NCBI RefSeq assembly: GCF_024699985.1 | Contig: NZ_JAJONA010000001.1 | Coordinates: 2,108,001-2,172,000 of the forward strand | Reading direction: 5' to 3' | Source: Phenylobacterium sp. J367 | GTDB lineage: Bacteria; Pseudomonadota; Alphaproteobacteria; Caulobacterales; Caulobacteraceae | DNA length: 64,000 nt | Shown: positions 1 through 64,000 of the stretch, in pieces | How positions within the stretch are numbered: position 1 is the stretch's first letter | How the letters are laid out: the number at the start of each line of letters is the position of its first letter | Made by a program: the position numbers and the translations under genes | The notes under the pieces: model-generated | The model's database searches: none | Seen by the model: only the letters and a program-made list of their open reading frames with translations | What the model was told of the DNA's origin: nothing

Positions 1-189
1 CCCAAGGGCGCCAACACCGGCGCCAAGCTGCGCCTGAAGGGCCGCGGCCTCTCCGACGCCAAGGGCCACCGCGGCGACCTCTTCGCACGCCTCGTGGTGA
101 CCCTGCCCGACACCGTCGATGCGGAGCTGGAGCAGATCGCCGAGACCTGGCGGGCCAAGCGGCCCTACACGCCGAAGCGCCGCACCTGA
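1..189 (+). CDS. DnaJ/CbpA-type co-chaperone, C-terminal end (partial)
   Basis: The gene enters from the left edge; only the last 62 codons and a TGA stop are present. The visible peptide contains LRLKGRGLSD, then a RGDLFARLVVTLPD stretch and a basic tail. This matches the second C-terminal substrate-binding beta domain of DnaJ-class proteins, where the G-x-G strand is followed by a GDL(Y/F)V strand. J domain and any zinc fingers would lie outside the window, so I cannot tell DnaJ from CbpA. The short, zinc-finger-independent ending slightly favours a CbpA-like protein. It ends about 100 bases before the PepSY gene, which has its own promoter-like element. Confidence 0.75.
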   Translation, partial: PKGANTGAKLRLKGRGLSDAKGHRGDLFARLVVTLPDTVDAELEQIAETWRAKRPYTPKRRT

Positions 190-246
190 GCCGCACGCCC
201 GAATGCGTCCGTGACAGGCGGTCGCAGCCACGACATAAACCCACTA

Positions 247-279
247 TTCAGGCCCGGTTCAGTCCTGGCCGGCTAGATC
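247..279 (+). promoter_or_regulatory. Direct repeat and -10 before the PepSY/regulator/kinase operon
   Basis: TTCAGGC at 247-253 and TTCAGTC at 258-264 are 7-base direct repeats with an 11-base period, the geometry bound by OmpR/PhoB-family regulators. A TAGATC -10-like hexamer at 274-279 follows 9 bases later, so the repeat sits where a -35 would be. The ATG of the next gene is at 287, so the transcript would have almost no leader. The natural inference is autoregulation by the response regulator at 599-1288. No binding data can be seen. Confidence 0.45.
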
Positions 280-286
280 TGGGGCT

Positions 287-571
287 ATGAAACGTCTTCT
301 CGTGATCGCCGCCCTGCTGGGCGCCTTCGCCGCGCCCGTCGCGGCCGAGGCCCAGGCTGCGCGCATCGTGCCCGTCCAGAACGGGCGCCTTGTGCCGCTG
401 CCGCGCGTTCTGGAGACGATCGGCCAGCAGATGCCTGGCCGGCACCTGAACACCACCATGGGCGACGCCGGCGGACGCCCGGCCTATTTCGTCCAGTGGC
501 AGACGCCCGACGGCCGCGTGATGGTCATCGTGGTGGACGCCCAGACCGGCCGGATCGTCGGCCGCCAGTAG
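287..571 (+). CDS. Small secreted PepSY-like protein
   Basis: A 94-aa protein with a cleavable-looking signal peptide (MKRLLVIAALLGAFA, Ala-rich to about residue 23). The mature part has the PepSY pattern: a short helix (LPRVLETIGQQMPG), then strands ending in VMVIVVDAQTGRIVGRQ. PepSY domains are often exported, some inhibit peptidases, and they are commonly encoded beside OmpR-type regulators and kinases. It is the first gene of a set with the regulator (start 27 bases after this stop) and kinase, so it may be an accessory periplasmic modulator of the sensor. That role is inference. Confidence 0.6.
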   Translation: MKRLLVIAALLGAFAAPVAAEAQAARIVPVQNGRLVPLPRVLETIGQQMPGRHLNTTMGDAGGRPAYFVQWQTPDGRVMVIVVDAQTGRIVGRQ

Positions 572-598
572 CCCGAAGGATTGGAAGGGACGCGAGCC

Positions 599-1288
599 TT
601 GCGCATCCTGCTTGTTGAAGACGACCCGGACCTGTCGCGCCAGCTCAAGCTGGCGCTGGCCGACGCCGGCTATGCCGTGGACCATGCCCCCGACGGCGAG
701 GAAGCCCAGTACCTGGGCGAGAACGAGCCCTACGACGCGATCATCCTCGATTTGGGGTTGCCCAAGGTCGACGGCGTCTCGGTGCTGGAGCGCTGGCGGC
801 GGGAGAACATGGCCACGCCCGTGCTTATCCTCACCGCCCGCGGGGCCTGGAGCGAGAAGGTCGCGGGCTTCGACGCCGGGGCCGACGACTACCTGACCAA
901 GCCGTTCCACACCGAGGAACTGCTGGCCCGCCTGCGCGCCCTGCTGCGCCGCTCGGCCGGCCATGCGACCCCGAACCTCGCCTGCGGCGGCCTGCGCCTC
1001 GACCCCCGCGCGGCCCGCGCCAGCGTCAACGGCGAGCCGCTGCGGCTCACCTCGCTGGAGTACCGCCTGCTGCACTATCTGATGATGCACCAGGGCCGGG
1101 TGATCAGCCGCACCGAGCTCGTCGAGCACCTCTACGACCAGGACTTCGACCGCGACTCGAACACCATCGAGGTGTTCATCGGCCGGGTCCGCAAGAAGAT
1201 CGGCGCCGACCGCATCGAGACCGTCCGCGGCCTCGGCTACCGCCTGACCTGCCCCGAGGACGAGGTGGGCCAGGCCGCCAGTTCGTGA
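599..1288 (+). CDS. OmpR/PhoP-family response regulator, TTG start
   Basis: A 229-aa regulator: receiver domain (residues 1-115) with the acidic pair EDD near the start, phospho-acceptor Asp in DAIILDLGLP and Lys in DDYLTKPFH; then a winged-helix DNA-binding domain (about 130-220) ending in ETVRGLGYRL. I place the start at TTG 599, not at the upstream in-frame TTG 581. GGAAGGGA at 583-590 is 8 bases before 599, and the protein then begins directly with the LRILLVEDD strand. The stop is 10 bases before the kinase start. It probably acts on the direct repeat at 247-264. Confidence 0.85.
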   Translation: MRILLVEDDPDLSRQLKLALADAGYAVDHAPDGEEAQYLGENEPYDAIILDLGLPKVDGVSVLERWRRENMATPVLILTARGAWSEKVAGFDAGADDYLTKPFHTEELLARLRALLRRSAGHATPNLACGGLRLDPRAARASVNGEPLRLTSLEYRLLHYLMMHQGRVISRTELVEHLYDQDFDRDSNTIEVFIGRVRKKIGADRIETVRGLGYRLTCPEDEVGQAASS

Positions 1289-1298
1289 CGCCCGCCCG

Positions 1299-2682
1299 GT
1301 GAACCTCGCCGGGGCGCTCGCCAGGCCGTCGCTCGCGCGCAGGCTCGTCCTGCTCGCCTTCGGCTGGAGCCTGGCCGCCCTGGTGATCTCCGCGGTGGTG
1401 CTGGCGCTCCTCTTCCGCCAGGCCGCCGAGCGCCGCGTCGACCAGACGCTGGGCGAGCTGATCGACAACCTGCTCTCCAATTCCACGGTCGAGGCCGGTC
1501 AGGTGTTCGCCCCGGCGCTCACCGACGAACGCGCGCTGCGCGCCTATTCCGGCCGCTACTGGACCATCGCCGCCCCCACCGCCGACGGCCGGGTGCAGCC
1601 TCTGGTGCGCTCCTATTCGCTATTCGATTCCGAACTGCGTTCGCCGCCGGACCTCGTGGCCCGGCTGAAGGCCCGTCCGTCCGAGCCCATCGCCTACGAC
1701 ACCCGCGGGCCGCTCGACGAGCCGCTGCGGGCCCGCGCCCGCTACGCCGAGCTGCGGGGCGTGCCGGTGGTCTTCCTGGCCGCCGAGGACCGCAGCTCCA
1801 TCGACCGCGACGTGCTGAACTTCGCCGCCTGGACGGCCGGCGCCTTCCTGCTGCTGGGCGGCGGGCTGGTCGCGGCCATCATCATCCAGGTCCGTGTCGG
1901 CCTGCGTCCGGTCTTCGCCCTGCAGAACGAGGTGGCCGCCGTCCGCCGGGGCAAGGCCGAGCGCCTGCAGCAGGTCTATCCTACCGAGCTGGTGCCGCTC
2001 TCCGACGAGCTCAACGCGCTGCTGGCCCACAACCAGGAGGTCGTGGAACGCCAGCGGACCCACGTGGGCAACCTCGCCCATGCGCTGAAGACCCCGATCT
2101 CGGTCATGCTCACCGAGGCCGGCCAGCGTCCCGGGCCGCTCGCCGAGGTCGTCGCCCGCCAGGCCGAGACCATGCGCCAGCAGGTCGACCACCACCTGCG
2201 CCGGGCCCGCGCCGCCGCCCGCAGCCAGGGCCAGGGCGAGCGGACCTCCGTCGCCGAGGTGCTCGACGAACTGGCCCGCACGCTCGAGCGCATCTTCCGC
2301 GACAAGGGCGTGGAGATCGACTGGGACGCGCCGGACGAGCTCTTCTTCCTCGGCGAGCGCCAGGACCTCATGGAGATCGCCGGCAACGCCATGGAGAACG
2401 CCTGCAAGTTCGGCCGCGCCCGGGTCCGCGTCCGCGCGGCGGCCACGACCGCCGAGCGCTTCCGCCTCACCGTCGAGGACGACGGGCCGGGCCTCACGGC
2501 CGAGGAACGCGAGACGGTGATCCGCCGGGGCGCCCGCCTGGACGAGAGCGCGCCGGGCTCGGGGCTCGGGCTGTCCATCGTCGACGAACTGGCCCGCGCC
2601 TACGGGGGGCGCGCTCGACCTTGGCGACAGTCCCCTGGGAGGCCTGCAACTCTCGGTCGTCCTGCCGATGGCGGCGGCCTGA
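1299..2682 (+). CDS. Membrane sensor histidine kinase (PhoQ-like), one frameshift
   Basis: Restored length is 460 aa, GTG start. Two membrane helices (about 15-40 and 170-195) flank a periplasmic sensor of about 130 residues. A HAMP-like linker, an H-box (NLAHALKTPISVM) and an ATPase domain with N (NAMENACKFG), DDGPGL and GSGLGLSIV boxes follow. The sequence carries an extra G in the G6 run at 2604-2609; without it the protein ends in a normal beta strand (LQLSVVLPMAAA) with TGA at 2680-2682. As given, it reads on to 2711 with an unrelated Arg-rich tail. It partners the regulator at 599-1288. The signal sensed is unknown; PhoQ-type kinases respond to cations or envelope stress. Confidence 0.85.
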
Positions 2683-2786
2683 ATTCAAGGTTATCGCGGT
2701 GTTTTCCCTAACTTTTGGAAAGCCTTAACCGGCTGGAGGGATGCTGCAGCCCGTGCGGTCGCGTGTCCGCACCCCTGGAGCCGTGC

Positions 2787-4157
2787 ATGGTCGCTCTGTC
2801 GGAGCGCAAGATCGCCCTCGTGAAAGGCCTCGTCGCGGCAGCGCCCGACAAGGTCGTGGGCGGGCTGCAGGCGGCGCTCGCCGACCACATGGGCGATTCA
2901 CCCCTGGCCAATGTGCGCAAGCTGGTGGAGGCCGAGGCCGCTGAACGGCGCCTGCGCAACGTCATCCTTCAGCCGATCGTCCCCATGTGCGTGGGTCACG
3001 GCACGGACCCGCACGGCCTACATTTCCCGTCGATCGCGCTGGGCTACCTGTGGAAGGGCCTGAAGGCCCTCGACCCGGCCGGCGTCGACGCGGCCGCCAG
3101 GGCGCTCTACGACTACCGCCCCGGCGAGAGCTCCAACGCGCCCTTCGACGCCCTGGTGCAGCGCGCCGCAGACGCGGTCCGCGCCGGCGAGCCGCGCGAG
3201 TTCATGCTGGTCAAGACGCTCTGCGAAGGCGCCCGCCCCGGCGGCGGCCAGGCCTTCCAGACCTGCCTCGACCTCGCCCCCGTGGTGCGCCGCGCGGCGC
3301 ACCGGCTGCCGGAATGGACCGCCCACTTCGGCGACGACACCACCGCGGCCGCCCGGCTCGCCTACCGCGACGCCTGCCAGGTCTCCGACGACGCCGGCCC
3401 GACGTTCTTCGAGATGCTGGCCGCCCAGTTGCCCAGCCCCTGGATGGTGCTGCGCATCATCTCGGCGGTCATGGACAAGCCCACCGAGCGTTACCTGGCC
3501 CAGAGCGAGTTCGGCGCCTTCGCAGAGCGCCTGATGGACGACATCGACGAGGGGCTGCGGACCATCCAGACCATCGACGCCGACGGCGGCGAGCCGGTGG
3601 CCCGCGAGGCCGCCAAGCTGGTCGAGCAGATCACCCTGCAGATCGCCGAGATCGAGACCTGCATCGCCATCGAGCGCGAGCAGGGCTGGGGGCACCGCCT
3701 CTTCAAGCAGAAGGCCGCGCTCGCCAGCGTCGTCGAGGGCCGCATCCGCGAGGCCGACAAGTACGCAAGCCTCGCCCTGCCGATGCAGCCGGCCCGCCTG
3801 CGCCGCATCCGCCGGATGATCCCGCGCCACACCCTGCCGCCGGACGAGAAGGCCGTGCGCCGGGCCATCACCCTGCTGCACTTCGCCCGCGAGATCCGCT
3901 CCAGCGCCAACTATGGCGGCTTCGCCTCCGCCCGCAGCCGGATGCTCGACAAGGTTGGCGACATGCTCGACCACTACGTCGAGGAGACGCTGGACCTGAT
4001 CAAGACCGGCGACTGCGAGAACGAGGCCGTGGCCCGCGAGCACCTGGCGGTGGTCGTGGAGTTCTCGATCCTGGTCCGCGACGAGAAGGCCGCCGACCTG
4101 GTTCGCCGCCGCGCCGCGGCCTGCGAAGCGCCGAAGCAGACCGCCACCGGCGGCTGA
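2787..4157 (+). CDS. Conserved hypothetical protein, 456 aa
   Basis: I do not recognise a named family. The protein is soluble, mostly helical, Ala/Arg/Glu-rich, with no signal peptide or membrane segment. Near residue 70 there is MCVGHGTDPHGLHFP, rich in Cys and His, which could bind metal but lacks a spaced repeat. The C-terminal half looks like helical repeats. The open frame extends upstream to a TTG at 2715, but ATG 2787 has TGGAG 8 bases before it and gives a cleaner N-terminus (MVALSERKIALVKG). It stands alone between the kinase and ccmI, which starts 43 bases after its stop. The very strong codon bias of neighbouring genes continues through it, so it is probably native. Confidence 0.7.
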   Translation: MVALSERKIALVKGLVAAAPDKVVGGLQAALADHMGDSPLANVRKLVEAEAAERRLRNVILQPIVPMCVGHGTDPHGLHFPSIALGYLWKGLKALDPAGVDAAARALYDYRPGESSNAPFDALVQRAADAVRAGEPREFMLVKTLCEGARPGGGQAFQTCLDLAPVVRRAAHRLPEWTAHFGDDTTAAARLAYRDACQVSDDAGPTFFEMLAAQLPSPWMVLRIISAVMDKPTERYLAQSEFGAFAERLMDDIDEGLRTIQTIDADGGEPVAREAAKLVEQITLQIAEIETCIAIEREQGWGHRLFKQKAALASVVEGRIREADKYASLALPMQPARLRRIRRMIPRHTLPPDEKAVRRAITLLHFAREIRSSANYGGFASARSRMLDKVGDMLDHYVEETLDLIKTGDCENEAVAREHLAVVVEFSILVRDEKAADLVRRRAAACEAPKQTATGG

Positions 4158-4200
4158 TCGCCCTCTCGCGCTCGCTTTCGGTTTCGGCTAAACGCGCCGC

Positions 4201-5277
4201 ATGATCGCGTTCTGGGCGGTCGCGGGCGTTCTCTCCGCCGCCGCGGCCGGCCTCATCCTCTTCCGGGCCGCCAAGGCCGCCTCGCAGGGCGAGGCGCCGG
4301 ACCCGACTCCCATCCTCTATCGCCGCCAGTTGGCGGAGATCGACGACCTCGCCGACCGTGGCCTGATCGCCGATGCGGAGCGCAAGGGCGCCCGCGCCGA
4401 GGCCGCCCGCCGCCTGCTGGCCGCCGCCGATCAGCCGGCCGCCGTCTGGAAGGCGGACGGGGCGAGCCGCACGCCGGTGCTCCTCGCCGCCACCCTCGTG
4501 CCGGCCCTGGCGCTTGGCCTCTACATCGGCCTGGGCTCGCCCGGCCTGCCGGACCAGCCGTTTGCGAAGCGTCTGGAGACCTGGCGCAACGCCGAGCTCG
4601 CCACCCTGCAGCCGGCCGAGATCGCCGCGGTGCTGAACCGCCTGAGGCGCGAGCGCCGCGAGGACCCCGAGCTCTTCCGCCTGCTGGCCATGGTCGAGCA
4701 GAGCGCCAACAACCCCGCCGCCGCCGTCCGCGCCCTGCGCCGCGCCACCGCGATCGCGCCCGAGCGCGCCGACCTCTGGGCCCTGCTCGGCGAGGCCTAC
4801 GCCACCCAGGCGGGCGAGATCGACGAGGCCGCCCAGGCCGCCTTCCAGGAAGCCCTGAAGCGCGACCCGAAGCTGATCGAACCGCGCTTCTACCTGGCCC
4901 GCCAGCAGATCCTCGCCGGCGACCGGCCGGGCGGCATCGCCACCTGGCGCGGCCTGCTGGGCGAACTGCCCGCCGACGACCCCCGCGCCGAGGTGCTGCG
5001 CCGCGCCATCGCCGAAGCCGAGGACCTGCCGGCCGAACCTTCCATCCAGGGCGACCAGATGGCCGCCATCCGCGGCATGGTCGACGGCCTGGCCGCGCGG
5101 CTGAAGACCGATCCCGACGACCCCGAGGGCTGGGTGCGCCTGGTCCGCGCCTACGCGGTCCTGGGCGAGACCGCCCAGCGTGACGCCGCCTTGGCGGACG
5201 CCCGGGCGCGCTACGCCGGAAGGCCCGAGATCCTGAACCAGCTCGCGCAGGCCGCGCGGGCGGAGCCCATGCGATGA
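4201..5277 (+). CDS. ccmI: Cytochrome c biogenesis protein CcmI (CycH)
   Basis: A 358-aa protein with two membrane helices (about 1-24 and 92-110) separated by a short cytoplasmic segment containing YRRQLAEIDDLADRGLI, typical of CcmI. A large periplasmic part with TPR-like repeats follows (DLWALLGEAYATQAGEIDEA, PEGWVRLVRAYAVLGE). CcmI escorts apocytochrome c to the CcmF/CcmH haem-ligation complex. It is the first gene of ccmI-E-F-H; ccmE begins 13 bases after its stop. Length and topology match alphaproteobacterial CycH. Confidence 0.9.
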   Translation: MIAFWAVAGVLSAAAAGLILFRAAKAASQGEAPDPTPILYRRQLAEIDDLADRGLIADAERKGARAEAARRLLAAADQPAAVWKADGASRTPVLLAATLVPALALGLYIGLGSPGLPDQPFAKRLETWRNAELATLQPAEIAAVLNRLRRERREDPELFRLLAMVEQSANNPAAAVRALRRATAIAPERADLWALLGEAYATQAGEIDEAAQAAFQEALKRDPKLIEPRFYLARQQILAGDRPGGIATWRGLLGELPADDPRAEVLRRAIAEAEDLPAEPSIQGDQMAAIRGMVDGLAARLKTDPDDPEGWVRLVRAYAVLGETAQRDAALADARARYAGRPEILNQLAQAARAEPMR

Positions 5278-5290
5278 GTTTCCTGCCCCC

Positions 5291-5797
5291 ATGAGCTGGC
5301 TTCCCAAGTCCCCGAAGGCGCGCCGCCGCCTGACCCTCCTGGCCGCCATCGCGCCGGTGCTGGCCCTGGCCGTCGGCCTGACGCTCTGGGGCCTCCGGGA
5401 CTCGATCTCGTTCTTCTACACGCCCACCCAGGCCGAGGCCGCCAAGCCGCCGCCGGGCCGCGCGATCCAGCTCGGCGGCCTTGTCGCCGAGGGGTCGGTG
5501 GTCAAGCACGCCGACGGTCGGGTGGAGTTCACGGTCCAGGACCAGGGTGCGGTGGACAAGGTGGTCTTCCAGGGCGACCTGCCGGACCTGTTCCGCGAGG
5601 GCCAGGGCGTGGTCGCCGTCGGCGCCTTCCGCGAGGACGGCGTCTTCGAGGCCAAGCGGGTGCTGGCCAAGCACGACGAGCGCTACATGCCCCGCGAGGT
5701 CTCCAAGGCCCTCAAGGAACAGGGCGAGTGGTACGGCGAGGGCGGCAAGCCCATGCACGACGCGCCCATCCAGCCCGCGAAGAGCAACGCCCTATGA
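5291..5797 (+). CDS. ccmE: Haem chaperone CcmE
   Basis: A 168-aa protein: an N-terminal basic stretch and one membrane anchor (about 14-35), then a periplasmic OB-fold. The haem-binding signature HDERYMP near residue 125 contains the covalent His and the downstream Tyr. CcmE receives haem from CcmABCD and hands it to CcmF/H. Its TGA stop overlaps the ccmF ATG as ATGA (5794-5797), implying translational coupling. The C-terminal tail is short and hydrophilic, as in other alphaproteobacteria. Confidence 0.93.
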   Translation: MSWLPKSPKARRRLTLLAAIAPVLALAVGLTLWGLRDSISFFYTPTQAEAAKPPPGRAIQLGGLVAEGSVVKHADGRVEFTVQDQGAVDKVVFQGDLPDLFREGQGVVAVGAFREDGVFEAKRVLAKHDERYMPREVSKALKEQGEWYGEGGKPMHDAPIQPAKSNAL

Positions 5798-7796
5798 TCG
5801 CCGAGATCGGCGCCTTCGCGCTCATCCTGGCGCTGGCCGCCTCGGTGGCCCAGTCCGGCCTCTCGATCGTCGCGCGCATCCGCCGCTCGCCGGTGCTGGC
5901 CGCGGCCGGGGAGGGGGCGGCCCTCGTCGCCTTCCTGGGCGTCGCCGTGGCCTTCGCCGCACTCATGCACGCCTTCGTCGGCTCCGACTTCTCGGTCGCC
6001 AACGTCACCGCCAACTCCCACAGCGAAAAGCCGCTGCTCTACCGGGTGGCCGGGACCTGGGGCAGCCATGAGGGCTCCATGCTGCTATGGTGCCTGGCGC
6101 TCACCGGCTACGGCGCCGCCGCGGCGATCCTCGGCCGAACCCTGCCCCAGGGTCTCCGGACCGTCGCCGTCGCGACCCAGGGCCTGATCGGCGTGCTCTT
6201 CCTGGCCTACACCGTCTTCGCCTCCAACCCGCTCGCCCGCCTGAACCCGGCGCCGGTCGAGGGCCGCTCGCTGAACCCGCTGCTGCAGGACCCGGCGCTC
6301 GCCTTCCACCCGCCGTTCCTCTACGCGGGCTATGTCGGCCTCAGCGTGGTCTTCTCGCTGGCCATCGCCGCCCTGGTCGAGGGCCGCGTCGACGCCGCCT
6401 GGGCCCGCTGGGTCCGGCCCTGGGCGCTGGCCGCCTGGAGCATGCTCACCGCCGGCATCGCGCTGGGCGCCTTCTGGGCCTACTACGAGCTCGGCTGGGG
6501 CGGCTGGTGGTTCTGGGACCCCGTCGAGAACGCCTCCTTCATGCCCTGGCTGGTGGCCACCGCCCTGCTGCACTCGGCGATCGTCACCGAGAAGCGCGGC
6601 GCGCTGCCGGGCTGGTCGGTCTTCCTGGCGCTCGCCGCCTTCTCCTTCTCCATGCTGGGCGCCTTCCTGGTCCGTTCAGGCGTCCTGACCTCGGTCCACG
6701 CCTTCGCCGTCGACCCCACCCGCGGCGTGCTCCTGCTGATGATCCTGGGCGTCAGCACAGGCGCCGGTTTCCTCCTCTTCGCGTGGCGCGCGCCGAGCCT
6801 GGCCCAGGGCGGCGTCTTCGCGCCCGTCAGCCGCGAGAGCGCGCTCGTCCTCAACAACATCCTGCTGGCCGCCGCCACCGCCACCGTGCTGCTGGGCACC
6901 CTCTTCCCGCTGATCCGGGAAGCGGCCACGGGCGAGGCGATCTCGGTCGGCCCGCCCTATTTCAACCTGACCTTCACGCCGCTGATGGCCGCGCTGATGA
7001 TCCTCTTGCCGGCCGGCCCGCTGCTCGCCTGGAAGCGCGGCGACGCGCAGGGCGTGCTGCAACGGCTCTGGATCGCCGCGCTCATCGCGCTCGCCGCCGG
7101 CGTCGCCACCATCGCGCTTGTCAGCCCGAGGCACGGCTGGGGGCGGCCGGCGTGGCGCTCGGCGTCTGGCTGATCGCCGGCTCCGTGGCCGAGATCCTCG
7201 AGCGGGTCCGCGCCTTCCGGGCCCCCGCGGCGGAGAGCCTGCGCCGCCTCACCGGCCTGCCGCGCGGCGCCTGGGGCATGACGCTCGCCCACCTGGGCTT
7301 GGGCGTCTTCGTGCTGGGCGCGGTCTTCGAGACCACCTGGAAGGTGGAGGCGGCCGATACCCTGCCGCTCGGCGGCGCGCTCGACGCCGGCGCCTACCAT
7401 GTGGTCCTGCAGGACATCCAGGCGGTGGAAGGCCCCAATTACGACGCCGAGCGCGCCCAGCTCGCCGTCACCCGCAACGGCCGGCCGATCTGCGCGCCAT
7501 CGCCCGAGCGCCGGTTCTATCCGGCCGGCGGCCAGACCACGTCGGAGGTCGGCATCTGCTACCAGGGCATGAGCCACGTCTATGTCGTGCTGGGGGAACG
7601 CCGCGAGGGCGGGCCCGAGCCCGTCTGGCTGGTCCGCGCCTACTGGAACCCCTGGGCCAGCCTGATCTTCATCGGCCCGGCGATCATGGCCCTGGGCGGC
7701 CTCGTCTCCCTGTCCGACCGCCGCCTGCGGCTCGGCGTCGGCCGCCGGCGCGAGCAGCCGCAGGCCCAGCCGGCCCCGCAGGAGCAGCCGGCATGA
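5794..7796 (+). CDS. ccmF: Cytochrome c haem lyase CcmF, one frameshift
   Basis: Restored length is 667 aa, normal for CcmF. The protein has many membrane helices and the WWD haem-handling signature (GWGGWWFWDPVENASFMPW, about residues 231-249) with conserved His residues in the surrounding loops. The frame breaks between 7121 and 7145, where one base appears to be missing; the downstream frame (GAAGVALGVWLIAGSV onwards) carries the last membrane helices and the periplasmic domain, ending in helix SLIFIGPAIMALGGLVSLSD. CcmF reduces and ligates haem to the CXXCH cysteines of apocytochromes. Its stop overlaps the ccmH start (ATGA, 7793-7796). Confidence 0.9.
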
Positions 7797-8248
7797 GGCG
7801 GCTCCGCGCGCTCCTCGCCGCGGCGGCCGCCGTGCTCTGCGTGGCCGCGGCCTCCGACCCGGCCGAGCGCCTGGCGGACCCGGCCCAGGAGGCCCGCGCC
7901 CGGGAGATCTTCCGCGAGGTCCGCTGCATGGTCTGCCAGAACGAGTCGATCGACGACTCGGACGCCGAGCTCGCCCAGGATCTCCGCCGCCTCGTCCGCG
8001 AGCAGGTGAGCGCGGGCCGCACCGAGGACCAGATCAAGGCCTATCTCACCGACCGCTACGGCGAGTTCGTCTTGCTGACGCCGGCGTTCAACGCGGGCAA
8101 TCTTGCGCTCTGGATAGGGCCTTTCCTGATTGTCCTGCTGGGCGCCGGCCTGCTCTTCGTCCGCCTGCGGAACCGGACGCCGGAGCTGGAGCTTTCGGAA
8201 GGGGAGGCGGAGCGTCTGCGCCGGCTGGCGGAGAGCGAAACAGACTGA
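7793..8248 (+). CDS. ccmH: Cytochrome c maturation protein CcmH
   Basis: A 151-aa protein with an N-terminal signal/anchor, a periplasmic helical domain bearing the redox motif RCMVCQ (the LRCxxCQ signature; cysteines near residues 44 and 47), then one membrane helix (LALWIGPFLIVLLGAGLLF) and a short cytoplasmic tail. CcmH keeps apocytochrome cysteines reduced and works with CcmF and CcmI. No thioredoxin-like CcmG/DsbE gene lies between ccmF and ccmH, so that partner must be encoded elsewhere. A divergence in base composition is not seen; the operon ends here. Confidence 0.93.
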   Translation: MRRLRALLAAAAAVLCVAAASDPAERLADPAQEARAREIFREVRCMVCQNESIDDSDAELAQDLRRLVREQVSAGRTEDQIKAYLTDRYGEFVLLTPAFNAGNLALWIGPFLIVLLGAGLLFVRLRNRTPELELSEGEAERLRRLAESETD

Positions 8249-8391
8249 CACGATTGCGCCAAATATCCGACGCGATGCCGCGCGCAGGGTGACCTGAATG
8301 TAACTTGAGAGCGGTTGCACTCTCGTGCATCGAACCTAGGTTTTTCGGACGGGCGAAACTCTCGCGGGCCCGTACAGGGAATAGAAGGCTT

Positions 8392-9958
8392 ATGACCTCG
8401 AAGAAGACGGGTTACCTCCTGGGCGCCGTGGCCGGCGCCGGCGTGATGGCCGCGGCGGTCGCGGGCGCGGGCATGCGGCTTCCCACCGCCCAGGCGGGCG
8501 AAGCGCAGGTCATCAAGGCGTCCACAGCGCCGATCTTCGCCCCGCCGCCCGGCGCGCCGATGTCCTACGCCGACATCTTCGAGCGGGTGTCTCCGGCGGT
8601 GGTCTCGATCAACGTCACCAGCCGCGTCGACCCGAACGCGCTGCGCCGCGCGCTGCCCGGCCTGCCGTTCCTGCTGCCCCAGCCGGACGACGAGGACGGC
8701 GACGATCCGACCGCCCCGCCGCAGGGCGGCCAGACCGAGCGCGGCCAGCCGCGTCTCCCCAGCCAGCAGTCCTCCGGCTCGGGCTTCTTCATCTCCCAGG
8801 ACGGCTACATCGTCACGAACAACCACGTGGTCGAGAACGCCGAGAAGATCACCGTGGTGATGAAGGACGAGACCGAGCTCGAGGCCGAGATCGTCGGCCG
8901 CGACGAAGGCACCGACCTCGCCGTGCTGAAGGTGAAGGGCGGCCGCGGGCCGTATCCGTTCGTCAACTTCGAGGAAGCCGCCACCCCGCGGGTCGGCGAC
9001 TGGGTCATCGCGGTCGGCAACCCGTTCGGCCTCGGCGGCACCGCCACGGCCGGGATCATCTCGGCCTACGGCCGCGACATCGGCGAGACCTTCGTCGACT
9101 ACATCCAGATCGACGCCCCCATCAACCGGGGCAACTCGGGCGGCCCGACCTTCGACATCTACGGCCGGGTGATCGGCGTGAACACGGCGATCTTCTCGCC
9201 GTCGGGCGGTTCGGTGGGCATCGGCTTCGCCATTCCGGCCGAGGTCGCCAACTCGGTCACCAAGCAGCTGATCAGCGGCGGCAGGATCGAGCGCGGCTAC
9301 ATCGGCGCGTCGATCCAGAACTTCACCCGCGACATGGCGGAAGCCCAGGGGCTGGGCGACCAGCGCGGCGCGATCGTCGGCGACCTTGTCCAGGGCGGTC
9401 CGTCCCAGCGCGCCGGCCTGATGGTCGGGGACGTGGTGGTGGCCGTGAACGGCCAGGGCGTGAAGAGCTCGTCCGAGCTGACCCGCCGCGTGGCCCAGGC
9501 GCGTCCGGGCGACCTGCTGAAGCTCGACGTGATCCGCGACGGCCGCCGCCGGGTGGTGGACGTCCGCTCCGGCACCCGTCCGTCCGAGCGTGAGCTCGCG
9601 GCCAACGACAACGCGCCGGGCGGCCGTGCTCCGGGCGGCCAGGGCGCCGGCCGCGCCCGCGGCGCTGGTGATCGGCCTGGCGCTGGCCCCGCTGGACGAG
9701 GCCTCGCGTCGCCAGCTCAACGTGCCCGCCGACGTGCGCGGTGCGCTGGTCACCAGCGTCGACCAGGCCTCCGACGCGGGCGAGAAGGGCCTGCGCCGTG
9801 GCGACGTGATCACCCGGGCCGGCGACCGCGCGATCGGCAGCGCCGCCGATCTCGCCGCGGTCGTGGACGCCGCGAAGAAGGCGAACCGTCCCAGCGTGCT
9901 GGTCGGCGTCTACCGCAACGGCCGCACGTCCTTCCTGCCGCTGAAGGTTTCGGGCTAG
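8392..9958 (+). CDS. degP: DegP/HtrA-type periplasmic serine protease, one frameshift
   Basis: Restored length is 521 aa. A signal peptide/anchor covers about residues 1-37. The trypsin-like domain has His145 (TNNHVVEN), Asp175 (GTDLAVLK) and Ser249 (NRGNSGGP). Two PDZ domains follow, the first with GYIGASIQ and the second with PADVRGALVTSVD. The frame shifts in a Pro/Ala linker between the PDZ domains; one extra base, most simply in GGG at 9618-9620 or 9633-9635, joins the linker to PAALVIGLALAPL and the second PDZ. ATG 8392 has AGAAGG 7 bases upstream; the open frame extends to 8305 but without a leader. It degrades or refolds misfolded envelope proteins and stands just before a two-component pair. 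Confidence 0.9.
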
Positions 9959-9986
9959 GGTCTGAGGCTCGCGGGGGCGGAGAATC

Positions 9987-10658
9987 ATGCGGATCCTGAT
10001 CGTCGAAGACGACCTTGAAGCGGCCGAGGCCATGGACCGGGGCCTCACCGAGGCGGGCTATGCCTGCGTCCGGGCCGCCGACGGCGAGGAGGGCCTCGCC
10101 GCCGCCCGCGACGGCGAGTTCGACGTGATGATCGTCGACCGCATGATGCCCCGCATGGACGGCGTCACCCTGATCACCACGCTCCGGCGCGAGGGCGACC
10201 AGACCCCGGTGCTGTTCCTCTCCGCCCTCGGCGAGGTCGGCGACCGGGTGGCCGGCCTGCAGGCGGGCGGCGACGACTACCTGGTGAAGCCCTACGCCTT
10301 CGCCGAGCTGATCGCCCGCGTCGAGGCTCTGGCCCGGCGCCGCGAGACCGGCTCGGTGCAGACCCTGCTCAGGGTCGGGGACCTCGAGATGGACCTCATC
10401 GCCCGGACGGTGCACCGCCAGGGCAAGGAGATCGACCTCCAGCCGCGCGAGTTCCAGCTCCTGGAGTTCATGATGCGCCACGCCGGACAGTCGGTGACCC
10501 GGACCATGCTCCTGGAGAAGGTCTGGGAGTACCACTTCGACCCCCAGACCAACGTCATCGACGTGCACATCTCCCGCCTGCGCTCGAAGATCGACAAGGG
10601 CTTCGACCGGCCGATGCTGCAGACCGTCCGCGGGGCGGGCTACCGGTTGGATGCGTAA
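9987..10658 (+). CDS. OmpR/QseB-family response regulator
   Basis: A 223-aa regulator starting with MRILIVEDD. The receiver domain has the phospho-Asp in VMIVDRMMP and Lys in DDYLVKPYA; the C-terminal winged helix carries LQPREFQLLEFMM and ends TVRGAGYRLDA. It begins 29 bases after degP and is followed, across a repeat element, by a cognate kinase. The degP-regulator-kinase order suggests an envelope-stress pathway, but the regulon cannot be read from this window. Confidence 0.88.
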   Translation: MRILIVEDDLEAAEAMDRGLTEAGYACVRAADGEEGLAAARDGEFDVMIVDRMMPRMDGVTLITTLRREGDQTPVLFLSALGEVGDRVAGLQAGGDDYLVKPYAFAELIARVEALARRRETGSVQTLLRVGDLEMDLIARTVHRQGKEIDLQPREFQLLEFMMRHAGQSVTRTMLLEKVWEYHFDPQTNVIDVHISRLRSKIDKGFDRPMLQTVRGAGYRLDA

Positions 10659-10670
10659 CCTTCCGCCACC

Positions 10671-10805
10671 GCGAAGCGGGGAGGGGGACCACTCGCCGCA
10701 GAGCGAGTGGTGGAGGGGGCGAGTTCATCCGCCGCGCCCGCTTCCGCCCCTTCCACCATCGGCTCTTCGGCCGATGGTCCCCCCTTCCCCGTAAACGGGG
10801 AAGGA
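10671..10805. repeat. Dispersed intergenic bipartite hairpin repeat (copy A)
   Basis: Two hairpins in opposite orientation fill the gap between regulator and kinase. The first has stem CCACTCGC/GCGAGTGG (10689-10710) between G-rich flanks. The second has stem CCATCGGC/GCCGATGG (10756-10777) between C-rich flanks, so the two halves are roughly inverted copies. It resembles the other elements at 16009, 33378 and 37374 in layout but not in stem sequence. Such REP-like elements are common in Caulobacterales intergenic DNA. In RNA it could attenuate the kinase message relative to the regulator. Confidence 0.6.
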
Positions 10806-10810
10806 AGCCC

Positions 10811-12211
10811 ATGCGCCTGCCGCGCATCTTCCGGACCACGCCCTTCCGGCTGACGCTGCTGTTCCTGGCGCTGTTCGCCAGCGCCGCCTTCGCCTTCCTG
10901 GCCTACATCTATGTGGCGACCGCCGGCGAGGCCGCGCGCCGCACCGACCAGGAGATCACCCGCGAGATGCGGTCCCTGGTGCAGGCCTACGACCGCGCCG
11001 GCATCGCCGCGGTCAACCAGGCGACCATCGAGCGCGCCGCCTCCGAGCGGCCGTTCCTCTACCTCCTCATGGACCACGCCGGCGAGACCATCTCCGGCTC
11101 CATCGAGGAAAGCCCGGTGGAGGAATTCGACGGCCAGCCGACCTGGACCACCTTCCAGATCACCGAGGAGGACGAGCAGGGCCGTCTCGTCCGCAATCCG
11201 GCTCGGGGCCTGCAGCAGCGTCTGCGCGGCGGGGAGATCCTCTTCGTCGGCGCCGACGTTGGCGAGGACGAGGCCTATGTTCTGAAGATCATCAACGCGC
11301 TCTGGGGCGCCGGCGCGCTCGTGGTCATGCTGGGCTTGGCCGGCGGCGTGCTGGTCAGCCGCAACGTCAGCCGCAGCATGGCCGGTCTCACCGAGGTGGT
11401 CGACGCCGTGCGCAACGGCGACCTGGGCGCCCGGGCCCGGGTCCGCGGCGCCCGCGACGAGTTCGACGAACTGGCCCAGGGAATCAACGAGATGCTCGAC
11501 CGGCTGGAACGCTCCATGGCCGGCCACAAGCACTCCGGGGACGCCATCGCCCACGACCTGCGCTCGCCGCTCACCCGCCTGCGCGCCCGGCTCGAGGTCG
11601 CCTACCTCGACGTGGAGGCCGGCAAGGGCGACCCGCAGGAGGCCCTGGCCCAGGCGCTGACCGACACCGACGGCGTGCTGAAAACCTTCGGCGCCGTGCT
11701 CTCGATCGCCCGGCTGCAGGCCGCGGGCACGGCGCCCGATCCGGTCCTCTTCGATCCGGCCGACCTCGCCGCCGACATCGCCGAGCTCTACGAGCCGCTC
11801 TGCGAGGACAAGGGCATCGACTTCGCCGCCGAGTTCACCCGCGACCTGCAGGTGCGCGGCAACCGCGAGTTCCTGGCCCAGGCGCTGGCCAACATCCTCG
11901 ACAACGCCATCAAATATACGCCCTCCGGCGGGGCGATCATGCTCCGCGTCCGCCGGCGCTCCTCCGGCGAGGTGGAGTTCTCCGTCACCGATACGGGCCC
12001 GGGCGTGCCCGAGGCCGACCGCGAGCGCGTCGTCCAGCGTTTCGTGCGCCTGGAGAACAGCCGCAACGAGCCCGGCGCCGGCCTCGGCCTCTCCCTCGTC
12101 ACCGCCGTCGCGGAGGCCCACCAGGGCCGCCTGGAGCTGAACGAGGGCCCCGGCAAGGTCGGCGAGATGGGCCCCGGCCTGCGCGTGGCGCTGATCCTGC
12201 CGAGGGCCTAG
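10811..12211 (+). CDS. Membrane sensor histidine kinase, partner of the regulator at 9987
   Basis: A 466-aa kinase: membrane helices at about 13-33 and 162-182 with a periplasmic sensor of about 125 residues between, then HAMP (SRSMAGLTEVVDAVRNGDLG), H-box AIAHDLRSPLTRLR, N-box NILDNAIKYTP, DTGPGVP and GAGLGLSLV. It has all residues needed for autophosphorylation. ATG 10811 follows GGGAAGGAAG at a good distance. Its stop overlaps by 4 bases the stop of the convergent DoxX gene. The signal is unknown; linkage to degP suggests envelope stress. Confidence 0.87.
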   Translation: MRLPRIFRTTPFRLTLLFLALFASAAFAFLAYIYVATAGEAARRTDQEITREMRSLVQAYDRAGIAAVNQATIERAASERPFLYLLMDHAGETISGSIEESPVEEFDGQPTWTTFQITEEDEQGRLVRNPARGLQQRLRGGEILFVGADVGEDEAYVLKIINALWGAGALVVMLGLAGGVLVSRNVSRSMAGLTEVVDAVRNGDLGARARVRGARDEFDELAQGINEMLDRLERSMAGHKHSGDAIAHDLRSPLTRLRARLEVAYLDVEAGKGDPQEALAQALTDTDGVLKTFGAVLSIARLQAAGTAPDPVLFDPADLAADIAELYEPLCEDKGIDFAAEFTRDLQVRGNREFLAQALANILDNAIKYTPSGGAIMLRVRRRSSGEVEFSVTDTGPGVPEADRERVVQRFVRLENSRNEPGAGLGLSLVTAVAEAHQGRLELNEGPGKVGEMGPGLRVALILPRA

Positions 12212-12651
12212 GTCCGGAACCCCCGTCGCCGGCGGAACAGCAGGGCGTCCAGCGACCACGGGCCCGGCCCCCGCGTCGCCAGGTAGAGCCCGATCAGCAC
12301 CAGGCACATGGAGCCGAACGAGCCGCGCCAGCCCTGGTGGTGGTCGACCATGACGATGGCGACGACGAAGTTGACCGCGCAGAGCAGTCCGGCCCACCGC
12401 GTCATCAGGCCCAGCACGAAGGCCATGCCGATCGCGAACTGGACGCCCACGTCGAAGGGAGCCAGAACGTTCGGCCAGGGAAACCCGAACTGCCCGAGGA
12501 AGGCCGCGAACTCCCGCATGTGCTCCGCGCTGGTGATGTTGTCCCACACCCCGAAGACCAGGAAGGCGCCGATCCCGACGCGCAGGGCGGTCAGGGCCGC
12601 GTCCGCGCCGCGGGCCAGCGGCGAAAGCGTGATCAGGTCGCGGGGCGTCAT
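12208..12651 (-). CDS. DoxX-family membrane protein
   Basis: A 147-aa integral membrane protein with about four helices; FLVFGVWDNITSAEHMREF and FPWPNVLAPFDVGVQFAIG match the DoxX family. DoxX-like proteins have varied or unknown roles (some in respiratory or oxidative-stress complexes), so no reaction is assigned. It is transcribed alone on the minus strand, its stop overlapping that of the kinase by 4 bases, and lies back to back with glnE (60 bases between starts), so the two probably share a divergent promoter region. Confidence 0.8.
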   Translation of the reverse strand: MTPRDLITLSPLARGADAALTALRVGIGAFLVFGVWDNITSAEHMREFAAFLGQFGFPWPNVLAPFDVGVQFAIGMAFVLGLMTRWAGLLCAVNFVVAIVMVDHHQGWRGSFGSMCLVLIGLYLATRGPGPWSLDALLFRRRRGFRT

Positions 12652-12712
12652 GCGGCTCTCCGTCTGCGGCGCGGCGGATAGTGGCGCGCGCCGTCCGCGT
12701 GCGGCCAGTTAA

Positions 12713-15598
12713 ATGGCGGTAACCGCGGATCTCCTCGGGCCCTGCGGCCCCGTGCTCGACGCCCGCGCCGCCGAGCGCGCCCGCGAGATCGTCGCCGGCC
12801 GCTGGGACGGACCGGAGCTGGAACAGGCTTGGCCGGCGCTGGCCCCGGTGTTCGGCGCCTCGCCCTACCTGGCCAGCCTAGCCCGCCGCGATCCCCCGAT
12901 GCTGGGCCGCATCCTGGCCGACGACCCCGAGGCGCGCCTCGCCGACGTGCTGGCCCGCACCGCCGCGGCCGCCGCCCTCGACACCGAGGCGGCCACCGTC
13001 GAGCTGCGCAAGCTGAAGGCCGAACTGCACCTGCTGACGGCGCTCTGCGACCTCGGCGGCGCCTGGGATCTCGACCAGGTGACGGGCGCGCTCACCCGCT
13101 TCGCCGACGCCTCGGTGGCCGCGGCCCTCACCGTGGCCGCCCGCGCCGAGGTCGAGGCCGGCCGCCTCACCCGCCTGGGCGAGGGCGAGGAAGGCCCGGT
13201 TCCCGGCTGGTTCTGCATCGCCATGGGCAAGCAGGGCGCCTTCGAGCTGAACTACTCCTCGGACATCGACGTCTCGGTCTTCTTCGACCCCGAGCGCCTG
13301 CCGCTGGCCGCGGACGTGGAGCCCCAGGCCTTCGCCGTCCGCCTGACCCACCGGCTCTCCGAGCTGATGCAGGCCAAGACCGCCGACGGCTACGTCTTCC
13401 GGATGGATCTGCGCCTGCGGCCGGACCCGTCCTCAACCCCGCCCGCCGTGCCGATCCCGGCGGCGCTCGAGTACTACGAGACCGTCGGCCAGAACTGGGA
13501 GCGCGCCGCCTTCATCAAGGCCAGGCCCTGCGCCGGCGACCTCGCCGCCGCCCGCGACTTCCTGGCCGAGCTGCAGCCCTTCGTCTGGCGCCGCAACCTC
13601 GACTTCGCAGCCATCGCCGACATCCATTCCATCAAGCGCCAGATCCACGCCCACAAGGTCGACGAGCGCATGTCGGCCAAGGGCGTCGACCTGAAGCTCG
13701 GCCGCGGCGGCATCCGCGAGATCGAGTTCTACGTCCAGACCCAGCAGCTGATCCTCGGCGGCCGCAATCCGGAGCTGCGCGCCAACCGCACCATCGACGC
13801 CCTGCGCGCCCTGCGCGACGCCGGCCACGTGGCCCCCGAGGCCTGCGAGGAGCTGACCGAGGCCTACCGGACGCTCCGCGCCGTGGAGCACCGGATCCAG
13901 ATGCTGGAGGACGAGCAGACCCACAGGCTGCCGGAGTCCGACGCCGACCGCCGGCGGGTCGCCGCGCTCTGCGGCTACGACAAGCTCCGCAGCTTCGACG
14001 CCTGGATCACCCGCACGCTGAAGACCGTCAACGCCCGCTACGCCGAGCTCTTCCCGGAGGAGGAGCAGCTCTCCTCGAAGTTCGGCAGCCTGGTCTTCAC
14101 CGGCGTCGACGACGACCCGGAGACGCTCGCCACCCTCAGGCGCATGGGCTTCAGCAACCCCGAGCGCGTCTCCCAGACCATCCGAAGCTGGCACCACGGC
14201 CGCATCCCGGCCACCCGCACGGAGCGTGGCCGCGAGCTCTTCACCCGCCTCGCGCCGCGCCTGCTCGACGCCTTCCAGGCCACCGGCGCGTCGGACGTCG
14301 CCTTCAACCGCTTCTCGGACTTCTTCGCCCGCCTCTCGTCCGGGGTGCAGCTCCAGTCCCTGTTCCTCGCCCAGCCGAAGCTCTTCGAGCTGGTGGTCCA
14401 GGTGATGGCCTTCGCCCCGAAGCTCGCCAACACCCTCTCGCGCCGTCCCGCCGCCATCGACGCCATGCTGGACGCGGACTTCTTCGAGCCCATCGACATC
14501 GCCGAGGACCGGGCAGTGATGGCCGCCGCCGTCTCCCGCGCCGACGGTTTCGAGGCGGCCATGGACGCCGTCCGCCGCGCCCACCGCGAACAGGCGTTCC
14601 GCATCGGCGTCCAGGTGATGAGCGGCGCCGCCACCGCCGAGGTCGCCGGAAAGGCCTTCGCCGACCTCGCCGACGTCTGCATCGAGGCGCTGGCCCCCGC
14701 GGCGCTCGCCGAGACCGTCCGCCTGGGCGGGGCCTTCGCGGGCGAGGTGGCCGTCGTCGCGCTCGGCAAGTGCGGCTCGCGCGAGATGAGCGCCGGCTCC
14801 GACCTCGACCTGATGACCTTCTACCGGGCCGCCGACCCGGCCGGCATGTCGGAGATCAAGGGCTGGGACGCATCCACCTTCTACGGCCGCTTCACCCAGC
14901 GGCTGATCGCGGCGCTCTCCACCCAGACCGGCGAAGGCGGCCTCTACGAGGTCGACATGCAGCTTCGCCCCTCCGGCACCAAGGGCCCGGTGGCGGTCAG
15001 CGCTGCGGCCTTCGACGCCTATTACCAGGGCGAGGCCGAGACCTGGGAGCTGCTGGCGCTGACCCGCGCCCGGCCGGTCTGGGCGACCTCGCCAGCCTTC
15101 GCCCAGGAGGTCGCCGGCGCCGTCGAGACCGCGCTCCGCCGGCCCCGGGACCGAAGGAGGACCGCCGCCGACGTCCGCGAGATGCGCCAGCTCCTCGAGG
15201 AGGAGCGTCCGCCCAAGGGCGACTGGGACCTCAAGCTCACCCCCGGCGGCCTGGTGGACATCGAGTTCGCCGCCCAGTTCCTGCAGCTCTGCCACGCCGC
15301 CGACGGCGGTCCCCTGCGCCCCAACACCGCCGAGGCGCTGGCCGCCTTCCGCGAGGCGGGCCTGGCCCCGACCCAGCCGCTGGAAGCCCTGGAGGCCGCC
15401 TGGCGCCTGCAGCAGGACCTGACCCAGCTCCTCAAGGTGGCGCTCGAGGAGAACCCTGACCCGACCCAGGAGCCGAAGCCGTTCCAGGCCCGTCTCGCCC
15501 GGGCCGGCGGGGCCCGGGACCTGAAGGGTCTCTTCGCCAAACTTTCGACATCCCGCGTGGCGGCCCGGAAAGCCTACGACATCATCGTGCAACCCTGA
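12713..15598 (+). CDS. glnE: Bifunctional glutamine synthetase adenylyltransferase/deadenylase
   Basis: A 961-aa protein, family length. It has two nucleotidyltransferase domains, each followed by a helical domain. The N-terminal deadenylating domain carries SSDIDVSVFF (Asp184 and Asp186); the C-terminal adenylylating domain carries GSDLDLMTFY (Asp697 and Asp699). It attaches or removes AMP on glutamine synthetase in response to PII and glutamine. No frameshift is present over nearly 2.9 kb. ATG 12713 gives MAVTADLLGP; the preceding 60 bases separate it from the divergent doxX-like gene. Confidence 0.95.
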   Translation: MAVTADLLGPCGPVLDARAAERAREIVAGRWDGPELEQAWPALAPVFGASPYLASLARRDPPMLGRILADDPEARLADVLARTAAAAALDTEAATVELRKLKAELHLLTALCDLGGAWDLDQVTGALTRFADASVAAALTVAARAEVEAGRLTRLGEGEEGPVPGWFCIAMGKQGAFELNYSSDIDVSVFFDPERLPLAADVEPQAFAVRLTHRLSELMQAKTADGYVFRMDLRLRPDPSSTPPAVPIPAALEYYETVGQNWERAAFIKARPCAGDLAAARDFLAELQPFVWRRNLDFAAIADIHSIKRQIHAHKVDERMSAKGVDLKLGRGGIREIEFYVQTQQLILGGRNPELRANRTIDALRALRDAGHVAPEACEELTEAYRTLRAVEHRIQMLEDEQTHRLPESDADRRRVAALCGYDKLRSFDAWITRTLKTVNARYAELFPEEEQLSSKFGSLVFTGVDDDPETLATLRRMGFSNPERVSQTIRSWHHGRIPATRTERGRELFTRLAPRLLDAFQATGASDVAFNRFSDFFARLSSGVQLQSLFLAQPKLFELVVQVMAFAPKLANTLSRRPAAIDAMLDADFFEPIDIAEDRAVMAAAVSRADGFEAAMDAVRRAHREQAFRIGVQVMSGAATAEVAGKAFADLADVCIEALAPAALAETVRLGGAFAGEVAVVALGKCGSREMSAGSDLDLMTFYRAADPAGMSEIKGWDASTFYGRFTQRLIAALSTQTGEGGLYEVDMQLRPSGTKGPVAVSAAAFDAYYQGEAETWELLALTRARPVWATSPAFAQEVAGAVETALRRPRDRRRTAADVREMRQLLEEERPPKGDWDLKLTPGGLVDIEFAAQFLQLCHAADGGPLRPNTAEALAAFREAGLAPTQPLEALEAAWRLQQDLTQLLKVALEENPDPTQEPKPFQARLARAGGARDLKGLFAKLSTSRVAARKAYDIIVQP

Positions 15599-15671
15599 CC
15601 GTGGATGACGGAGGCGGCGACGTTCGGACGGGACGAAGCCCCACCTGTGTGCATCCCGTAAGGACCTATCG

Positions 15672-16004
15672 ATGAAAGCTCTTCTCCTCACCGCCACCAC
15701 GGCGGCGGCCCTCGTGGCCGGCGCCGCGATCGCCCAGCAGGCCCCGGGCCCCGCGCCGCAGCCGAAGGCCGAGCGCCAGATCAGCCAGCAGCAGTTCGAG
15801 GCCCGCCAGGCCCAGCGGACCGAGCGCATGTTCGCGCGGCTCGACACCAACAAGGACGGCGCGATCACCAAGGCCGAGCTCGACGCCGCCTCGAAGGCCC
15901 GCTTCGAGAAGGCCGACGCCAACAAGGACGGCGTCCTCTCCGGCGACGAGCTGAAGCGCGGCAAGGGCATGCGCGGCCACCGCATGCACCGCCAGCCGGC
16001 GTAA
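15672..16004 (+). CDS. Secreted EF-hand calcium-binding protein
   Basis: A 110-aa protein with a signal peptide ending near AIAQQ (residues 1-22), a Pro/Gln-rich spacer, and two EF-hand loops in series: DTNKDGAITKAEL (about 58-70) and DANKDGVLSGDEL (about 82-94). Both have the Asp, Asn/Asp, Asp and Glu ligands in register. The tail is rich in Lys, Arg and His. Likely a periplasmic calcium sensor or buffer; the target is unknown. It lies 73 bases after glnE with its own RBS (GTAAGGACC) and is followed by a REP-like element. Confidence 0.85.
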   Translation: MKALLLTATTAAALVAGAAIAQQAPGPAPQPKAERQISQQQFEARQAQRTERMFARLDTNKDGAITKAELDAASKARFEKADANKDGVLSGDELKRGKGMRGHRMHRQPA

Positions 16005-16008
16005 CGTC

Positions 16009-16146
16009 ATCCCTCCCCTTCAGGGGAGGGACAGCCCGCTTCGCGGGCAGGGTGGGGGAGGTCACGTCCAGGCTCCGTGCTTGATCGTGGGATCCCCACC
16101 CCTCAGCGCCGACGCGCCGTCCACCCTCCCCTGAAGCGGAGGGATC
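16009..16146. repeat. Dispersed intergenic bipartite repeat (copy B)
   Basis: The left half contains CCCTCCCCTTCAGGGGAGGG and then CCCGC TTCG GCGGG-type pairing; the right half contains GCGCCGTCCACCCTCCCCTG followed by GAAGCGGAGGGAT. The same two halves, in the same order, occur at 33378-33516, and the left half again at 37374. It fills the space between the EF-hand gene and the convergent kinase gene and ends within the kinase stop codon. It could act as a bidirectional terminator. Confidence 0.65.
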
Positions 16147-18061
16147 AGGCGACTTCTTCTTCCGCGTCCTCTTCCACCCGCTCCGGCTCCGCCGGGGCGG
16201 TCTGGCGGACCGGCAGGAGGAAGCTCGCCTCGGTGCCCTGGCCCGGCGCGCTGGCCAGCTCCAGCAGGCCGCCGTGCATCTCCACCAGCGACTTGGTGAG
16301 CGCCAGGCCCAGGCCCGTGCCCTGCTGGGTCTTGGAGTGCTGGCTCTCGATCTGCTCGAAGGGCACGGCCAGCCGCTTGAGGTCGTCCTCGGCGATGCCG
16401 ATGCCGGTGTCGCGCACCGCCACCCGGACCCGCTCGCCCAGGTGCTCGGCGCGCACCTCGGCATGGATGCTGACCCGGCCGCCGCGCGGCGTGAACTTGA
16501 TGGCGTTGGAGAGCAGGTTCAGCAGCACCTGCTTCACCGCCCGGTAGTCGGCCTCCACCTCCGGCAGGACCGGAAACTCCACGTCGAGCTTCAGCCCGGC
16601 GCTCTCGGCCCGGTTCCGCACCAGCCGGGCGGCGTCCTCGGCCACCTCCTCGATGGAGACCGGCTCGAAGCGGAGCGTCATCTTGCCGGCCTCGATCTTC
16701 GACATGTCGAGGATGTCGTTGATCAGCGCCAGCAGGTGCTGGCCGGACGCCAGGATGTCGCGGCAGTAGTCCACGTAGCGCTTGTCGCCGAGCGGGCCGT
16801 ACATCTCGCCCAGCATGATCTCCGAGAAGCCGTTGATGGCGTTCAGCGGAGTCCTGAGCTCGTGGGACATGTTGGCCAGGAACTCGCTCTTGGCCTTGTT
16901 GGCGCTCTCGGCGCGCACCTTCTCGAGCTCGTACTTGCGGGCGAGCTCGGAGAGCTCCTGCTGGCTGGCCTCCAGGTTCGACACCGCGCGGCGCAGCGCC
17001 TCCTCGTTCCGCCGCCGGGCCTCCTCCTGGGTCTTCAGCGCGGTGATGTCGGCGGCGGTGACCACCAGGCCGCCCTCGGCGGTCGAGCGTTCCGAGATCT
17101 GCACCCAGCGGCCGTCCACCAGCTCGGCCTCGCGCACGCCGCGCAGGCCGCCCGGGGCGGAGACCTCCTGCCGGACGGCGAGCTGGGCGAAGCGGTCCAC
17201 CTGCTCGCGCTGGACGCCGGGCTTCAGGAGCTGCGGGTCGAGCCGGAAGTAGTTGCGGTAGTTCTTGTTGCACATGAGCAGCCGGCCGTGCCGGTCCCAC
17301 AGCACGAAGGCCTCCGACACGCTCTCGATGGCGTCGCGCAGGCGCATCTCCGCGGTCTGCGCCCGGGCCTGGGCCAGCCGCTCCTCGGTGACGTCCAGCG
17401 CCACTCCGATGATCCGGGCGAAGCCGCCCTCGGCCGCCTCGCCGAAGCCCTGGCCCCGGGCGTCGATCCACACCGGCCGGCCGCCGATCGGCGAAGGCAC
17501 CTGGAAGGAGACGTCGAAACCGCCGTAGATCGCGGCGTTGGCGAGCGCGTCACGCAGGCCGTCCCGGTGCCCGGGCGAGACGCGATCCAGCACCTGCTGG
17601 CCGTCCACCACCCCGCCGCGCCAGCCAAAGAGGGCGCCGGTCACGTCCGACATGAAGATCTTGTCGGTGGTCAGGTCCCATTCCCAGATGCCGCAGCGGG
17701 CGGCTTCTACCGCCAGGCGGAAGCGGTGCTCGCTGTCGGTATAGGCGGCGTGCGCCTGTTCCACGCGCCGCCATTCGAAGAGCAGCAGCAGGCCGAGCGC
17801 GAAGGCGGTGGCGAGCGGGGCGGCCAGCCAGACGAGGGTCTCCTCCGGCGACTGCGGCCCGGCCCGCAGCCGGCCCACCGCCACGGCCGTATAGACCGCG
17901 AGCAGCAGCAGGGTGGCCAGGATGGCGATGCGCGCGAAGCTGTAGCTCGGCGGCCGCCGGCGCTCGGACGTGTCTTCGCCGCCCGCATCCGCAGGCGATT
18001 CCACCGCGTCACTGAGCCCGCGCCTGGCCAACGCCTGCCGACCCTCCCCGACCCGAGTCAT
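16145..18061 (-). CDS. pleC: PleC/DivJ-type sensor histidine kinase with two PAS domains
   Basis: A 638-aa kinase: two membrane helices (about 44-65 and 85-105) joined by only about 20 residues, two PAS domains (about 115-240 and 245-360), a coiled coil (to about 390), an H-box FLANMSHELRTPLNAINGF with His400, and an ATPase domain ending in GTGLGLALTKSL. The H-box/dimerisation region (EMYGPLGDKRY, LLALINDILDMSKIEAGKM) is very like Caulobacter PleC, the DivK/PleD kinase-phosphatase. Its place after pepN also fits what I recall of Caulobacter gene order (memory, not checked). Unlike Caulobacter PleC it lacks a large periplasmic domain, so it may be a paralogue; the symbol is provisional. Confidence 0.75.
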   Translation of the reverse strand: MTRVGEGRQALARRGLSDAVESPADAGGEDTSERRRPPSYSFARIAILATLLLLAVYTAVAVGRLRAGPQSPEETLVWLAAPLATAFALGLLLLFEWRRVEQAHAAYTDSEHRFRLAVEAARCGIWEWDLTTDKIFMSDVTGALFGWRGGVVDGQQVLDRVSPGHRDGLRDALANAAIYGGFDVSFQVPSPIGGRPVWIDARGQGFGEAAEGGFARIIGVALDVTEERLAQARAQTAEMRLRDAIESVSEAFVLWDRHGRLLMCNKNYRNYFRLDPQLLKPGVQREQVDRFAQLAVRQEVSAPGGLRGVREAELVDGRWVQISERSTAEGGLVVTAADITALKTQEEARRRNEEALRRAVSNLEASQQELSELARKYELEKVRAESANKAKSEFLANMSHELRTPLNAINGFSEIMLGEMYGPLGDKRYVDYCRDILASGQHLLALINDILDMSKIEAGKMTLRFEPVSIEEVAEDAARLVRNRAESAGLKLDVEFPVLPEVEADYRAVKQVLLNLLSNAIKFTPRGGRVSIHAEVRAEHLGERVRVAVRDTGIGIAEDDLKRLAVPFEQIESQHSKTQQGTGLGLALTKSLVEMHGGLLELASAPGQGTEASFLLPVRQTAPAEPERVEEDAEEEVA

Positions 18062-18145
18062 TCCCTCGGTTCGCGAATCTAAGGTGCGTCGCGGAATCCG
18101 TCACCCATCTCGGGCGCGGCGTTTCGACTCCCCGTGAAGCTTGGC

Positions 18146-20770
18146 TCAGCCCTCCTCGGCGAGCGCCCGGCTGACCAGTTCGTAGACGTTCTTGGAGAGC
18201 CCCTCGGTCTTCAGGATGCGTTCCAGCTCCGCCTTCATCAGCGCGCCCAGCTCCGGCGTGTAGCGCCGCCAGCCGCCCAGCGGGTCGACGAGCCTCGCCG
18301 CGATCATCGGGTTGAAGCCGTCCGTGGCGATGATCTGGTCGGCGAGGAACCGGTAGCCGGACCCGCTCGGATCGTGGAACCGCGCCGGGTTGAAGTTGGC
18401 GAAGGTCGAGACCAGCGCGCGCAGCCGGTTCGGGTTCTTGGCGTCGAAGGCCGGGTGCGCGGTCAGCCCCAGCACGCGGCCGATGGCCTCCTCCGACGGG
18501 TCGCGCGCCTGCACGGCGAACCACTTGTCGATCACCAGCGGCTCGGACTTCCAGCGCGCGTAGAAGTCCTCCAGAGCGGCCTCGGCGGCCGCCCCGCCGA
18601 TCTGCATAAGCGCGCTCAGCCCGCCCATCTGGTCGGTCATGTTGATCGCCGCGCGGTAGTGCCCGTCGGCGATCTCGGCGATCTCCGAGCGCGGATTGGC
18701 GGTCATCAGGTCGAGGGCGGTGTTGCGCAGCGCCCGGCGGCCCGCCCCGGCGGCGTCCGGCGAGAACTCGCCGAGGTCCTGCAGGCCGGTGTGGATGTGC
18801 CGGAGCTGGGCGTTCAGGTGCAGCGCCAGCCGCAGGCGGAGCGCGTCCCGCGCCTGGTGGATCGCCGCCGGGTCGGCCGGGCTCATGGCCAGCGCCAGGT
18901 CGCTTTCCGACGGCAGCGCCAGCAGCAGGGCCTTGAACGCCGGGTCCGCCGCCAGGTCGCTGAGCGCCCGGCCCACGGCGTCGGCGAACCGCTCCTCGGA
19001 GACCTCGTCCGGATGGCCGGCCGCGCGCCCGAGGATCAGGGCGCGGGCCAGGTCCTGGCCGGCCTCCCAGCGGTTGAACAGGTCCGGGTCGGCGGCGAGC
19101 TGGACGTAGCGGTCCTTCTGCGGGGCGTCGGTCGTCAGCACCACGGGCGCCGAGAAGCCGCGCAGCGCCGAGACCACAGGCGGGGCGTCGACGCCGGTCA
19201 GGGTCACCTTGGCCGTCGCCTGGTCCAGCACGACCACGGTCTCGTCCACCGCCTGGCCGTCGCGTTCGAAGGCCAGGGTGCGGCCCTCGGGGTCGAGCAG
19301 GCCCACCGTCACCGGGATCGGCAGCGGCTGCTTCGTGGGCTGGCCCGGCGTCGGCGGCGTCTGCTGCGCGAGCTCCAGGGTCAGCGTCCGGGCGTCCTCG
19401 TCATAGGTGCTGGCCAGGCTCACCCGCGGCGTGCCGGCCTGCTCGTACCAGGCGAAGAAGGCCGAGAGGTCCCGGCCCGAGACTTCGGCGAAGCACTTGA
19501 TGAACTCTTCGACCGTGGTGGCGTGGCCGTCCCAGCGTTCGAAATAGAGGTCCATCCCCTTCCGGAAGGCGTCCGGCCCGATCAGCGTCTTGAGCATCCG
19601 GATGACCTCGGAGCCCTTCTCGTAGATCGTGGCGGTGTAGAAGTTGTCGATCTTCAGGTAGCTCGACGGCCGCACGGGGTGGGCGAGCGGCCCCTGGTCC
19701 TCGGCGAACTGGCGGGCGCGCAGCGCCTTCACGTCCTTGATCCGCTGCACGGCGTGGCCGCGCATGTCGCCCGAGAAGCTCTGGTCGCGGAAGACCGTCA
19801 GGCCTTCCTTCAGGCAGAGCTGGAACCAGTCGCGGCAGGTGATCCGGTCGCCGGTCCAGTTGTGGAAGTACTCGTGGGCCACGACGCTCTCGATGCGCTC
19901 GAAGTCCACGTCGGTCGCCGTCGCCGGGTCGGCCAGCAGGAGGGAGCTGTTGAAGATGTTCAGCCCCTTGTTCTCCATGGCCCCGAAGTTGAAGTCGCGC
20001 ACCGCGACGATCATGAAGAGGTCGAGGTCGTACTCGCGGCCGAACGCCTCCTCGTCCCATTTCATCGAGCGCTTCAGCGCGTCCATGGCGTAGGCCGCGC
20101 GCGGCGCCATGCCGGGATCGACGAAGATCTTCAGCTCGACCGTGCGGCCGCTCATCGTGGTGAGCGTGTCCTCCAGCACGTCCAGCTCGCCGGCCACCAG
20201 GGCGAACAAGTAGCAGGGCTTCGGGAAGGGGTCGTTCCAGACCGCGTAGTGGCGCCCGCCCGGCAGGTCGCCCTTCTCCAGCAGATTGCCGTTGGAGAGC
20301 AGGTGCTGGAACTTCCGGTCCGCCACGATGCGGACGGTGAAGCGCGACAGCACGTCCGGCCGGTCCGGCCAGAAGGTGATCTTCCGGAAGCCCTCGGCCT
20401 CGCACTGGGTGCAGAACCGGCCGCCGGACATGTAGAGCCCTTCCAGCGCCTTGTTGTTCTCCGGGTCGATCTCGACCTCGGTGGTGAGCGTGAAGGCGGC
20501 CGGCACGCCCGGGATCGTCAGCCCCTCGGCGTCGATGGTCCGCTCGGCCTCGGCCAGGACCCGCCCGTCCACGGCCACCGAGATCGGCTTCAGCCGCTCG
20601 CCGTTGAACCGCAGCGGCTCGGCGTGCTCCCCGTTGCGGCGGACCTTGAGAGTCGCCGTCACCCGCGTGGTGTTGGGCTGGAGATCGAAGGCCAGGTGGA
20701 CCTCGTCCACGAGGTAGGCCGGCGGCCGGTAGTCGGAGAGCTTGATCGGCTGGGGGGTCTCGGTGCGCAT
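18146..20770 (-). CDS. pepN: Aminopeptidase N (M1 family, bacterial PepN type)
   Basis: An 874-aa protein, the usual length for the E. coli-type enzyme. It has the exopeptidase motif GAMEN (about 262-266) and the zinc site HEYFHNW (His299, Glu300, His303) followed by the third ligand Glu in KEGLTVFRD. It cleaves N-terminal residues from peptides in the cytoplasm. No signal peptide. It is upstream of, and on the same strand as, the PleC-like kinase with an 84-base gap, so they may be cotranscribed. Divergent from the OmpW gene across 161 bases. Confidence 0.95.
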   Translation of the reverse strand: MRTETPQPIKLSDYRPPAYLVDEVHLAFDLQPNTTRVTATLKVRRNGEHAEPLRFNGERLKPISVAVDGRVLAEAERTIDAEGLTIPGVPAAFTLTTEVEIDPENNKALEGLYMSGGRFCTQCEAEGFRKITFWPDRPDVLSRFTVRIVADRKFQHLLSNGNLLEKGDLPGGRHYAVWNDPFPKPCYLFALVAGELDVLEDTLTTMSGRTVELKIFVDPGMAPRAAYAMDALKRSMKWDEEAFGREYDLDLFMIVAVRDFNFGAMENKGLNIFNSSLLLADPATATDVDFERIESVVAHEYFHNWTGDRITCRDWFQLCLKEGLTVFRDQSFSGDMRGHAVQRIKDVKALRARQFAEDQGPLAHPVRPSSYLKIDNFYTATIYEKGSEVIRMLKTLIGPDAFRKGMDLYFERWDGHATTVEEFIKCFAEVSGRDLSAFFAWYEQAGTPRVSLASTYDEDARTLTLELAQQTPPTPGQPTKQPLPIPVTVGLLDPEGRTLAFERDGQAVDETVVVLDQATAKVTLTGVDAPPVVSALRGFSAPVVLTTDAPQKDRYVQLAADPDLFNRWEAGQDLARALILGRAAGHPDEVSEERFADAVGRALSDLAADPAFKALLLALPSESDLALAMSPADPAAIHQARDALRLRLALHLNAQLRHIHTGLQDLGEFSPDAAGAGRRALRNTALDLMTANPRSEIAEIADGHYRAAINMTDQMGGLSALMQIGGAAAEAALEDFYARWKSEPLVIDKWFAVQARDPSEEAIGRVLGLTAHPAFDAKNPNRLRALVSTFANFNPARFHDPSGSGYRFLADQIIATDGFNPMIAARLVDPLGGWRRYTPELGALMKAELERILKTEGLSKNVYELVSRALAEEG

Positions 20771-20931
20771 CCGGAGGATTTAGCCCTCCGCACCGGCCCT
20801 CGCCAGCGGCGCCCGCGCGCATTCGGCGCGGTTTTGCACGGACCCGTCGCGGATTGAGCGGCGTCAAGGTGAAGCCTGTGCCCCTGGCCCATGACCCCTG
20901 CGCGGCCTTGCCGCCAACACAGGGGATAGAC

Positions 20932-21580
20932 ATGAACACCATCCAGATGGCGCTTGCGGCCGGGGCGGCTCTGGCGCTCGCCGGCGCCGCCCAGGCCCAG
21001 GACTTCCAGCCCAAGACGGCCGGGACCGTGATGCTGAACGTCCGCATCACCGACGTGGCGCCCGACGCCGGCGACCCGATCACCACGCTGGCCGGCGCCC
21101 CCGACGGGCCTGAAGGCCGACGTCAGCGACAGCATCGTGCCCACCATCGGCCTGACCTATTTCTTCACCGACCACCTGGCCGCCGAACTCATCGCCGGCA
21201 GCAGCAAGCACACCGTCCGCGCCAAGGGTGGGACGACGGACGTAAAGGTCAAGGAGACCTGGGTGCTGCCGCCCACCCTGAGCCTGCAGTACCACTTCGC
21301 CCCGGCCGCCAAGGTCAGCCCCTATGTGGGCGCGGGCGTGAACTACATGCTGTTCTACGCCGACAAGGACTTCAACGGCTTCGGCCTCGACATCGACAAC
21401 GGGTTCGGTGTCGCGCTCCAGGCCGGCGCGGACGTCGCCATCCAGGGCCCGTGGAGCGCCAACGTCGACGTGAAGAAGATCTTCTTCGAGACCGACGCCA
21501 AGGATCCCTGGAACGGGGTGAAGTCCAAGGTGAGCCTCGACCCGTGGGTCGTCTCGGCCGGCGTCGGCTACAAGTTCTAG
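20932..21580 (+). CDS. ompW: OmpW-family outer membrane protein, one frameshift
   Basis: Restored length is 215 aa: signal peptide (residues 1-22, ending AAQAQ), then an eight-stranded barrel with TVMLNVRITDVAPD near the start, GLTYFFTDHLAAELIAG, YVGAGVNYMLFY and the terminal aromatic VSAGVGYKF. One extra C in the C5 run at 21098-21102 breaks the frame; removing it gives LAGAPTGLKADVSDSIVPTI. ATG 20932 has an AGGGGATAG RBS. OmpW barrels pass small hydrophobic molecules across the outer membrane. It sits 111 bases ahead of the acyl-CoA dehydrogenase pair, which may be coincidence. Confidence 0.87.
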
Positions 21581-21691
21581 CCCGAACCGGCCATGGCCTG
21601 ACGCGAGGTCACGCTTTTCCTGCCCTGCCTTCCCGCGCAATGCTGCGGGCGAGGAAACGACGAACGCCGGCCAACCGGCGGGAGGCAGGGC

Positions 21692-22807
21692 ATGAATTTC
21701 GACTTCTCCGACGACCAGAAGTTCCTGAAGTCCGAGGCGCGCAAGTTCCTGGAGGCGAACAGCTCCGCCGCCCAGGTCCGCAAGGTGCTGGACGACGACG
21801 GCAAGGCCTATGACGAGGCGCTGTGGAAGGCCGTGGCCGGCCAGGGCTGGCTGGGCGCGGCCATCCCCGAGGAACACGGGGGCCTCGGTCTCGGCCACCT
21901 GGAGCTCTGCGTGATCGCCGAGGAGCTCGGCCGCGCGGTCGCCCCGATCCCCTTCGCCTCCACCGTCTACTTCCTGGCCGAAGCCGTGATGCTGGCCGGC
22001 GACGAGGCCCAGAAGTCCGACCTCCTGCCGAAGATCGCCGCCGGCGAGGTGATCGGCTGCCTCGCCACCTCCGAAGGCCCCGGCCCGGTGACCCCCGGTT
22101 CGATCCAGACGACCGTCTCCGGCGGCAAGCTCACCGGGACCAAGGTCCCCGTCACCGACGGCGACATCGCCACCCTCGCCGTGGTGCTCGCCAAGGAGAA
22201 CGGCAAGCTCGGCCTGTTCCTCGTGGACCTGACGGGCGAGGGCGTCGCCCGCGAGGCGCTGCAGACGGTCGATCCCACCCGCGACGCCGCGAAGCTTGTC
22301 TTTTCCGGCGCGCCGGCGACGCGGCTCGGCCCGGCCGGCGAGGGTTTCGCGCTCCTGGAGCAGGTCCTCGACCGCGCCGCCATCCTGCTGGCCTTCGAAC
22401 AGACCGGCGGCGCCGACAAGTGCCTGGAGATGGCCAAGGCCTATGCGCTGGAGCGCTACGCCTTCGGCCGGGTGATCGCTTCCTACCAGGCCATCAAGCA
22501 CAAGCTCGCCGACATGTATGTCCGCAACGAGCTCGCCCGCTCGAACGCCTACTACGGGGCCTGGGCGCTCAACACCAACGCCCCGGAGCTGGCGGTGGCC
22601 GCCAGCGCCGCGCGGATCGCCGCGTCCGAGGCCTACTGGTTCGCCGCCAAGGAGAACATCCAGACCCACGGCGGCATCGGCTTCACCTGGGAGGTGGACG
22701 CCCACCTCTACTTCCGCCGCTCGCGCCAGCTCGGCCTCGTGGCCGGCGCCCCGCGCGTCTGGAAGGAACGGCTGGTCAGCCAGCTCGAACGGCGCAACGC
22801 GGCCTGA
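21692..22807 (+). CDS. Acyl-CoA dehydrogenase, small-subunit type
   Basis: A 371-aa flavin acyl-CoA dehydrogenase (MNFDFSDDQKFLKSEARKFL; middle region GCLATSEGPGPV; C-terminal YALERYAFGRVIASYQAIKH and THGGIGFTWEVDAHLYFRR). GGAGGCAGG precedes ATG 21692. It is 17 bases upstream of a second, different acyl-CoA dehydrogenase of 406 aa. Side-by-side unlike pairs of this kind form alpha2-beta2 enzymes (the pimeloyl-CoA dehydrogenase PimC/PimD and mycobacterial FadE28/FadE29 types) acting on dicarboxylic, branched or sterol side-chain acyl-CoAs. The substrate is not determinable here. Confidence 0.85.
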   Translation: MNFDFSDDQKFLKSEARKFLEANSSAAQVRKVLDDDGKAYDEALWKAVAGQGWLGAAIPEEHGGLGLGHLELCVIAEELGRAVAPIPFASTVYFLAEAVMLAGDEAQKSDLLPKIAAGEVIGCLATSEGPGPVTPGSIQTTVSGGKLTGTKVPVTDGDIATLAVVLAKENGKLGLFLVDLTGEGVAREALQTVDPTRDAAKLVFSGAPATRLGPAGEGFALLEQVLDRAAILLAFEQTGGADKCLEMAKAYALERYAFGRVIASYQAIKHKLADMYVRNELARSNAYYGAWALNTNAPELAVAASAARIAASEAYWFAAKENIQTHGGIGFTWEVDAHLYFRRSRQLGLVAGAPRVWKERLVSQLERRNAA

Positions 22808-22824
22808 TCAGGGAGCGAGGGATC

Positions 22825-24045
22825 ATGGACTTCAACGACACCCCGGAAGAAGCCGCCTACCGCGCCCAGGTCCGCGCGTGGCTGGACGAGAACGCCCCGA
22901 AGAAGGCGCTCGACCTCACCGACATGGAGGGCGGCGGCTCGATGGCCGCCTCCAAGGCCTGGCAGGCGAAGAAGGCCGCGGCCGGCTATGCGCAGATCAC
23001 CTGGCCCAAGGAGTGGGGCGGCCCCGGCGGCACGCCGATCCAGCAGGTGATCTTCAACCAGGAGGAGGCGGCCTATCCGATCCCGCCAAACCCGTTCCAG
23101 ATCGGCCTGGGCATGTGCGTGCCCACGGTGATGACCTTCGCCGACGAAGACACCAAGAAGCGCTTCGTCGGGCCCGCCCTCCGCGGCGAGGAGATCTGGT
23201 GCCAGCTGTTCTCCGAGCCCTCGGGCGGCTCGGACGTGGCGGCCGCCCGCACGCGCGCCGTCCGCGACGGCGACGACTGGGTCATCAACGGCCAGAAGGT
23301 GTGGACGACCGGCGCCCAGTTCTCCGACTTCGGCATCGTCGTCGTCCGCACCAACCCCGACGCCCCCAAGCATAAGGGGCTGACCATGTTCTGGGTCGAC
23401 ATGAAGGACCCGGGCATCGAGGTCCGGCCGATCCACCAGATGTCCGGCGGCTCGGGCTTCAACGAGGTGTTCTTCACCGACGTCCGCGTAAAGGACAGCC
23501 AGCGCCTGGGCGCCGTGGACGACGGCTGGCGCGTCTCGCTCGTCACGCTGATGAACGAGCGCCTGGCCGTGGGCGGGGCGACCGGCGCCGGCTGGAGCCA
23601 GTTCCTGGAGGCGGCCCGCACCGTGCCCGGCCTCGACGGCGCCCCGGCGCTGAAGGACCAGGCCCTGCGCGAGAAGCTGGCCGACTGGTACGTCCAGGCC
23701 GAAGGGCTGAAGCACACCCGCAACCGGACGCTGACCGCGCTCTCCAAGGGGGCGACGCCGGGCCCGGAAAGCTCGATCGGCAAGATCGTCTCGGCCGTCC
23801 AGATGCAGGAGCTGGCCCACACCGCCATCGAGATGCTGGATCAGTACGGGATCATCAACGACCCCGAGCTCGCGCCGCTGAAGAGCGCCTTCCACGGCTC
23901 CTGGATGATGGCGCCGGGCCTGCGCATCGCCGGCGGCACCGACGAGATCCTGAAGAACATCATCGCCGAGCGCGTCCTGGGCCTCCCCGGCGACATCCGC
24001 GTCGACAAGGACGTCCCCTTCAAGGACATGCCGACGGGGCGATAG
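22825..24045 (+). CDS. Acyl-CoA dehydrogenase, large-subunit type
   Basis: A 406-aa protein starting MDFNDTPEEAAYRAQVRAWL after GGGAGCGAGGG. The FAD/substrate region has WCQLFSEPSGGSDVAAARTRA and the C-terminus has GTDEILKNIIAERVLGLPGD. It is clearly not a recent duplicate of the gene before it, consistent with the two subunits of one heteromeric enzyme. Each subunit normally has only part of the FAD site, the other half coming from the partner. The operon seems to contain only these two genes; the next gene is convergent. Confidence 0.87.
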   Translation: MDFNDTPEEAAYRAQVRAWLDENAPKKALDLTDMEGGGSMAASKAWQAKKAAAGYAQITWPKEWGGPGGTPIQQVIFNQEEAAYPIPPNPFQIGLGMCVPTVMTFADEDTKKRFVGPALRGEEIWCQLFSEPSGGSDVAAARTRAVRDGDDWVINGQKVWTTGAQFSDFGIVVVRTNPDAPKHKGLTMFWVDMKDPGIEVRPIHQMSGGSGFNEVFFTDVRVKDSQRLGAVDDGWRVSLVTLMNERLAVGGATGAGWSQFLEAARTVPGLDGAPALKDQALREKLADWYVQAEGLKHTRNRTLTALSKGATPGPESSIGKIVSAVQMQELAHTAIEMLDQYGIINDPELAPLKSAFHGSWMMAPGLRIAGGTDEILKNIIAERVLGLPGDIRVDKDVPFKDMPTGR

Positions 24046-24061
24046 CGGCGGCGATCGGGTT

Positions 24062-24886
24062 TCAGAAGCGGTAGGCGAAGCCGAGGATCGGTCCGTCCAT
24101 CCCGGCGTCGAACTTGAAGCCGCTGTTGGACGTGTCGATGGCGAGGTGGCGCCAGCCGCCCGCGGCGGTCCAGTGCGGGCTCAGCCGGTAGTTCACCACG
24201 CCCATGAGCTGCCAGGTCAAGCTGGACGAAACGCCGAAGCCGCCGACGTCGCCGTAGAGATCGTATGCCCAGCGGTCGGCGATGGGCCCGCCCAGGCGCA
24301 CGCCGACGATCGGGTCGGTGAGCGTCTTCGACGACCCGCCCGAGACCGTCCGTCCCGGCCCGGATAGCTGCACCTCCTGGTCGATCGCGACGATCCGAAT
24401 CCCGGCCAGCAGGTCGACGAAGGTGGCGCCCCGGTCGACCGCCCGGTAACCGCCGGCCAGGGTCGACATGAACTGCCTCACCGTCGCCTCGCCGGTCACC
24501 AGGCCGGGATCGCGGATTTTCAGGTCCTTGGACGCCTCGAGCTCCGCGTAGGAGAGGTCGCCCACGATCACCAGGCGGTCGCGGCGCGCCGCGCCCATCG
24601 CCATCGCCCCGAACTTCAGGGCGTCCAGGATGTCGCTGAACGCAGTGTCGACGCTCACGTCGGGCAGCCGCCCAGGCGTGCCGAGGTCGCCGTTCAGGCC
24701 GGCGAACCAGATGTAGGGGGCGACCGAGACCTCCCACCCTTCGTCCGCCGCGCACGCCGGCTCGCGGCCGGCGGCGTCCGGCGCGGGTTCGTCCGGCGCG
24801 GCGCGTGCGCCGGCGGCCCAACCCAGGGTCACGCCGATCGCGGCGCCGGCCGCTGCGAGGCGGATAGAGGGGCGCTTGTCCGCCAT
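24062..24886 (-). CDS. Outer-membrane beta-barrel protein
   Basis: A 274-aa protein with a signal peptide (MADKRPSIRLAAAGAAIG, ending near ARAAP), an acidic/Cys-containing mature N-terminus, then alternating strands starting WEVSVAPYIWFAGLNGD and ending DGPILGFAYRF, with the terminal Phe typical of barrels. It resembles the outer-membrane proteins often annotated simply as porin-like or OmpA-like barrels of about 250-280 aa. I choose the start at 24886 because GGAGAG lies 6-11 bases before it; the open frame to 25012 adds a basic, non-signal leader. Function unknown. Divergent from the arylsulfatase gene. Confidence 0.7.
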   Translation of the reverse strand: MADKRPSIRLAAAGAAIGVTLGWAAGARAAPDEPAPDAAGREPACAADEGWEVSVAPYIWFAGLNGDLGTPGRLPDVSVDTAFSDILDALKFGAMAMGAARRDRLVIVGDLSYAELEASKDLKIRDPGLVTGEATVRQFMSTLAGGYRAVDRGATFVDLLAGIRIVAIDQEVQLSGPGRTVSGGSSKTLTDPIVGVRLGGPIADRWAYDLYGDVGGFGVSSSLTWQLMGVVNYRLSPHWTAAGGWRHLAIDTSNSGFKFDAGMDGPILGFAYRF

Positions 24887-25077
24887 GGGGGGCTCTCCGT
24901 GTGGACCGCCGCATCTAGCGGCGCCCCGGCGGACGGGAGCATCCGGTGGGGACCTGACCCGCGCTTCGAATGTCTGCATCCGTAGAAGCGCTGCGCCTAT
25001 ACGGGCGACCACCGGATAGGCGCCGGGACCTTCCCGCCATGAGGATCTGGCGCTGCCTCTGCCACGGAGCCCCGGAC

Positions 25078-27449
25078 ATGGCCATCCGCCGCGACGATCG
25101 CACCGTCCTGCCGATCCCGGATCGCGCGCAAGCGCGTCTCGTCACCTTCGACGCCAAGGACGGAGAGACCTCGTTCCCGCCGATCGCCGAACTGCGGGCC
25201 CCTGACGGGGCGCCCAACGTCCTGATCGTCCTGCTGGACGATGTGGGCTTCGGGGCCTCGAGCGCCTTCGGCGGCCCCTGCGAGATGCCCACCGCGGAGC
25301 GGCTGGCGGCGGGCGGCCTGAAGTACCGGCGGTTTCACACCACCGCGCTCTGCTCCCCCACGCGGCAGGCGTTGCTCACCGGCCGCAACCACCATGCCGT
25401 CGGCATGGGCGGCATCACCGAGATCGCCACCGGCGCCCCGGGATATTCGTCGGTGCTGCCCAACACGGCCGCGCCGCTCGCCAAGACGCTCAAGCTCAAC
25501 GGCTATTCGACGGCCCAGTTCGGCAAGTGCCACGAGGTGCCGGTCTGGCAGACGAGCCCGGTCGGTCCCTACAACCAATGGCCGACCGGCGCGGGGTTCG
25601 AATATTTCTACGGGTTCATCGGGGGGCGAGGCCAACCAGTGGTACCCGAGCCTCTACGAAGGCACGACGCCGGTCGAGGTCACCCGGACGTCCGAACAGG
25701 GCTTTCACCTGATGGAGGACATGACCGACAAGGCCATCGCCTGGGTCGGTCAGCAGAAGGCGCTCGCGCCTCACAAGCCGTTCTTCATCTACTTCGCCCC
25801 GGGCGCGACCCATGCGCCGCATCACGTGCCGAAGGCCTGGGCGGACCAGTACAAGGGCAGGTTCGACGCCGGCTGGGACGAGCTGAGGGAACGCACCTTC
25901 GCGCGGCAGAAGGCCATGGGCGCGGTGCCGGCGGACTGCGAGCTGACGCCGCGCCACAAGGAGATCCCGGCCTGGGACGACATGCCCGAGGCGATCAAGC
26001 CGGCGCTGCGCCGGCAGATGGAGGTCTATGCCGGCTTCCTGGAGTACGCCGACCATCACGTGGGACGGCTGATCGATAGCCTTGAGAAGCTGAAGATCCT
26101 CGACGACACCCTCATCTACTACATCATCGGCGACAACGGCGCGTCGGCGGAAGGCACCCTCCAGGGGACCTTCAACGAGATGATCAACTTCAATGGCCTG
26201 AGCGCCATCGAGACGCCCGAGTTCCTGATCGAGCGCCTGGACGAGCTGGGCGGACCGAAGTCCTACAACCACTTCGCGGTCGGCTGGGCGCACGCGATGT
26301 GCACGCCCTACCAGTGGACCAAGCAGGTCGCCTCCCACTTCGGCGGCACCCGGAACGGCACGATCGTCCAGTGGCCGAACGGCATCGCCGCGCGTGGCGA
26401 GGTCCGCGACCAGTTCCACCATGTGATCGACGTCGCCGCGACCGTCCTCGAAGCCGCGGGCCTGCCCGAGCCGCTGTTCGTGGAGGGCGTCCAGCAGACA
26501 CCGCTGCATGGCGTCAGCATGGCCTACTCCTTCGACGATCCGGAGGCGGCGGACCGCCACGAGACCCAGTACTTCGAGATGTTCGGCAACCGGGGCATCT
26601 ATCACCGGGGCTGGACGGCCGTGACCCGGCACAAGACGCCCTGGCTGCTCATCGGCGAGGCGGTCCCCGCCTTCGACGACGACGTCTGGGAGCTCTACGA
26701 CACGACCCAGGACTGGACCCAGGCGAAGGACCTCTCGAAGCAGTTCCCGGAGAAGCTGCACGAACTCCAGCGCCTGTGGCTGATCGAAGCCGTGAAATAC
26801 AATGTGCTGCCCCTCGACGACGACCTGGGGAAGCGGTTGAACCCCCGACACCGCCGGGCGCCCGGTGCTGATCCGCGGCGACACCCAGCTGCTCTTCGCG
26901 GGCATGGGCCGGCTCGGCGAGAACGCCGTGCTGAGCATCAAGAACAAGTCCCACGCGGTCACGGCGGAGATCGTCGTCGGGCCGGAACCGGCCCATGGCG
27001 TCATCATCGCCCAGGGCGCCAACATCGGCGGCTGGTCGCTGTACGCGCTGCAGGGCCGGCTGAAGTATTGCTACAACCTGTCCGGCGTCCGCTACTTCTA
27101 CGTCGAGGCCCAGGCGCCGCTCACCGAGGGCGAGCACCAGGTCCGCATGGAGTTCGCCTACGACGGCGGCGGGCTCGGCAAGGGCGGGAACGTCACCCTC
27201 TACGTCGACGGCGAGGCTGCGGGCCAGGGCCGCGTGGAGGCGACGCTCTCGATGGTCTACTCGGCCGACGACGGCTGCGACGTGGGCCGTGACAGCGGCG
27301 CGCCCGTGTCCGAGGACTACCCGCCGATCAACAACGCCTTCAACGGGCGGATCAAGGGCGTCCAGATCTCCATCGCGCCCGTCGACGCGGGCGACGGGCA
27401 TCTGGTCGACAGGGAGAAGGCCCTGGAGCTGGCCATGGCGCGGCAGTAG
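25078..27449 (+). CDS. Arylsulfatase, two frameshifts
   Basis: Restored length is 789 aa. The sulfatase domain starts with NVLIVLLDDVGFG (metal Asp54, Asp55) and has the formylglycine signature CSPTRQALLTG with Cys92; further metal/active-site residues lie in HAPHHVPKAWAD and IIGDNGASAEG. After about residue 590 a second, beta-rich region of about 190 residues (GENAVLSIKNKSHAVTAEI and later) resembles a carbohydrate-binding-like sandwich. Two extra bases break it: G6 at 25621-25626 and C5 at 26842-26846. Correcting them gives FIGGEANQWYPS and LNPDTAGRPVLI. No signal peptide, so cytoplasmic unless exported otherwise. It hydrolyses sulfate esters; the Cys must be oxidised by a maturase not seen here. 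Confidence 0.88.
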
Positions 27450-27461
27450 CGCCGCGCGAAG

Positions 27462-28676
27462 CTACGCCGTCAGCGCCAGCGGGCGGTTGCGGGCGTTGGT
27501 CCCGAGGATCTGGCTGTAGAGCCGGGTCAGGCCCTCGAATGTCGCGGCCCAGCCGTGGCGGGTCTCGGCCCGCCGCCGCGCCGCGGCCGACAGTTCGCCG
27601 AGGTCGCGCGCGAACAGCGCCTCGATGGCCTCGGCCAGGCCCGCCGGCTCGACGTTGCGCGCCCGCTGGCCCACCGTCTCGTCGATCAGCTCGGAGACCC
27701 CGCCCTTGCCGGGGCCGACCACCGGCAGGCCGGCGGCCATGGCCTCCAGCACGACGAGCCCGAAGATCTCGTTCTCGTTGGCGTGCAGGCAGGCGTCGCA
27801 GGACGCGATCAGCCCGGCCAGCTTCACCGGGTCGCGCTCGTAGTCGAGGCAGATGACGTTCGGCGAATAGCCCACGTCCTTGCCGGCCCCGACCAGCAGC
27901 AGTTTGTAGGGCGCGCCCAGCCGCTCCACGGCGGCGACCATGGCGTCGATGTTCTTCTCGCGCGCCGGGCGGCCGGCGAACACCAGCAGCCGCGTGTCGG
28001 CGGCGAGGCCCAGCCGCTTCAGCAGTTTCGCCCGGTCGCCCCGCGAGGGATGGAAGAGGTCGGTGTCGACGCCCAGCTGCTGGACGCTCATCCGCTCCAC
28101 GCCCGCCTCCTGCAGCCGGTTGGCCATGTGCCTGGACGGCGCCACCACATGGTCGAAGCGCTGGTAGGCCTGGGCCCAGAAGTTGAAGGTCGGCGCCTCG
28201 GCCCATTCGCCGAAGTGCAGGGCGGCAAGCGTCGCGGCGTCGGTGTGGCAGAAGCCGACCACCGGCACGCCCAGGGCCTCGCCGGCCTCCAGCGCCGCAT
28301 GGCCCGGCACGAAGACGTCGCCGGCCTCGATGATGTCCGGCTCGAGCATCCGGATCACCGTCTCCCACTTGGTCAGGCTGGCGGGCATCCGGTATCCGTC
28401 GCCGAACGGCAGGCGGGCGGCGGCGATGGTGACGAGGTTGGACCCTTGAGCCTCGGTCCGGGCGCCCGGCACCACCAGGGTGTGGCGGATGTCCGGCCGG
28501 CGCAGGTCCAGCCAGGCGCGCTTGGCCAGCAGGTAGCGTTTCACGCCCCCGGACTTCGGCGCGTACATCATCGTCGTGTCGATGAGGTGGAAGCCCTGCG
28601 CCTCTCCGAACGCGGGCGTGTCCGCCGGATCCAGCCGGATCAGATTCTCAGGCTGCGGCGCGACAGCGTCGAACAT
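27462..28676 (-). CDS. GT4-family glycosyltransferase
   Basis: A 404-aa two-domain GT-B enzyme. The N-terminal Rossmann half has SGGVKRYLLAKRAWL and the cleft His in VVGFCHTD; the C-terminal half has FAGRPAREKNIDAMV and the donor motif NENEIFGLVVLEAMAAG. It transfers a sugar from a nucleotide sugar to an unknown acceptor (glycan, lipid or a small molecule). Start 28676 (MFDAVAPQPENLIRL) was chosen because the frame upstream runs through unrelated intergenic sequence. It converges with the arylsulfatase, the stops being 12 bases apart. No other glycan genes are nearby. Confidence 0.87.
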   Translation of the reverse strand: MFDAVAPQPENLIRLDPADTPAFGEAQGFHLIDTTMMYAPKSGGVKRYLLAKRAWLDLRRPDIRHTLVVPGARTEAQGSNLVTIAAARLPFGDGYRMPASLTKWETVIRMLEPDIIEAGDVFVPGHAALEAGEALGVPVVGFCHTDAATLAALHFGEWAEAPTFNFWAQAYQRFDHVVAPSRHMANRLQEAGVERMSVQQLGVDTDLFHPSRGDRAKLLKRLGLAADTRLLVFAGRPAREKNIDAMVAAVERLGAPYKLLLVGAGKDVGYSPNVICLDYERDPVKLAGLIASCDACLHANENEIFGLVVLEAMAAGLPVVGPGKGGVSELIDETVGQRARNVEPAGLAEAIEALFARDLGELSAAARRRAETRHGWAATFEGLTRLYSQILGTNARNRPLALTA

Positions 28677-28932
28677 TCGGCGTGCCCCCCTGTGCTTCGT
28701 TGACGCGTCTCTCGATGACGCTCGCTGAAGCTGCAACGAGCAGACCGGCGGATCGATCCCGCCCGAGAGGCTTCCGGACCCGCAGCTTGCGCCTGGCCGG
28801 CGTCTTCTTCCAGTCGTTGTCCAGGCTGTTGCCCCTTCGCATCGGATCGGCAAAGGACGCGGGCGGACGCGCGTCACACTGAAGCTTGCTTCCCAGATTG
28901 GGCGGAAAGCGGTCGGGTGCAAGTCCGTGTCT
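28677..28932. other. 256-base intergenic stretch
   Basis: Between the start of the glycosyltransferase gene and the corrected stop of the amidase gene, both on the minus strand. Short open frames exist on both strands, but none has a good RBS or family resemblance. I see no tRNA cloverleaf. It presumably holds the promoter of the glycosyltransferase and the terminator of the amidase. Confidence 0.5.
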
Positions 28933-30520
28933 CTACGGATCGTAGGCCCTGGCGACCTCGGGACGGGCCCCGATCGAAGGCGGGAATTCCGGGGGGACGG
29001 CGCGCCTGGGTTTCGAGCTCGAAGGCGTGGCCCAGCGAGAGCAGCCGCCCTTCCGACCAGGCCGGCCCGAGGAACGACAGCCCGACTGGGAGGCCGCGGA
29101 CCTGGCCCATGGGCACGGTCAGGTGCGGATAGCCCGACACCGCCGGCAGGGTGGAGGGCGAGCCGAAGAACCGCCCCCCGTTCACCGGGTCGACGATGGA
29201 GGCGGGGCCGCCGCTCGGTGAGACGAGCGCCTCGACGTTCGCCTCCCGCATCAGCTTGTCGAGGGTGTCGGCGGCGAGCTTGGTCGTCTCGGCCCGCTTC
29301 GCCGCCATGGCCCGGTCGGCGGCCGGCGGCGTCTTCGCCGACTGCTCGAAGATCTCCTGGCCGAACAGCGGCAGTTCGCGCGGCTCGGCGGCGTTGAAGG
29401 CGATCAGCGCCTCCAGGGTGCGCGTGCGGACGGCCGGCGGCGTGGTGGCGAGATAGGCGTCGAGCGCGGCCTTGAACTCCCAGCGCAGCAGGTCGCCCTC
29501 GGCGGCGCCCACCTTGTTGAGCACGGCCTCCTCGGGCCCCTTCACCTCGACGAGGACGGCTCCGGCGTCGCGGAGCGCGGTAAGCGCCTTCTCGTACTCG
29601 GCGTCCACGTCCGGGTGACGGCCGGCGAGGTTCCTGAGCACCCCGATCCGCGCGCCCCGCAGCGCCTGCGGGTCGAGGGCGGCCACATAGTCGGTTTTCC
29701 GGCGGTCGGCCTCGGCGGTGGCCGGGTCCAGCGGATCGGAGCCGGCGATGGCGGTCAGCACGGCGGCGGCGTCGGCCACGGTCCGGGTCATCGGACCCGC
29801 CGTGTCCTGGGCCGGCGAGATCGGCACGATGTGGGTCCGCGAGACCAGGCCCACGGTGGGCTTCAGCCCGACGATCCCGGTCATCGCCGCCGGGCAGGTG
29901 ACCGAGCCGTCGGTCTCCGTGCCGATGGCCAGGGCTACCAGACCCGCCGCCACCGCCGCGCCCGAGCCGGAGGACGAGCCGCAGGCCGTGCGGTCCAGGC
30001 CGTAGGGATTGCGCACCAGTCCGCCCGCCGCGCTCCAGCCGCTGATCGACCGGGTCGAGCGGAAGTTCGCCCATTCCGACAGGTTGGCCTTGCCGAGGAT
30101 CACCGCCCCGGCGTCGGTCAGCCGCTTGACGATCGGCGCGTCGCGCTCGGGCACATTGCCGACCAGGGCGAGCGAGCCCGCGGTCGTCGCCGTTCCGTCC
30201 TGGCTCTCGATATTGTCCTTCAGCAGGATCGGCACGCCGTGCAGCGGCCCGCGCACGCGCCCCGCCTGGCGCTCCTGGTCGAGCCGCCGCGCGTCCGCCA
30301 GCGCATGCGGGTTCAGCGTCAGCACGCTGTTCAGCTTCGGCCCGGCCCGGTCGATCCGGGCGATGCGGTCGAGCGACAGCTGGGTCAGACGCTCGGCGCT
30401 GATCGCGCCCGCGCGCATGGCCGCCTGCTGCTCTGCGGCCGAGGCGTAGGGGCTGAGCGGCTGCGCGGCCGCGGTCCCGGCCAGCGCCACGGCCCCCACG
30501 AAGCTCGCGATCCTCAGCAT
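28933..30520 (-). CDS. Secreted amidase-signature hydrolase, one frameshift
   Basis: Restored length is 528 aa, with a signal peptide (residues 1-19). The Ser-cisSer-Lys triad is visible: Lys101 (PILLKDNIES), the Gly/Ser loop GSSSGSG (about 181-187) and Ser206 (GTETDGSVTCP). It hydrolyses an amide bond, in the periplasm or outside; such exported enzymes may act on peptide amides or amide-containing nutrients. An extra base in the G6 run at 28991-28996 shifts the last codons; without it the protein ends EVARAYDP with a stop at 28933. As given, the frame runs on to 28874. Confidence 0.88.
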
Positions 30521-30680
30521 GCGGCAGGGTCCCCCGGTTGCGCGGGCCGACCCTATCGCCGCCGCGCCGGCACCACCAGCCGCCTCGGCGTTCGGCGCGG
30601 CGCCGCCTTCGGGTTTCACCCGATCCCGGTCCGGGCCGCCACGATCGAACGTGCGGGCCGTGCGGGTGCGGAGAGGCGGG

Positions 30681-31478
30681 ATGGGAAGCAGCGTCGTCAG
30701 TCTGGCCCTCGCCGCCGCGGCGGCCGCGGCATTCCCTGCCGCCGCCCAGGACAGCGACGCGGAGCTGGCGAAGAAGCTGTCCAACCCGGTCTCCAGCCTG
30801 ATCAGCGTGCCGCTGCAGCTCAACCACGACTGCTGCTTCGGGCCGGACGAGGGCTATCGCTACACCCTCAACGTCCAGCCGGTGGTCCCGGTCTCGGTAG
30901 GTCAGGACTGGAACATGATCGTCCGCACGATCATGCCGGTCATCTACCAGGACCGCACCTCGCCCGCGGCCGGCGACGCCCAGGGCTTCGGCGACATCAC
31001 CCAGAGCTTCTTCTTCTCGCCGAAGCAGCCGGTGAACGGCCTGATCCTCGCGGCCGGCCCGGTGTTCCTCTGGCCGGTCGCCGGACAGGAGCTGGGGAGC
31101 AAGCAGTGGGGCGCGGGGCCGACCGGCCTCGTCCTCAAGCAGGATGGCCCCTGGAGCGTCGGCGTGCTGGCCAATCACATCTGGTCCTACGCCGACGTCG
31201 GCGACGCTCGCCGCGACGACATCAGCCAGACCTTCGTCCAGCCGTTCCTGAGCTGGACCTCGCCGAGCCACACCACGATCGGGATCAACACGGAGTCCAC
31301 CTACAACTGGAAGTCCGGGAGCTGGACCGTGCCCGTGAACCTGACCGTCGCCCAGCTCACCACCATCGGCGGCCGGAAGGTGCAGTTCACCGGGGGCGCC
31401 AAGGTCTATGCCGCCCGCGAGGATAAGGGTCCCGCCTGGGGCCTGCGCTTCGTCACCACCCTGCTGTTCCCGAAATAG
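30681..31478 (+). CDS. Periplasmic/outer-membrane protein, MetA-pathway-like barrel
   Basis: A 265-aa protein with a signal peptide (MGSSVVSLALAAAAAAAFPA). The mature part begins AELAKKLSNPVSSLISVPLQLNHD, has PVVPVSVGQDWNMIVRTIMPV and FGDITQSFFFSPKQP, and ends in aromatic strand LRFVTTLLFPK. This is the pattern of the many barrel-like proteins annotated as transporters or as neutral-carbon outer-membrane proteins. ATG 30681 has GAGAGGCGGG before it; the open frame runs back to 30519 but with no RBS and a Pro/Arg-rich leader. It starts about 160 bases from the divergent amidase. Substrate unknown. Confidence 0.7.
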   Translation: MGSSVVSLALAAAAAAAFPAAAQDSDAELAKKLSNPVSSLISVPLQLNHDCCFGPDEGYRYTLNVQPVVPVSVGQDWNMIVRTIMPVIYQDRTSPAAGDAQGFGDITQSFFFSPKQPVNGLILAAGPVFLWPVAGQELGSKQWGAGPTGLVLKQDGPWSVGVLANHIWSYADVGDARRDDISQTFVQPFLSWTSPSHTTIGINTESTYNWKSGSWTVPVNLTVAQLTTIGGRKVQFTGGAKVYAAREDKGPAWGLRFVTTLLFPK

Positions 31479-31489
31479 GGAGGCCCGCC

Positions 31490-31915
31490 TTGCCCCCGCC
31501 GTCGCCCGCCGGCTTCGAGGCCGCCGCCAACGCGAGCAACTACTTCTCCTGGCTGCGCACCCAGATGGCGCTCCAGCGCACCCTGATGGCCGCGGTCCGC
31601 ACCTCGGTCTCGCTGATCGGCTTCGGCTTCACGGTGGCCCAGTTCTTCCAGAAGCTGGTGGGCGAGGACGGCCCGCGCCGGCTCTCGGAGGCGGCGCCCC
31701 GCAACTTCGGCCTCGTCCTGATCGCCGCCGGCGTGGTCTCGCTGGCGATCTTCACCTGGCAGTACCACCGGGCCCGCCACGGGCTCTCGAGCGGCGCCTT
31801 CGCCAGCATCGCGGCCCTCACGCCGAAGCAGCTCCACAGTCCGAACTACCTGATCGCCGGCGCCGTCATGTTGATCGGCGTCGCCGCCTTCGGCTCGGTG
31901 TTCCTGCGGTTCTAG
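31490..31915 (+). CDS. DUF202-family small membrane protein, TTG start
   Basis: A 141-aa protein with three membrane helices: SVSLIGFGFTVAQFFQ, LVLIAAGVVSLAIFTWQYH and NYLIAGAVMLIGVAAFGSVF. The N-terminal motif NYFSWLRTQMALQRTLMAAV is the DUF202 signature (YidH-like). The start is TTG 31490, preceded by AGGGAGG at a normal distance; no ATG is available. It follows the barrel gene by 11 bases, so the two are likely cotranscribed. Its stop overlaps the stop of the convergent L,D-transpeptidase by 4 bases. Function of the family is unknown. Confidence 0.82.
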   Translation: MPPPSPAGFEAAANASNYFSWLRTQMALQRTLMAAVRTSVSLIGFGFTVAQFFQKLVGEDGPRRLSEAAPRNFGLVLIAAGVVSLAIFTWQYHRARHGLSSGAFASIAALTPKQLHSPNYLIAGAVMLIGVAAFGSVFLRF

Positions 31916-33332
31916 CCCGCCTCCGCCGTGCCCGCGCTGGCCACCGTGCGGCCCAGCTCGCGGTCCATGATCCGCAGCAGCTCGCCGTCCCAGCCATAGA
32001 CGTCCGGGCGGAAGGCGATCCGGCCGCCCTCGGGCAGGGCGGTCAGGTACATCAGGCGGACGGGCACCGGCGTCTCGAGCTTCACGTGCCGGGTCTCGCC
32101 GGCCGCCAGGGTCTCGTCGAACTTCGCCGCCGACCAGCCGGGCTGCTGGCTGAGCATCATGCGGGCGAAGGCGACGGCGTGCTCCAGCCGGACGCAGCCG
32201 TGGCTCACCGCCCGGCTGGTGCGGTTGAACGCGGCCTTCGCCGGCGTGTCGTGCAGATAGACGGCGTACGGATTCTCGAAGTCGAACTTCACGAGACCCA
32301 GCGCGCTCTCCGGGCCGGGGGAGTTGCACCAGCCGGCCCTCCTTCTCGACGAAGTTGTTGGCCGCGAAGTAGCCGGGATTGGCCGCCTCCTTGGGATAGA
32401 GCTCCTCCTTGGCGATGCCCTCGGGCACGTTCCACGGGGGGTTGATCACGATGGAGCGGATCTCCGAGGCCAGGATCGGGGTCTCGTCGCCCGGCTTGCC
32501 GGACGCGGTCCGCATGGTCACCGCCGTCTGGCCGTCGACCACATAGGCCATGACCCCGGCGGCGGTGTTCACGTCGATGCGCGTGGCCGGCTCGTCTCGG
32601 GGGAGCCAGCGCAGGCGCTCCAGGTTGGCGCGGATCTGGGCGGCCCGGGTGATCGCCGGCACGTTCAGCTCGGCCAGGGTCGCGGCGTCGAGCTTGCCGG
32701 TCGAACGCAGGCCGTGGGCGGCCTGGAAGCGGCCGAGCGCGCCCGCCGGATCGGCCGTCGCTTGCGGATCCTCGAAGGCCAGCCGCTGTTGCAGGACGGC
32801 CGGGTCGGTGTTGGACGAAACCTGCGGCCAGCCGCCGGCCGCGTCGATCTTCAGGTACTGCGCATAGGCCGCCTTCAGGGCCGTGTAGCCGGGCGCGGTC
32901 GGCGCCTGGGCGTCCAGCCACGCGCGGAAGTCGCCCTTCTGCAGCGCCGCCGTCAGCTCCGCCTCGGCGTCATAGGCCGCGGGCCGCAGGCCCCAGTCCT
33001 TGCGCAGCGCCGACTTGGGCAGGCCGAGGCCATGCTGGGCCTCGGCATAGGCGATGAGGGCGGCCTTCAGCAGCCGGTCGCGCTCCGCCGACTTCGGCAT
33101 CTCGGCCAGCCGCTGCGCGTCGAACGCGCCGTCCGGAAAGCCGTGGGCCGGGCGCCGCCGCCAGCACCTCGATGGCGTAATCCGCGTCACGAGCGCCGAT
33201 CTGCCCGTCCTTCTGTCCGCACGCGGCGAGCAGCAGGACGCAGAGACCCGCGACCATCAGGGAAAGGAGGGAGACGCGCCGGGGGTCGGCGGCCAGTGAC
33301 TGCGGCCGCAGGGCCGGGCACGCGATGCTCAT
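31912..33332 (-). CDS. L,D-transpeptidase (YcbB-like) lipoprotein, two frameshifts
   Basis: Restored length is 472 aa. The N-terminus is a lipoprotein signal with lipobox LAAC. A helical scaffold domain follows, then a peptidoglycan-binding motif (GRFQAAHGLRSTGKLDAAT), then a YkuD catalytic domain with AVSHGCVRLEHA (catalytic Cys and His). It forms 3-3 cross-links in peptidoglycan or anchors proteins. Extra bases sit in GGG at 33150-33152 and in G5 at 32317-32321; correcting them gives LAAAPAHGFPDGA and LVQLPGPESALGLVKFDF. The layout matches E. coli YcbB (LdtD), although that protein is longer. Confidence 0.87.
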
Positions 33333-33377
33333 AAGCTGCCAAACGCAGCTTGGCCTTTATGGCTCCCGTCCCTCCCT

Positions 33378-33516
33378 CATCCCTCCCCTTCAAGGGGAGG
33401 GACAGATCGCGAAGCGATCCGGGTGGGGCAGTCGTGTTCAGGCGCGGCGCCTGCCGGAATAGGCGCCCCTCGACGGCGCGAACGCGCCGTCCACCCTCCC
33501 CTGAAGGGGAGGGATT
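33378..33516. repeat. Dispersed intergenic bipartite repeat (copy C)
   Basis: Same architecture as copy B. The left half is CATCCCTCCCCTTCAAGGGG and onwards, with a small GATCGC GAAG GCGATC hairpin; the right half is GCGCCGTCCACCCTCCCCTG then AAGGGGAGGGATTC. It separates the L,D-transpeptidase and S9 peptidase genes, both on the minus strand. As given, the frameshifted S9 frame reads into this element. Confidence 0.65.
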
Positions 33517-33521
33517 CCCGT

Positions 33522-35454
33522 CTACTCCACCCCCCAGAACCTTCTTCAGGAACACCACCTCGGTGGCCCTGACGGCCTCCTGGTTGGCCTTCTTGTAGAT
33601 GCCGTGGCCCTCGTCCTTGGCGAGCACGTACCAGACCTCTGTGCCCTGGGCGCGGAGCTTGGCGACCATCTGTTCGGACTCCGAGCGCGGCACGCGCGGG
33701 TCGTTGGCGCCCTGGAAGACCATCATCGGCTTCTTCATCCGGTCGCTCATCCGGATCGGCGCGATCCTGTCGAACACCGCCCGCATCTTCGGATCGCGCT
33801 CGTCGCCGTACTCGGCGCGGCGGGCGTCGCGGCGGTAGCCCTCCGTGTTCTGCAGGAAGGTCACCCAGTCGGAGATGCCGTAGAGGTCGATCGCGCCGGC
33901 GATCCGGTCGTTGTAGTGGCCGGCCACGGCCAGCACCATGTAGCCGCCGTAGGACTGTCCGACCACGGCCACCCGGCTGGCGTCCAGGTCCGGCTGCTTG
34001 GCCACCCAGTCCAGGAGGGCGCCGATGTCCTTCACCGAGTCCTCGCGCTTCTCGGCGTTGTCGAGACCGATGTAGGTCTTGCCGTATCCGGACGATCCCC
34101 GGACGTTCGGGATGATCACCGCCGCGCCCAGCTCGTTGACCCAGGACTGGCGGCGCGGGTTGAAGTTCGGCTGCTCCTGGCCTTCCGGCCCGCCGTGGAT
34201 CTGGATGACCACCGGCAGCTTGCCGCCGGCCTTCGCGGTCTTCGGCCGGTAGATGAAGGCCGGGATCTGCCGGCCGTCGAAGCTCGGGTAGCGGAACAGC
34301 GTCGGCTCCACGAGCTTGGCCGGGTCGAGCCCGCCCAGCTCGCTCTCCGTCCAGCGGGTGAGCTGGCCGGTCTTCAGGTCGTAGTCCCACACGTCGCCGG
34401 AGCTGGTGGAGGTCGACAGGCTGAGCCCGATCTTCGAGCCGTCCGGCGAGAACTTCGCCGCGGTCAGCACGCCCTGCGGCAGCTTCGGCCCGGGCAGGAG
34501 CCTGCCGGTGGCGATGTCGCGCAGGACGATCGTCGAATAGCCTTCCTCGTTCACGGCGGAGAGCAGGGTCCTGCCGTCCGGGCTGATCTCGATCGCCTCG
34601 GTGCCCCACTTCGGATTGGGCTCCAGGTCGCGGACCTTGCCGGTCTTCGCGTCGATCACCACGGCCCGCGCCTGCTCGGCCCCGTCGTCGGAGACCGCCA
34701 GCACCCCGCCATCCACAAAGGCCGCCACCAGGTAGCCGATCTTGCGGCCCTGCGGCCCGATGGGGGTCAGCTTGCCGCTGGCCGTGTCCAGCACGAACAG
34801 CTCGGTGTGGGTGGCCGAATGTCGGCGGCCGACCAGCAGCCGCGACCCGTCCTCGGAGACGTCCTCCACGCCCATGCCGCCCGTGCCCTCGTGCACCACC
34901 CGGCGGCTGGCCGGGTTCGACGGGTCGGCCATGACGATGTCGTAGTTCGGATCGCCGGGCGTCACCTGGGTCCAGGCGACGAGGCTGCCAGACTTGTTGA
35001 ACACGAAGCCCTGGTTGCGGGTGTTCGGCGCGGTGAGCGCCGTCTCGTTTCCGGAGAGGTCGCGGAGGTAGGCCTGGTAATACTCCGCCCCGCCCACGTC
35101 GCGCGGATAGACGAAGGTGGACGTCCCCGGCCGCACCTGGGCCTGGTTGATCGGCTCGTTGAAGAAGGTGAGCTGCGTCCGGGCCGCGCCGGGCGCCTTC
35201 ACCCGGTGGAGCTGCTGGGTGTCGCCGAACCGGGTGGCGATCAGCATGGAGCCGTCGGCCAGCCAGCCCTCGAACACCGCCGAGCGGGCGTTGTAGTAGG
35301 GCGCGATCCGGGCCTGCAGGTCGGCGGGTGTCGCCGGCACGCCGGAATAGACGATGGCGCCGACTTCCCGCGTCTCCGGCGCCGCCTGCGCGGCCGCGGT
35401 GGTGGAGAGGCAGAGGGCCAGGGCGGACCCCAGCAGGACGGCGCGCGACAGCAT
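33522..35454 (-). CDS. Secreted S9-family (prolyl oligopeptidase) peptidase, one frameshift
   Basis: Restored length is 643 aa. A signal peptide (MLSRAVLLGSALALCLSTTA) is followed by a WD/beta-propeller region (repeated SPDG-type blades such as EISPDGRTLLSAV and KFSPDGSKIGLSL) and a C-terminal alpha/beta hydrolase with GQSYGGYM (nucleophile Ser), the Asp in FQGANDPRVP and the His in EGHGIYKK. It cleaves peptides in the periplasm, probably as a dipeptidyl- or acylaminoacyl-peptidase. The C6 run at 33530-33535 has one extra base; without it the protein ends KKVLGVE with stop at 33522. ATG 35454 follows GAAGGGG. Confidence 0.88.
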
Positions 35455-35569
35455 GATGACCCCTTCGGAAACCTTCAGCGCGTGACCGAAGCGGAACCGT
35501 CTGCCTCCGTCAACGCGGCGCAGTCGAACGGCGGTTGCCGAGCGTCGTGCGGGCGGGCATTCCTCGCCC

Positions 35570-35994
35570 ATGAGCGACGCCCGGCGTATCATCGCCGCCC
35601 TCGGCCTCGAGAGAGGCACCCCGAAGGCGGCTGGTACCGCGAGACCTGGCGTGCGCCGGCGCCCGGCGGCGGGCGGGCCGCGGGGACCTCGATCCTGTTC
35701 CTGCTGGAGGCGGGCGGGCGCTCGCACTGGCACCGGGTCGACGCCGCCGAGCTGTGGATCTTCCAGGCCGGGACCCCGCTGATCCTCGGGACGTCGATGG
35801 GGCAGGGCGTCGCCGAGACCCGCCTCGGCCCCGACCCCCTGGCCGGCGATGTCCAGCAGCACGTGGTGCAGCCGGGCGAATGGCAGGCGGCCCGGGCCGG
35901 CGACGGCTGGGCGCTGGTGGCCTGCGTCGTGGTTCCCGGGTTCGAGTTCTCCGGCTTCGAGCTGGCGCCGCCGGGTTGGGCGCCGGCGCCCTAG
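35570..35994 (+). CDS. Cupin_5 (DUF985) family protein, one frameshift
   Basis: Restored length is 141 aa. The N-terminus MSDARRIIAALGLE joins, after one missing base in the GAGAGAG tract at 35609-35615, to HPEGGWYRETWRAP, the start signature of the Cupin_5 family. A small beta-barrel with SILFLLEAGGRSHWHRVDA (potential metal His) and a conserved end GFEFSGFELAPPGW follows. Family members have no firmly known reaction; some resemble sugar epimerase-like cupins. Transcribed alone, divergent from the S9 gene, followed by a strong hairpin. Confidence 0.8.
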
Positions 35995-36005
35995 CCCGGA
36001 TGCAA

Positions 36006-36035
36006 CAACGGCCGCGCTCACCAGCGCGGCCGTTG
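36006..36035 (+). terminator. Perfect 13-bp hairpin after the cupin gene
   Basis: CAACGGCCGCGCT (36006-36018) pairs perfectly with AGCGCGGCCGTTG (36023-36035) around a CACC loop. It begins 12 bases after the cupin stop. There is no T run, so it is a terminator-like hairpin whose efficiency is uncertain. Confidence 0.7.
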
Positions 36036-36047
36036 GTCTCGATCGAG

Positions 36048-36088
36048 CTCTCCGCCAGCGGCGCAGCGCCGCTCGGGGAGGCGGAGAG
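36048..36088 (-). terminator. Hairpin downstream of the CsbD gene
   Basis: CTCTCCGCC (36048-36056) pairs with GGCGGAGAG (36080-36088), with a further internal pairing (AGCGGCGC/GCGCCGCT). It lies 11 bases beyond the CsbD stop, in the right place to end that minus-strand transcript. No T run is seen. Confidence 0.55.
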
Positions 36089-36098
36089 CGCTGCCGAA

Positions 36099-36281
36099 CT
36101 AGTGCTTCAGCGCGTCCCGGGCGGCGTCTTTCAGGTTGCCGACGCCCTTCTGGACCTTGCCGGCGGCCTGATCGGCCACGCCTTCGGCTTCCAGGCGCTC
36201 GTTGCCCGTCGCCTTGCCGGCGGCTTCCTTCACGGTGCCCTTGGCGTCCTTGGCGGCGCCCTTGATCTCGTCGCGGTGCAT
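36099..36281 (-). CDS. CsbD-family stress protein
   Basis: A 60-aa hydrophilic protein: MHRDEIKGAAKDAKGTVKEA, then repeated G-K/A helices (GVADQAAGKVQKGVGNLKDA). This is the CsbD pattern, small stress-induced proteins of unknown mechanism controlled by general stress regulators. GCAAGGAGT precedes the start at 36281. Transcribed alone between two hairpin-bounded regions. Confidence 0.9.
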   Translation of the reverse strand: MHRDEIKGAAKDAKGTVKEAAGKATGNERLEAEGVADQAAGKVQKGVGNLKDAARDALKH

Positions 36282-36342
36282 GATCGTACTCCTTGCAAGC
36301 GTTCGCGTCGGGAGCACTACGCGGCGGGAAGGGCCGGGGTTC

Positions 36343-36936
36343 CTACGGCTGAGCCTGGCCCACTCGGTCCAGCAGGGCGTGGAACGCAGCCTGCGCCGAG
36401 CGTCTGGCGTCGGGCAGGCCCATCAGCCGCCGCGCCTCCGAATGGCCGAGCAGGTAGCTCTTCATCTGGAAATAGGCCGCCGCCGCCTGGTCCTCGGACA
36501 GCGGCGGGTCCGTCAGCGCCTGGAACTCGCGCATCAGGGTGCGCCGCCAGCGCAGCATCCCCTTCTGCAGAGCGTCGCGCAGCGGTCCCGGCTGGTCGTC
36601 CAGCTCCACCGACAGCGCCATCAGCGGGCAGCCGTGGTCGTCCCACTCGCTTTCGGACCAGTCCAGCCAGCGGTCGAAGATCTTCTCCAGCCGCGCGCGG
36701 CCGGGCGCCAGCGGCTCGGCCTCGCGCCACACGAAGTCGGAGAACCGCTCCTGCACCCGGTCGATGACCGCGAGCTGCATCGCCTCCTTGGACTCGAAGT
36801 GCTTGAAGAGCCCGCTCTTGGACAGGCCCACCGCCTCGGCCACGTCGCCCAGGCTGGCGGCGGTCAGGCCGCGTACGGCCACCTGCCTCGTCGCCTCGTC
36901 GAGGATGCGGACCCGGGTCGCGTCGCCTTTGCGCAA
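36343..36936 (-). CDS. TetR/AcrR-family transcriptional regulator
   Basis: A 197-aa repressor. The N-terminal helix-turn-helix is clear (TRVRILDEATRQVAVRGLTA, then LGDVAEAVGLSKSGLFKHFESK). The C-terminal ligand domain (residues 60-197) has no assignable specificity. It is divergent from the CC_3452-family gene; the 96-base gap holds two near-identical direct repeats, likely its operators. Probable autorepression and control of the divergent gene. Confidence 0.88.
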   Translation of the reverse strand: MRKGDATRVRILDEATRQVAVRGLTAASLGDVAEAVGLSKSGLFKHFESKEAMQLAVIDRVQERFSDFVWREAEPLAPGRARLEKIFDRWLDWSESEWDDHGCPLMALSVELDDQPGPLRDALQKGMLRWRRTLMREFQALTDPPLSEDQAAAAYFQMKSYLLGHSEARRLMGLPDARRSAQAAFHALLDRVGQAQP

Positions 36937-36965
36937 AAGCCAAGCCTCCCTGCTTGACAGAAAGT

Positions 36966-37009
36966 GACCGATCGTGCTCTTTCAGCATTAGCGACCGGTC
37001 GTGCTCTTT
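36966..37009. promoter_or_regulatory. Tandem operator-like repeats between TetR gene and CC_3452-family gene
   Basis: GACCGATCGTGCTCTTT (36966-36982) and GACCGGTCGTGCTCTTT (36993-37009) are 17-base direct repeats, 16 of 17 identical, 27 bases apart. Each has a palindromic core (CGATCG and CGACCGGTCG). This is typical of TetR-family operators. The arrangement suggests two dimers repressing in both directions. Confidence 0.65.
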
Positions 37010-37032
37010 TCCCTAACGGAAGGATCACGGGA

Positions 37033-37369
37033 ATGCAAAGTCTGAGTGTGTTGGGGGCGATCGCCGCGCTGGCGGTGTTCGCTCCGGGGGCGGCCTTGGC
37101 CCAGGCTTCGTCGGAAGCCCGGCTGACCAGCCCCGTGTCCGCGCCGCAGGAAGCGGTGATCAGCGGCGTCGCCTGGCGCTGCGAGGGCGACGCCTGCCAG
37201 GGCGCCCGGCAAGACCGCCAACGCCGACGGCCTGGTGCGCGAGTGCAAGAAGGTCGCCGCCGTCATCGGCCCGGTGGCCAGCTACAAGAGCCGCGGCCGC
37301 GACCTGACCATCGGCCAGCTCCGCGCCTGCAACAAGGCCGCCGTCCAGATCCAGACGGCCCGGAACTAG
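37033..37369 (+). CDS. CC_3452-family small secreted protein, one frameshift
   Basis: Restored length is 111 aa. Signal peptide to about residue 24 (ending ALAQA). The mature part has AVISGVAWRCEGDACQGA, two Cys bracketing an acidic loop, and further Cys in LVRECKKVAAVIG and GQLRACNKAA, the pattern of the CC_3452 family of Caulobacterales and sphingomonads. Function unknown; two disulfides are likely. The extra base lies in CCC at 37205-37207; without it the frame reads GAGKTANADGLVRECKK and stops at 37369. Probably controlled by the divergent TetR regulator. Confidence 0.8.
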
Positions 37370-37373
37370 CCCA

Positions 37374-37500
37374 ATCCCTCCCCTTCAGGGGAGGGTGGAC
37401 GGAGCGAAGCTCCGCCGGGTGGGGGTGTGTGAGCCAGGCGCGATCCCCCGCGCTTGAACCCCGCTTCCCCACCCCGGTCGGCTGCGCGAGCTGCGCTCCG
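37374..37500. repeat. Dispersed intergenic repeat (copy D)
   Basis: Starts with ATCCCTCCCCTTCAGGGGAG then GTGGACGGAGC and an AGCGAAGCT/CCGCCGGGTGGGGG segment, the same left half as copies B and C. The right part is diverged and ends in a run with a small GCGCGAGCTGCGC hairpin. It fills the gap before ettA, so it could also act in termination of the preceding gene. Confidence 0.55.
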
Positions 37501-37588
37501 GCGCCGCCCGTCATTGCACCTGGGGCTCCGCCCCGCTATCTGCACCCGCGACTTCCCACACTTCGATAAGAGCGAGCGCGGACGCCCC

Positions 37589-39261
<1,673 letters not shown>

Positions 39262-39263
39262 GG

Positions 39264-39301
39264 GGCGGGGGGCTTGGGTCGCCTGACCCCCATCCCCCGC
39301 C
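39264..39301. terminator. Bidirectional terminator hairpin between ettA and the peroxidase operon
   Basis: GGCGGGGG (39264-39271) pairs with CCCCCGCC (39294-39301), with an inner GGGTC/GACCC stem (39276-39280, 39285-39289). It lies exactly between two convergent stop codons, so it can end both transcripts. Confidence 0.65.
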
Positions 39302-40233
39302 TAGAACGGCGCCACCAGGGCGGTGCGGAAGAACCAGCCGTCGGGGCCGTCGTCGCTGCGTTCGATCACCTGCTGCCAGGTGAAGATCAGGCTGGTGCGC
39401 GACACGAACGGCAGGGCGAGGCTCCCGCCCGCCGACCAGCCGTGCATGCCGTTCGCGTCGCGCACGCCATCGGTCTCCGTCTCGCCGCCCCGGCGGTAGA
39501 GCAGGTCGGCGGACACCCAGAGCCGGTCGCCCAGCGTGCGGGTCAGGTGGGCCTCGACGGTGAGGAAGGGGTCCTTCTCGCTGCGCGCGCCGCCGAACGG
39601 GTCCTCGTTGGGCGCATAGAAGGTCACGGTCGGGAGCACCTCCAGGCTGGTCAGGCCCGGTTCGCGATAGGAGCGCCCGGCCGCGAAGACCGTGGGCAGG
39701 CCGACCTGGAAGGCGGCGCGATTGGAGCCCAGGTTGAGGGGCTGGTCGCCGTCGTAGGCGCCGGTCGGGAAGAACACCCGTCCGAGGATCTGCACGCCGA
39801 AGCCCGGCGCGTAGGCGGCATAGGCCGCCGGCGTGAGGGCAGGGGCCCCGAGCAGTCCCACCGTGCCGCCGAGCTGGATGTCGCCAAGGCCGGAACTGGA
39901 GGCCGCGCCGGTCCGCCGGACCTCGCCGAACGGCAGGATCGCGAACGGCGTGACCGGCCGGCCGGCGATCTCGAAGGTCTCGGCGTAGCGGAGGACCAGG
40001 ATGTCGGTGTCGATGTCGGCGCCGGGCGCGACCGAGCCCGGCTCCGGCAGCTCGTTGCCGCGCTTGTTGACCAGGAAGGCGGTGACGTTGCGGGCGCCGA
40101 CGGGCGCGAGCTGATAGACCCGCGGGCCGTCGTCCTGCGCGCGGGCCTGGGTCGCCAGCGCCGCCAGGACCAGGGCGGCGAGCAGGAGGGCGGCGAGGTT
40201 GGCGGCGATCAGGACCGCGAGCCTGCGCCTCAT
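39301..40233 (-). CDS. Phenol-MetA-type outer-membrane barrel, last gene of the peroxidase operon
   Basis: A 310-aa protein. A long N-terminal signal ([18 protein letters not shown], ending ARAQD) precedes a barrel: [52 protein letters not shown] and terminal [11 protein letters not shown]. This is the Phenol_MetA_deg family, proposed outer-membrane transporters for aromatic substrates. The ATG overlaps the preceding flavoprotein's stop (4 bases), so it is translationally coupled to the DyP operon. It probably moves the peroxidase substrate or product across the outer membrane, an inference from context only. Confidence 0.82.
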
Positions 40234-41663
40234 GAAAGGGCCGCCGCGAGGCCCGTGGCCTCGGCCCCGCGGTTCAGCCGATGGGCGGCGGCCGCCGCCG
40301 CACGGCCGAGGACGCCGGCGTAGATCGGGAAGCTGAGCGGCAGGCGGGCGAGCGCGTCCACGGTGAGGCCGCCGGCCATGGCGACGGCCGCGACCTGGGC
40401 CACGTCGACGGCGCGCTCGCCCACCAGGTGGCAGCCGAGGAGGGCATGGCTGTCTCGGGCGACGATCAGCTTGCAGAGGCCGGTGGTGCGGCCGTCGATG
40501 ATCGCCCGCGTGGTCTCGGCGAAGGGGACGGCGACGACCTCGATGTCATGCCCCTCGGCCCGCGCGGCGGCCTCGCCCAGGCCGACCTGGGCGTACTCCG
40601 GGTCGGTGAAGCTGCCCACCGGATTGACCGCATGGGCGGCGGTCTCGCGCGATCCGGTGACGGCGTTGGTGGCCGCGGTGAAGCCGGCCTGCAGGGCCTG
40701 GGGGACCAGCATGCGGACCCCGGCGACGTCGCCCGCCACATAGACGTGCGGCGCGGTGGTCTGCTGGGCGGCGTCGACGCGGACGAAGCCGCGGGCGTCG
40801 GTCTCGACCCCGGCGGCGGGGAGGTTCAGGCCCTGCGTGTCGGCGGTCCAGCCGACGGCGACGACGCAGAGCGCGGCCTCGGCGGTGCGGGCCTCGCCGG
40901 GCGGGCCATAGGTCATGCGGATGCCGTCCGGCGTCGCCTCGAACCCGTGGATGGCGCCGAACCGCTCGTGGATCACCACGCCGGCGGCGCGGTAGGCGGC
41001 GGCGACGCAGGCCGAGACCTCCGGCTCCTCGGTGCGCAGAATCCGCTCCCCGGCCTCGAAGAGCTGCACCTGCGTGCCGAAGGCGCTGAACACCGAGGCG
41101 ACCTGGGCCCCGGTGGCGCCTGATCCGATCACCAGCATGGAGGGCGGCACGGCGGTCAGCGACCAGGCGTCGGAATGGGTGGCGGTGAGCTCGAAGCCCG
41201 GGACGTCCAGCCGGCGGCTGACCCCGCCGGTGCAGAGGATGACGCGATCGGCATGGAAGCGGCGGCCGGTGGCGGTTTCGAGCGTGTTCGGTCCGACGAA
41301 GCGGGCGCGTCCCTCGTGCTCGCGGATCGTCGCCCCGGCCGCCTCCACCTGGGCGCGCAGCGAGGAGCGCGCGGCGACCTCGGCCACCACGTCCGAGACG
41401 CGGACCAGGAGGCGGCCGTAGTCGAGTTCCGGCGGCGCGCCGCCGATGCCGTAGGCCGGGAGCTGACGGGCCTCGCGCATCAGCCGCGCCGCATGCGCCA
41501 GCGTGCGGACCGGGACCGGCCCGTCGTTGGCCGCCATGCCGCCGAACGCGCCCTCGGTGACCAGGGCGGTGCGGGCGCCGAGCTGGGCGGCGCGCAGCGC
41601 GGCCATGGTCCCGGCCGGCCCGGCGCCGACCACGACGACGTCGGTGACGAGAACGTCGGTCAT
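40230..41663 (-). CDS. Class-I pyridine nucleotide-disulfide oxidoreductase homologue lacking the redox cysteines
   Basis: A 477-aa FAD/NAD(P)H flavoprotein with mercuric-reductase/dihydrolipoamide-dehydrogenase architecture: FAD-binding GAGPAG (13-18), NAD(P)-binding MLVIGSGATGAQVASVFSAF, second FAD segment HVYVAGDVAG, and the C-terminal dimerisation domain (NPVGSFTDPEYAQVGLGEAA). In place of the canonical GGTCxNxGCxPSK active site it has GGMAANDGPVPVR, so both cysteines (positions 44 and 49) are Ala and Pro. The C-terminal catalytic His/Glu region reads LSFPIYAGVL, so those residues are missing too. It can bind FAD and pyridine nucleotide but cannot do disulfide chemistry. It overlaps the DyP gene by 4 bases. 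Likely a non-thiol oxidoreductase serving this operon. Confidence 0.85.
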   Translation of the reverse strand: MTDVLVTDVVVVGAGPAGTMAALRAAQLGARTALVTEGAFGGMAANDGPVPVRTLAHAARLMREARQLPAYGIGGAPPELDYGRLLVRVSDVVAEVAARSSLRAQVEAAGATIREHEGRARFVGPNTLETATGRRFHADRVILCTGGVSRRLDVPGFELTATHSDAWSLTAVPPSMLVIGSGATGAQVASVFSAFGTQVQLFEAGERILRTEEPEVSACVAAAYRAAGVVIHERFGAIHGFEATPDGIRMTYGPPGEARTAEAALCVVAVGWTADTQGLNLPAAGVETDARGFVRVDAAQQTTAPHVYVAGDVAGVRMLVPQALQAGFTAATNAVTGSRETAAHAVNPVGSFTDPEYAQVGLGEAAARAEGHDIEVVAVPFAETTRAIIDGRTTGLCKLIVARDSHALLGCHLVGERAVDVAQVAAVAMAGGLTVDALARLPLSFPIYAGVLGRAAAAAAHRLNRGAEATGLAAALS

Positions 41664-43009
41664 TGTGGCCCGGCCGCGACCTCCGCCAGCCAGCGCAGCG
41701 CCGTGAGGCTGGGCATGAAGCCATAGGCGCCGCCCCGCGTGGTGACGAACCGCGCCAGGCCCTGGAGGCGTCGCGGCAGCGGCCGGCGGGGGATCGCATA
41801 GGCGCCCGCGCCGTCGGCGGCGCCGCAGATCGGATCGCGGGCGTCGCCGAGGCCCAGGAACTCGCCGCCGTTCACCCACTCCGACTGCACGAACTCGAAC
41901 TGCCGCTTCAGGTGGGCGCCGACGAAGGCGAACATCAGGCCGCGGTCGGCGCCGTCGTCCTCGGTGACCCCGGGCGGCAGCGGCGGGCCATAGGCGGTGC
42001 CCCGGCGGATCATCCGGTGCAGGCGGACGACGCCGGCGACGTCGGCGTCGCGCGGGTTGCAGCGGCGGACGTGGCTGCCGGGCGGGGTCCTGTAGCCGGT
42101 GGCGTCGTCGGCCCGGAACAGGAAGGCATTGTTGCGCGCCGGGTCCCCGCCCAGCGCCGGATCGTCGTGCATCGGGCAGAGCGCCAGGGGCGCGCCGCTG
42201 CGCCAGCGGCCCATCATCTTGGCGGCCAGCAATTCCTCGTCGTCGGCCCCGCTGGAATTGGCGCGGAGGTAGCGGCGGAAACCGGCGACGTCCTGATGCA
42301 GCTTGCGGAACACCACATAGGTCCCGTTCCGGCCGAGGGCGGCGGGCTCGGGCGCGGGCGGATAGGTCCCCATCTCGTCGAGGTAGCCGAGGACCAGTTC
42401 GCCGGCCTTGAGCGGCGCTTCCAGCGGGTTGGTCCCGGGGATGCCGCTGCCCTCGATGGCCGGATGGCTGATCCCGTCCTTGAAGCCGAAGGGCTCCTTC
42501 TCGTCGGCCGGGGCAAAGCAGTCCTGCCGCCAGATCGGGACCACCCCCGGCAGGTCGGCGAAGGCGGCGCGGGCGCGGTCCAGCGCGGTCTGCAGGCTCT
42601 CGGCGCTCGGCGCGACGCCCGTCAGGATCACGTGGATGTCCCGGCCGCCGAACGGCGCCTCCCAGCGCTCGGGCGCGCTCGGCCCCTCGTCGCCGAGCGC
42701 CTTGGCGCGGGCGAGCATTCCCTGGCGGAATTCCCAGGAGAAGCTTTCCAGCGAGGCCTCGGGGAGGCCGAGCGCGACGAGCCCGTCGTAGGTCAGGGCG
42801 ACATGGACGAAGGTGTCGCGCCCCGGCCGCTCCGGCGCGGCGGCGGAGGTCACCACCTCCCCCAGCCGGCGGAGCAGCTCCCCGCCCTGCCCACGGTCGT
42901 CGATCCGCAGCAGGATGTAGGTGGCGGCGTAGGGCGTGGGCCGGGGCCGCAGCACGCCGCTCTGGATGTCCTCCAGTTCCAGCCTCGGGACGGCGGCGTC
43001 GTCAGCCAT
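41660..43009 (-). CDS. DyP-type haem peroxidase
   Basis: A 449-aa haem peroxidase of the DyP family, long (class C/D-like) type. The distal motif GFKDG has Asp178, the proximal haem ligand is His313 (GSHVRRCNPRD) and the catalytic Arg is in MIRRGTAYGPP (about 335-336). No Tat signal, so probably cytoplasmic or encapsulated. DyPs oxidise dyes, phenols and lignin models with H2O2. No frameshift. Starts 3 bases after the stop of the upstream 335-aa gene and overlaps the flavoprotein start (ATGA at 41660-41663). The flavoprotein could supply electrons or recycle products. Confidence 0.9.
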   Translation of the reverse strand: MADDAAVPRLELEDIQSGVLRPRPTPYAATYILLRIDDRGQGGELLRRLGEVVTSAAAPERPGRDTFVHVALTYDGLVALGLPEASLESFSWEFRQGMLARAKALGDEGPSAPERWEAPFGGRDIHVILTGVAPSAESLQTALDRARAAFADLPGVVPIWRQDCFAPADEKEPFGFKDGISHPAIEGSGIPGTNPLEAPLKAGELVLGYLDEMGTYPPAPEPAALGRNGTYVVFRKLHQDVAGFRRYLRANSSGADDEELLAAKMMGRWRSGAPLALCPMHDDPALGGDPARNNAFLFRADDATGYRTPPGSHVRRCNPRDADVAGVVRLHRMIRRGTAYGPPLPPGVTEDDGADRGLMFAFVGAHLKRQFEFVQSEWVNGGEFLGLGDARDPICGAADGAGAYAIPRRPLPRRLQGLARFVTTRGGAYGFMPSLTALRWLAEVAAGPQ

Positions 43010-43012
43010 GGG

Positions 43013-44020
43013 TCACGAGACCAGGTTCTTCCAGAACCGCTCCAGGCTCTCGTCGGCCCCGAAGAGGGTGCTGAAGACCGTGGAGTCGCAGACCAGCACG
43101 TCGCCGGCCCGCTCGCCGGCCGGCGGGGCATAGACCAGGGTGTTGAACGCGCTCTCGCCGCTGGCCGTGAAGGGATGCGGCCGGTTCGGGTCGATGGGCT
43201 GCTTGGCCAGCACGACCGCGGTCCCGTCGTCGCGGGTGATCGCGTAGTGCGGCAGGTGCATGTGGAAGTTCAGGCTCTCCACCCCCGCCAGCCAGCCGCG
43301 GGCGTCGTTCTGCGGATAGGCTTCGAAGGGGGCGATCTTGTTCCCCGTCCCCTCGCGCACCGCCGGACGGAAAGCCCACCGGTTCTCCACGGGGACGCCG
43401 AGCGCCTGCAGGAGCTGCACGGCGTACTGCCCGAAGCGCTGCTGACGCGGCACCAGGAGGTCGCCGTGGTGGGCATATTCCACCGCCCGCTGGTCGGGAT
43501 CGTCGGTGGCGCCCACGTCGTGGTGCGGGCCGATCACCAGCAGCGTCCCGGGCCGCCCGAGCCAGTCGCGCAACGCGGCGATCTCGGCCGCGCTGGGTGT
43601 CTGGCAGGTGACGTTGTGGTCGAGGCTGAACAGGAAGAGCACGTCGCAGTCGCCGAGAACGCGCTCGTCCAGCGGCAGGGCGAAGCCGGCCTGGTCGACC
43701 CGCTGGAACACCGGCACGGGATGGCCGGTGACCTGGGCGGCCAGGTCCTGGAACGGGACCCAGGCCCAGAAGAACAGCTCCAGCGATCCGGCGATGCCCT
43801 GCTGGAACTGCAGCGGGTCGGCGAAGCGCGGGACCTCGTAGGCCGGCCACAGGACGCGGCGCACCTCGGTCATGGTCGAGAAGCGGTTGTCCATCTCGGC
43901 GGGGTTGCGGTTCGCTTCGCCGGGATAGCTCCAGGAGATGTAGATGCTCGCGCGCTTGCGGCCCGGGGTCTCGGGCCTGGGCGCGTGACTCTGGTTGTAG
44001 GTGCGGGCCGGTTCGCGCAT
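43013..44020 (-). CDS. Unrecognised 335-aa protein of the peroxidase operon
   Basis: I do not recognise a family with confidence. The protein has no signal peptide. Near residues 125-180 it reads DCDVLFLFSLDHNV, then a helix and GTLLVIGPHHDVGATDD, a Rossmann-like arrangement resembling glutamine-amidotransferase-like or ThuA-like folds, but no catalytic Cys-His is evident in the usual place. The C-terminus is ESLERFWKNLVS. Some His/Asp-rich loops (HHDVG, EYAHHGDLL, NFHMHLPHY) could bind metal. It lies directly before the DyP gene (3-base gap) and 11 bases after the 185-aa gene, so it is part of the same transcript. Confidence 0.65.
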   Translation of the reverse strand: MREPARTYNQSHAPRPETPGRKRASIYISWSYPGEANRNPAEMDNRFSTMTEVRRVLWPAYEVPRFADPLQFQQGIAGSLELFFWAWVPFQDLAAQVTGHPVPVFQRVDQAGFALPLDERVLGDCDVLFLFSLDHNVTCQTPSAAEIAALRDWLGRPGTLLVIGPHHDVGATDDPDQRAVEYAHHGDLLVPRQQRFGQYAVQLLQALGVPVENRWAFRPAVREGTGNKIAPFEAYPQNDARGWLAGVESLNFHMHLPHYAITRDDGTAVVLAKQPIDPNRPHPFTASGESAFNTLVYAPPAGERAGDVLVCDSTVFSTLFGADESLERFWKNLVS

Positions 44021-44031
44021 GGACGCCGCCC

Positions 44032-44589
44032 CTACTGCAGCTGGTCGAGGGCGTCGGTGAGCGAGGCCTTGAGCCGCAGCGCCTTCTTGATCTCGTCGGC
44101 GCTGACGTAGGGGTATTCGCCGTACTCCAGGAAGCTCGGCACCTGGTGCTCGCGGAAGAACCTGACGACCGCCGGCAGGTTGTCCTTCCAGTCCTCCGGG
44201 AAGCCTTCCAGGTTCACGAAGACGGTGGTGATGCCGGTCGATAGGAACAGCATCAGCGCGTCGTCCATGTACTTGTCGAAGTCGGTGTCGAAGATGCCCT
44301 GGTACATGAAGTAGAGGTCGTCCCCGATCGGGAACATGATCCAGCGCAGGTAGTGCAGCTTGAGCGGGGCCAGCACGCCGGGGGTTTCCCGGACGGCGGC
44401 CTCGATGGTCTTGGCGTAGTCCCGGATGACCTGTTCGCGGCCCGGCAGCACCTTGGCCAGGATCGAGAAGCCGTAGTTGGCCGGCGTCTTCGGAAACAGC
44501 GGACCATAGGGGCCCTCGATCCGTTCGAAGTAGCCTTCCCTGGGGATCGCCAGCGCCGCCGGTGTGAGGAAATTCTCTGTGCCCGTCAT
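44032..44589 (-). CDS. Unrecognised 185-aa protein, first gene of the peroxidase operon
   Basis: Start at 44589 is set by GGAGGG 6 bases upstream. The fold suggested by KVLPGREQVIRDYAKTIEA, then LKLHYLRWIMFPIGDDLYFM and GIFDTDFDKYMDDALMLF, is a ferredoxin-like alpha/beta unit as in dimeric alpha/beta-barrel and DyP/Dbp-like proteins: a two-strand pattern with a Tyr-Arg-Trp strand and an aspartate-rich loop. I cannot name a family. It has no signal peptide. Probably partners the DyP enzyme. Its promoter lies in the 235-base gap shared with the first RTX gene. Confidence 0.65.
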   Translation of the reverse strand: MTGTENFLTPAALAIPREGYFERIEGPYGPLFPKTPANYGFSILAKVLPGREQVIRDYAKTIEAAVRETPGVLAPLKLHYLRWIMFPIGDDLYFMYQGIFDTDFDKYMDDALMLFLSTGITTVFVNLEGFPEDWKDNLPAVVRFFREHQVPSFLEYGEYPYVSADEIKKALRLKASLTDALDQLQ

Positions 44590-44824
44590 GACGCCCTCCC
44601 GCCTGTCGGGAGCGACGGTAGCGGCCATCCCCGCGCCCGGACCTAGGGTGAAACCCGCGCCTGGGGCGACGGCGCGGCCGGAGCTCCGGTCTCAGGCGCC
44701 CTTAGGTTTCCCCGCCTGCGCCGGATCCCACGCCCGCCCCGCGCGGCCGATCGCCACGATTACAAGGGCTTAAGGTCTTGGTAGCACCCTATCGAGGCTC
44801 CACCCGGGGCCGGAGAGCGTCCGC

Positions 44825-45760
44825 ATGACCACCCTCACCTTCGCCCAGGCCCTGCCCTTCGACGTCGGCGCCCTTCGCGACTGGATCGGTACGGTCTCGG
44901 ACCTCGCCTCGCTGGTCAGCATCGAGACCCTGTCGTCCAGCCGGGTGGTGATCGCCGCGGGCGCCACGACCCCGCTCGCCGGCTACCGGCTGGAGCTCCT
45001 GCCGGAGACCAGCTTCGGCATCACCTTCCGCGCGCCCTACCTCTCCGGCGACCTCGGCGAGATCCGGGTGCTCGATCCCCAGGGCCAGACTCTGGTCTCG
45101 GTCACCGACCTGCCGATGGGCGGCGACCTCGATGCGCTGCTCTCCGGCGCCTGGCTGGAGGATTTCGGGGCGAACTGGCTGGGCTCGTCGGGCGCCGACA
45201 CGCTGACCGGCGGCGACGGGACCAGCGTGCTCTCCGGCAATGGCGGGAACGACAGCATCACCGGCGGCGCGGGCTTCGACGCCATCAACGGCAACATGGG
45301 CGACGACACCGCCTCCGGCGGGGCCGGCGACGACTGGGTGGTCGGCGGCAAGGACCACGACCTGCTGTTCGGCGACGCCGGCGACGACATCGTGCTGGGC
45401 AACCTCGGGGACGACACCAGTCACGGCGGCGCCGGAAGCGACATCGTCCGCGGCGGCCAGGGGAACGACATCGTCCTGGGCGACGCCGGCGACGACTGGC
45501 TGGCCGGCGACCGCGGCGACGACACCCTCATCGGCGGGCTCGGAGCCGACATCTTCCACACCCACGGCGACGCCGGCCTCGACCGGGTCACCGACTTCAG
45601 CGCCGCCGAGGGCGACCGGGTCTTCCTGCTGCCCGGGACCGACTACACCGCCGACCAGGTCGGCGCCGATACGGTGATCTCCATGGCCGGCGGCGCCCAG
45701 ATGGTGCTGGTCGGCGTGACCCTGTCGTCCCTGCCGGCCGGCTGGATCTTCGGCGCCTAG
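44825..45760 (+). CDS. RTX calcium-binding protein 1
   Basis: A 311-aa protein: a non-RTX N-terminal domain (about 1-120) shared with RTX protein 2, then about ten Gly/Asp-rich nonapeptides (GGAGDDWVVGG, GNLGDDTSHGG type) and a C-terminal module ending LSSLPAGWIFGA. There is no signal peptide; RTX proteins leave by type I secretion using a C-terminal signal, and calcium folds the repeats outside. No transporter genes (ABC/MFP/TolC) are in the window. Start ATG 44825 is preceded by GGAGAGCG. Divergent from the peroxidase operon. Activity is unknown. Confidence 0.85.
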   Translation: MTTLTFAQALPFDVGALRDWIGTVSDLASLVSIETLSSSRVVIAAGATTPLAGYRLELLPETSFGITFRAPYLSGDLGEIRVLDPQGQTLVSVTDLPMGGDLDALLSGAWLEDFGANWLGSSGADTLTGGDGTSVLSGNGGNDSITGGAGFDAINGNMGDDTASGGAGDDWVVGGKDHDLLFGDAGDDIVLGNLGDDTSHGGAGSDIVRGGQGNDIVLGDAGDDWLAGDRGDDTLIGGLGADIFHTHGDAGLDRVTDFSAAEGDRVFLLPGTDYTADQVGADTVISMAGGAQMVLVGVTLSSLPAGWIFGA

Positions 45761-45849
45761 GCCTCGCGCTCCGCTCGGGGCGGCCGTCAGTGCACGGTTG
45801 ACGGCAGCCGCCCGGCCCGGTCACTGTCCGCTCCGGGGTGGGGGTGAGT

Positions 45850-47607
45850 ATGGATCAGGCACAGCCGGCGCCGGTGCGCGCCACCAACGACCCTGCGGCG
45901 ACGATCCCGATCATCACCTTCGCCCGGCCGACAGTGTTCAGCGGCGACCCCGCCCAGCCCGAGGGCGACCTCCTGCGCAGCCTGCTGGCCGACGCCGGCC
46001 GCTACACCCTGGAGGTCACGCCGCAGAAGGTGGTGATCACCGGCGCGGCCGGCGCGCCCATGGCCGGCTGGCGGCTCGAACTCTATCCCGTCACCACCTT
46101 CACCTCGGGCACTGTGGGCCAGTTGCCCTTCACCGGCCAGGTGGAGTCCGCCCTGCTGTTCAACGCCGCGGGCGAGCTGGTGGCGACCATCGAGGACCTG
46201 CCCACCGGGACCAACATCGCGCTGCTGAACAGCGGCCTCGCCAATCTCGGCGCCGAGTTCGTCGGATCGTCCGGCGGCGACACCATCACCGGCTATGCGG
46301 CGACCGACTTCCTGATCGGCGGCGGCGGCGACGACGTGCTGCACGGCGGCGCCGGCGACGCCGCGGACTATCTGGAGGGCGGCGCGGGCGCCGACACCCT
46401 GAACGGCGGCGGCGGCAATGATGTGCTCGTCGGCGCGACGGGCGCCGACCGCTTCGACGGTGGGGCGGGCGACGACCTGCTGCTGTTCGCGGACGGGACC
46501 GGCTTCGTTGAGCTCTGGCTCGACCAGGCCGCGCCTGCGGGCCAACTCAGGGCGGACGGGATCGAGATCGTCTGGCTGCCCGAGCAGGGCGCCCGGGTGC
46601 ACGGCGGCGCGCTCGCCGACGCCATCCTGGGCGGCGCCGGCGCGGACGAGATCGACGGCGCCGGCGGCGACGACATCCTCGCCGGCCTCTGGGGCAATGA
46701 CACCCTGCGGGGCGGAGACGGCTGGGACCTGATGGACGGCGGCCCCGGGGCAGACGTCATGGATGGCGGCGACGGCTATGACGCCGTGGACTACAGCGCC
46801 GCGGACGGCAGCCTGACGATCGACCTCCGGATCGCCGCCGCCCAGCAGACCGGCTTCGGGCTCGACACCCTGATCAGCATCGAAGACCTCTGGGGCTCGC
46901 TCTACGCCGACACGCTGAACGGCAACGCCTCCGACAACTACTTCACCAGCCTGTCCGGCAACGACCTGATGAACGGCTTCGGCGGGAACGACGACCTGGC
47001 CGGCGGCGGCGGCGGCGATCAGATCTTCGGCGGCGATGGCGACGACACCCTGTCGGACATCGTGGGCCTGAACTATCTGCGCGGCGAGGCGGGCGACGAC
47101 AGCCTGTCGGGCGGCAGCGCCTTCGACGACCTGCACGGCAACATGGGCAACGACACCGTGGCCGGCGGCGGCGGCGACGACTGGGTGGTGGGCGGCAAGG
47201 ACAACGATCTGCTCGACGGCCAGGCCGGGGCGGACATCGTCTATGGCAATCTCGGCGACGACACCTGCGCGGGCGGCGATGGCGCCGACATCGTGCGCGG
47301 CGGCCAGGGCGCCGACACGGTCTCCGGCGGCGCCGCCGACGACTGGCTGGCCGGCGACCGGGGCGACGACACCCTCACCGGTGGGACGGGCGCCGACATC
47401 TTCCACACCCATGGCGACGCCGGCCTCGACCGGGTCCTCGACTTCGACGCGGCGGCGGGGGACCGGGTGAACCTGTTGGCCGGAACCCAGTACACCACCG
47501 CCCAGGTCGGCGCCGACATGGTGATCTCCATGGCCGGCGGCGGCCAGATGGTGCTGGTCGGCGTGACGCTGTCGTCCCTGCCCAGCGGCTGGATCTTCGG
47601 GGCCTAG
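45850..47607 (+). CDS. RTX calcium-binding protein 2
   Basis: A 585-aa protein: the same N-terminal domain as RTX 1 (about residues 40-150), a first repeat block, a spacer with FVELWLDQAAPAGQL, a second block containing the LTIDL...TGFGLDTLISIEDL insert, and the shared C-terminal module (DIFHTHGDAGLDRV to LSSLPSGWIFGA). An in-frame GTG at 45838 is an alternative start; ATG 45850 has a G-rich stretch ahead. The stop overlaps the stop of the convergent FkbM gene by 4 bases. Secreted by a type I system encoded elsewhere. No enzyme motif is visible. Confidence 0.85.
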   Translation: MDQAQPAPVRATNDPAATIPIITFARPTVFSGDPAQPEGDLLRSLLADAGRYTLEVTPQKVVITGAAGAPMAGWRLELYPVTTFTSGTVGQLPFTGQVESALLFNAAGELVATIEDLPTGTNIALLNSGLANLGAEFVGSSGGDTITGYAATDFLIGGGGDDVLHGGAGDAADYLEGGAGADTLNGGGGNDVLVGATGADRFDGGAGDDLLLFADGTGFVELWLDQAAPAGQLRADGIEIVWLPEQGARVHGGALADAILGGAGADEIDGAGGDDILAGLWGNDTLRGGDGWDLMDGGPGADVMDGGDGYDAVDYSAADGSLTIDLRIAAAQQTGFGLDTLISIEDLWGSLYADTLNGNASDNYFTSLSGNDLMNGFGGNDDLAGGGGGDQIFGGDGDDTLSDIVGLNYLRGEAGDDSLSGGSAFDDLHGNMGNDTVAGGGGDDWVVGGKDNDLLDGQAGADIVYGNLGDDTCAGGDGADIVRGGQGADTVSGGAADDWLAGDRGDDTLTGGTGADIFHTHGDAGLDRVLDFDAAAGDRVNLLAGTQYTTAQVGADMVISMAGGGQMVLVGVTLSSLPSGWIFGA

Positions 47608-48392
47608 CCCGGCGGGTCGCGGACCGCCAGGAAGTTGGTGGTGACGTAGTTCTCCTCGGCCTCCCGGTAGGTCCGGATCCGCCAGGCGCCGAAGGGCGTG
47701 ATGCGGAAGAGCGTGAAGCCGCGCTCGGTGAAGAAGTACCAGAAGTCCCGGAAGTAGGTGCGGGTGTCGATGTTGCAGCCGCCGAACTCGAACTGCACGA
47801 CCCGGGTCACCGCCAGCGCGTCGCCGAAGCCGTTCAGCGCATCGAGCTCATGGCCCTCGATGTCGAGCTTCACCAGGTCGATCGGCCGGCCCTGCAGGGC
47901 GGCCTGCCAGTAGTCGTCGAACCGGGTGGTGACGATCTTCTCCTCGAGGTCGAAGCGGATGTTCAGGTGGTCGAGGTTGCGCCTCGTCAGGCTGGCGCCG
48001 CCCGAGCCCGGCACGTTGGAATAGAGCGTCGTGGACGTCCCCTTGTCGGACAGCGCCAGCGGCACGATCCGGACGCCCGGGTCCTCGGCGAACCGGGTCC
48101 GGAGCCGCGCCACGTTGCGCTGCGCCGGCTCGAAGGTGTGGATCTCCAGGTCCGGATAGCGCGCCCGGAGCGTGGCGGTGTAGTCGCCGATGTTGCCGCC
48201 GACGTCGACCGCCAGCGTCAGCGGGCCCTTCAGCACCGCCTGCACGCAGTTGATCTCCTGGGCGATGGTCGCCGTGCCCCAGCCCTTGCCCTGGGCGAGC
48301 GCGCCGATCTCCTCGATCCGCTTGGCGAGCTCCGGCCGCTTGCGGATCGCGGCTTCCACGGCCGCCAGCAGGGTCTTCTCGTCGTCGGACAT
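47604..48392 (-). CDS. FkbM-family methyltransferase
   Basis: A 262-aa SAM-dependent methyltransferase: TLAVDVGGNIGDYTATLRA (SAM site), IHTFEPAQRNVARL, VKLDIEGHELDAL and the terminal HSD-type region FFTERGFTLFRITPFGAW. FkbM enzymes O-methylate sugars or other secreted/surface molecules. It lies between RTX genes on the opposite strand, its stop overlapping that of RTX 2. Start 48392 (MSDDEKTLLAAVEA) was chosen as the first Met before the domain; the upstream frame is Pro/Arg-rich. Substrate unknown; a link with glycan modification of the secreted RTX proteins is only a possibility. Confidence 0.83.
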   Translation of the reverse strand: MSDDEKTLLAAVEAAIRKRPELAKRIEEIGALAQGKGWGTATIAQEINCVQAVLKGPLTLAVDVGGNIGDYTATLRARYPDLEIHTFEPAQRNVARLRTRFAEDPGVRIVPLALSDKGTSTTLYSNVPGSGGASLTRRNLDHLNIRFDLEEKIVTTRFDDYWQAALQGRPIDLVKLDIEGHELDALNGFGDALAVTRVVQFEFGGCNIDTRTYFRDFWYFFTERGFTLFRITPFGAWRIRTYREAEENYVTTNFLAVRDPPG

Positions 48393-48534
48393 GGGCGGAG
48401 GTGTAGGAGCCTTCCCCCGCCCCGCCAAGCGCCGCTTCGCCGGCCGGGCGGCGGTTCGGCGCCTGGGCTGTCGGAACCCCTTGCCGGGCGCGGGGTTGTC
48501 GGCCCGAACCCAATCTCTCGAAGGAGTACGCGCC

Positions 48535-49086
48535 ATGGCCGACGCAAGGCTGCAGGGCAGGAAGGTCGCCGTCCTGGCGACGGACGGTTTCGAACAGGTC
48601 GAACTCACCAAGCCGGTGGAGGCCCTGAAGGCCGCCGGCGCCCAGGTGGAGGTCGTCTCCCCGAAGGCGGGCGAGATCCAGGGCTACAACCACCACGACA
48701 AGGGCGACACCGTCGCGGTCGACCGCGAGCTCGCCCAGGCGAACGCCTCCGACTACGACGCCATCGTGCTGCCGGGCGGGGTGATCAATCCCGACCAGCT
48801 TCGCCTGGAGCCAAAGGCCATCGACTTCATCCGCGCCTTCGCCGAGGCGAAGAAGCCGATCGCGGCGATCTGCCACGGCCCCTGGACGCTGATCAACGCC
48901 GAGGCCGTCGACGGGCGGCGGATGACCTCCTGGCCGTCGCTGGAGGCCGACCTCAAGAACGCCGGCGCCGACTGGGTCGACGAGGAGGTGGTGGTCGACG
49001 ACGGCCTCGTCACCTCGCGCAATCCCGACGACCTGCCGGCCTTCTGCGCCAAGATGGTCGAGGAGTTCGCTGAGGGCCGCCACTAG
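48535..49086 (+). CDS. DJ-1/PfpI-family protein
   Basis: A 183-aa protein: KVAVLATDGFEQVELTKP at the N-terminus, catalytic Cys-His in the nucleophile elbow PIAAICHGPW and Glu in the first strand. The length and ending match the PfpI/YhbO branch, reported as stress-linked protease or glyoxalase/deglycase enzymes. AAGGAG lies 10-15 bases before ATG 48535. It sits between RTX 2 and RTX 3 and is divergent from the FkbM gene; no functional link is evident. Confidence 0.92.
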   Translation: MADARLQGRKVAVLATDGFEQVELTKPVEALKAAGAQVEVVSPKAGEIQGYNHHDKGDTVAVDRELAQANASDYDAIVLPGGVINPDQLRLEPKAIDFIRAFAEAKKPIAAICHGPWTLINAEAVDGRRMTSWPSLEADLKNAGADWVDEEVVVDDGLVTSRNPDDLPAFCAKMVEEFAEGRH

Positions 49087-49119
49087 GCGGCCGGCCCCGC
49101 CGCAGCCTACGGTAGAGCT

Positions 49120-49152
49120 CAGTCATCTTGCCGTCATCTTGGCGCCTATAAG
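49120..49152 (+). promoter_or_regulatory. Pho-box-like element and -10 before RTX gene 3
   Basis: CAGTCAT (49120-49126) and CCGTCAT (49131-49137) are 7-base direct repeats separated by CTTG, the CTGTCAT-N4-CTGTCAT layout of PhoB boxes. A -10-like TATAAG (49147-49152) starts 9 bases after the second repeat, so the box replaces the -35 as in PhoB-activated promoters. The downstream gene starts at 49210. This suggests induction on phosphate starvation. The other RTX genes lack such a box. Confidence 0.55.
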
Positions 49153-49209
49153 GCCCTCGGCGATGGTCGGGGCCTGTGCGCCCTGCGGTAGAGCTTGGGG
49201 TCGGTTTCG

Positions 49210-51064
49210 ATGGGCGTTTTCACGGGCACGGCGGGCGCCGACACGCTGACGGGCGGGGTCGAGGACGACACCCTGCAGGGCCTGGGCGGCATGGACCGCC
49301 TCTCCGGCGGCGACGGCGCGGACACGCTGGAGGGCGGCGCCGGTTCGGACGTGCTGAAGGGCGAGGCCGGCCACGACCGTCTCGACGGCGCCGAGGATGT
49401 GGACAGCCTGGACGGCGGCGCGGGCGACGACACCCTGGTCGGCGGCTCCGGCCGCGACGGCCTGACCGGCGGGGCGGGGAACGACATCCTCGACGGCGGC
49501 CCCGGCGAGGCCGAGGACTACGTCATGCCGCTGGGCTTCTACGCCGGCGACGTGGCCCACTTCACCGGCACGGCTCGCGGCGTCACCGTCGACCTGACGA
49601 TCACGGGCGCCCAGGACACCGGCGAGGGCCTCGACACCCTGATCGGCATCGAGGACCTGGGCGGCTCGCTGTTCGACGACGTCCTGCGCGGCGACGCCGG
49701 GGCCAACCGGATGAACGGCTTCGACGGCGCCGACACGATCATCGGCCGCGGCGGCGACGACGTCCTGGGCGGCCAGCTCGGCGCCGACCGGCTGGACGGC
49801 GGCGACGGCCACGACACCCTGATGGCCGGCCTCTACAGCGACATCACCGTGATGGACACCGCCAGCAACACCCTGCTGGGCGGCGCGGGCAATGACGTGC
49901 TGACCGGCCACCACGGCGCTGACCTGCTGGACGGCGGCGACGGGAACGACAGCCTGCAGGGCGCCATCCCCGGCGTCGGCGGCAGCACCGCCGTCCCGGG
50001 CGCCGACACCCTGCTGGGCGGCGCGGGCGACGACGGCATCAGCGCCTCGATCTACGATGCCGTGGTCGACGGCGGCGACGGGAACGACATCATCACCGTC
50101 GGCCGCTGGTACGAGGCCTGGGACACGCCCCAGGTGCTGCAGACCGTCACCGGCGGCGCGGGCGACGACGAGCTCTGGCTCGAGGGCCTGAACCCGGCCA
50201 TCGACCGCCTGGTCTTCGAGGGCGGGTCTGGGACCAACACCCTGGCCATCCGCTACTGGAACATCCCCCGACGTCTACCTCAACCAGGACCACGCCGGCC
50301 CGGGCTTCATCGCCAAGGACGTGCAGGTGATCCGCATCGAGGAGGCCCAGAAGGTCTACGGCGGCGACGTGGCCGAGAGCTACACCTCCACCTACCGCAA
50401 CGAGTGGATCGACGCCGGCGGCGGCAACGACACCATCGTCGCCGATACCGCGGACTACTTCTTCTACGGCGCCGACACGGTGTTCGGCGGGGCGGGCGAC
50501 GACCGGATCACCGACTACGGCGGCGCCAACTACCTGCGCGGCAACGCCGGCGACGACGTGATCCAGGGCGGCGCGGGCTTCGACGACGCCCACGGCAATG
50601 AGGGCAATGACACCGTCTCCGGCGGGGCCGGCGACGACTGGACGGTGGGCGGCAAGGACCACGACCGGCTGGACGGCCAGGCGGGCGACGACATCGTCTA
50701 CGGCAACCTCGGCGACGACACCGCGTCAGGCGGCGACGGGGCCGACATCGTCCGCGGCGGCCAGGGGAACGACACCCTCGCCGGCGGGGCGGGCGCCGAC
50801 TGGCTCTCCGGCGACCGGGGCGACGACACGCTCTCCGGCGGCGCCGGCGCCGACGTCTTCCACACCTTCGCCGAGGCCGGGATCGACCGGGTCACCGACT
50901 TCAACGCCGCCGAGGGCGACCGCGTCCAGCTCCTGCCCGGCGCGATCTATACGGCCGAGCAGGTCGGGGCCGACGTCGTCGTCTCGACGGGCCCCGGCGC
51001 CCAGCTCATGCTCATGAACGTTCAGCTCTCGACCCTGCCGTCCGGCTGGATCTTCGGAGCCTGA
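49210..51064 (+). CDS. RTX calcium-binding protein 3, one frameshift
   Basis: Restored length is 617 aa. It starts MGVFTGTAGADTLTGGVEDD, with repeats from the first residues and no N-terminal domain; contains a non-repeat insert (GDVAHFTGTARGVTVDLTIT), several repeat blocks and a beta-rich spacer, and ends with the shared C-terminal module (DVFHTFAEAGIDRV to LSTLPSGWIFGA). The C5 run at 50265-50269 has one extra base; correcting it gives WNIPDVYLNQDH across the junction. The in-frame TTG 49195 is an alternative start. Secreted via type I; possibly phosphate-regulated. Function unknown. Confidence 0.83.
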
Positions 51065-51080
51065 ACCGAGGGAGCCCCCG

Positions 51081-52574
51081 ATGGCCGAGATCGTCGCGAC
51101 CCGCTACGCCGACACGCTCACCGGCACGGCCGACGCCGACCGGATCACCGGCAGCCGCGGGCCCGATCTCGTCTTCGGCGGTCAGGGCGGCGACACCCTC
51201 ACGTCGGGCGGCGTCGACCTTGCCATCGCCGGCCGCGACACCCTGCGCGGCGGCGGCGGCGACGACGTGATCCAGACCCAGTCCGTCGGCGGACAGGTGT
51301 TCGGCGACAACGGCAACGACACCCTCACCCACACGGCGGGCGACGACTCCGTCCTGCTGGAGGGCGGCCCGGGCGACGACGCCATCGACGGCGCCCACGA
51401 CATGACCGGCATGTCCATGGCCGGCTACCTCACCGCCACCGGCGGTGTGGAGGTGAGCCTTGCCGAGACCGGACCCCAGGCGGTCGGCGGCGGCATGGGC
51501 GTCGACACCCTCGTGCGCCTGAACGGCCTGGTCGGCTCGCCCTACGCCGACACGCTGTCGGGCGGCGCCAACGGCACGATGTTCAGCCAGGGCGTCCTGC
51601 TCTGGGGCGGCGCGGGCGACGACGTCCTCTTCACCGACGTCCGCGGCGGCACGCTCAGCGGCGGGGAAGGCGACGACCGCCTGGTCGGCGGCTCCGCCCA
51701 CGACTGGGCGGACTACGGCCCGGCCTTCCCGCTCAGCCTGATCGGCGCCCCGGCCGGCGGCGCGGCGGGCGGGGTCCAGGTCAGCCTAGCGCTCACCACG
51801 CCTCAGGCGGTGGGCGGCGGCGCGGGCGTCGACACCCTCGTCGGCATCGAGAACCTCTCCGGCTCCGACTTCGGCGACACGCTATCCGGCGACGCCGGCG
51901 GCAACACCCTGATCGGCGGGGCCGGCGACGACCGCCTGGAAGGCCTGGACGGGAACGACAACCTCTACGGCGGCACGGGCGCCGACACCCAGATCGGCGG
52001 CGCCGGGGCCGATACGGTCAACGGCGGCGACGGCGACGACCTGCTCAGCGCCGGCGACGGGGACGACGACCTGGGCGGCGGCGGGGGCGACGATGCGCTC
52101 GACGGCGGGGCAGGCAATGACGAGGCCTACGGCGGCGCCGGCGATGACCGGCTGACCGGCGGCGACGGCGACGATATCCTCTACGCCGGCCCCGGCTCGG
52201 ATGTGCTGCAGGGCTCGGCCGGCCGCGACCAGCTCCGGGGCGAGGACGGCGCCGATACGGTACGCGGCGGCCAGGGCGACGACAGCGTCGCCGGCGGCTC
52301 CGGCGCCGACTGGCTCTCCGGCGACCGCGGCGCAGACACCCTCTCGGGCGGCGCCGGCGCCGACGTCTTCCACACCTTCGCCGAGGCCGGGATCGACCGG
52401 GTCACCGACTTCAATGCCGCCGACGGTGACCGCGTCCAGCTCCTAGCCGGCAGTTCATGGACCACGGCCCAGTCCGGCGACGACGTGGTCATCGCCCTCA
52501 CCGGCGGCGCTCAGCTGGTCCTCGTCGGCGTCCAGCTATCGACCCTCCCCAACGGCTGGATTTTCACGGCCTGA
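51081..52574 (+). CDS. RTX calcium-binding protein 4
   Basis: A 497-aa protein of almost pure repeats: MAEIVATRYADTLTGTADAD, then two copies of a VEVSLAxTxPQAVGGG insert (near residues 130 and 235) and a C-terminal module ending LSTLPNGWIFTA. It follows RTX 3 by 16 bases with GAGGGAG as RBS, so RTX 3 and RTX 4 are cotranscribed. Its last 75 residues are very close to those of RTX 3, pointing to recent duplication. Secreted by type I export. No catalytic residues recognised. Confidence 0.85.
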   Translation: MAEIVATRYADTLTGTADADRITGSRGPDLVFGGQGGDTLTSGGVDLAIAGRDTLRGGGGDDVIQTQSVGGQVFGDNGNDTLTHTAGDDSVLLEGGPGDDAIDGAHDMTGMSMAGYLTATGGVEVSLAETGPQAVGGGMGVDTLVRLNGLVGSPYADTLSGGANGTMFSQGVLLWGGAGDDVLFTDVRGGTLSGGEGDDRLVGGSAHDWADYGPAFPLSLIGAPAGGAAGGVQVSLALTTPQAVGGGAGVDTLVGIENLSGSDFGDTLSGDAGGNTLIGGAGDDRLEGLDGNDNLYGGTGADTQIGGAGADTVNGGDGDDLLSAGDGDDDLGGGGGDDALDGGAGNDEAYGGAGDDRLTGGDGDDILYAGPGSDVLQGSAGRDQLRGEDGADTVRGGQGDDSVAGGSGADWLSGDRGADTLSGGAGADVFHTFAEAGIDRVTDFNAADGDRVQLLAGSSWTTAQSGDDVVIALTGGAQLVLVGVQLSTLPNGWIFTA

Positions 52575-52640
52575 CGGCGTCCAGCCGCCGCGCCTGATCC
52601 AGACCTCGCCGTCGGCCGTATTCCGGGCCGGAGGTGACCC

Positions 52641-53284
52641 ATGCCGCTGCTCTCCCGCCGCGCCCTCGTCCTCGGCCTGGGCGCCCCTGATCCCCCTCGG
52701 CCGCCGGCGCTGCGGCCTGGCCGCCGGCGCTGGCCTTCGCCGCCTACCGGAACGGCCGGCGCATCGGCGAGCACCGCCTGACCTTCGAACAGGCCGGCGC
52801 GGACCTGACGGTCCGGATTCGGGCGGAGATGGCGGTCGCGATCGGGCCGGTGACGCTCTACCGCTACCTGCACGAGGTGGAGGAGCGCTGGCGCGCCGGG
52901 CGCTTCGAGTCGCTCGCATCGCGCACCAATTCGGGCGGCAAGCGCGAGCGCGTGAGCGCCAGCCGCACCGCGTCCGGCGTCGTCATCCGGGTGGGCGAGG
53001 CGCGCACCGTGGCCGCGCAGGACACCATCCCCCTGACCCACTGGAACACCGAGGTGCAGCGCGCGCCGCTGTTCAATCCGCAGACGGGCAAGCTGCTCAG
53101 GCTCGCCGTCCGTCCGCGCAGCCTGGAACCCGTCGCGCTCGCCGACGGGCGCACGGTCACCGCGCGCCGGGTGTCGTTCACGGGGGATGCCCAGATCGAC
53201 AACTGGTACGACGAGGCCGGCGTCTGGACCGCGCTCCGCGGCCGCCTCGACGACGGTTCGACGATGGAATACCGGCGCCTCTGA
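52641..53284 (+). CDS. DUF6134-family secreted protein, two frameshifts
   Basis: Restored length is 213 aa. Two extra C residues, in C4 at 52684-52687 and C5 at 52692-52696, break the signal peptide; corrected it reads RALVLGLGALIPSAAGAAAW and joins FAAYRNGRRIGEHRLTFEQ. The mature domain has ALADGRTVTARRVSFTGDAQ and a final DGSTMEYRRL strand, the DUF6134 pattern. Its biochemical role is not known; homologues are often near fatty-acid-modifying genes such as those just downstream. It is convergent with the cfa operon, separated by a REP-like element. Confidence 0.78.
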
Positions 53285-53342
53285 GCGCGTCCTCGACCGG
53301 AAGCGGCGGGAATTCCCATGAAATCATCGCCGTAATCGCTAC

Positions 53343-53452
53343 GTCATCCCGGCCGTAGCGAAGCGACGAGCCGGGACCCAGGAGCAACCGCACTGCACTA
53401 CCCCGTGGGTCCCGGCTCTCCAGACCGCGAGCGGGCTTCCAGCAGGGATGAC
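53343..53452. repeat. Dispersed inverted-repeat element (copy E, second family)
   Basis: Outer arms GTCATCCC (53343-53350) and GGGATGAC (53445-53452). Inner arms GAGCCGGGACCCA (53368-53380) and TGGGTCCCGGCTC (53406-53418) are a perfect 13-base inverted repeat. The sequence differs from copies A-D. Elements of this kind recur in alphaproteobacterial genomes. It separates two convergent genes and may end both transcripts. Confidence 0.7.
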
Positions 53453-53498
53453 AGATTTGGGCTTGGTCGCGGCTATGGAGCGCCGCCCTTGGCGTGAC

Positions 53499-54713
53499 CT
53501 ACACCGGCGCCAGAACGCACTGGACCACGTCCGTGCGGCCGGTCGAGAAGCCGGCCCGACAGTAGGCGAGGTAGAAGCGCCAGAGCTTGCGGAAGCGCTC
53601 GTCGAATCCCAGGTCGCTGACCTGCTGCCAGGCGGCCTCGAACCGCGAGGTCCACTCGGCGAGCGTCCGGGCATAGTCGGCCCCGAAGCGCCGCATCTCG
53701 ACCACGGACAGCCCCGCGTCGGCGGTCGCGACGCGCAGGCGCGCTTCGGAGGGCAGGGCGCCGCCCGGGAAGACGTACTTCTGGATGAAATCCGTCTGGC
53801 TGCGGTAGGCGTCGTAGAGGTCGTCGCGGATGGAGATGATCTGCAGGCCGGCCAGCCCGCCCGGCTTCAGGCTTTCCCGGAGCTTGCTGAAATAGGTCGG
53901 CCAGTAGCTCTCGCCGACGGCCTCGAACATCTCGATGGAGACCACCCGGTCGTAGGCGCCGCGGATGTCCCGGTAGTCGAGCAGGCGCACGTCGGCCCGG
54001 TCGGCCAGCCCGGCCTCGAACAGCCGGCGGCGGGCATAGTCGAACTGGTCCCGGGAGATGGTCACCGCCGTGACCCGCGCGCCGACGTCGCGGGCCGCAT
54101 ACTCCGCGAACCCGCCCCAGCCGCAGCCGATCTCCAGCACCGTGTGCCCGGGCTGCAGGCCGATGGCCCGGGCCAGGCTGCGGTACTTGTTCTCCTGGGC
54201 GGCCTGCAGCGTCTCGCGGCCGTCAAGGTAGAGCGCCGAGGAATAGGTCATGCTGGGATCCAGCCAGGCCTTGTAGAAGGCCTCGCCCAGGTCGTAGTGC
54301 GCCTCGATGTTCCGCCGCGATCCCCTGCGGGTGTTGCGGCGCAGCGCATGGCGGACCCACTCGATCAGGCGCACGGACGGCGCCCCGCGGATCAGCCGGG
54401 ACAGCTCGTCGAAGTTCATCGCCAGCACCTCGAGCAGCCGGGCCAGGTCCGGCGTATCCCACTCGCCGGCCATGTAGCCTTCGGCGAAGCCGATATCGCC
54501 GGACGCCGCGACCCTGGCCATGAACCGGAAATTCCGGACACGGATGATCGCCGGAGGCTCCGGTCCGTCGCTGCCGATGTGGATCTGCGCGCCGTCGGGC
54601 AGCACGAACAGCAGTCCGCCGTGCGACCAGTGCTGATCGAGGAGGCGCACGGCCCATCGGAAGCGGCGCGGCGTGCGCGCGGCCTGCGGGTAGGTGACGG
54701 GAAAGGTCGTCAT
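53499..54713 (-). CDS. cfa: Cyclopropane-fatty-acyl-phospholipid synthase family methyltransferase
   Basis: A 404-aa SAM-dependent enzyme. SAM site VLEIGCGWGGFAEYAA; acyl/phospholipid-binding N-terminal domain (GDIGFAEGYMAGEWDTPDLA); YSSALYLDGRETLQAAQENK follows. CFA synthases add a methylene to unsaturated phospholipid acyl chains; related enzymes make methyl-branched and furan fatty acids. It is the last gene of the rpoE-chrR operon (5-base gap from the DUF2177 gene). In Rhodobacter a cfa gene belongs to the RpoE singlet-oxygen regulon. ATG 54713 (MTTFPVTYPQ) is preferred to 54728. Confidence 0.88.
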   Translation of the reverse strand: MTTFPVTYPQAARTPRRFRWAVRLLDQHWSHGGLLFVLPDGAQIHIGSDGPEPPAIIRVRNFRFMARVAASGDIGFAEGYMAGEWDTPDLARLLEVLAMNFDELSRLIRGAPSVRLIEWVRHALRRNTRRGSRRNIEAHYDLGEAFYKAWLDPSMTYSSALYLDGRETLQAAQENKYRSLARAIGLQPGHTVLEIGCGWGGFAEYAARDVGARVTAVTISRDQFDYARRRLFEAGLADRADVRLLDYRDIRGAYDRVVSIEMFEAVGESYWPTYFSKLRESLKPGGLAGLQIISIRDDLYDAYRSQTDFIQKYVFPGGALPSEARLRVATADAGLSVVEMRRFGADYARTLAEWTSRFEAAWQQVSDLGFDERFRKLWRFYLAYCRAGFSTGRTDVVQCVLAPV

Positions 54714-54718
54714 GCGCC

Positions 54719-55137
54719 TCAGTTCCAACCCGCCAGGCGGGCCACGCGGTGGCCGATCGCCACGGTCAGTCCGGCCGCGACCGAGGTCGCGAAGATTCCC
54801 AGCCGAGGTCGATGAGCGTCACCGACGTCGGCCAGGTCTTCAGCGTCGCCTGGTTGGTCAGGTCATAGGTCGCGTAGGCGACCAGGCCCAGCGCGGCGCC
54901 GCGCAGCATGGCCTGGCGCCAGTCGCCGGCGCCCATGGCCGGGGCGACCACGAAGAACGTCACGCCGGCCACATAGACCAGATAGAACAGCGCGGCGGGC
55001 GCGATCCGCACCTTGTCGGCCAGCAAGGACCCGATCGCCGGCTGGTAGATGGCGCGAAATGCGTTGCTCAGCCACAGGAAGTCCATGATCCCGAAGACGA
55101 CCGCGAAGATCAGGAAGGAAAGCGCGTAGTTCCACAT
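54719..55137 (-). CDS. DUF2177-family membrane protein, one frameshift
   Basis: Restored length is 139 aa with four membrane helices (MWNYALSFLIFAVVFGIMDF, then ALFYLVYVAGVTFFVV, ALGLVAYATYDLTNQAT and a final helix). The family motif YDLTNQATLKTWP is present. One base is missing in CCC at 54798-54800; adding it continues the last helix (WGIFATSVAAGLTVAIGH) to a stop at 54719. Function unknown. Between the DUF1295 gene and cfa in the RpoE-ChrR cluster. Confidence 0.83.
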
Positions 55138-55147
55138 GGCGGACCTC

Positions 55148-55949
55148 CTAGGCTCCTTTGACGGGGCGGGGGAAGCGGGATGAAGCGGCTGGTGCGCGCG
55201 GCATAGGCGTCGAAGCGGGGCCCGCGGGACGCCCGCATGGCCCGCTCCAGGGGCGGCACGCCGGAGACGTAGTTCAGCAGGACGAACATCAGGACGGGCG
55301 CCGCCAGCGACCACCACCCCTGGGGATAGCCGGGCGCGACCGCGAGCGGGACATAGGCCGTCCAGGTCAGCCACTCGAAGAAGTAGTTGGGGTGCCGAGA
55401 CCACGCCCAGAGCCCGACGTCGGCGATCGCCCCGCGGTTGGCGGGGTCGGCCTTGAACCTCGCGAGCTGCGCGTCGGCGAGGCTTTCCCCGCTCCAGGCC
55501 AGCGCGAAGAGCAGTAACCCGGCGAAATCCTGGAGCCGGCCGAATGGCGCGGGGTTGTGCGCCGCCACGTGGACGGCCGCGGCCAGCACGGCGCCGCAGG
55601 GCGCCTGGCTGAGGGCGAACTGGAGCATCCGCCGCTGGAAGTCGGGGCCCCAGTCGCGGCGGAAGCCGGCGTACCGCCGGTCCTCCTCGGGCGCCCGGGC
55701 GACCCGCCTTTGCATGTGCAGGCCGAGGCGCGCGCCCCAGAGACCGGCCAGGGTCGCGACGATAATCTGCCGCGCGGTGGGCGCCTCCCAGGGCAGCAGG
55801 GCGGCGACGACGCAGGCGGCCCCGGTCCCGAAGGTCCAGAACACGTCGGTCCAGCCGCCATTGGCCTTCCGCCGCTGGAAAGCCCACGCGGCGACCATCA
55901 CGCCGGTCAGCGCCAGGAGCAGCGCAGCGGTGATCGCCAGGGCCATCAT
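55148..55949 (-). CDS. DUF1295 (steroid 5-alpha-reductase-like) membrane protein, one frameshift
   Basis: Restored length is 266 aa. Several membrane helices; the C-terminal signature GLWAWSRHPNYFFEWLTW is typical of DUF1295/ICMT-like enzymes, which bind NADPH or SAM. Probably reduces or methylates a lipid. The G5 run at 55168-55172 has one extra base; without it the protein ends IPLPRPVKGA with stop at 55148. It starts 9 bases after the chrR stop, so it belongs to the rpoE-chrR operon. Confidence 0.83.
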
Positions 55950-55958
55950 CCGTCGCGA

Positions 55959-56600
55959 TCAGATGCCGGCGAGCGGTTGGAAGATGCGGCCGACGAGGTC
56001 GCGCATCACGAGCGGGGAATCGGTGGCGGCGAGGCAGACGCAGGGGCCGTCCCGCGCCACCACGGGGCTGTGCTCGATGCTCTCGTCCGTGGCGATGAAG
56101 TCGCCCGGATCGTACCGGCCGGCGGAATCCGAGAAACTGCCTTCCAGCACGCAGGTGAACTCGCAGCCCGCATGGGTGTGGCGGGGCAGGACCATGCCCG
56201 CGCCGATGCGGAGCAGATAGACGAGCTCCCGCGAATTATGCCGGGTGGTCACCGGCGTCACCGTCACGCCGGGCGCGATCCAGCGGCGCTTGCCCATGGT
56301 CACGCCGTCCAGGCCGTGCGGCAGGGCCGGCCGGCCGGAGCGGACGCGCGCCGGGGCCGGCGGGGCGGGGGCCGGCCGGTCGATGGCGGCCAGCGCCCGG
56401 TCCAGGGCGCCTGCCGACATCGGGGCCGGCGTCTCGGTCTCCAGCAGCGCGCCGCCGAGGCTTTCGAAGAAGCCGGCCTCGGCGCGGCAGGTCGGACAGC
56501 GCGCGATGTGGGCGCGGACGACGAGCGCGGCGCCCGGGCGCAGCGTGCCGGCTGCGCAACTGGCGATCAGGTCCTGGGAAGGGTGGTGGCGCGGGGTCAT
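55959..56600 (-). CDS. chrR: ChrR-type zinc anti-sigma factor
   Basis: A 213-aa protein: N-terminal zinc-binding anti-sigma domain with HIARCPTC (His, Cys, Cys ligands) that holds RpoE, then a C-terminal cupin with a PRHTHAGCEFTCVLEGSF metal site (His, His, Glu). In Rhodobacter ChrR releases RpoE when singlet oxygen acts on the cupin. The start overlaps the rpoE stop by 4 bases (ATGA). All key zinc and cupin ligands are present. Confidence 0.92.
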   Translation of the reverse strand: MTPRHHPSQDLIASCAAGTLRPGAALVVRAHIARCPTCRAEAGFFESLGGALLETETPAPMSAGALDRALAAIDRPAPAPPAPARVRSGRPALPHGLDGVTMGKRRWIAPGVTVTPVTTRHNSRELVYLLRIGAGMVLPRHTHAGCEFTCVLEGSFSDSAGRYDPGDFIATDESIEHSPVVARDGPCVCLAATDSPLVMRDLVGRIFQPLAGI

Positions 56601-57223
56601 GCTTCCCCCTCAAGCTCGGCTCGCAACCTCGCAAGCGCGAGGCGGATCCGGGACTTCACGGTGCCAAGCGGAAGGCCCAGGGTTTCGGCGATCTCGGAAT
56701 GCGGACAGTCCTGGAAGAAGGACAGCCGCAGGACCTTCACCTGGTCGGGGGTCAGTTCCGCGAGCGCGCGGCGCACACGCTCCTCGCGCTGGCGGGTCAG
56801 CGCGGTCGCCTCCGGCGTCTCGGGAGGATCGGGGGCGTCGCTGAGATCGGGCTCAAACGCCGCGGCGGTGCGGTCGCGCCGGCCCGCGTCGAGGCGAAGG
56901 TTGCGGGCGATCCGGAAGATCCAGGTGGAGGCCGACGCCCGCGCCGGGTCGAACAGCTCCGCCTTGCGCCAGACCGCGACGAGCGCGTCCTGCGCCAGCT
57001 CCTCGGCCTGCGCGGCGGGGACGCCCAGACGGATCAGATACCCTTTCACGCGGGGCGCGAAATGTTCGAAGAGGGCGGCGAAGGCTTCCCGATCGCGGCG
57101 CTGCGCGATGGCGAGGATCAGGCCATCCGCCGGGGACCCTGTCGGGACTCTGCGCGACACGCTGCGGAGTGACTCCACGCTCTCGGGCCCGATACCGGCA
57201 AACTGTGCAGTCGCCCCATGCAT
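56597..57223 (-). CDS. rpoE: RpoE-type ECF sigma factor (singlet-oxygen response)
   Basis: A 208-aa ECF sigma factor: region 2 (AFAALFEHFAPRVKGYLIRL, AEELAQDALVAVWRKAELFD, STWIFRIARNLRLD) and region 4 (LAELTPDQVKVLRLSFFQD, LGLPLGTVKSRIRLALARLR). Paired with chrR by a 4-base overlap. The start is taken as ATG at about 57223 (one-base uncertainty in reading this stretch); the frame upstream enters the divergent gene. Its own promoter resembles the TGATCC-N18-TAT pattern at 57252-57257. It probably drives both divergent lipid operons. Confidence 0.9.
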   Translation of the reverse strand: MHGATAQFAGIGPESVESLRSVSRRVPTGSPADGLILAIAQRRDREAFAALFEHFAPRVKGYLIRLGVPAAQAEELAQDALVAVWRKAELFDPARASASTWIFRIARNLRLDAGRRDRTAAAFEPDLSDAPDPPETPEATALTRQREERVRRALAELTPDQVKVLRLSFFQDCPHSEIAETLGLPLGTVKSRIRLALARLRAELEGEA

Positions 57224-57251
57224 GCCGTCGATACGTGGGGCGCCGTCGTTT

Positions 57252-57302
57252 GGATCACTCGCCACGGCCGGCTGATCCAAACAATTGTCGGCGCCGTATG
57301 TA
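57252..57302. promoter_or_regulatory. Divergent RpoE-type promoter pair
   Basis: TGATCC on the plus strand (57273-57278) is followed after 18 bases by TATGTA (57297-57302). On the minus strand TGATCC (57257-57252) is followed after 18 bases by TATCGA. Both -35 elements are extended as TGATCCAAAC. This equals the RpoE/ChrR promoter form known from Rhodobacter (TGATCC -35). One promoter serves rpoE-chrR and the lipid genes leftward, the other the flavoprotein and DUF1365 gene rightward. Confidence 0.65.
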
Positions 57303-57333
57303 AAGCCACGGTGGGTGATGGAGTTCGGCGCAG

Positions 57334-58681
57334 ATGACGATGTCCGGGGGCGAGGCCAAACGCATCGCCGTGATCGGAGGCGGGATATCCGGCCTTTCGG
57401 CGGCATGGCTGTTGTCCGGCCGCCACGAGGTCACCCTCTATGAAGCCGCGCCCCGGCTGGGCGGCCACAGCCTGACGGTGGACGCCAGGGTGGGCGCCGC
57501 GTCGGCCGCGGTCGACATGGGCTTCATCGTGTACAACGAGCTGACCTATCCCAATCTCAGCGCCCTCTTCGCCCACCTCGGGGTCGCCACGCGATCCACG
57601 GACATGTCCTTCGCGGTGTCGCTCGACGACGCGGCGGTGGAATACGGCGGCGTCGGCCTGGCGCCCCTCCTGGGCCGCCCGTCCAACCTGATGCGGCCGC
57701 GCTTCTGGTCGATGCTGCGCGACCTGGTCCGCTTCTACCGCGAGGCGCCGACCGACCGTCCGGCGCTCGCCGACGAGGTGACGCTCGGCGACTACCTCGA
57801 TGCGCGCGGCTATGGCGCCGCCTTCCAGGACGACCACCTGCTTCCCCAGGCGGCGGCCATCTGGTCGGCGCCGATCGAGACGATCCGGGACTTTCCCGCC
57901 GCGGCGTTCATCCGCTTCTTCGAGAACCACGGCCTGCTGAAACTGGTGGGCCGTCCGGCGTGGCGCACGGTCGAAGGCGGCAGCCGGGCCTATGTGGAGC
58001 GTCTGGCGGCGCCCCTGGGTGACCGGGTCCGGACCGGAGCCGCCGTCCGCTCGGTCCGCCGCGACGGCGAAGGTGTCTGGGTCTCCGACACCCGCGGCGT
58101 CAGCGACCGGTTCGACGCGGTGGTGATCGCCAGCCACGCGCGCGAGGCGCTCGGCATGCTGCATCAGCCGACGGCCCGCGAGCGCAGCCTGCTTGGCGCG
58201 TTCGGCTATGCCCGCAACCTCGCGGTGCTGCACACCGACGTCCGCCTCATGCCCAGGCGCCCGGCCGTCTGGTCGGCGTGGAACTACCTGGGCGCCCTGG
58301 ACGCCGAGGGTCGTCGGCGGCTCTGTGTGACCTATTGGATGAACCTGCTGCAGGGCCTCCAGACGCCGCGGCCGCTGTTGGTGACGCTGAATCCGGTGAC
58401 GGCGCCCGATCCCGGCCAGGTGATCGCCACCGAGGTGTTCGACCATCCGGTGTTCGACCGCCCCGCCCTTGAGGCCCAGCGCCAGCTCTGGTCGCTGCAG
58501 GGCGAGGGCGGCGTCTGGTTCTGCGGCGCGCATTTCGGCGCCGGCTTCCACGAGGATGGCCTGCAGGCCGGCCTCGCCGTCGCCGAGGCGCTCGGCGGGG
58601 TCCGCCGGCCCTGGAGCGTCCCGGACGAGTCCGGGCGGATCTCACCTCACGCGGCGCCTCCCCAAGGCCATGGCCGCGTGA
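57334..58681 (+). CDS. FAD-dependent amine oxidase-like oxidoreductase, one frameshift
   Basis: Restored length is 448 aa. FAD-binding GGGISGLSAAWLL with the following EAAPRLGGHSLTV is typical of the amine oxidase/phytoene desaturase superfamily; the C-terminal FAD contact is VWFCGAHFGAGFHEDGLQAG. The extra base is in GGG at 58633-58635; removing it gives DESGGSHLTRRLPKAMAA and a stop at 58681 overlapping the GTG start of the next gene. Homologues occur beside DUF1365 and cfa genes in RpoE-ChrR regions and are thought to act on lipids. First gene of the rightward RpoE promoter. Confidence 0.87.
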
Positions 58682-59435
58682 CGGCGCAAGCGCCCGTATC
58701 GCGCCTCTACAACGGCGTCGTCGCGCACACGCGCCTGCGCCCGCGCCGGCACCGTCTGCGCCGCCGGATCCCTTCGTTCTCGTCGACCTGGACGAGCTGC
58801 CGGACCTCGGCCTTCCGCTGTTGGCCGTCGACCGGTTCGGGCCGCTGTCCATCGAGGCGCGGCACCACCTCAGGGGCGACGGCGCGCCGCTCAAGCCGCA
58901 GGTCGAACAGCGCCTGCGCGACGAGGGGCTCCCGACCGGCGGCCCCATCCGCCTGCTGTGCATGCCGGCGGTGTTTGGTCAGGTGTTCAATCCGCTCAGC
59001 ATCTACTTCTGCCACGCCCGTGACGGCGCTCTCTCGGCCATCGTCTACGAGGTGAACAACACCTTCGGCGGGCGGCACTGCTATGTGCTGCCGGCGGACC
59101 CGGGGTCGACGGTGAGCCAGAGCTGCGCCAAGACCTTCCATGTGTCGCCGTTCCTCGACATGGACCTCTCCTACGCCTTCCGGATCACGCCGCCGGGGAG
59201 ACGGGTGGGCGTCACGATCCGCGTCTACGACCGGCAGGGACTGTTGCTGGCCGCCTCCTTCGCCGGCGTCGGCGAGCCGCTGACCAACCGGTCGCTGGCC
59301 CGCGTGCTGCTGCGCCATCCGCTCTTGATGCTGGAGGTGCTCGGCGCCATCCATTGGGAGGCGCTGAAGATGCTGCTCAAGGGCATCCGCCTCAGTCCCA
59401 AGCCCGCACACGGCGTCGGCTCAGGCTTGACATAA
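58678..59435 (+). CDS. DUF1365-family protein, one frameshift, GTG start
   Basis: Restored length is 252 aa. GTG 58678 overlaps the upstream stop (GTGA). One T is missing near 58773-58774; adding it gives RIPFVLVDLDELPDLGLP. Family motifs follow: IRLLCMPAVFGQVFNPLSIY, VYEVNNTFGGRHCY and KTFHVSPFLDMD. DUF1365 genes are nearly always next to the FAD oxidoreductase and a cfa-type gene, but their reaction is unknown. The stop TAA (59433-59435) lies just before the promoter of the methionine operon. Confidence 0.85.
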
Positions 59436-59457
59436 CGATATAAAGATATCTTTATAT
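59427..59457 (+). promoter_or_regulatory. -35 TTGACA and perfect 20-base palindrome, ArsR-type operator
   Basis: ATATAAAGATATCTTTATAT at 59438-59457 is a perfect 20-base palindrome and a striking AT island in a very GC-rich window. A TTGACA -35 lies at 59427-59432, and TTTATA/TTATAT at the right arm (18-19 bases further on) can serve as -10, so a bound dimer would block RNA polymerase. The next ATG is only 5 bases beyond, in a gene for an ArsR-type HTH protein. Likely autoregulation and control of metF/metH. Confidence 0.75.
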
Positions 59458-59462
59458 GGCCC

Positions 59463-60433
59463 ATGAAGCTCTCGGCGGGCCAGGCTGTTGACGTGCTGCG
59501 CGCGGCGGGCGAGCCGTCGCGCCTGCGCATCCTGGCGCTGCTGGCCCGCGAGGAGCTCGCGGTGCTCGAGCTCTGCCGGGTCCTGGACCAGAGCCAACCC
59601 CGCGTCTCGCGCCACCTGAAGCTGCTGGCCGAGGCCGGCCTCGTCGAACGGTTTCCCGACGGCGCGTGGGTCTTCTACCGCCTGAGGGGCGCAGGGCAAG
59701 CCGGCGAAGTGGTGGCGGACCTGCTGGACCGCATCGACCCGGCCGATCCCGTCTTGGTCCGCGACGCCGAGCGGCTCACCGCTGTGCGCGCCGAGCGCGC
59801 CGACGCGGCGTCCGAATACTTCGCCCGCAACGCCGCCCGCTGGGACGAGATCCGCTCGCTCTACGTCTCCGAGAAGGACGTGGAGACGGCGATCCTGAAG
59901 GCGGCGGGCCAGGGGCCCTTCCGCCGGCTCGTCGACCTCGGCACCGGGGCCGGCCGGATGCTGACCCTGCTCGGCCCGCACGCCGACCAGGCGCTCGGCC
60001 TCGACCTCTCCCAGCAGATGCTGAACATCGCCCGCAACCAGGTGGCCGAGGCCGGCCTGGAGGGCTGCGAGCTGCGCCATGGCGACATCTTCGGCACCCG
60101 CCTGCCCGACGCCAGCGCCGACCTCGTCGTCGTCCACCAGGTGCTGCACTACCTCGCCGACCCGGCCGCCGCCGTGAAGGAGGCCGCCCGCCTCGTCGCG
60201 CCCGGCGGCAAGCTCCTGATCGTCGACTTCGCGCCGCACAACCTGGAGTTTCTGCGAGAGCAACATCAACACCGTAGGTTGGGCTTCTCCGACGCCGAGA
60301 TGGCCCGCTGGCTGGCTGACAACACCCTCGTCCATGTTCACGTCGAAGCCCTGCCCCCGCCCGCGAAGGCGGCCTGACCGTCAAGATCTGGGCCGCCGAG
60401 ACGACCCGCCAGCCGCAGAGGACCGCCGCATGA
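59463..60433 (+). CDS. ArsR-family regulator fused to a SAM methyltransferase, one frameshift
   Basis: Restored length is 323 aa. The N-terminal winged helix (AAGEPSRLRILALLAREELA, SQPRVSRHLKLLAEAGLVER) is ArsR-like; residues 140-310 form a class I methyltransferase fold (LVDLGTGAGRMLTLLGPHAD, LVVVHQVLHYLADP). One C appears missing in the C5 run at 60354-60358; adding it continues the fold (LPPARE, GGLTVKIWAAETT) and ends in ATGA over the metF start (60430-60433). As given it stops early at 60377. Fusion of a DNA-binding domain to a SAM-binding fold upstream of metF/metH suggests it senses SAM or SAH, as the ArsR-family SahR does. Whether it methylates anything is unknown. Confidence 0.85.
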
Positions 60434-61350
60434 CCGCGCTTGGCCCCATCGCCCGCGCCGGCGTGGGCGGCCGCCCCCGCCCGAACATCTCCTTCGAGTT
60501 CAGTCCGCCGAAGACCCCCGAGGCCGAGGTGAGCCTGTGGGAGGCCATCCGCCGCCTGGAGCCGCTCGGCCCCTCCTTCGTCTCCGTGACCTACGGCGCC
60601 GGCGGCTCGACGCGGGACCGCACCCACCGGACCGTGCTGCGGATGCTCTCCGAGACCACCCTGAAGCCGGCGGCGCACCTGACCTGCGTCGAGGCCTCCC
60701 GCGCCGAGGTGGACGAGGTGATCCGGGACTACTGGGACGCCGGCATCCGCCACATCGTCGCCCTGCGCGGCGATCCGCCCGGCCAGATCGGCGGCGCCTA
60801 CGCGCCCCGCGCCGACGGCTACCGCAACGCGACCGAGCTCACCGCCGGCATCAAGGCCATCGGCGACTTCGAGGTCAGCGTCGGCCTCTATCCGCAGGTC
60901 CATCCCGAGAGCAGCGGCATCGACCACGACATCGACGTCCTGAAGGCCAAGATCGACGCCGGCGCGACCCGGGCGATCACCCAGTTCTTCTTCGACATCG
61001 ACGGCTTCCTGCGGTTCATGGACCGCGTCCGGAAGGCGGGCGTGACCATTCCGATCTCGCCCGGGATCATGCCGGTCACCAACTACAAGGGCCTGAAGAA
61101 GATGGCCGGGCCGATCGGCATCGCCCTGCCGCAGTGGCTGGAGAACCTGTTCGAGGGCCTGGACAAGGACCCCGAGACCCGCAGGCTGATCGCCGCCTCC
61201 ATCTCGACCGAGATGTGCGCCCGCTTGGCCGAAGAAGGCTTCTCCGACTTCCACTTCTACACCCTGAACCGCGCCGACCTGACCTACGCCATCTGCCGGG
61301 TGCTGGGCGTGCGCGAGACCGAGCCTGAACCGAAGGAAGCTGCGGCATGA
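60430..61350 (+). CDS. metF: Methylenetetrahydrofolate reductase
   Basis: A 306-aa TIM-barrel flavoprotein, family length: SFEFSPPKT near the start with the catalytic Glu, [43 protein letters not shown], and [17 protein letters not shown]. It reduces methylene-THF to methyl-THF for MetH. It overlaps its neighbours on both sides by 4 bases (ATGA at 60430 and 61347), so it is tightly coupled in the operon. No frameshift. Confidence 0.96.
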
Positions 61351-62408
61351 CCCGCCAGGAACGCATCGCGGCGCTGAAGGCGGCCGCCAGGGAGCGCGTG
61401 CTGATCCTTGACGGGTCGTGGGGTGTGATGATCCAGAAGCGCGGCCTCGATGAAGCCGACTACCGCGGCGATCGCTTCCCGTCGGCGCCGGGCCAGCTGA
61501 AGGGCAACAACGACCTGCTCTGCCTGACGCGGCCGGACATCATCGCCGACCTGCACGATCAGTATTACGCGGCCGGCGCCGACATCTCCGAGACCAACAC
61601 CTTCTCGGCGACCAGCATCGGCCAGGCCGAGTACGGCATGGAGGCGGCGGTCCGCGACATTAACTTCGAGGGCGCGCGGATCGCCCGCGCCCGGGCCGAC
61701 GCCTGGACCGCCAGGGAGCCGGAGAAGCCGCGGTTCGTGGCTGGCTCGATCGGGCCGCTGCCGGTGATGCTGTCCATGTCCTCGGACGTGAACGATCCCG
61801 GCGCGCGCAAGGTGACCTTCGAGCAGGTCTATGAGGCCTACATGGAACAGGTGCGGGCGCTGCACGAGGGCGGCGTCGACATGTTCCTGATCGAGACCAT
61901 AACCGACACCTTGAACTGCAAGGCCGCGATCAAGGCGATCCTCGACCTCGAGGACGAGGGCTATGAGCCCCTGCCGATCTGGATCTCCGGGACCATCACC
62001 GACCGGTCAGGCCGGACCCTGTCGGGGCAGACGGTGGAGGCCTTCTGGAACTCGGTGAAGCACGCCAAGCCCTTCGCCGTGGGCCTGAACTGCGCCCTGG
62101 GCGCCGAACTGATGCGGCCGCACATCGCCGAGCTCTCGCGGGTCGCCGACACCCTGATCTCCGCCTATCCGAACGCAGGCCTGCCCAACGCCATGGGCGA
62201 ATACGACGAGACCCCGGATCAGACGGGCCACATGCTGCACGAGTGGGCCGAGCACGGCCTGGTCAATATCCTGGGCGGCTGTTGCGGTACGACGCCGGAC
62301 CACATCCGACATGTGGCCGACGAGGTCCGTGGCCTGAAGCCGCGGCAGATCCCGGAGCGTCCCACGGCCATGCGGCTGGCGGGCCTGGAGCCGTTCGAGC
62401 TCGCGTGA
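61347..62408 (+). CDS. metH: Methionine synthase, homocysteine-binding part (split MetH N-terminus)
   Basis: A 353-aa protein covering only the homocysteine domain: [39 protein letters not shown] and the zinc ligands in GLNCALG and [11 protein letters not shown]. The other MetH domains are encoded separately from 62867. It ends with a stop overlapping the next ATG (TGATG at 62406-62410). Split metH genes occur in Caulobacterales. This part donates zinc-bound homocysteine thiolate to the cobalamin half. No sign of decay. Confidence 0.93.
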
Positions 62409-62866
62409 TGAAAGCCCCCGACTGGTACGAGGCGTGGTGCGAGGACGCGTTCGCGGCCTTCACCGCCAAGCAGACTGCGATCACCGAAGCCTTCCGGCTG
62501 AACGACTGGGAGCGGTACGACTACGAGGCCGACCGGGGGTACCTGGTGTTCTCCGACGCTGGCGGTGCGCGGGTCGTGGCCGAGATCCAGGTGCTGGGAA
62601 CGACCGGCGACGATGGCTGGACGTGGGCGTGGGCGCAGCCGGAGTGGCCGCTGCAGAGCGTCGGCGCGGCGGAGACGGTCCGGGCGTTCGGCGAGCAGAA
62701 CGGCATCGAGGAGCTGAACACCGAGCGCCTGACCACCACCGACGACCTCGACGGCGTCGGCTGGATGCTGGCCGCCATCGCCACGCGGATCGTCGGAGCC
62801 GAGGGCGCCTACCGAACCCCGCAGGGGCTCTTCCTGCTGATCACGTCCCTCAGGTTTGTGAGCTGA
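62408..62866 (+). CDS. DUF6882-like protein inserted between the metH halves
   Basis: A 152-aa acidic, Trp-rich protein: [60 protein letters not shown] and a hydrophobic end [10 protein letters not shown]. It resembles DUF6882 proteins (an assignment from memory). No signal or membrane segment. Start ATG 62408 overlaps the first metH half; its stop TGA directly abuts the ATG of the second half (TGAATG). It is thus inside the metH reading order, and may have a role with the split enzyme. Function unknown. Confidence 0.72.
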
Positions 62867-64000
62867 ATGCGACCCATCTTCGTCAACGTCGGCGAGCGGA
62901 CCAACGTCACCGGTTCGGCCAAGTTTCGGAAGCTGATCGCCGAGGGGAACTATCCCGAGGCGCTGAGCGTCGCGCGCCAGCAGGTCGAGGCGGGGGCGCA
63001 GGTCATCGACGTGAACATGGACGAGGGTCTTCTCGACTCGGTCCAGGCCATGCGGACGTTCCTGAATCTCGTGGCGGCGGAGCCGGACATCGCCCGGGCC
63101 CCGGTGATGATCGACAGCTCCAAGTGGGAGGTCATCGAGGCTGGGCTTCAGTGCGTACAAGGACGATCCATCGTCAACTCGATCAGCCTGAAGGAGGGCG
63201 AGGCGAAGTTCGTCGAGCAGGCGAAGAAGTGCCTGCGCTACGGGGCGGCGGTGGTGGTCATGGCCTTCGACGAGGTCGGGCAGGCCGACACCCAGGACCG
63301 CAAGTTCGAGATCTGCCAGCGGGCGTACCGTATACTGACGGAAAGGGTCGGCTTCCCGGCCGAGGACATCATCTTCGACCCCAACATCTTCGCCGTGGCG
63401 ACCGGGATCGAGGAGCACGACAACTACGCGGTGGACTTCATCGAGGCGACGCGGCGGATCAAGGCCGAGCTGCCGCACGCGCGCGTCTCGGGCGGGGTCT
63501 CGAACGTCTCGTTCAGCTTCCGGGGCAACGAGCCGGTGCGCCGGGCGATTCACTCCGTGTTCCTCTACCACGCGATCGCGGCGGGCATGGACATGGGCAT
63601 CGTCAACGCCGGCGACCTGCCGGTCTATGACGACATCGACCCGGAGCTGCGCGAGGCGGTCGAGGACGTGATCCTCAATCGGCCGCAGCGCCATCCGGAG
63701 ATGACCAACACCGAGCGGCTGGTGGAGCTGGCGCCGAAGTACAAGGGCCAGAAGGGCGAGGCCAAGGGGCCGAGCCTGGAGTGGCGCGACGCGCCCGTGG
63801 CCAAGCGCCTGGCCCACGCCCTGGTCCACGGCGTCACCGACTTCATCGAGGCCGACACCGAGGAGGCGCGCAGCCAGGCCGAGCGGCCGCTGCACGTTAT
63901 CGAAGGTCCGCTGATGGACGGGATGAACGTGGTCGGCGACCTGTTCGGCGCGGGCAAGATGTTCCTGCCGCAGGTGGTGAAGTCGGCCCGGGTGATGAAG
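62867..64000 (+). CDS. metH: Methionine synthase, folate/cobalamin part (split MetH C-terminus, cut by window end)
   Basis: The open frame runs from ATG 62867 off the right edge (378 codons visible). It starts [20 protein letters not shown], the pterin-binding domain, with [29 protein letters not shown] and [18 protein letters not shown]; from about residue 340 it enters the four-helix cap of the cobalamin domain ([20 protein letters not shown]). The B12 DxHxxG motif and reactivation domain should lie outside. With the 61347 gene it makes complete MetH. Confidence 0.95.

Follow-up and report, generated by a model that had tools for sequence, protein, structure and literature searches.

The five-gene operon that we describe in Phenylobacterium sp. 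J367 is a local version of a far wider pairing, in which a DyP-type haem peroxidase (DyP) goes together with a 185-aa protein without known family. We label this protein FdL and the 335-aa protein of the same operon Ross; neither label is a fold assignment. FdL is very probably a true functional partner of DyP, and its genomic context is a larger find than the five-gene set. What DyP peroxidases do in nature is described as unclear in a 2021 review (PMC8197335). If a large group of these peroxidases is almost always accompanied by an unclassified protein, work on the enzymes may have left out half of the machinery, and FdL may be the missing piece for finding what DyP does. Two large protein families that have no Pfam entry, FdL and Ross, also gain a context.

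The operon in Phenylobacterium sp. J367

The window, a 64-kb stretch of the genome, carries the five genes on its minus strand (Table 1). All five reading frames are open at the places given in an initial annotation of this DNA, and the spacing agrees as well (gaps of 11 and 3 bases, followed by two 4-base overlaps), supporting its description of a tightly packed gene set. Third-codon-position GC is 0.93-0.96 in all five genes. The operon is flanked by an ABC-F-type ATPase gene and an RTX-repeat protein gene, neither of which is a lipid gene. Between positions 38900 and 44900, a scan for sigma-70-type promoters gave no match and two terminator-like sites were found, a number not above chance expectation; RNA family and tRNA searches of the 64-kb window returned nothing.

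Table 1. Genes of the operon and conserved or altered sites within them (window coordinates)
Feature	Position	Strand	Remarks
FdL	44032..44589	minus	185 aa, P0001; very probable partner protein of DyP, without known family
Ross	43013..44020	minus	335 aa, P0002; without known family
DyP-type haem peroxidase	41660..43009	minus	449 aa
Flavoprotein, FAD/NAD(P)H-type, disulfide-reductase family	40230..41663	minus	477 aa
Outer-membrane beta-barrel, Phenol_MetA_deg family	39301..40233	minus	310 aa
FdL His79 codon	44353..44355	minus	His in 58 of 61 rows with a letter there (62-row alignment)
Ross His166-His167	43520..43525	minus	invariant HH
DyP GXXDG motif	42473..42487	minus	GFKDG, residues 175-179, distal Asp178
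DyP His313	42071..42073	minus	proximal haem ligand, in GSHVRRCNPR
Flavoprotein GGMAANDGPVPVRTL	41499..41543	minus	residues 41-55, at the CxxxxC place of relatives

Judged by its sequence, the peroxidase is a member of the DyP superfamily. It passes the NCBIfam model TIGR01413 (120.1 bits, cut-off 100.5) and one of two Pfam DyP models (31.1 against 27.5), narrowly missing the other (18.5 against 20), and it has both the GXXDG motif with its distal Asp and the proximal His. Across 26 aligned DyP rows, Gly175, Asp178 and His313 do not vary.

FdL and Ross had been listed as unrecognised, and neither has an above-cut-off match in Pfam, NCBIfam or PADLOC or a usable relative in the PDB. The initial annotation called FdL ferredoxin-like; an iron-sulfur ferredoxin it cannot be, because P0001 is without any cysteine. 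Its His79 and Tyr107 are strongly conserved, Asp101 less so. Likeness to the ABM profile appears in one of 36 FdL members (E 0.051). The FdL profile matched neither the DyPs nor one NIPSNAP and one ABM protein from the retrieved loci, and at the level of profiles we take FdL neither for a degenerate DyP half nor for kin of those two proteins. In the PDB, P0001 matched a designed repeat protein over 33 residues, with no single stretch passing by itself, and the FdL profile did not reproduce this match; we regard it as spurious. Ross is histidine-rich, with seven histidines that are invariant in 34 sequences, and is probably a metal-binding enzyme, with His166/167/184/185/253/255/282 as candidate ligands. 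It scores below the cut-off of DUF4350 (13.5 bits against 30.4), with weak likeness in 4 of the 34 members, and its profile finds only weak, short matches in the PDB.

The flavoprotein has FAD, NAD(P) and dimerisation domains (Pyr_redox_2, 170 bits; Pyr_redox_dim, 86.9 bits). It had been described as cysteine-less, which is inaccurate: the protein contains five cysteines but lacks the redox-active pair. With GGMAANDGPVPVRTL at the place of the redox CxxxxC and LPLSFPIYAG replacing the C-terminal His-Glu motif, it is without these two hallmarks of class I disulfide reductases (lipoamide dehydrogenase, glutathione reductase). Neither redox cysteine is present in the window protein, in any of the 15 orthologues that can be read at this motif or in either of the two readable members of a second lineage.

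The assignment of the last gene to an outer-membrane barrel is borne out (Phenol_MetA_deg, 64.7 bits, cut-off 22), and the N-terminus of this protein is hydrophobic and signal-like. DyP, FdL and Ross are expected to be cytoplasmic, since none has a signal-like N-terminus (maximum hydropathy 1.0-1.5).

PADLOC assigned no family to any of the five proteins, and an anti-phage defence system was rejected on that ground. The initial annotation had also proposed an undescribed system, and we found no matching described system in the open-licence literature; neither FdL nor the five-gene operon appears in a title or abstract start among the matches listed there.

Conservation and linkage of FdL and DyP

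Co-occurrence of the five genes in the same order, proposed in the initial annotation as a check on a single pathway, was found in only 3 of 38 related loci (L006, L010 and L011), and we reject the five-gene set as a conserved unit. L007 and L009 have the barrel but no flavoprotein; L008, too, has the barrel, with only fragments of the flavoprotein. The broadly conserved unit is FdL, Ross and DyP, a trio present in 34 of the 38 genome loci across many phyla, the remaining 4 lying at contig ends. Of the Ross-type plasmid records, 8 of 17 were retrieved. The arrangement of the trio is beyond chance, because its genes are on one strand in 39 of 39 trio loci and span 2.85-3.01 kb in 37 of them; the flavoprotein is present in only 17 of these 39. 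Tree-distance correlations are 0.71 for FdL and Ross, 0.59 for Ross and DyP, and only 0.37 for FdL and DyP.

Within the trio, the pair of FdL and DyP is found in many genomes without Ross. We searched 299 genomes of the window's phylum, the window genome included, and found FdL at 28 places in 22 genomes. All 28 matches lie on the same strand 5' of DyP within about 1.3 kb, or in frame with it. Conversely, 22 of the 24 genomes carrying the window-type DyP also carry FdL, a proportion that holds for this DyP type only, as some of the loci behind the DyP profile (A7) were themselves associated with FdL. In a second sample, DyP adjoins or is fused to FdL in 9 of 10 new loci, and the tenth ends with its contig. 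FdL had been regarded as an accessory, yet its linkage is the tightest in the set, and the broader idea of a peroxidase with dedicated accessory proteins is supported.

DyP is accompanied by FdL on plasmids as well, where FdL is present in 16 of 17 DyP loci, hand-chosen among 60 listed of 81 records and excluding L052, which came from an FdL search; in one of them (L163) FdL is downstream. One FdL profile (A4) includes six DyP-adjoining plasmid FdLs (L053-L057 and L059), whose own A4 scores are circular, and for these we used an independent profile (A6) made solely from close relatives. With A6, FdL is recognised close upstream of DyP in Deinococcus radiodurans (7e-11), Rhodococcus (3e-16), Novosphingobium (1e-12) and Sinorhizobium (2e-9); in two rhizobia it is fused to DyP (5e-8 and 1e-6). 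In L056, A6 reaches only E 7e-4, in the second gene upstream of DyP and not in the adjoining one. FdL in L168 and L169 was picked up solely by A4 or its extension; A6 did not find it there at E 0.001.

FdL occurs frequently in tandem copies, and it is also found in the middle of a single-chain P450-FdL-DyP protein of 1423 aa. Searching with the FdL region of that chain gave 1437 proteins. Among the 120 that were listed, 115 have a P450 Pfam label; found through FdL, this set documents the fusion and is no independent evidence of linkage. DyP loci without FdL do occur. Three of them (L128, L129 and L166) cluster in the DyP tree, weaker DyP places in two genomes (G436 and G414) have no FdL match, and a DyP at the edge of L047 has no FdL in view.

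Proposed function and alternative readings

As a whole, we tentatively read the operon as one branch of a widespread two-component peroxidase module with a lipid-like substrate and exchangeable partners, a reading that falls just short of probable. FdL would bind DyP and either control access to the haem or present the substrate. The bound DyP would then act on a hydrophobic, lipid-like substrate and not as a free H2O2 peroxidase; the lipid-like nature of that substrate, taken by itself, is a conjecture that we hold slightly more loosely. Ross may be a third component, standing in place of the catalase-like protein or P450 of many other branches. The disulfide-less flavoprotein would most likely draw electrons from NAD(P)H and hand them on to oxidised DyP, Ross or the product of the two, and that it is the reductase of the peroxidase system is plausible, if not quite probable. 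Passage of a hydrophobic substrate or product across the outer membrane would fall to the barrel.

Linkage alone proves no complex, and FdL could instead be a haem-insertion chaperone or a regulator. One such alternative, which we judge unlikely, makes FdL a maturation factor that loads haem or stabilises DyP and has no catalytic part, with Ross, flavoprotein and barrel serving the pathway of DyP. The close pairing with one enzyme family, the frequent tandem copies and the conserved His79 and Tyr107 would all suit a maturation factor. Nevertheless, the mid-chain position of FdL in P450-FdL-DyP is more in keeping with a domain that has a structural or catalytic part than with a chaperone. Furthermore, the isolated DyP of D. 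radiodurans (DrDyP) carried haem (PMC10820274) and was presumably made without FdL, as the portions of that report at hand name no partner.

The idea of exchangeable partners comes from the neighbours of FdL. A catalase-like gene or a P450 is found in 31 of 45 FdL loci without Ross and neither is found in the 39 Ross trios, a comparison with unequal flank lengths and some short Ross contigs, for which the Fisher test treats related loci as independent. The 45 loci comprise 18 from the 299-genome sample, the 10 of the second sample and 17 FdL-carrying plasmid loci (L052-L059 and nine of L162-L171); the total includes L161, although its contig ends before any DyP. From the 299-genome sample, 20 regions were retrieved, covering 19 of the 24 genomes with DyP. 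A single sequence served as P450 query, so that distant P450s may be missed in either group. "Catalase-like" rests on tblastn with three queries annotated as catalase family, or in L163 on annotation and Pfam; by Pfam, the catalase-like proteins of L053 and L164 are below the Catalase cut-off and that of L120 matches nothing. We discarded the idea that the two partners are mutually exclusive, as L164 has both. Neither query matched in the 64-kb window.

Lipid-related genes occur in some of these loci. For example, the order in L122 is FdL-FdL-DyP-patatin-P450-FadL, with the same order and lengths in L123. An LCAT-like gene is found in L153, a 3-hydroxyacyl-CoA dehydrogenase lies near FdL-DyP in L053, L059 and L165, and a fusion in L136 has a GDSL-lipase part that is below the Pfam cut-off. 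Lipase, fatty-acid and FadL genes are found, as a raw frequency, in a minority of the non-Ross FdL loci. Together with the recurring P450 and catalase-like neighbours, they offer a concrete guess at the substrate.

The catalase-like neighbours, present in 14 of the 45 non-Ross loci, could also be taken as signs of a general oxidative-stress defence, in which DyP would remove peroxides, the flavoprotein would give reducing power and the rest would assist. Excerpts of one study are in line with this, reporting that both DR_A0145 (DyP) and DR_A0146 (catalase-like) of D. radiodurans are up under UVC/vacuum stress (PMC5731708). However, isolated DrDyP is reported as low-spin and inactive at pH 7.5, a physiological pH (PMC10820274), and KatE1 scavenges H2O2 more efficiently than DR_A0146, according to part of another study (PMC7143949). 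Detoxification alone would also leave the barrel and, in some loci, the FadL, lipase and P450 partners unexplained. We consider general defence somewhat less likely still than a maturation factor. Breakdown of lignin-like or other aromatic compounds, with the barrel importing aromatics, DyP oxidising them and the flavoprotein reducing quinones, is very improbable. In its favour, a phenol pathway gave the Pfam family of the barrel its name, passages of PMC8197335 discuss a part of DyPs in lignin breakdown, and a gene annotated as carboxymuconolactone decarboxylase family lies 2.7 kb after DyP in Streptomyces L044 with other genes between. Against it, the same passages call the lignin role open, DyP, FdL and Ross are expected in the cytoplasm, and no ring-degradation family is found among the directly adjoining genes scanned by profile.

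The module with exchangeable partners could be extended to a more specific scheme, which is speculative and rather improbable. FdL and DyP would be the opening half of bacterial machinery of the oxylipin type, oxygenating an unsaturated lipid whose product would then be rearranged or cleaved by an interchangeable second enzyme (P450, catalase-like protein, RoxA-like cytochrome or Ross). Ross would here be a non-haem replacement of the second haem enzyme that has joined two distinct DyP lineages.

Comparison with known systems

The flavoprotein shares its FAD/NAD fold, by profile, with Si-specific transhydrogenase and NAD(P)H-quinone dehydrogenase (229.7 and 197.6 bits), but is far below the cut-offs of these models (465 and 479). 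Both are branches of the disulfide-reductase family that lack a complete redox disulfide. Unlike them, the window flavoprotein is changed at both cysteine positions and at the C-terminal His-Glu, and the substitutes are themselves conserved.

Among DyP systems, EfeUOB likewise places a DyP (EfeB) in a multi-gene operon with dedicated partners, as outlined in part of PMC8197335. The window DyP, however, scores 21.7 against an EfeB-type model cut-off of 428, and the four partner genes match no Efe component; we reject membership in that system. These four genes, when scanned, gave no match to an encapsulin shell family.

Haem dioxygenase-P450 fusions and catalase-related hydroperoxide enzymes of oxylipin synthesis also combine a peroxidase-type haem protein with a P450 or a catalase-related enzyme (PMC13049297, PMC5617202). 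Here, lipase, FadL and fatty-acid genes are found in some FdL loci. They belong to a different peroxidase superfamily, FdL is absent from their descriptions in the parts of these papers at hand, and the system described here is known from genes alone.

The closest solved relative of the window DyP is DrDyP (DR_A0145, PDB 8RE2 and 8RE3; 385 and 381 bits), assigned to class V by its authors (PMC10820274); the main text of that paper contains neither "operon" nor "neighb". Residues 175-179 with the distal Asp and the proximal His313 of the window protein line up with their D. radiodurans counterparts, and Arg335/Arg336 are the same in all 26 DyPs compared, that of D. radiodurans included. At position 5 of GXXDG, DrDyP has Met and the window DyP Gly. 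D. radiodurans also differs in having a catalase-like gene after DyP and no Ross there. Nonetheless, in D. radiodurans isolate DRR11 FdL lies directly upstream of DyP, as it lies upstream in the trio of the window, where Ross stands between the two.

The operon and the FdL-DyP pair

The initial annotation proposed five closely packed genes as one undescribed pathway, and their positions on the minus strand are confirmed: the first two junctions leave 11 and 3 bases between genes, and the last two are 4-base overlaps. GC at the third codon position is 0.93-0.96 in each of the five, indicating that all five frames are genuinely coding. Two of the products, FdL (185 aa) and Ross (335 aa), named by labels that imply neither fold nor function, are unrecognised as described: nothing scores above cut-off in Pfam, NCBIfam or PADLOC and a usable PDB relative is absent. 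The others are a dye-decolourising-type haem peroxidase (DyP), a flavoprotein of the disulfide-reductase family and a Phenol_MetA_deg outer-membrane barrel. Taking the five genes as the unit was the wrong frame: the broad unit is FdL-DyP with changing partners, and the window operon is a local form of that system.

In a draw of 299 genomes of the phylum, including the window's own, the DyP profile (E <= 1e-10) matched 24 genomes. The FdL profile (E <= 0.001) matched 28 places in 22 genomes, all 22 within the DyP-positive set. By coordinate comparison, every one of the 28 places either shares an open frame with a DyP or lies 5′ of a same-strand DyP, at most about 1.3 kb away. We fetched 20 regions from 19 of the 24 genomes; FdL and DyP occur together in 18, often with tandem FdL copies, and in L128 and L129 FdL was not found, wider profile included. 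A second draw (385 genomes of the class) gave FdL in 12 genomes, 9 of them new; DyP is adjacent or fused in 9 of 10 new loci, and the tenth reaches a contig end. FdL is also present in 16 of 17 plasmid loci hand-picked from a DyP search. A single protein of 1423 aa fuses P450, FdL and DyP, and its FdL region used as query retrieves 1437 proteins. Across the FdL alignment (62 rows), His79 is found in 58/61, Tyr107 in 57/62 and Asp101 in 50/62. It is very probable that FdL serves the DyP.

Several loci besides L152 carry two FdL copies in tandem. The frame split of the ABC-F gene adjoining the window operon is likely an assembly or sequencing indel (genome completeness 83%).

Coordinates of the operon, its neighbours and features of related loci (L-numbers)
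Locus	Position	Strand	Feature
Window	37454-39383	+	ABC-F type ATPase gene, split over two frames
Window	37454-39283		One ABC domain of the split gene
Window	38466-39380		Next ABC domain of the split gene
Window	39301-44589	-	Five-gene operon
Window	44825-45760	+	RTX calcium-binding repeat protein, tandem pair, divergent beside operon
Window	45838-47607	+	Second RTX protein of the pair
L008	10370-10816	+	Phenylobacterium; flavoprotein in fragments; the other four genes (FdL, Ross, DyP, barrel) matched along most of the sequence
L033	6556-7926	+	Second-lineage reductase, between FdL and Ross
L038	6544-7947	+	Second-lineage reductase, between FdL and Ross
L049	6658-10332	+	Rhizobium sp. T1473 plasmid; Ross relative (39% identical) between MbnB/TglH-type RiPP enzyme gene and DUF2063 gene; DUF2282 upstream, DoxX downstream
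L152	8716-10437	-	Three tandem FdL ahead of single DyP
L164	1-5341	+	Methylorubrum populi plasmid; FAD-dependent oxidoreductase, P450, catalase-like, FdL and DyP in a row

Interchangeable third partners

Scanning the Ross alignment against species genomes gave 38 loci, 34 of which hold FdL, Ross and DyP together (the trio); at the four exceptions (L031, L032, L041, L042) the contig ends 0-1.4 kb away, on the missing gene's expected side. With 8 plasmid records added (out of 17 matching), the trio is found in 39 of 46 loci, the other exceptions (L047, L049, L050) being 39%-identical Ross relatives without it. All 39 trios keep their genes on one strand, ordered FdL-Ross-DyP in 28 and FdL-DyP-Ross in 11. 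Record titles of the 38 loci name Phenylobacterium and Brevundimonas, which are the closest organism-named loci to the window operon, many myxobacteria, Bacteroidetes, Acidobacteria, Eremiobacterota, Melainabacteria, Rokuibacteriota, Gemmatimonadetes and Eisenbacteria. The two closest names make Caulobacteraceae the most likely origin of the window. Ross matches occur in 4 of 149 genomes of the family (one weak) and 2 of 398 of the phylum, each count including the window's own. The cassette is patchily distributed, as expected of a horizontally moved set.

Among 45 FdL loci without Ross, a catalase-like gene is present in 14 and a P450 in 18, with at least one in 31 and both only in L164, whereas neither was found in the 39 Ross trio loci within the sequence examined around each (31/45 vs 0/39; Fisher 1.9e-12, treating related loci as independent). 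Neither was found in all 64 kb of the window. The P450 does not always share the strand of FdL-DyP, being divergent in L155. In a DyP tree (FastTree, midpoint root; grouping read from topology, not supports), Ross-associated DyPs form two separate groups in step with the two gene orders, suggesting that Ross became associated with DyP in two lineages.

In a set of 34 Ross sequences, the most distant of them 39% identical, His166, 167, 184, 185, 253, 255 and 282 and Asp126, 134, 187 and 312 are invariant, a pattern that suggests a metal site. The L049 neighbourhood resembles the copper-linked bufferin-type clusters, and this likeness would give the Ross family a second, peptide-modification context.

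Flavoprotein, barrels and lipid-related neighbours

Disulfide reductases carry CxxxxC and a C-terminal His-Glu motif, whereas the window flavoprotein has neither: GGMAANDGPVPVRTL stands at the CxxxxC site, a substitute that is itself conserved, and the His-Glu motif is also lost. Both redox cysteines are absent from all 15 readable orthologues as well. The simplest reading of these sequences is a reductase that would pass electrons on via FAD alone. A flavoprotein occurs in 17 of 39 trio loci, including two members (L033, L038) of a second disulfide-less lineage (GGTVTTTGGAPTKTL), 29% identical to that of the window and likewise lacking both cysteines (2/2 readable).

Six of the 38 loci carry the window barrel: L007, an unclassified MAG, and five whose titles read Phenylobacterium or Brevundimonas. 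In two further loci, L038 and L043, a barrel of the same Pfam family follows Ross, and a barrel of another family, common to all five Bacteroidota loci (L036, L039-L042), also follows Ross; the two of these five scanned both match DcaP.

Judged from its family name alone, the window barrel is compatible with hydrophobic cargo. In L122, close or overlapping genes run FdL-FdL-DyP-patatin phospholipase-P450-FadL, and L123 repeats this order with gene lengths within a codon. L153 has a P450 and then an LCAT-like gene, L126 an esterase-like gene, L121 a RoxA-like cytochrome c, and the L136 fusion a C-terminal GDSL-lipase match under the Pfam cut-off. Deinococcus, Acinetobacter and Novosphingobium (in the last on the opposite strand) have 3-hydroxyacyl-CoA dehydrogenase genes close to FdL-DyP. 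Fungal class V DyPs are reported to oxidise beta-carotene, partly without H2O2 (PMC8197335). Against a lipid link, most loci have no lipid gene among the neighbours scanned, and other scanned neighbours have no such relation (glycosyltransferase, UvrC, MFS, aminotransferase, nuclease-like, GST and amidase genes).

Comparison with the Deinococcus radiodurans peroxidase

The nearest solved relative of the window DyP is DrDyP (DR_A0145) of D. radiodurans; at pH 7.5 the isolated enzyme is described as inactive, with low-spin haem (PMC10820274). In isolate DRR11, FdL lies directly 5′ of DyP and a catalase-like gene follows; species, annotation and a motif with Met in last place (GXXDM) lead us to infer that these DyP and catalase-like genes are DR_A0145 and DR_A0146, which a passage of PMC5731708 reports as both raised by UVC/vacuum stress. 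That a partner was lacking is an obvious candidate explanation for the inactivity of isolated DrDyP.
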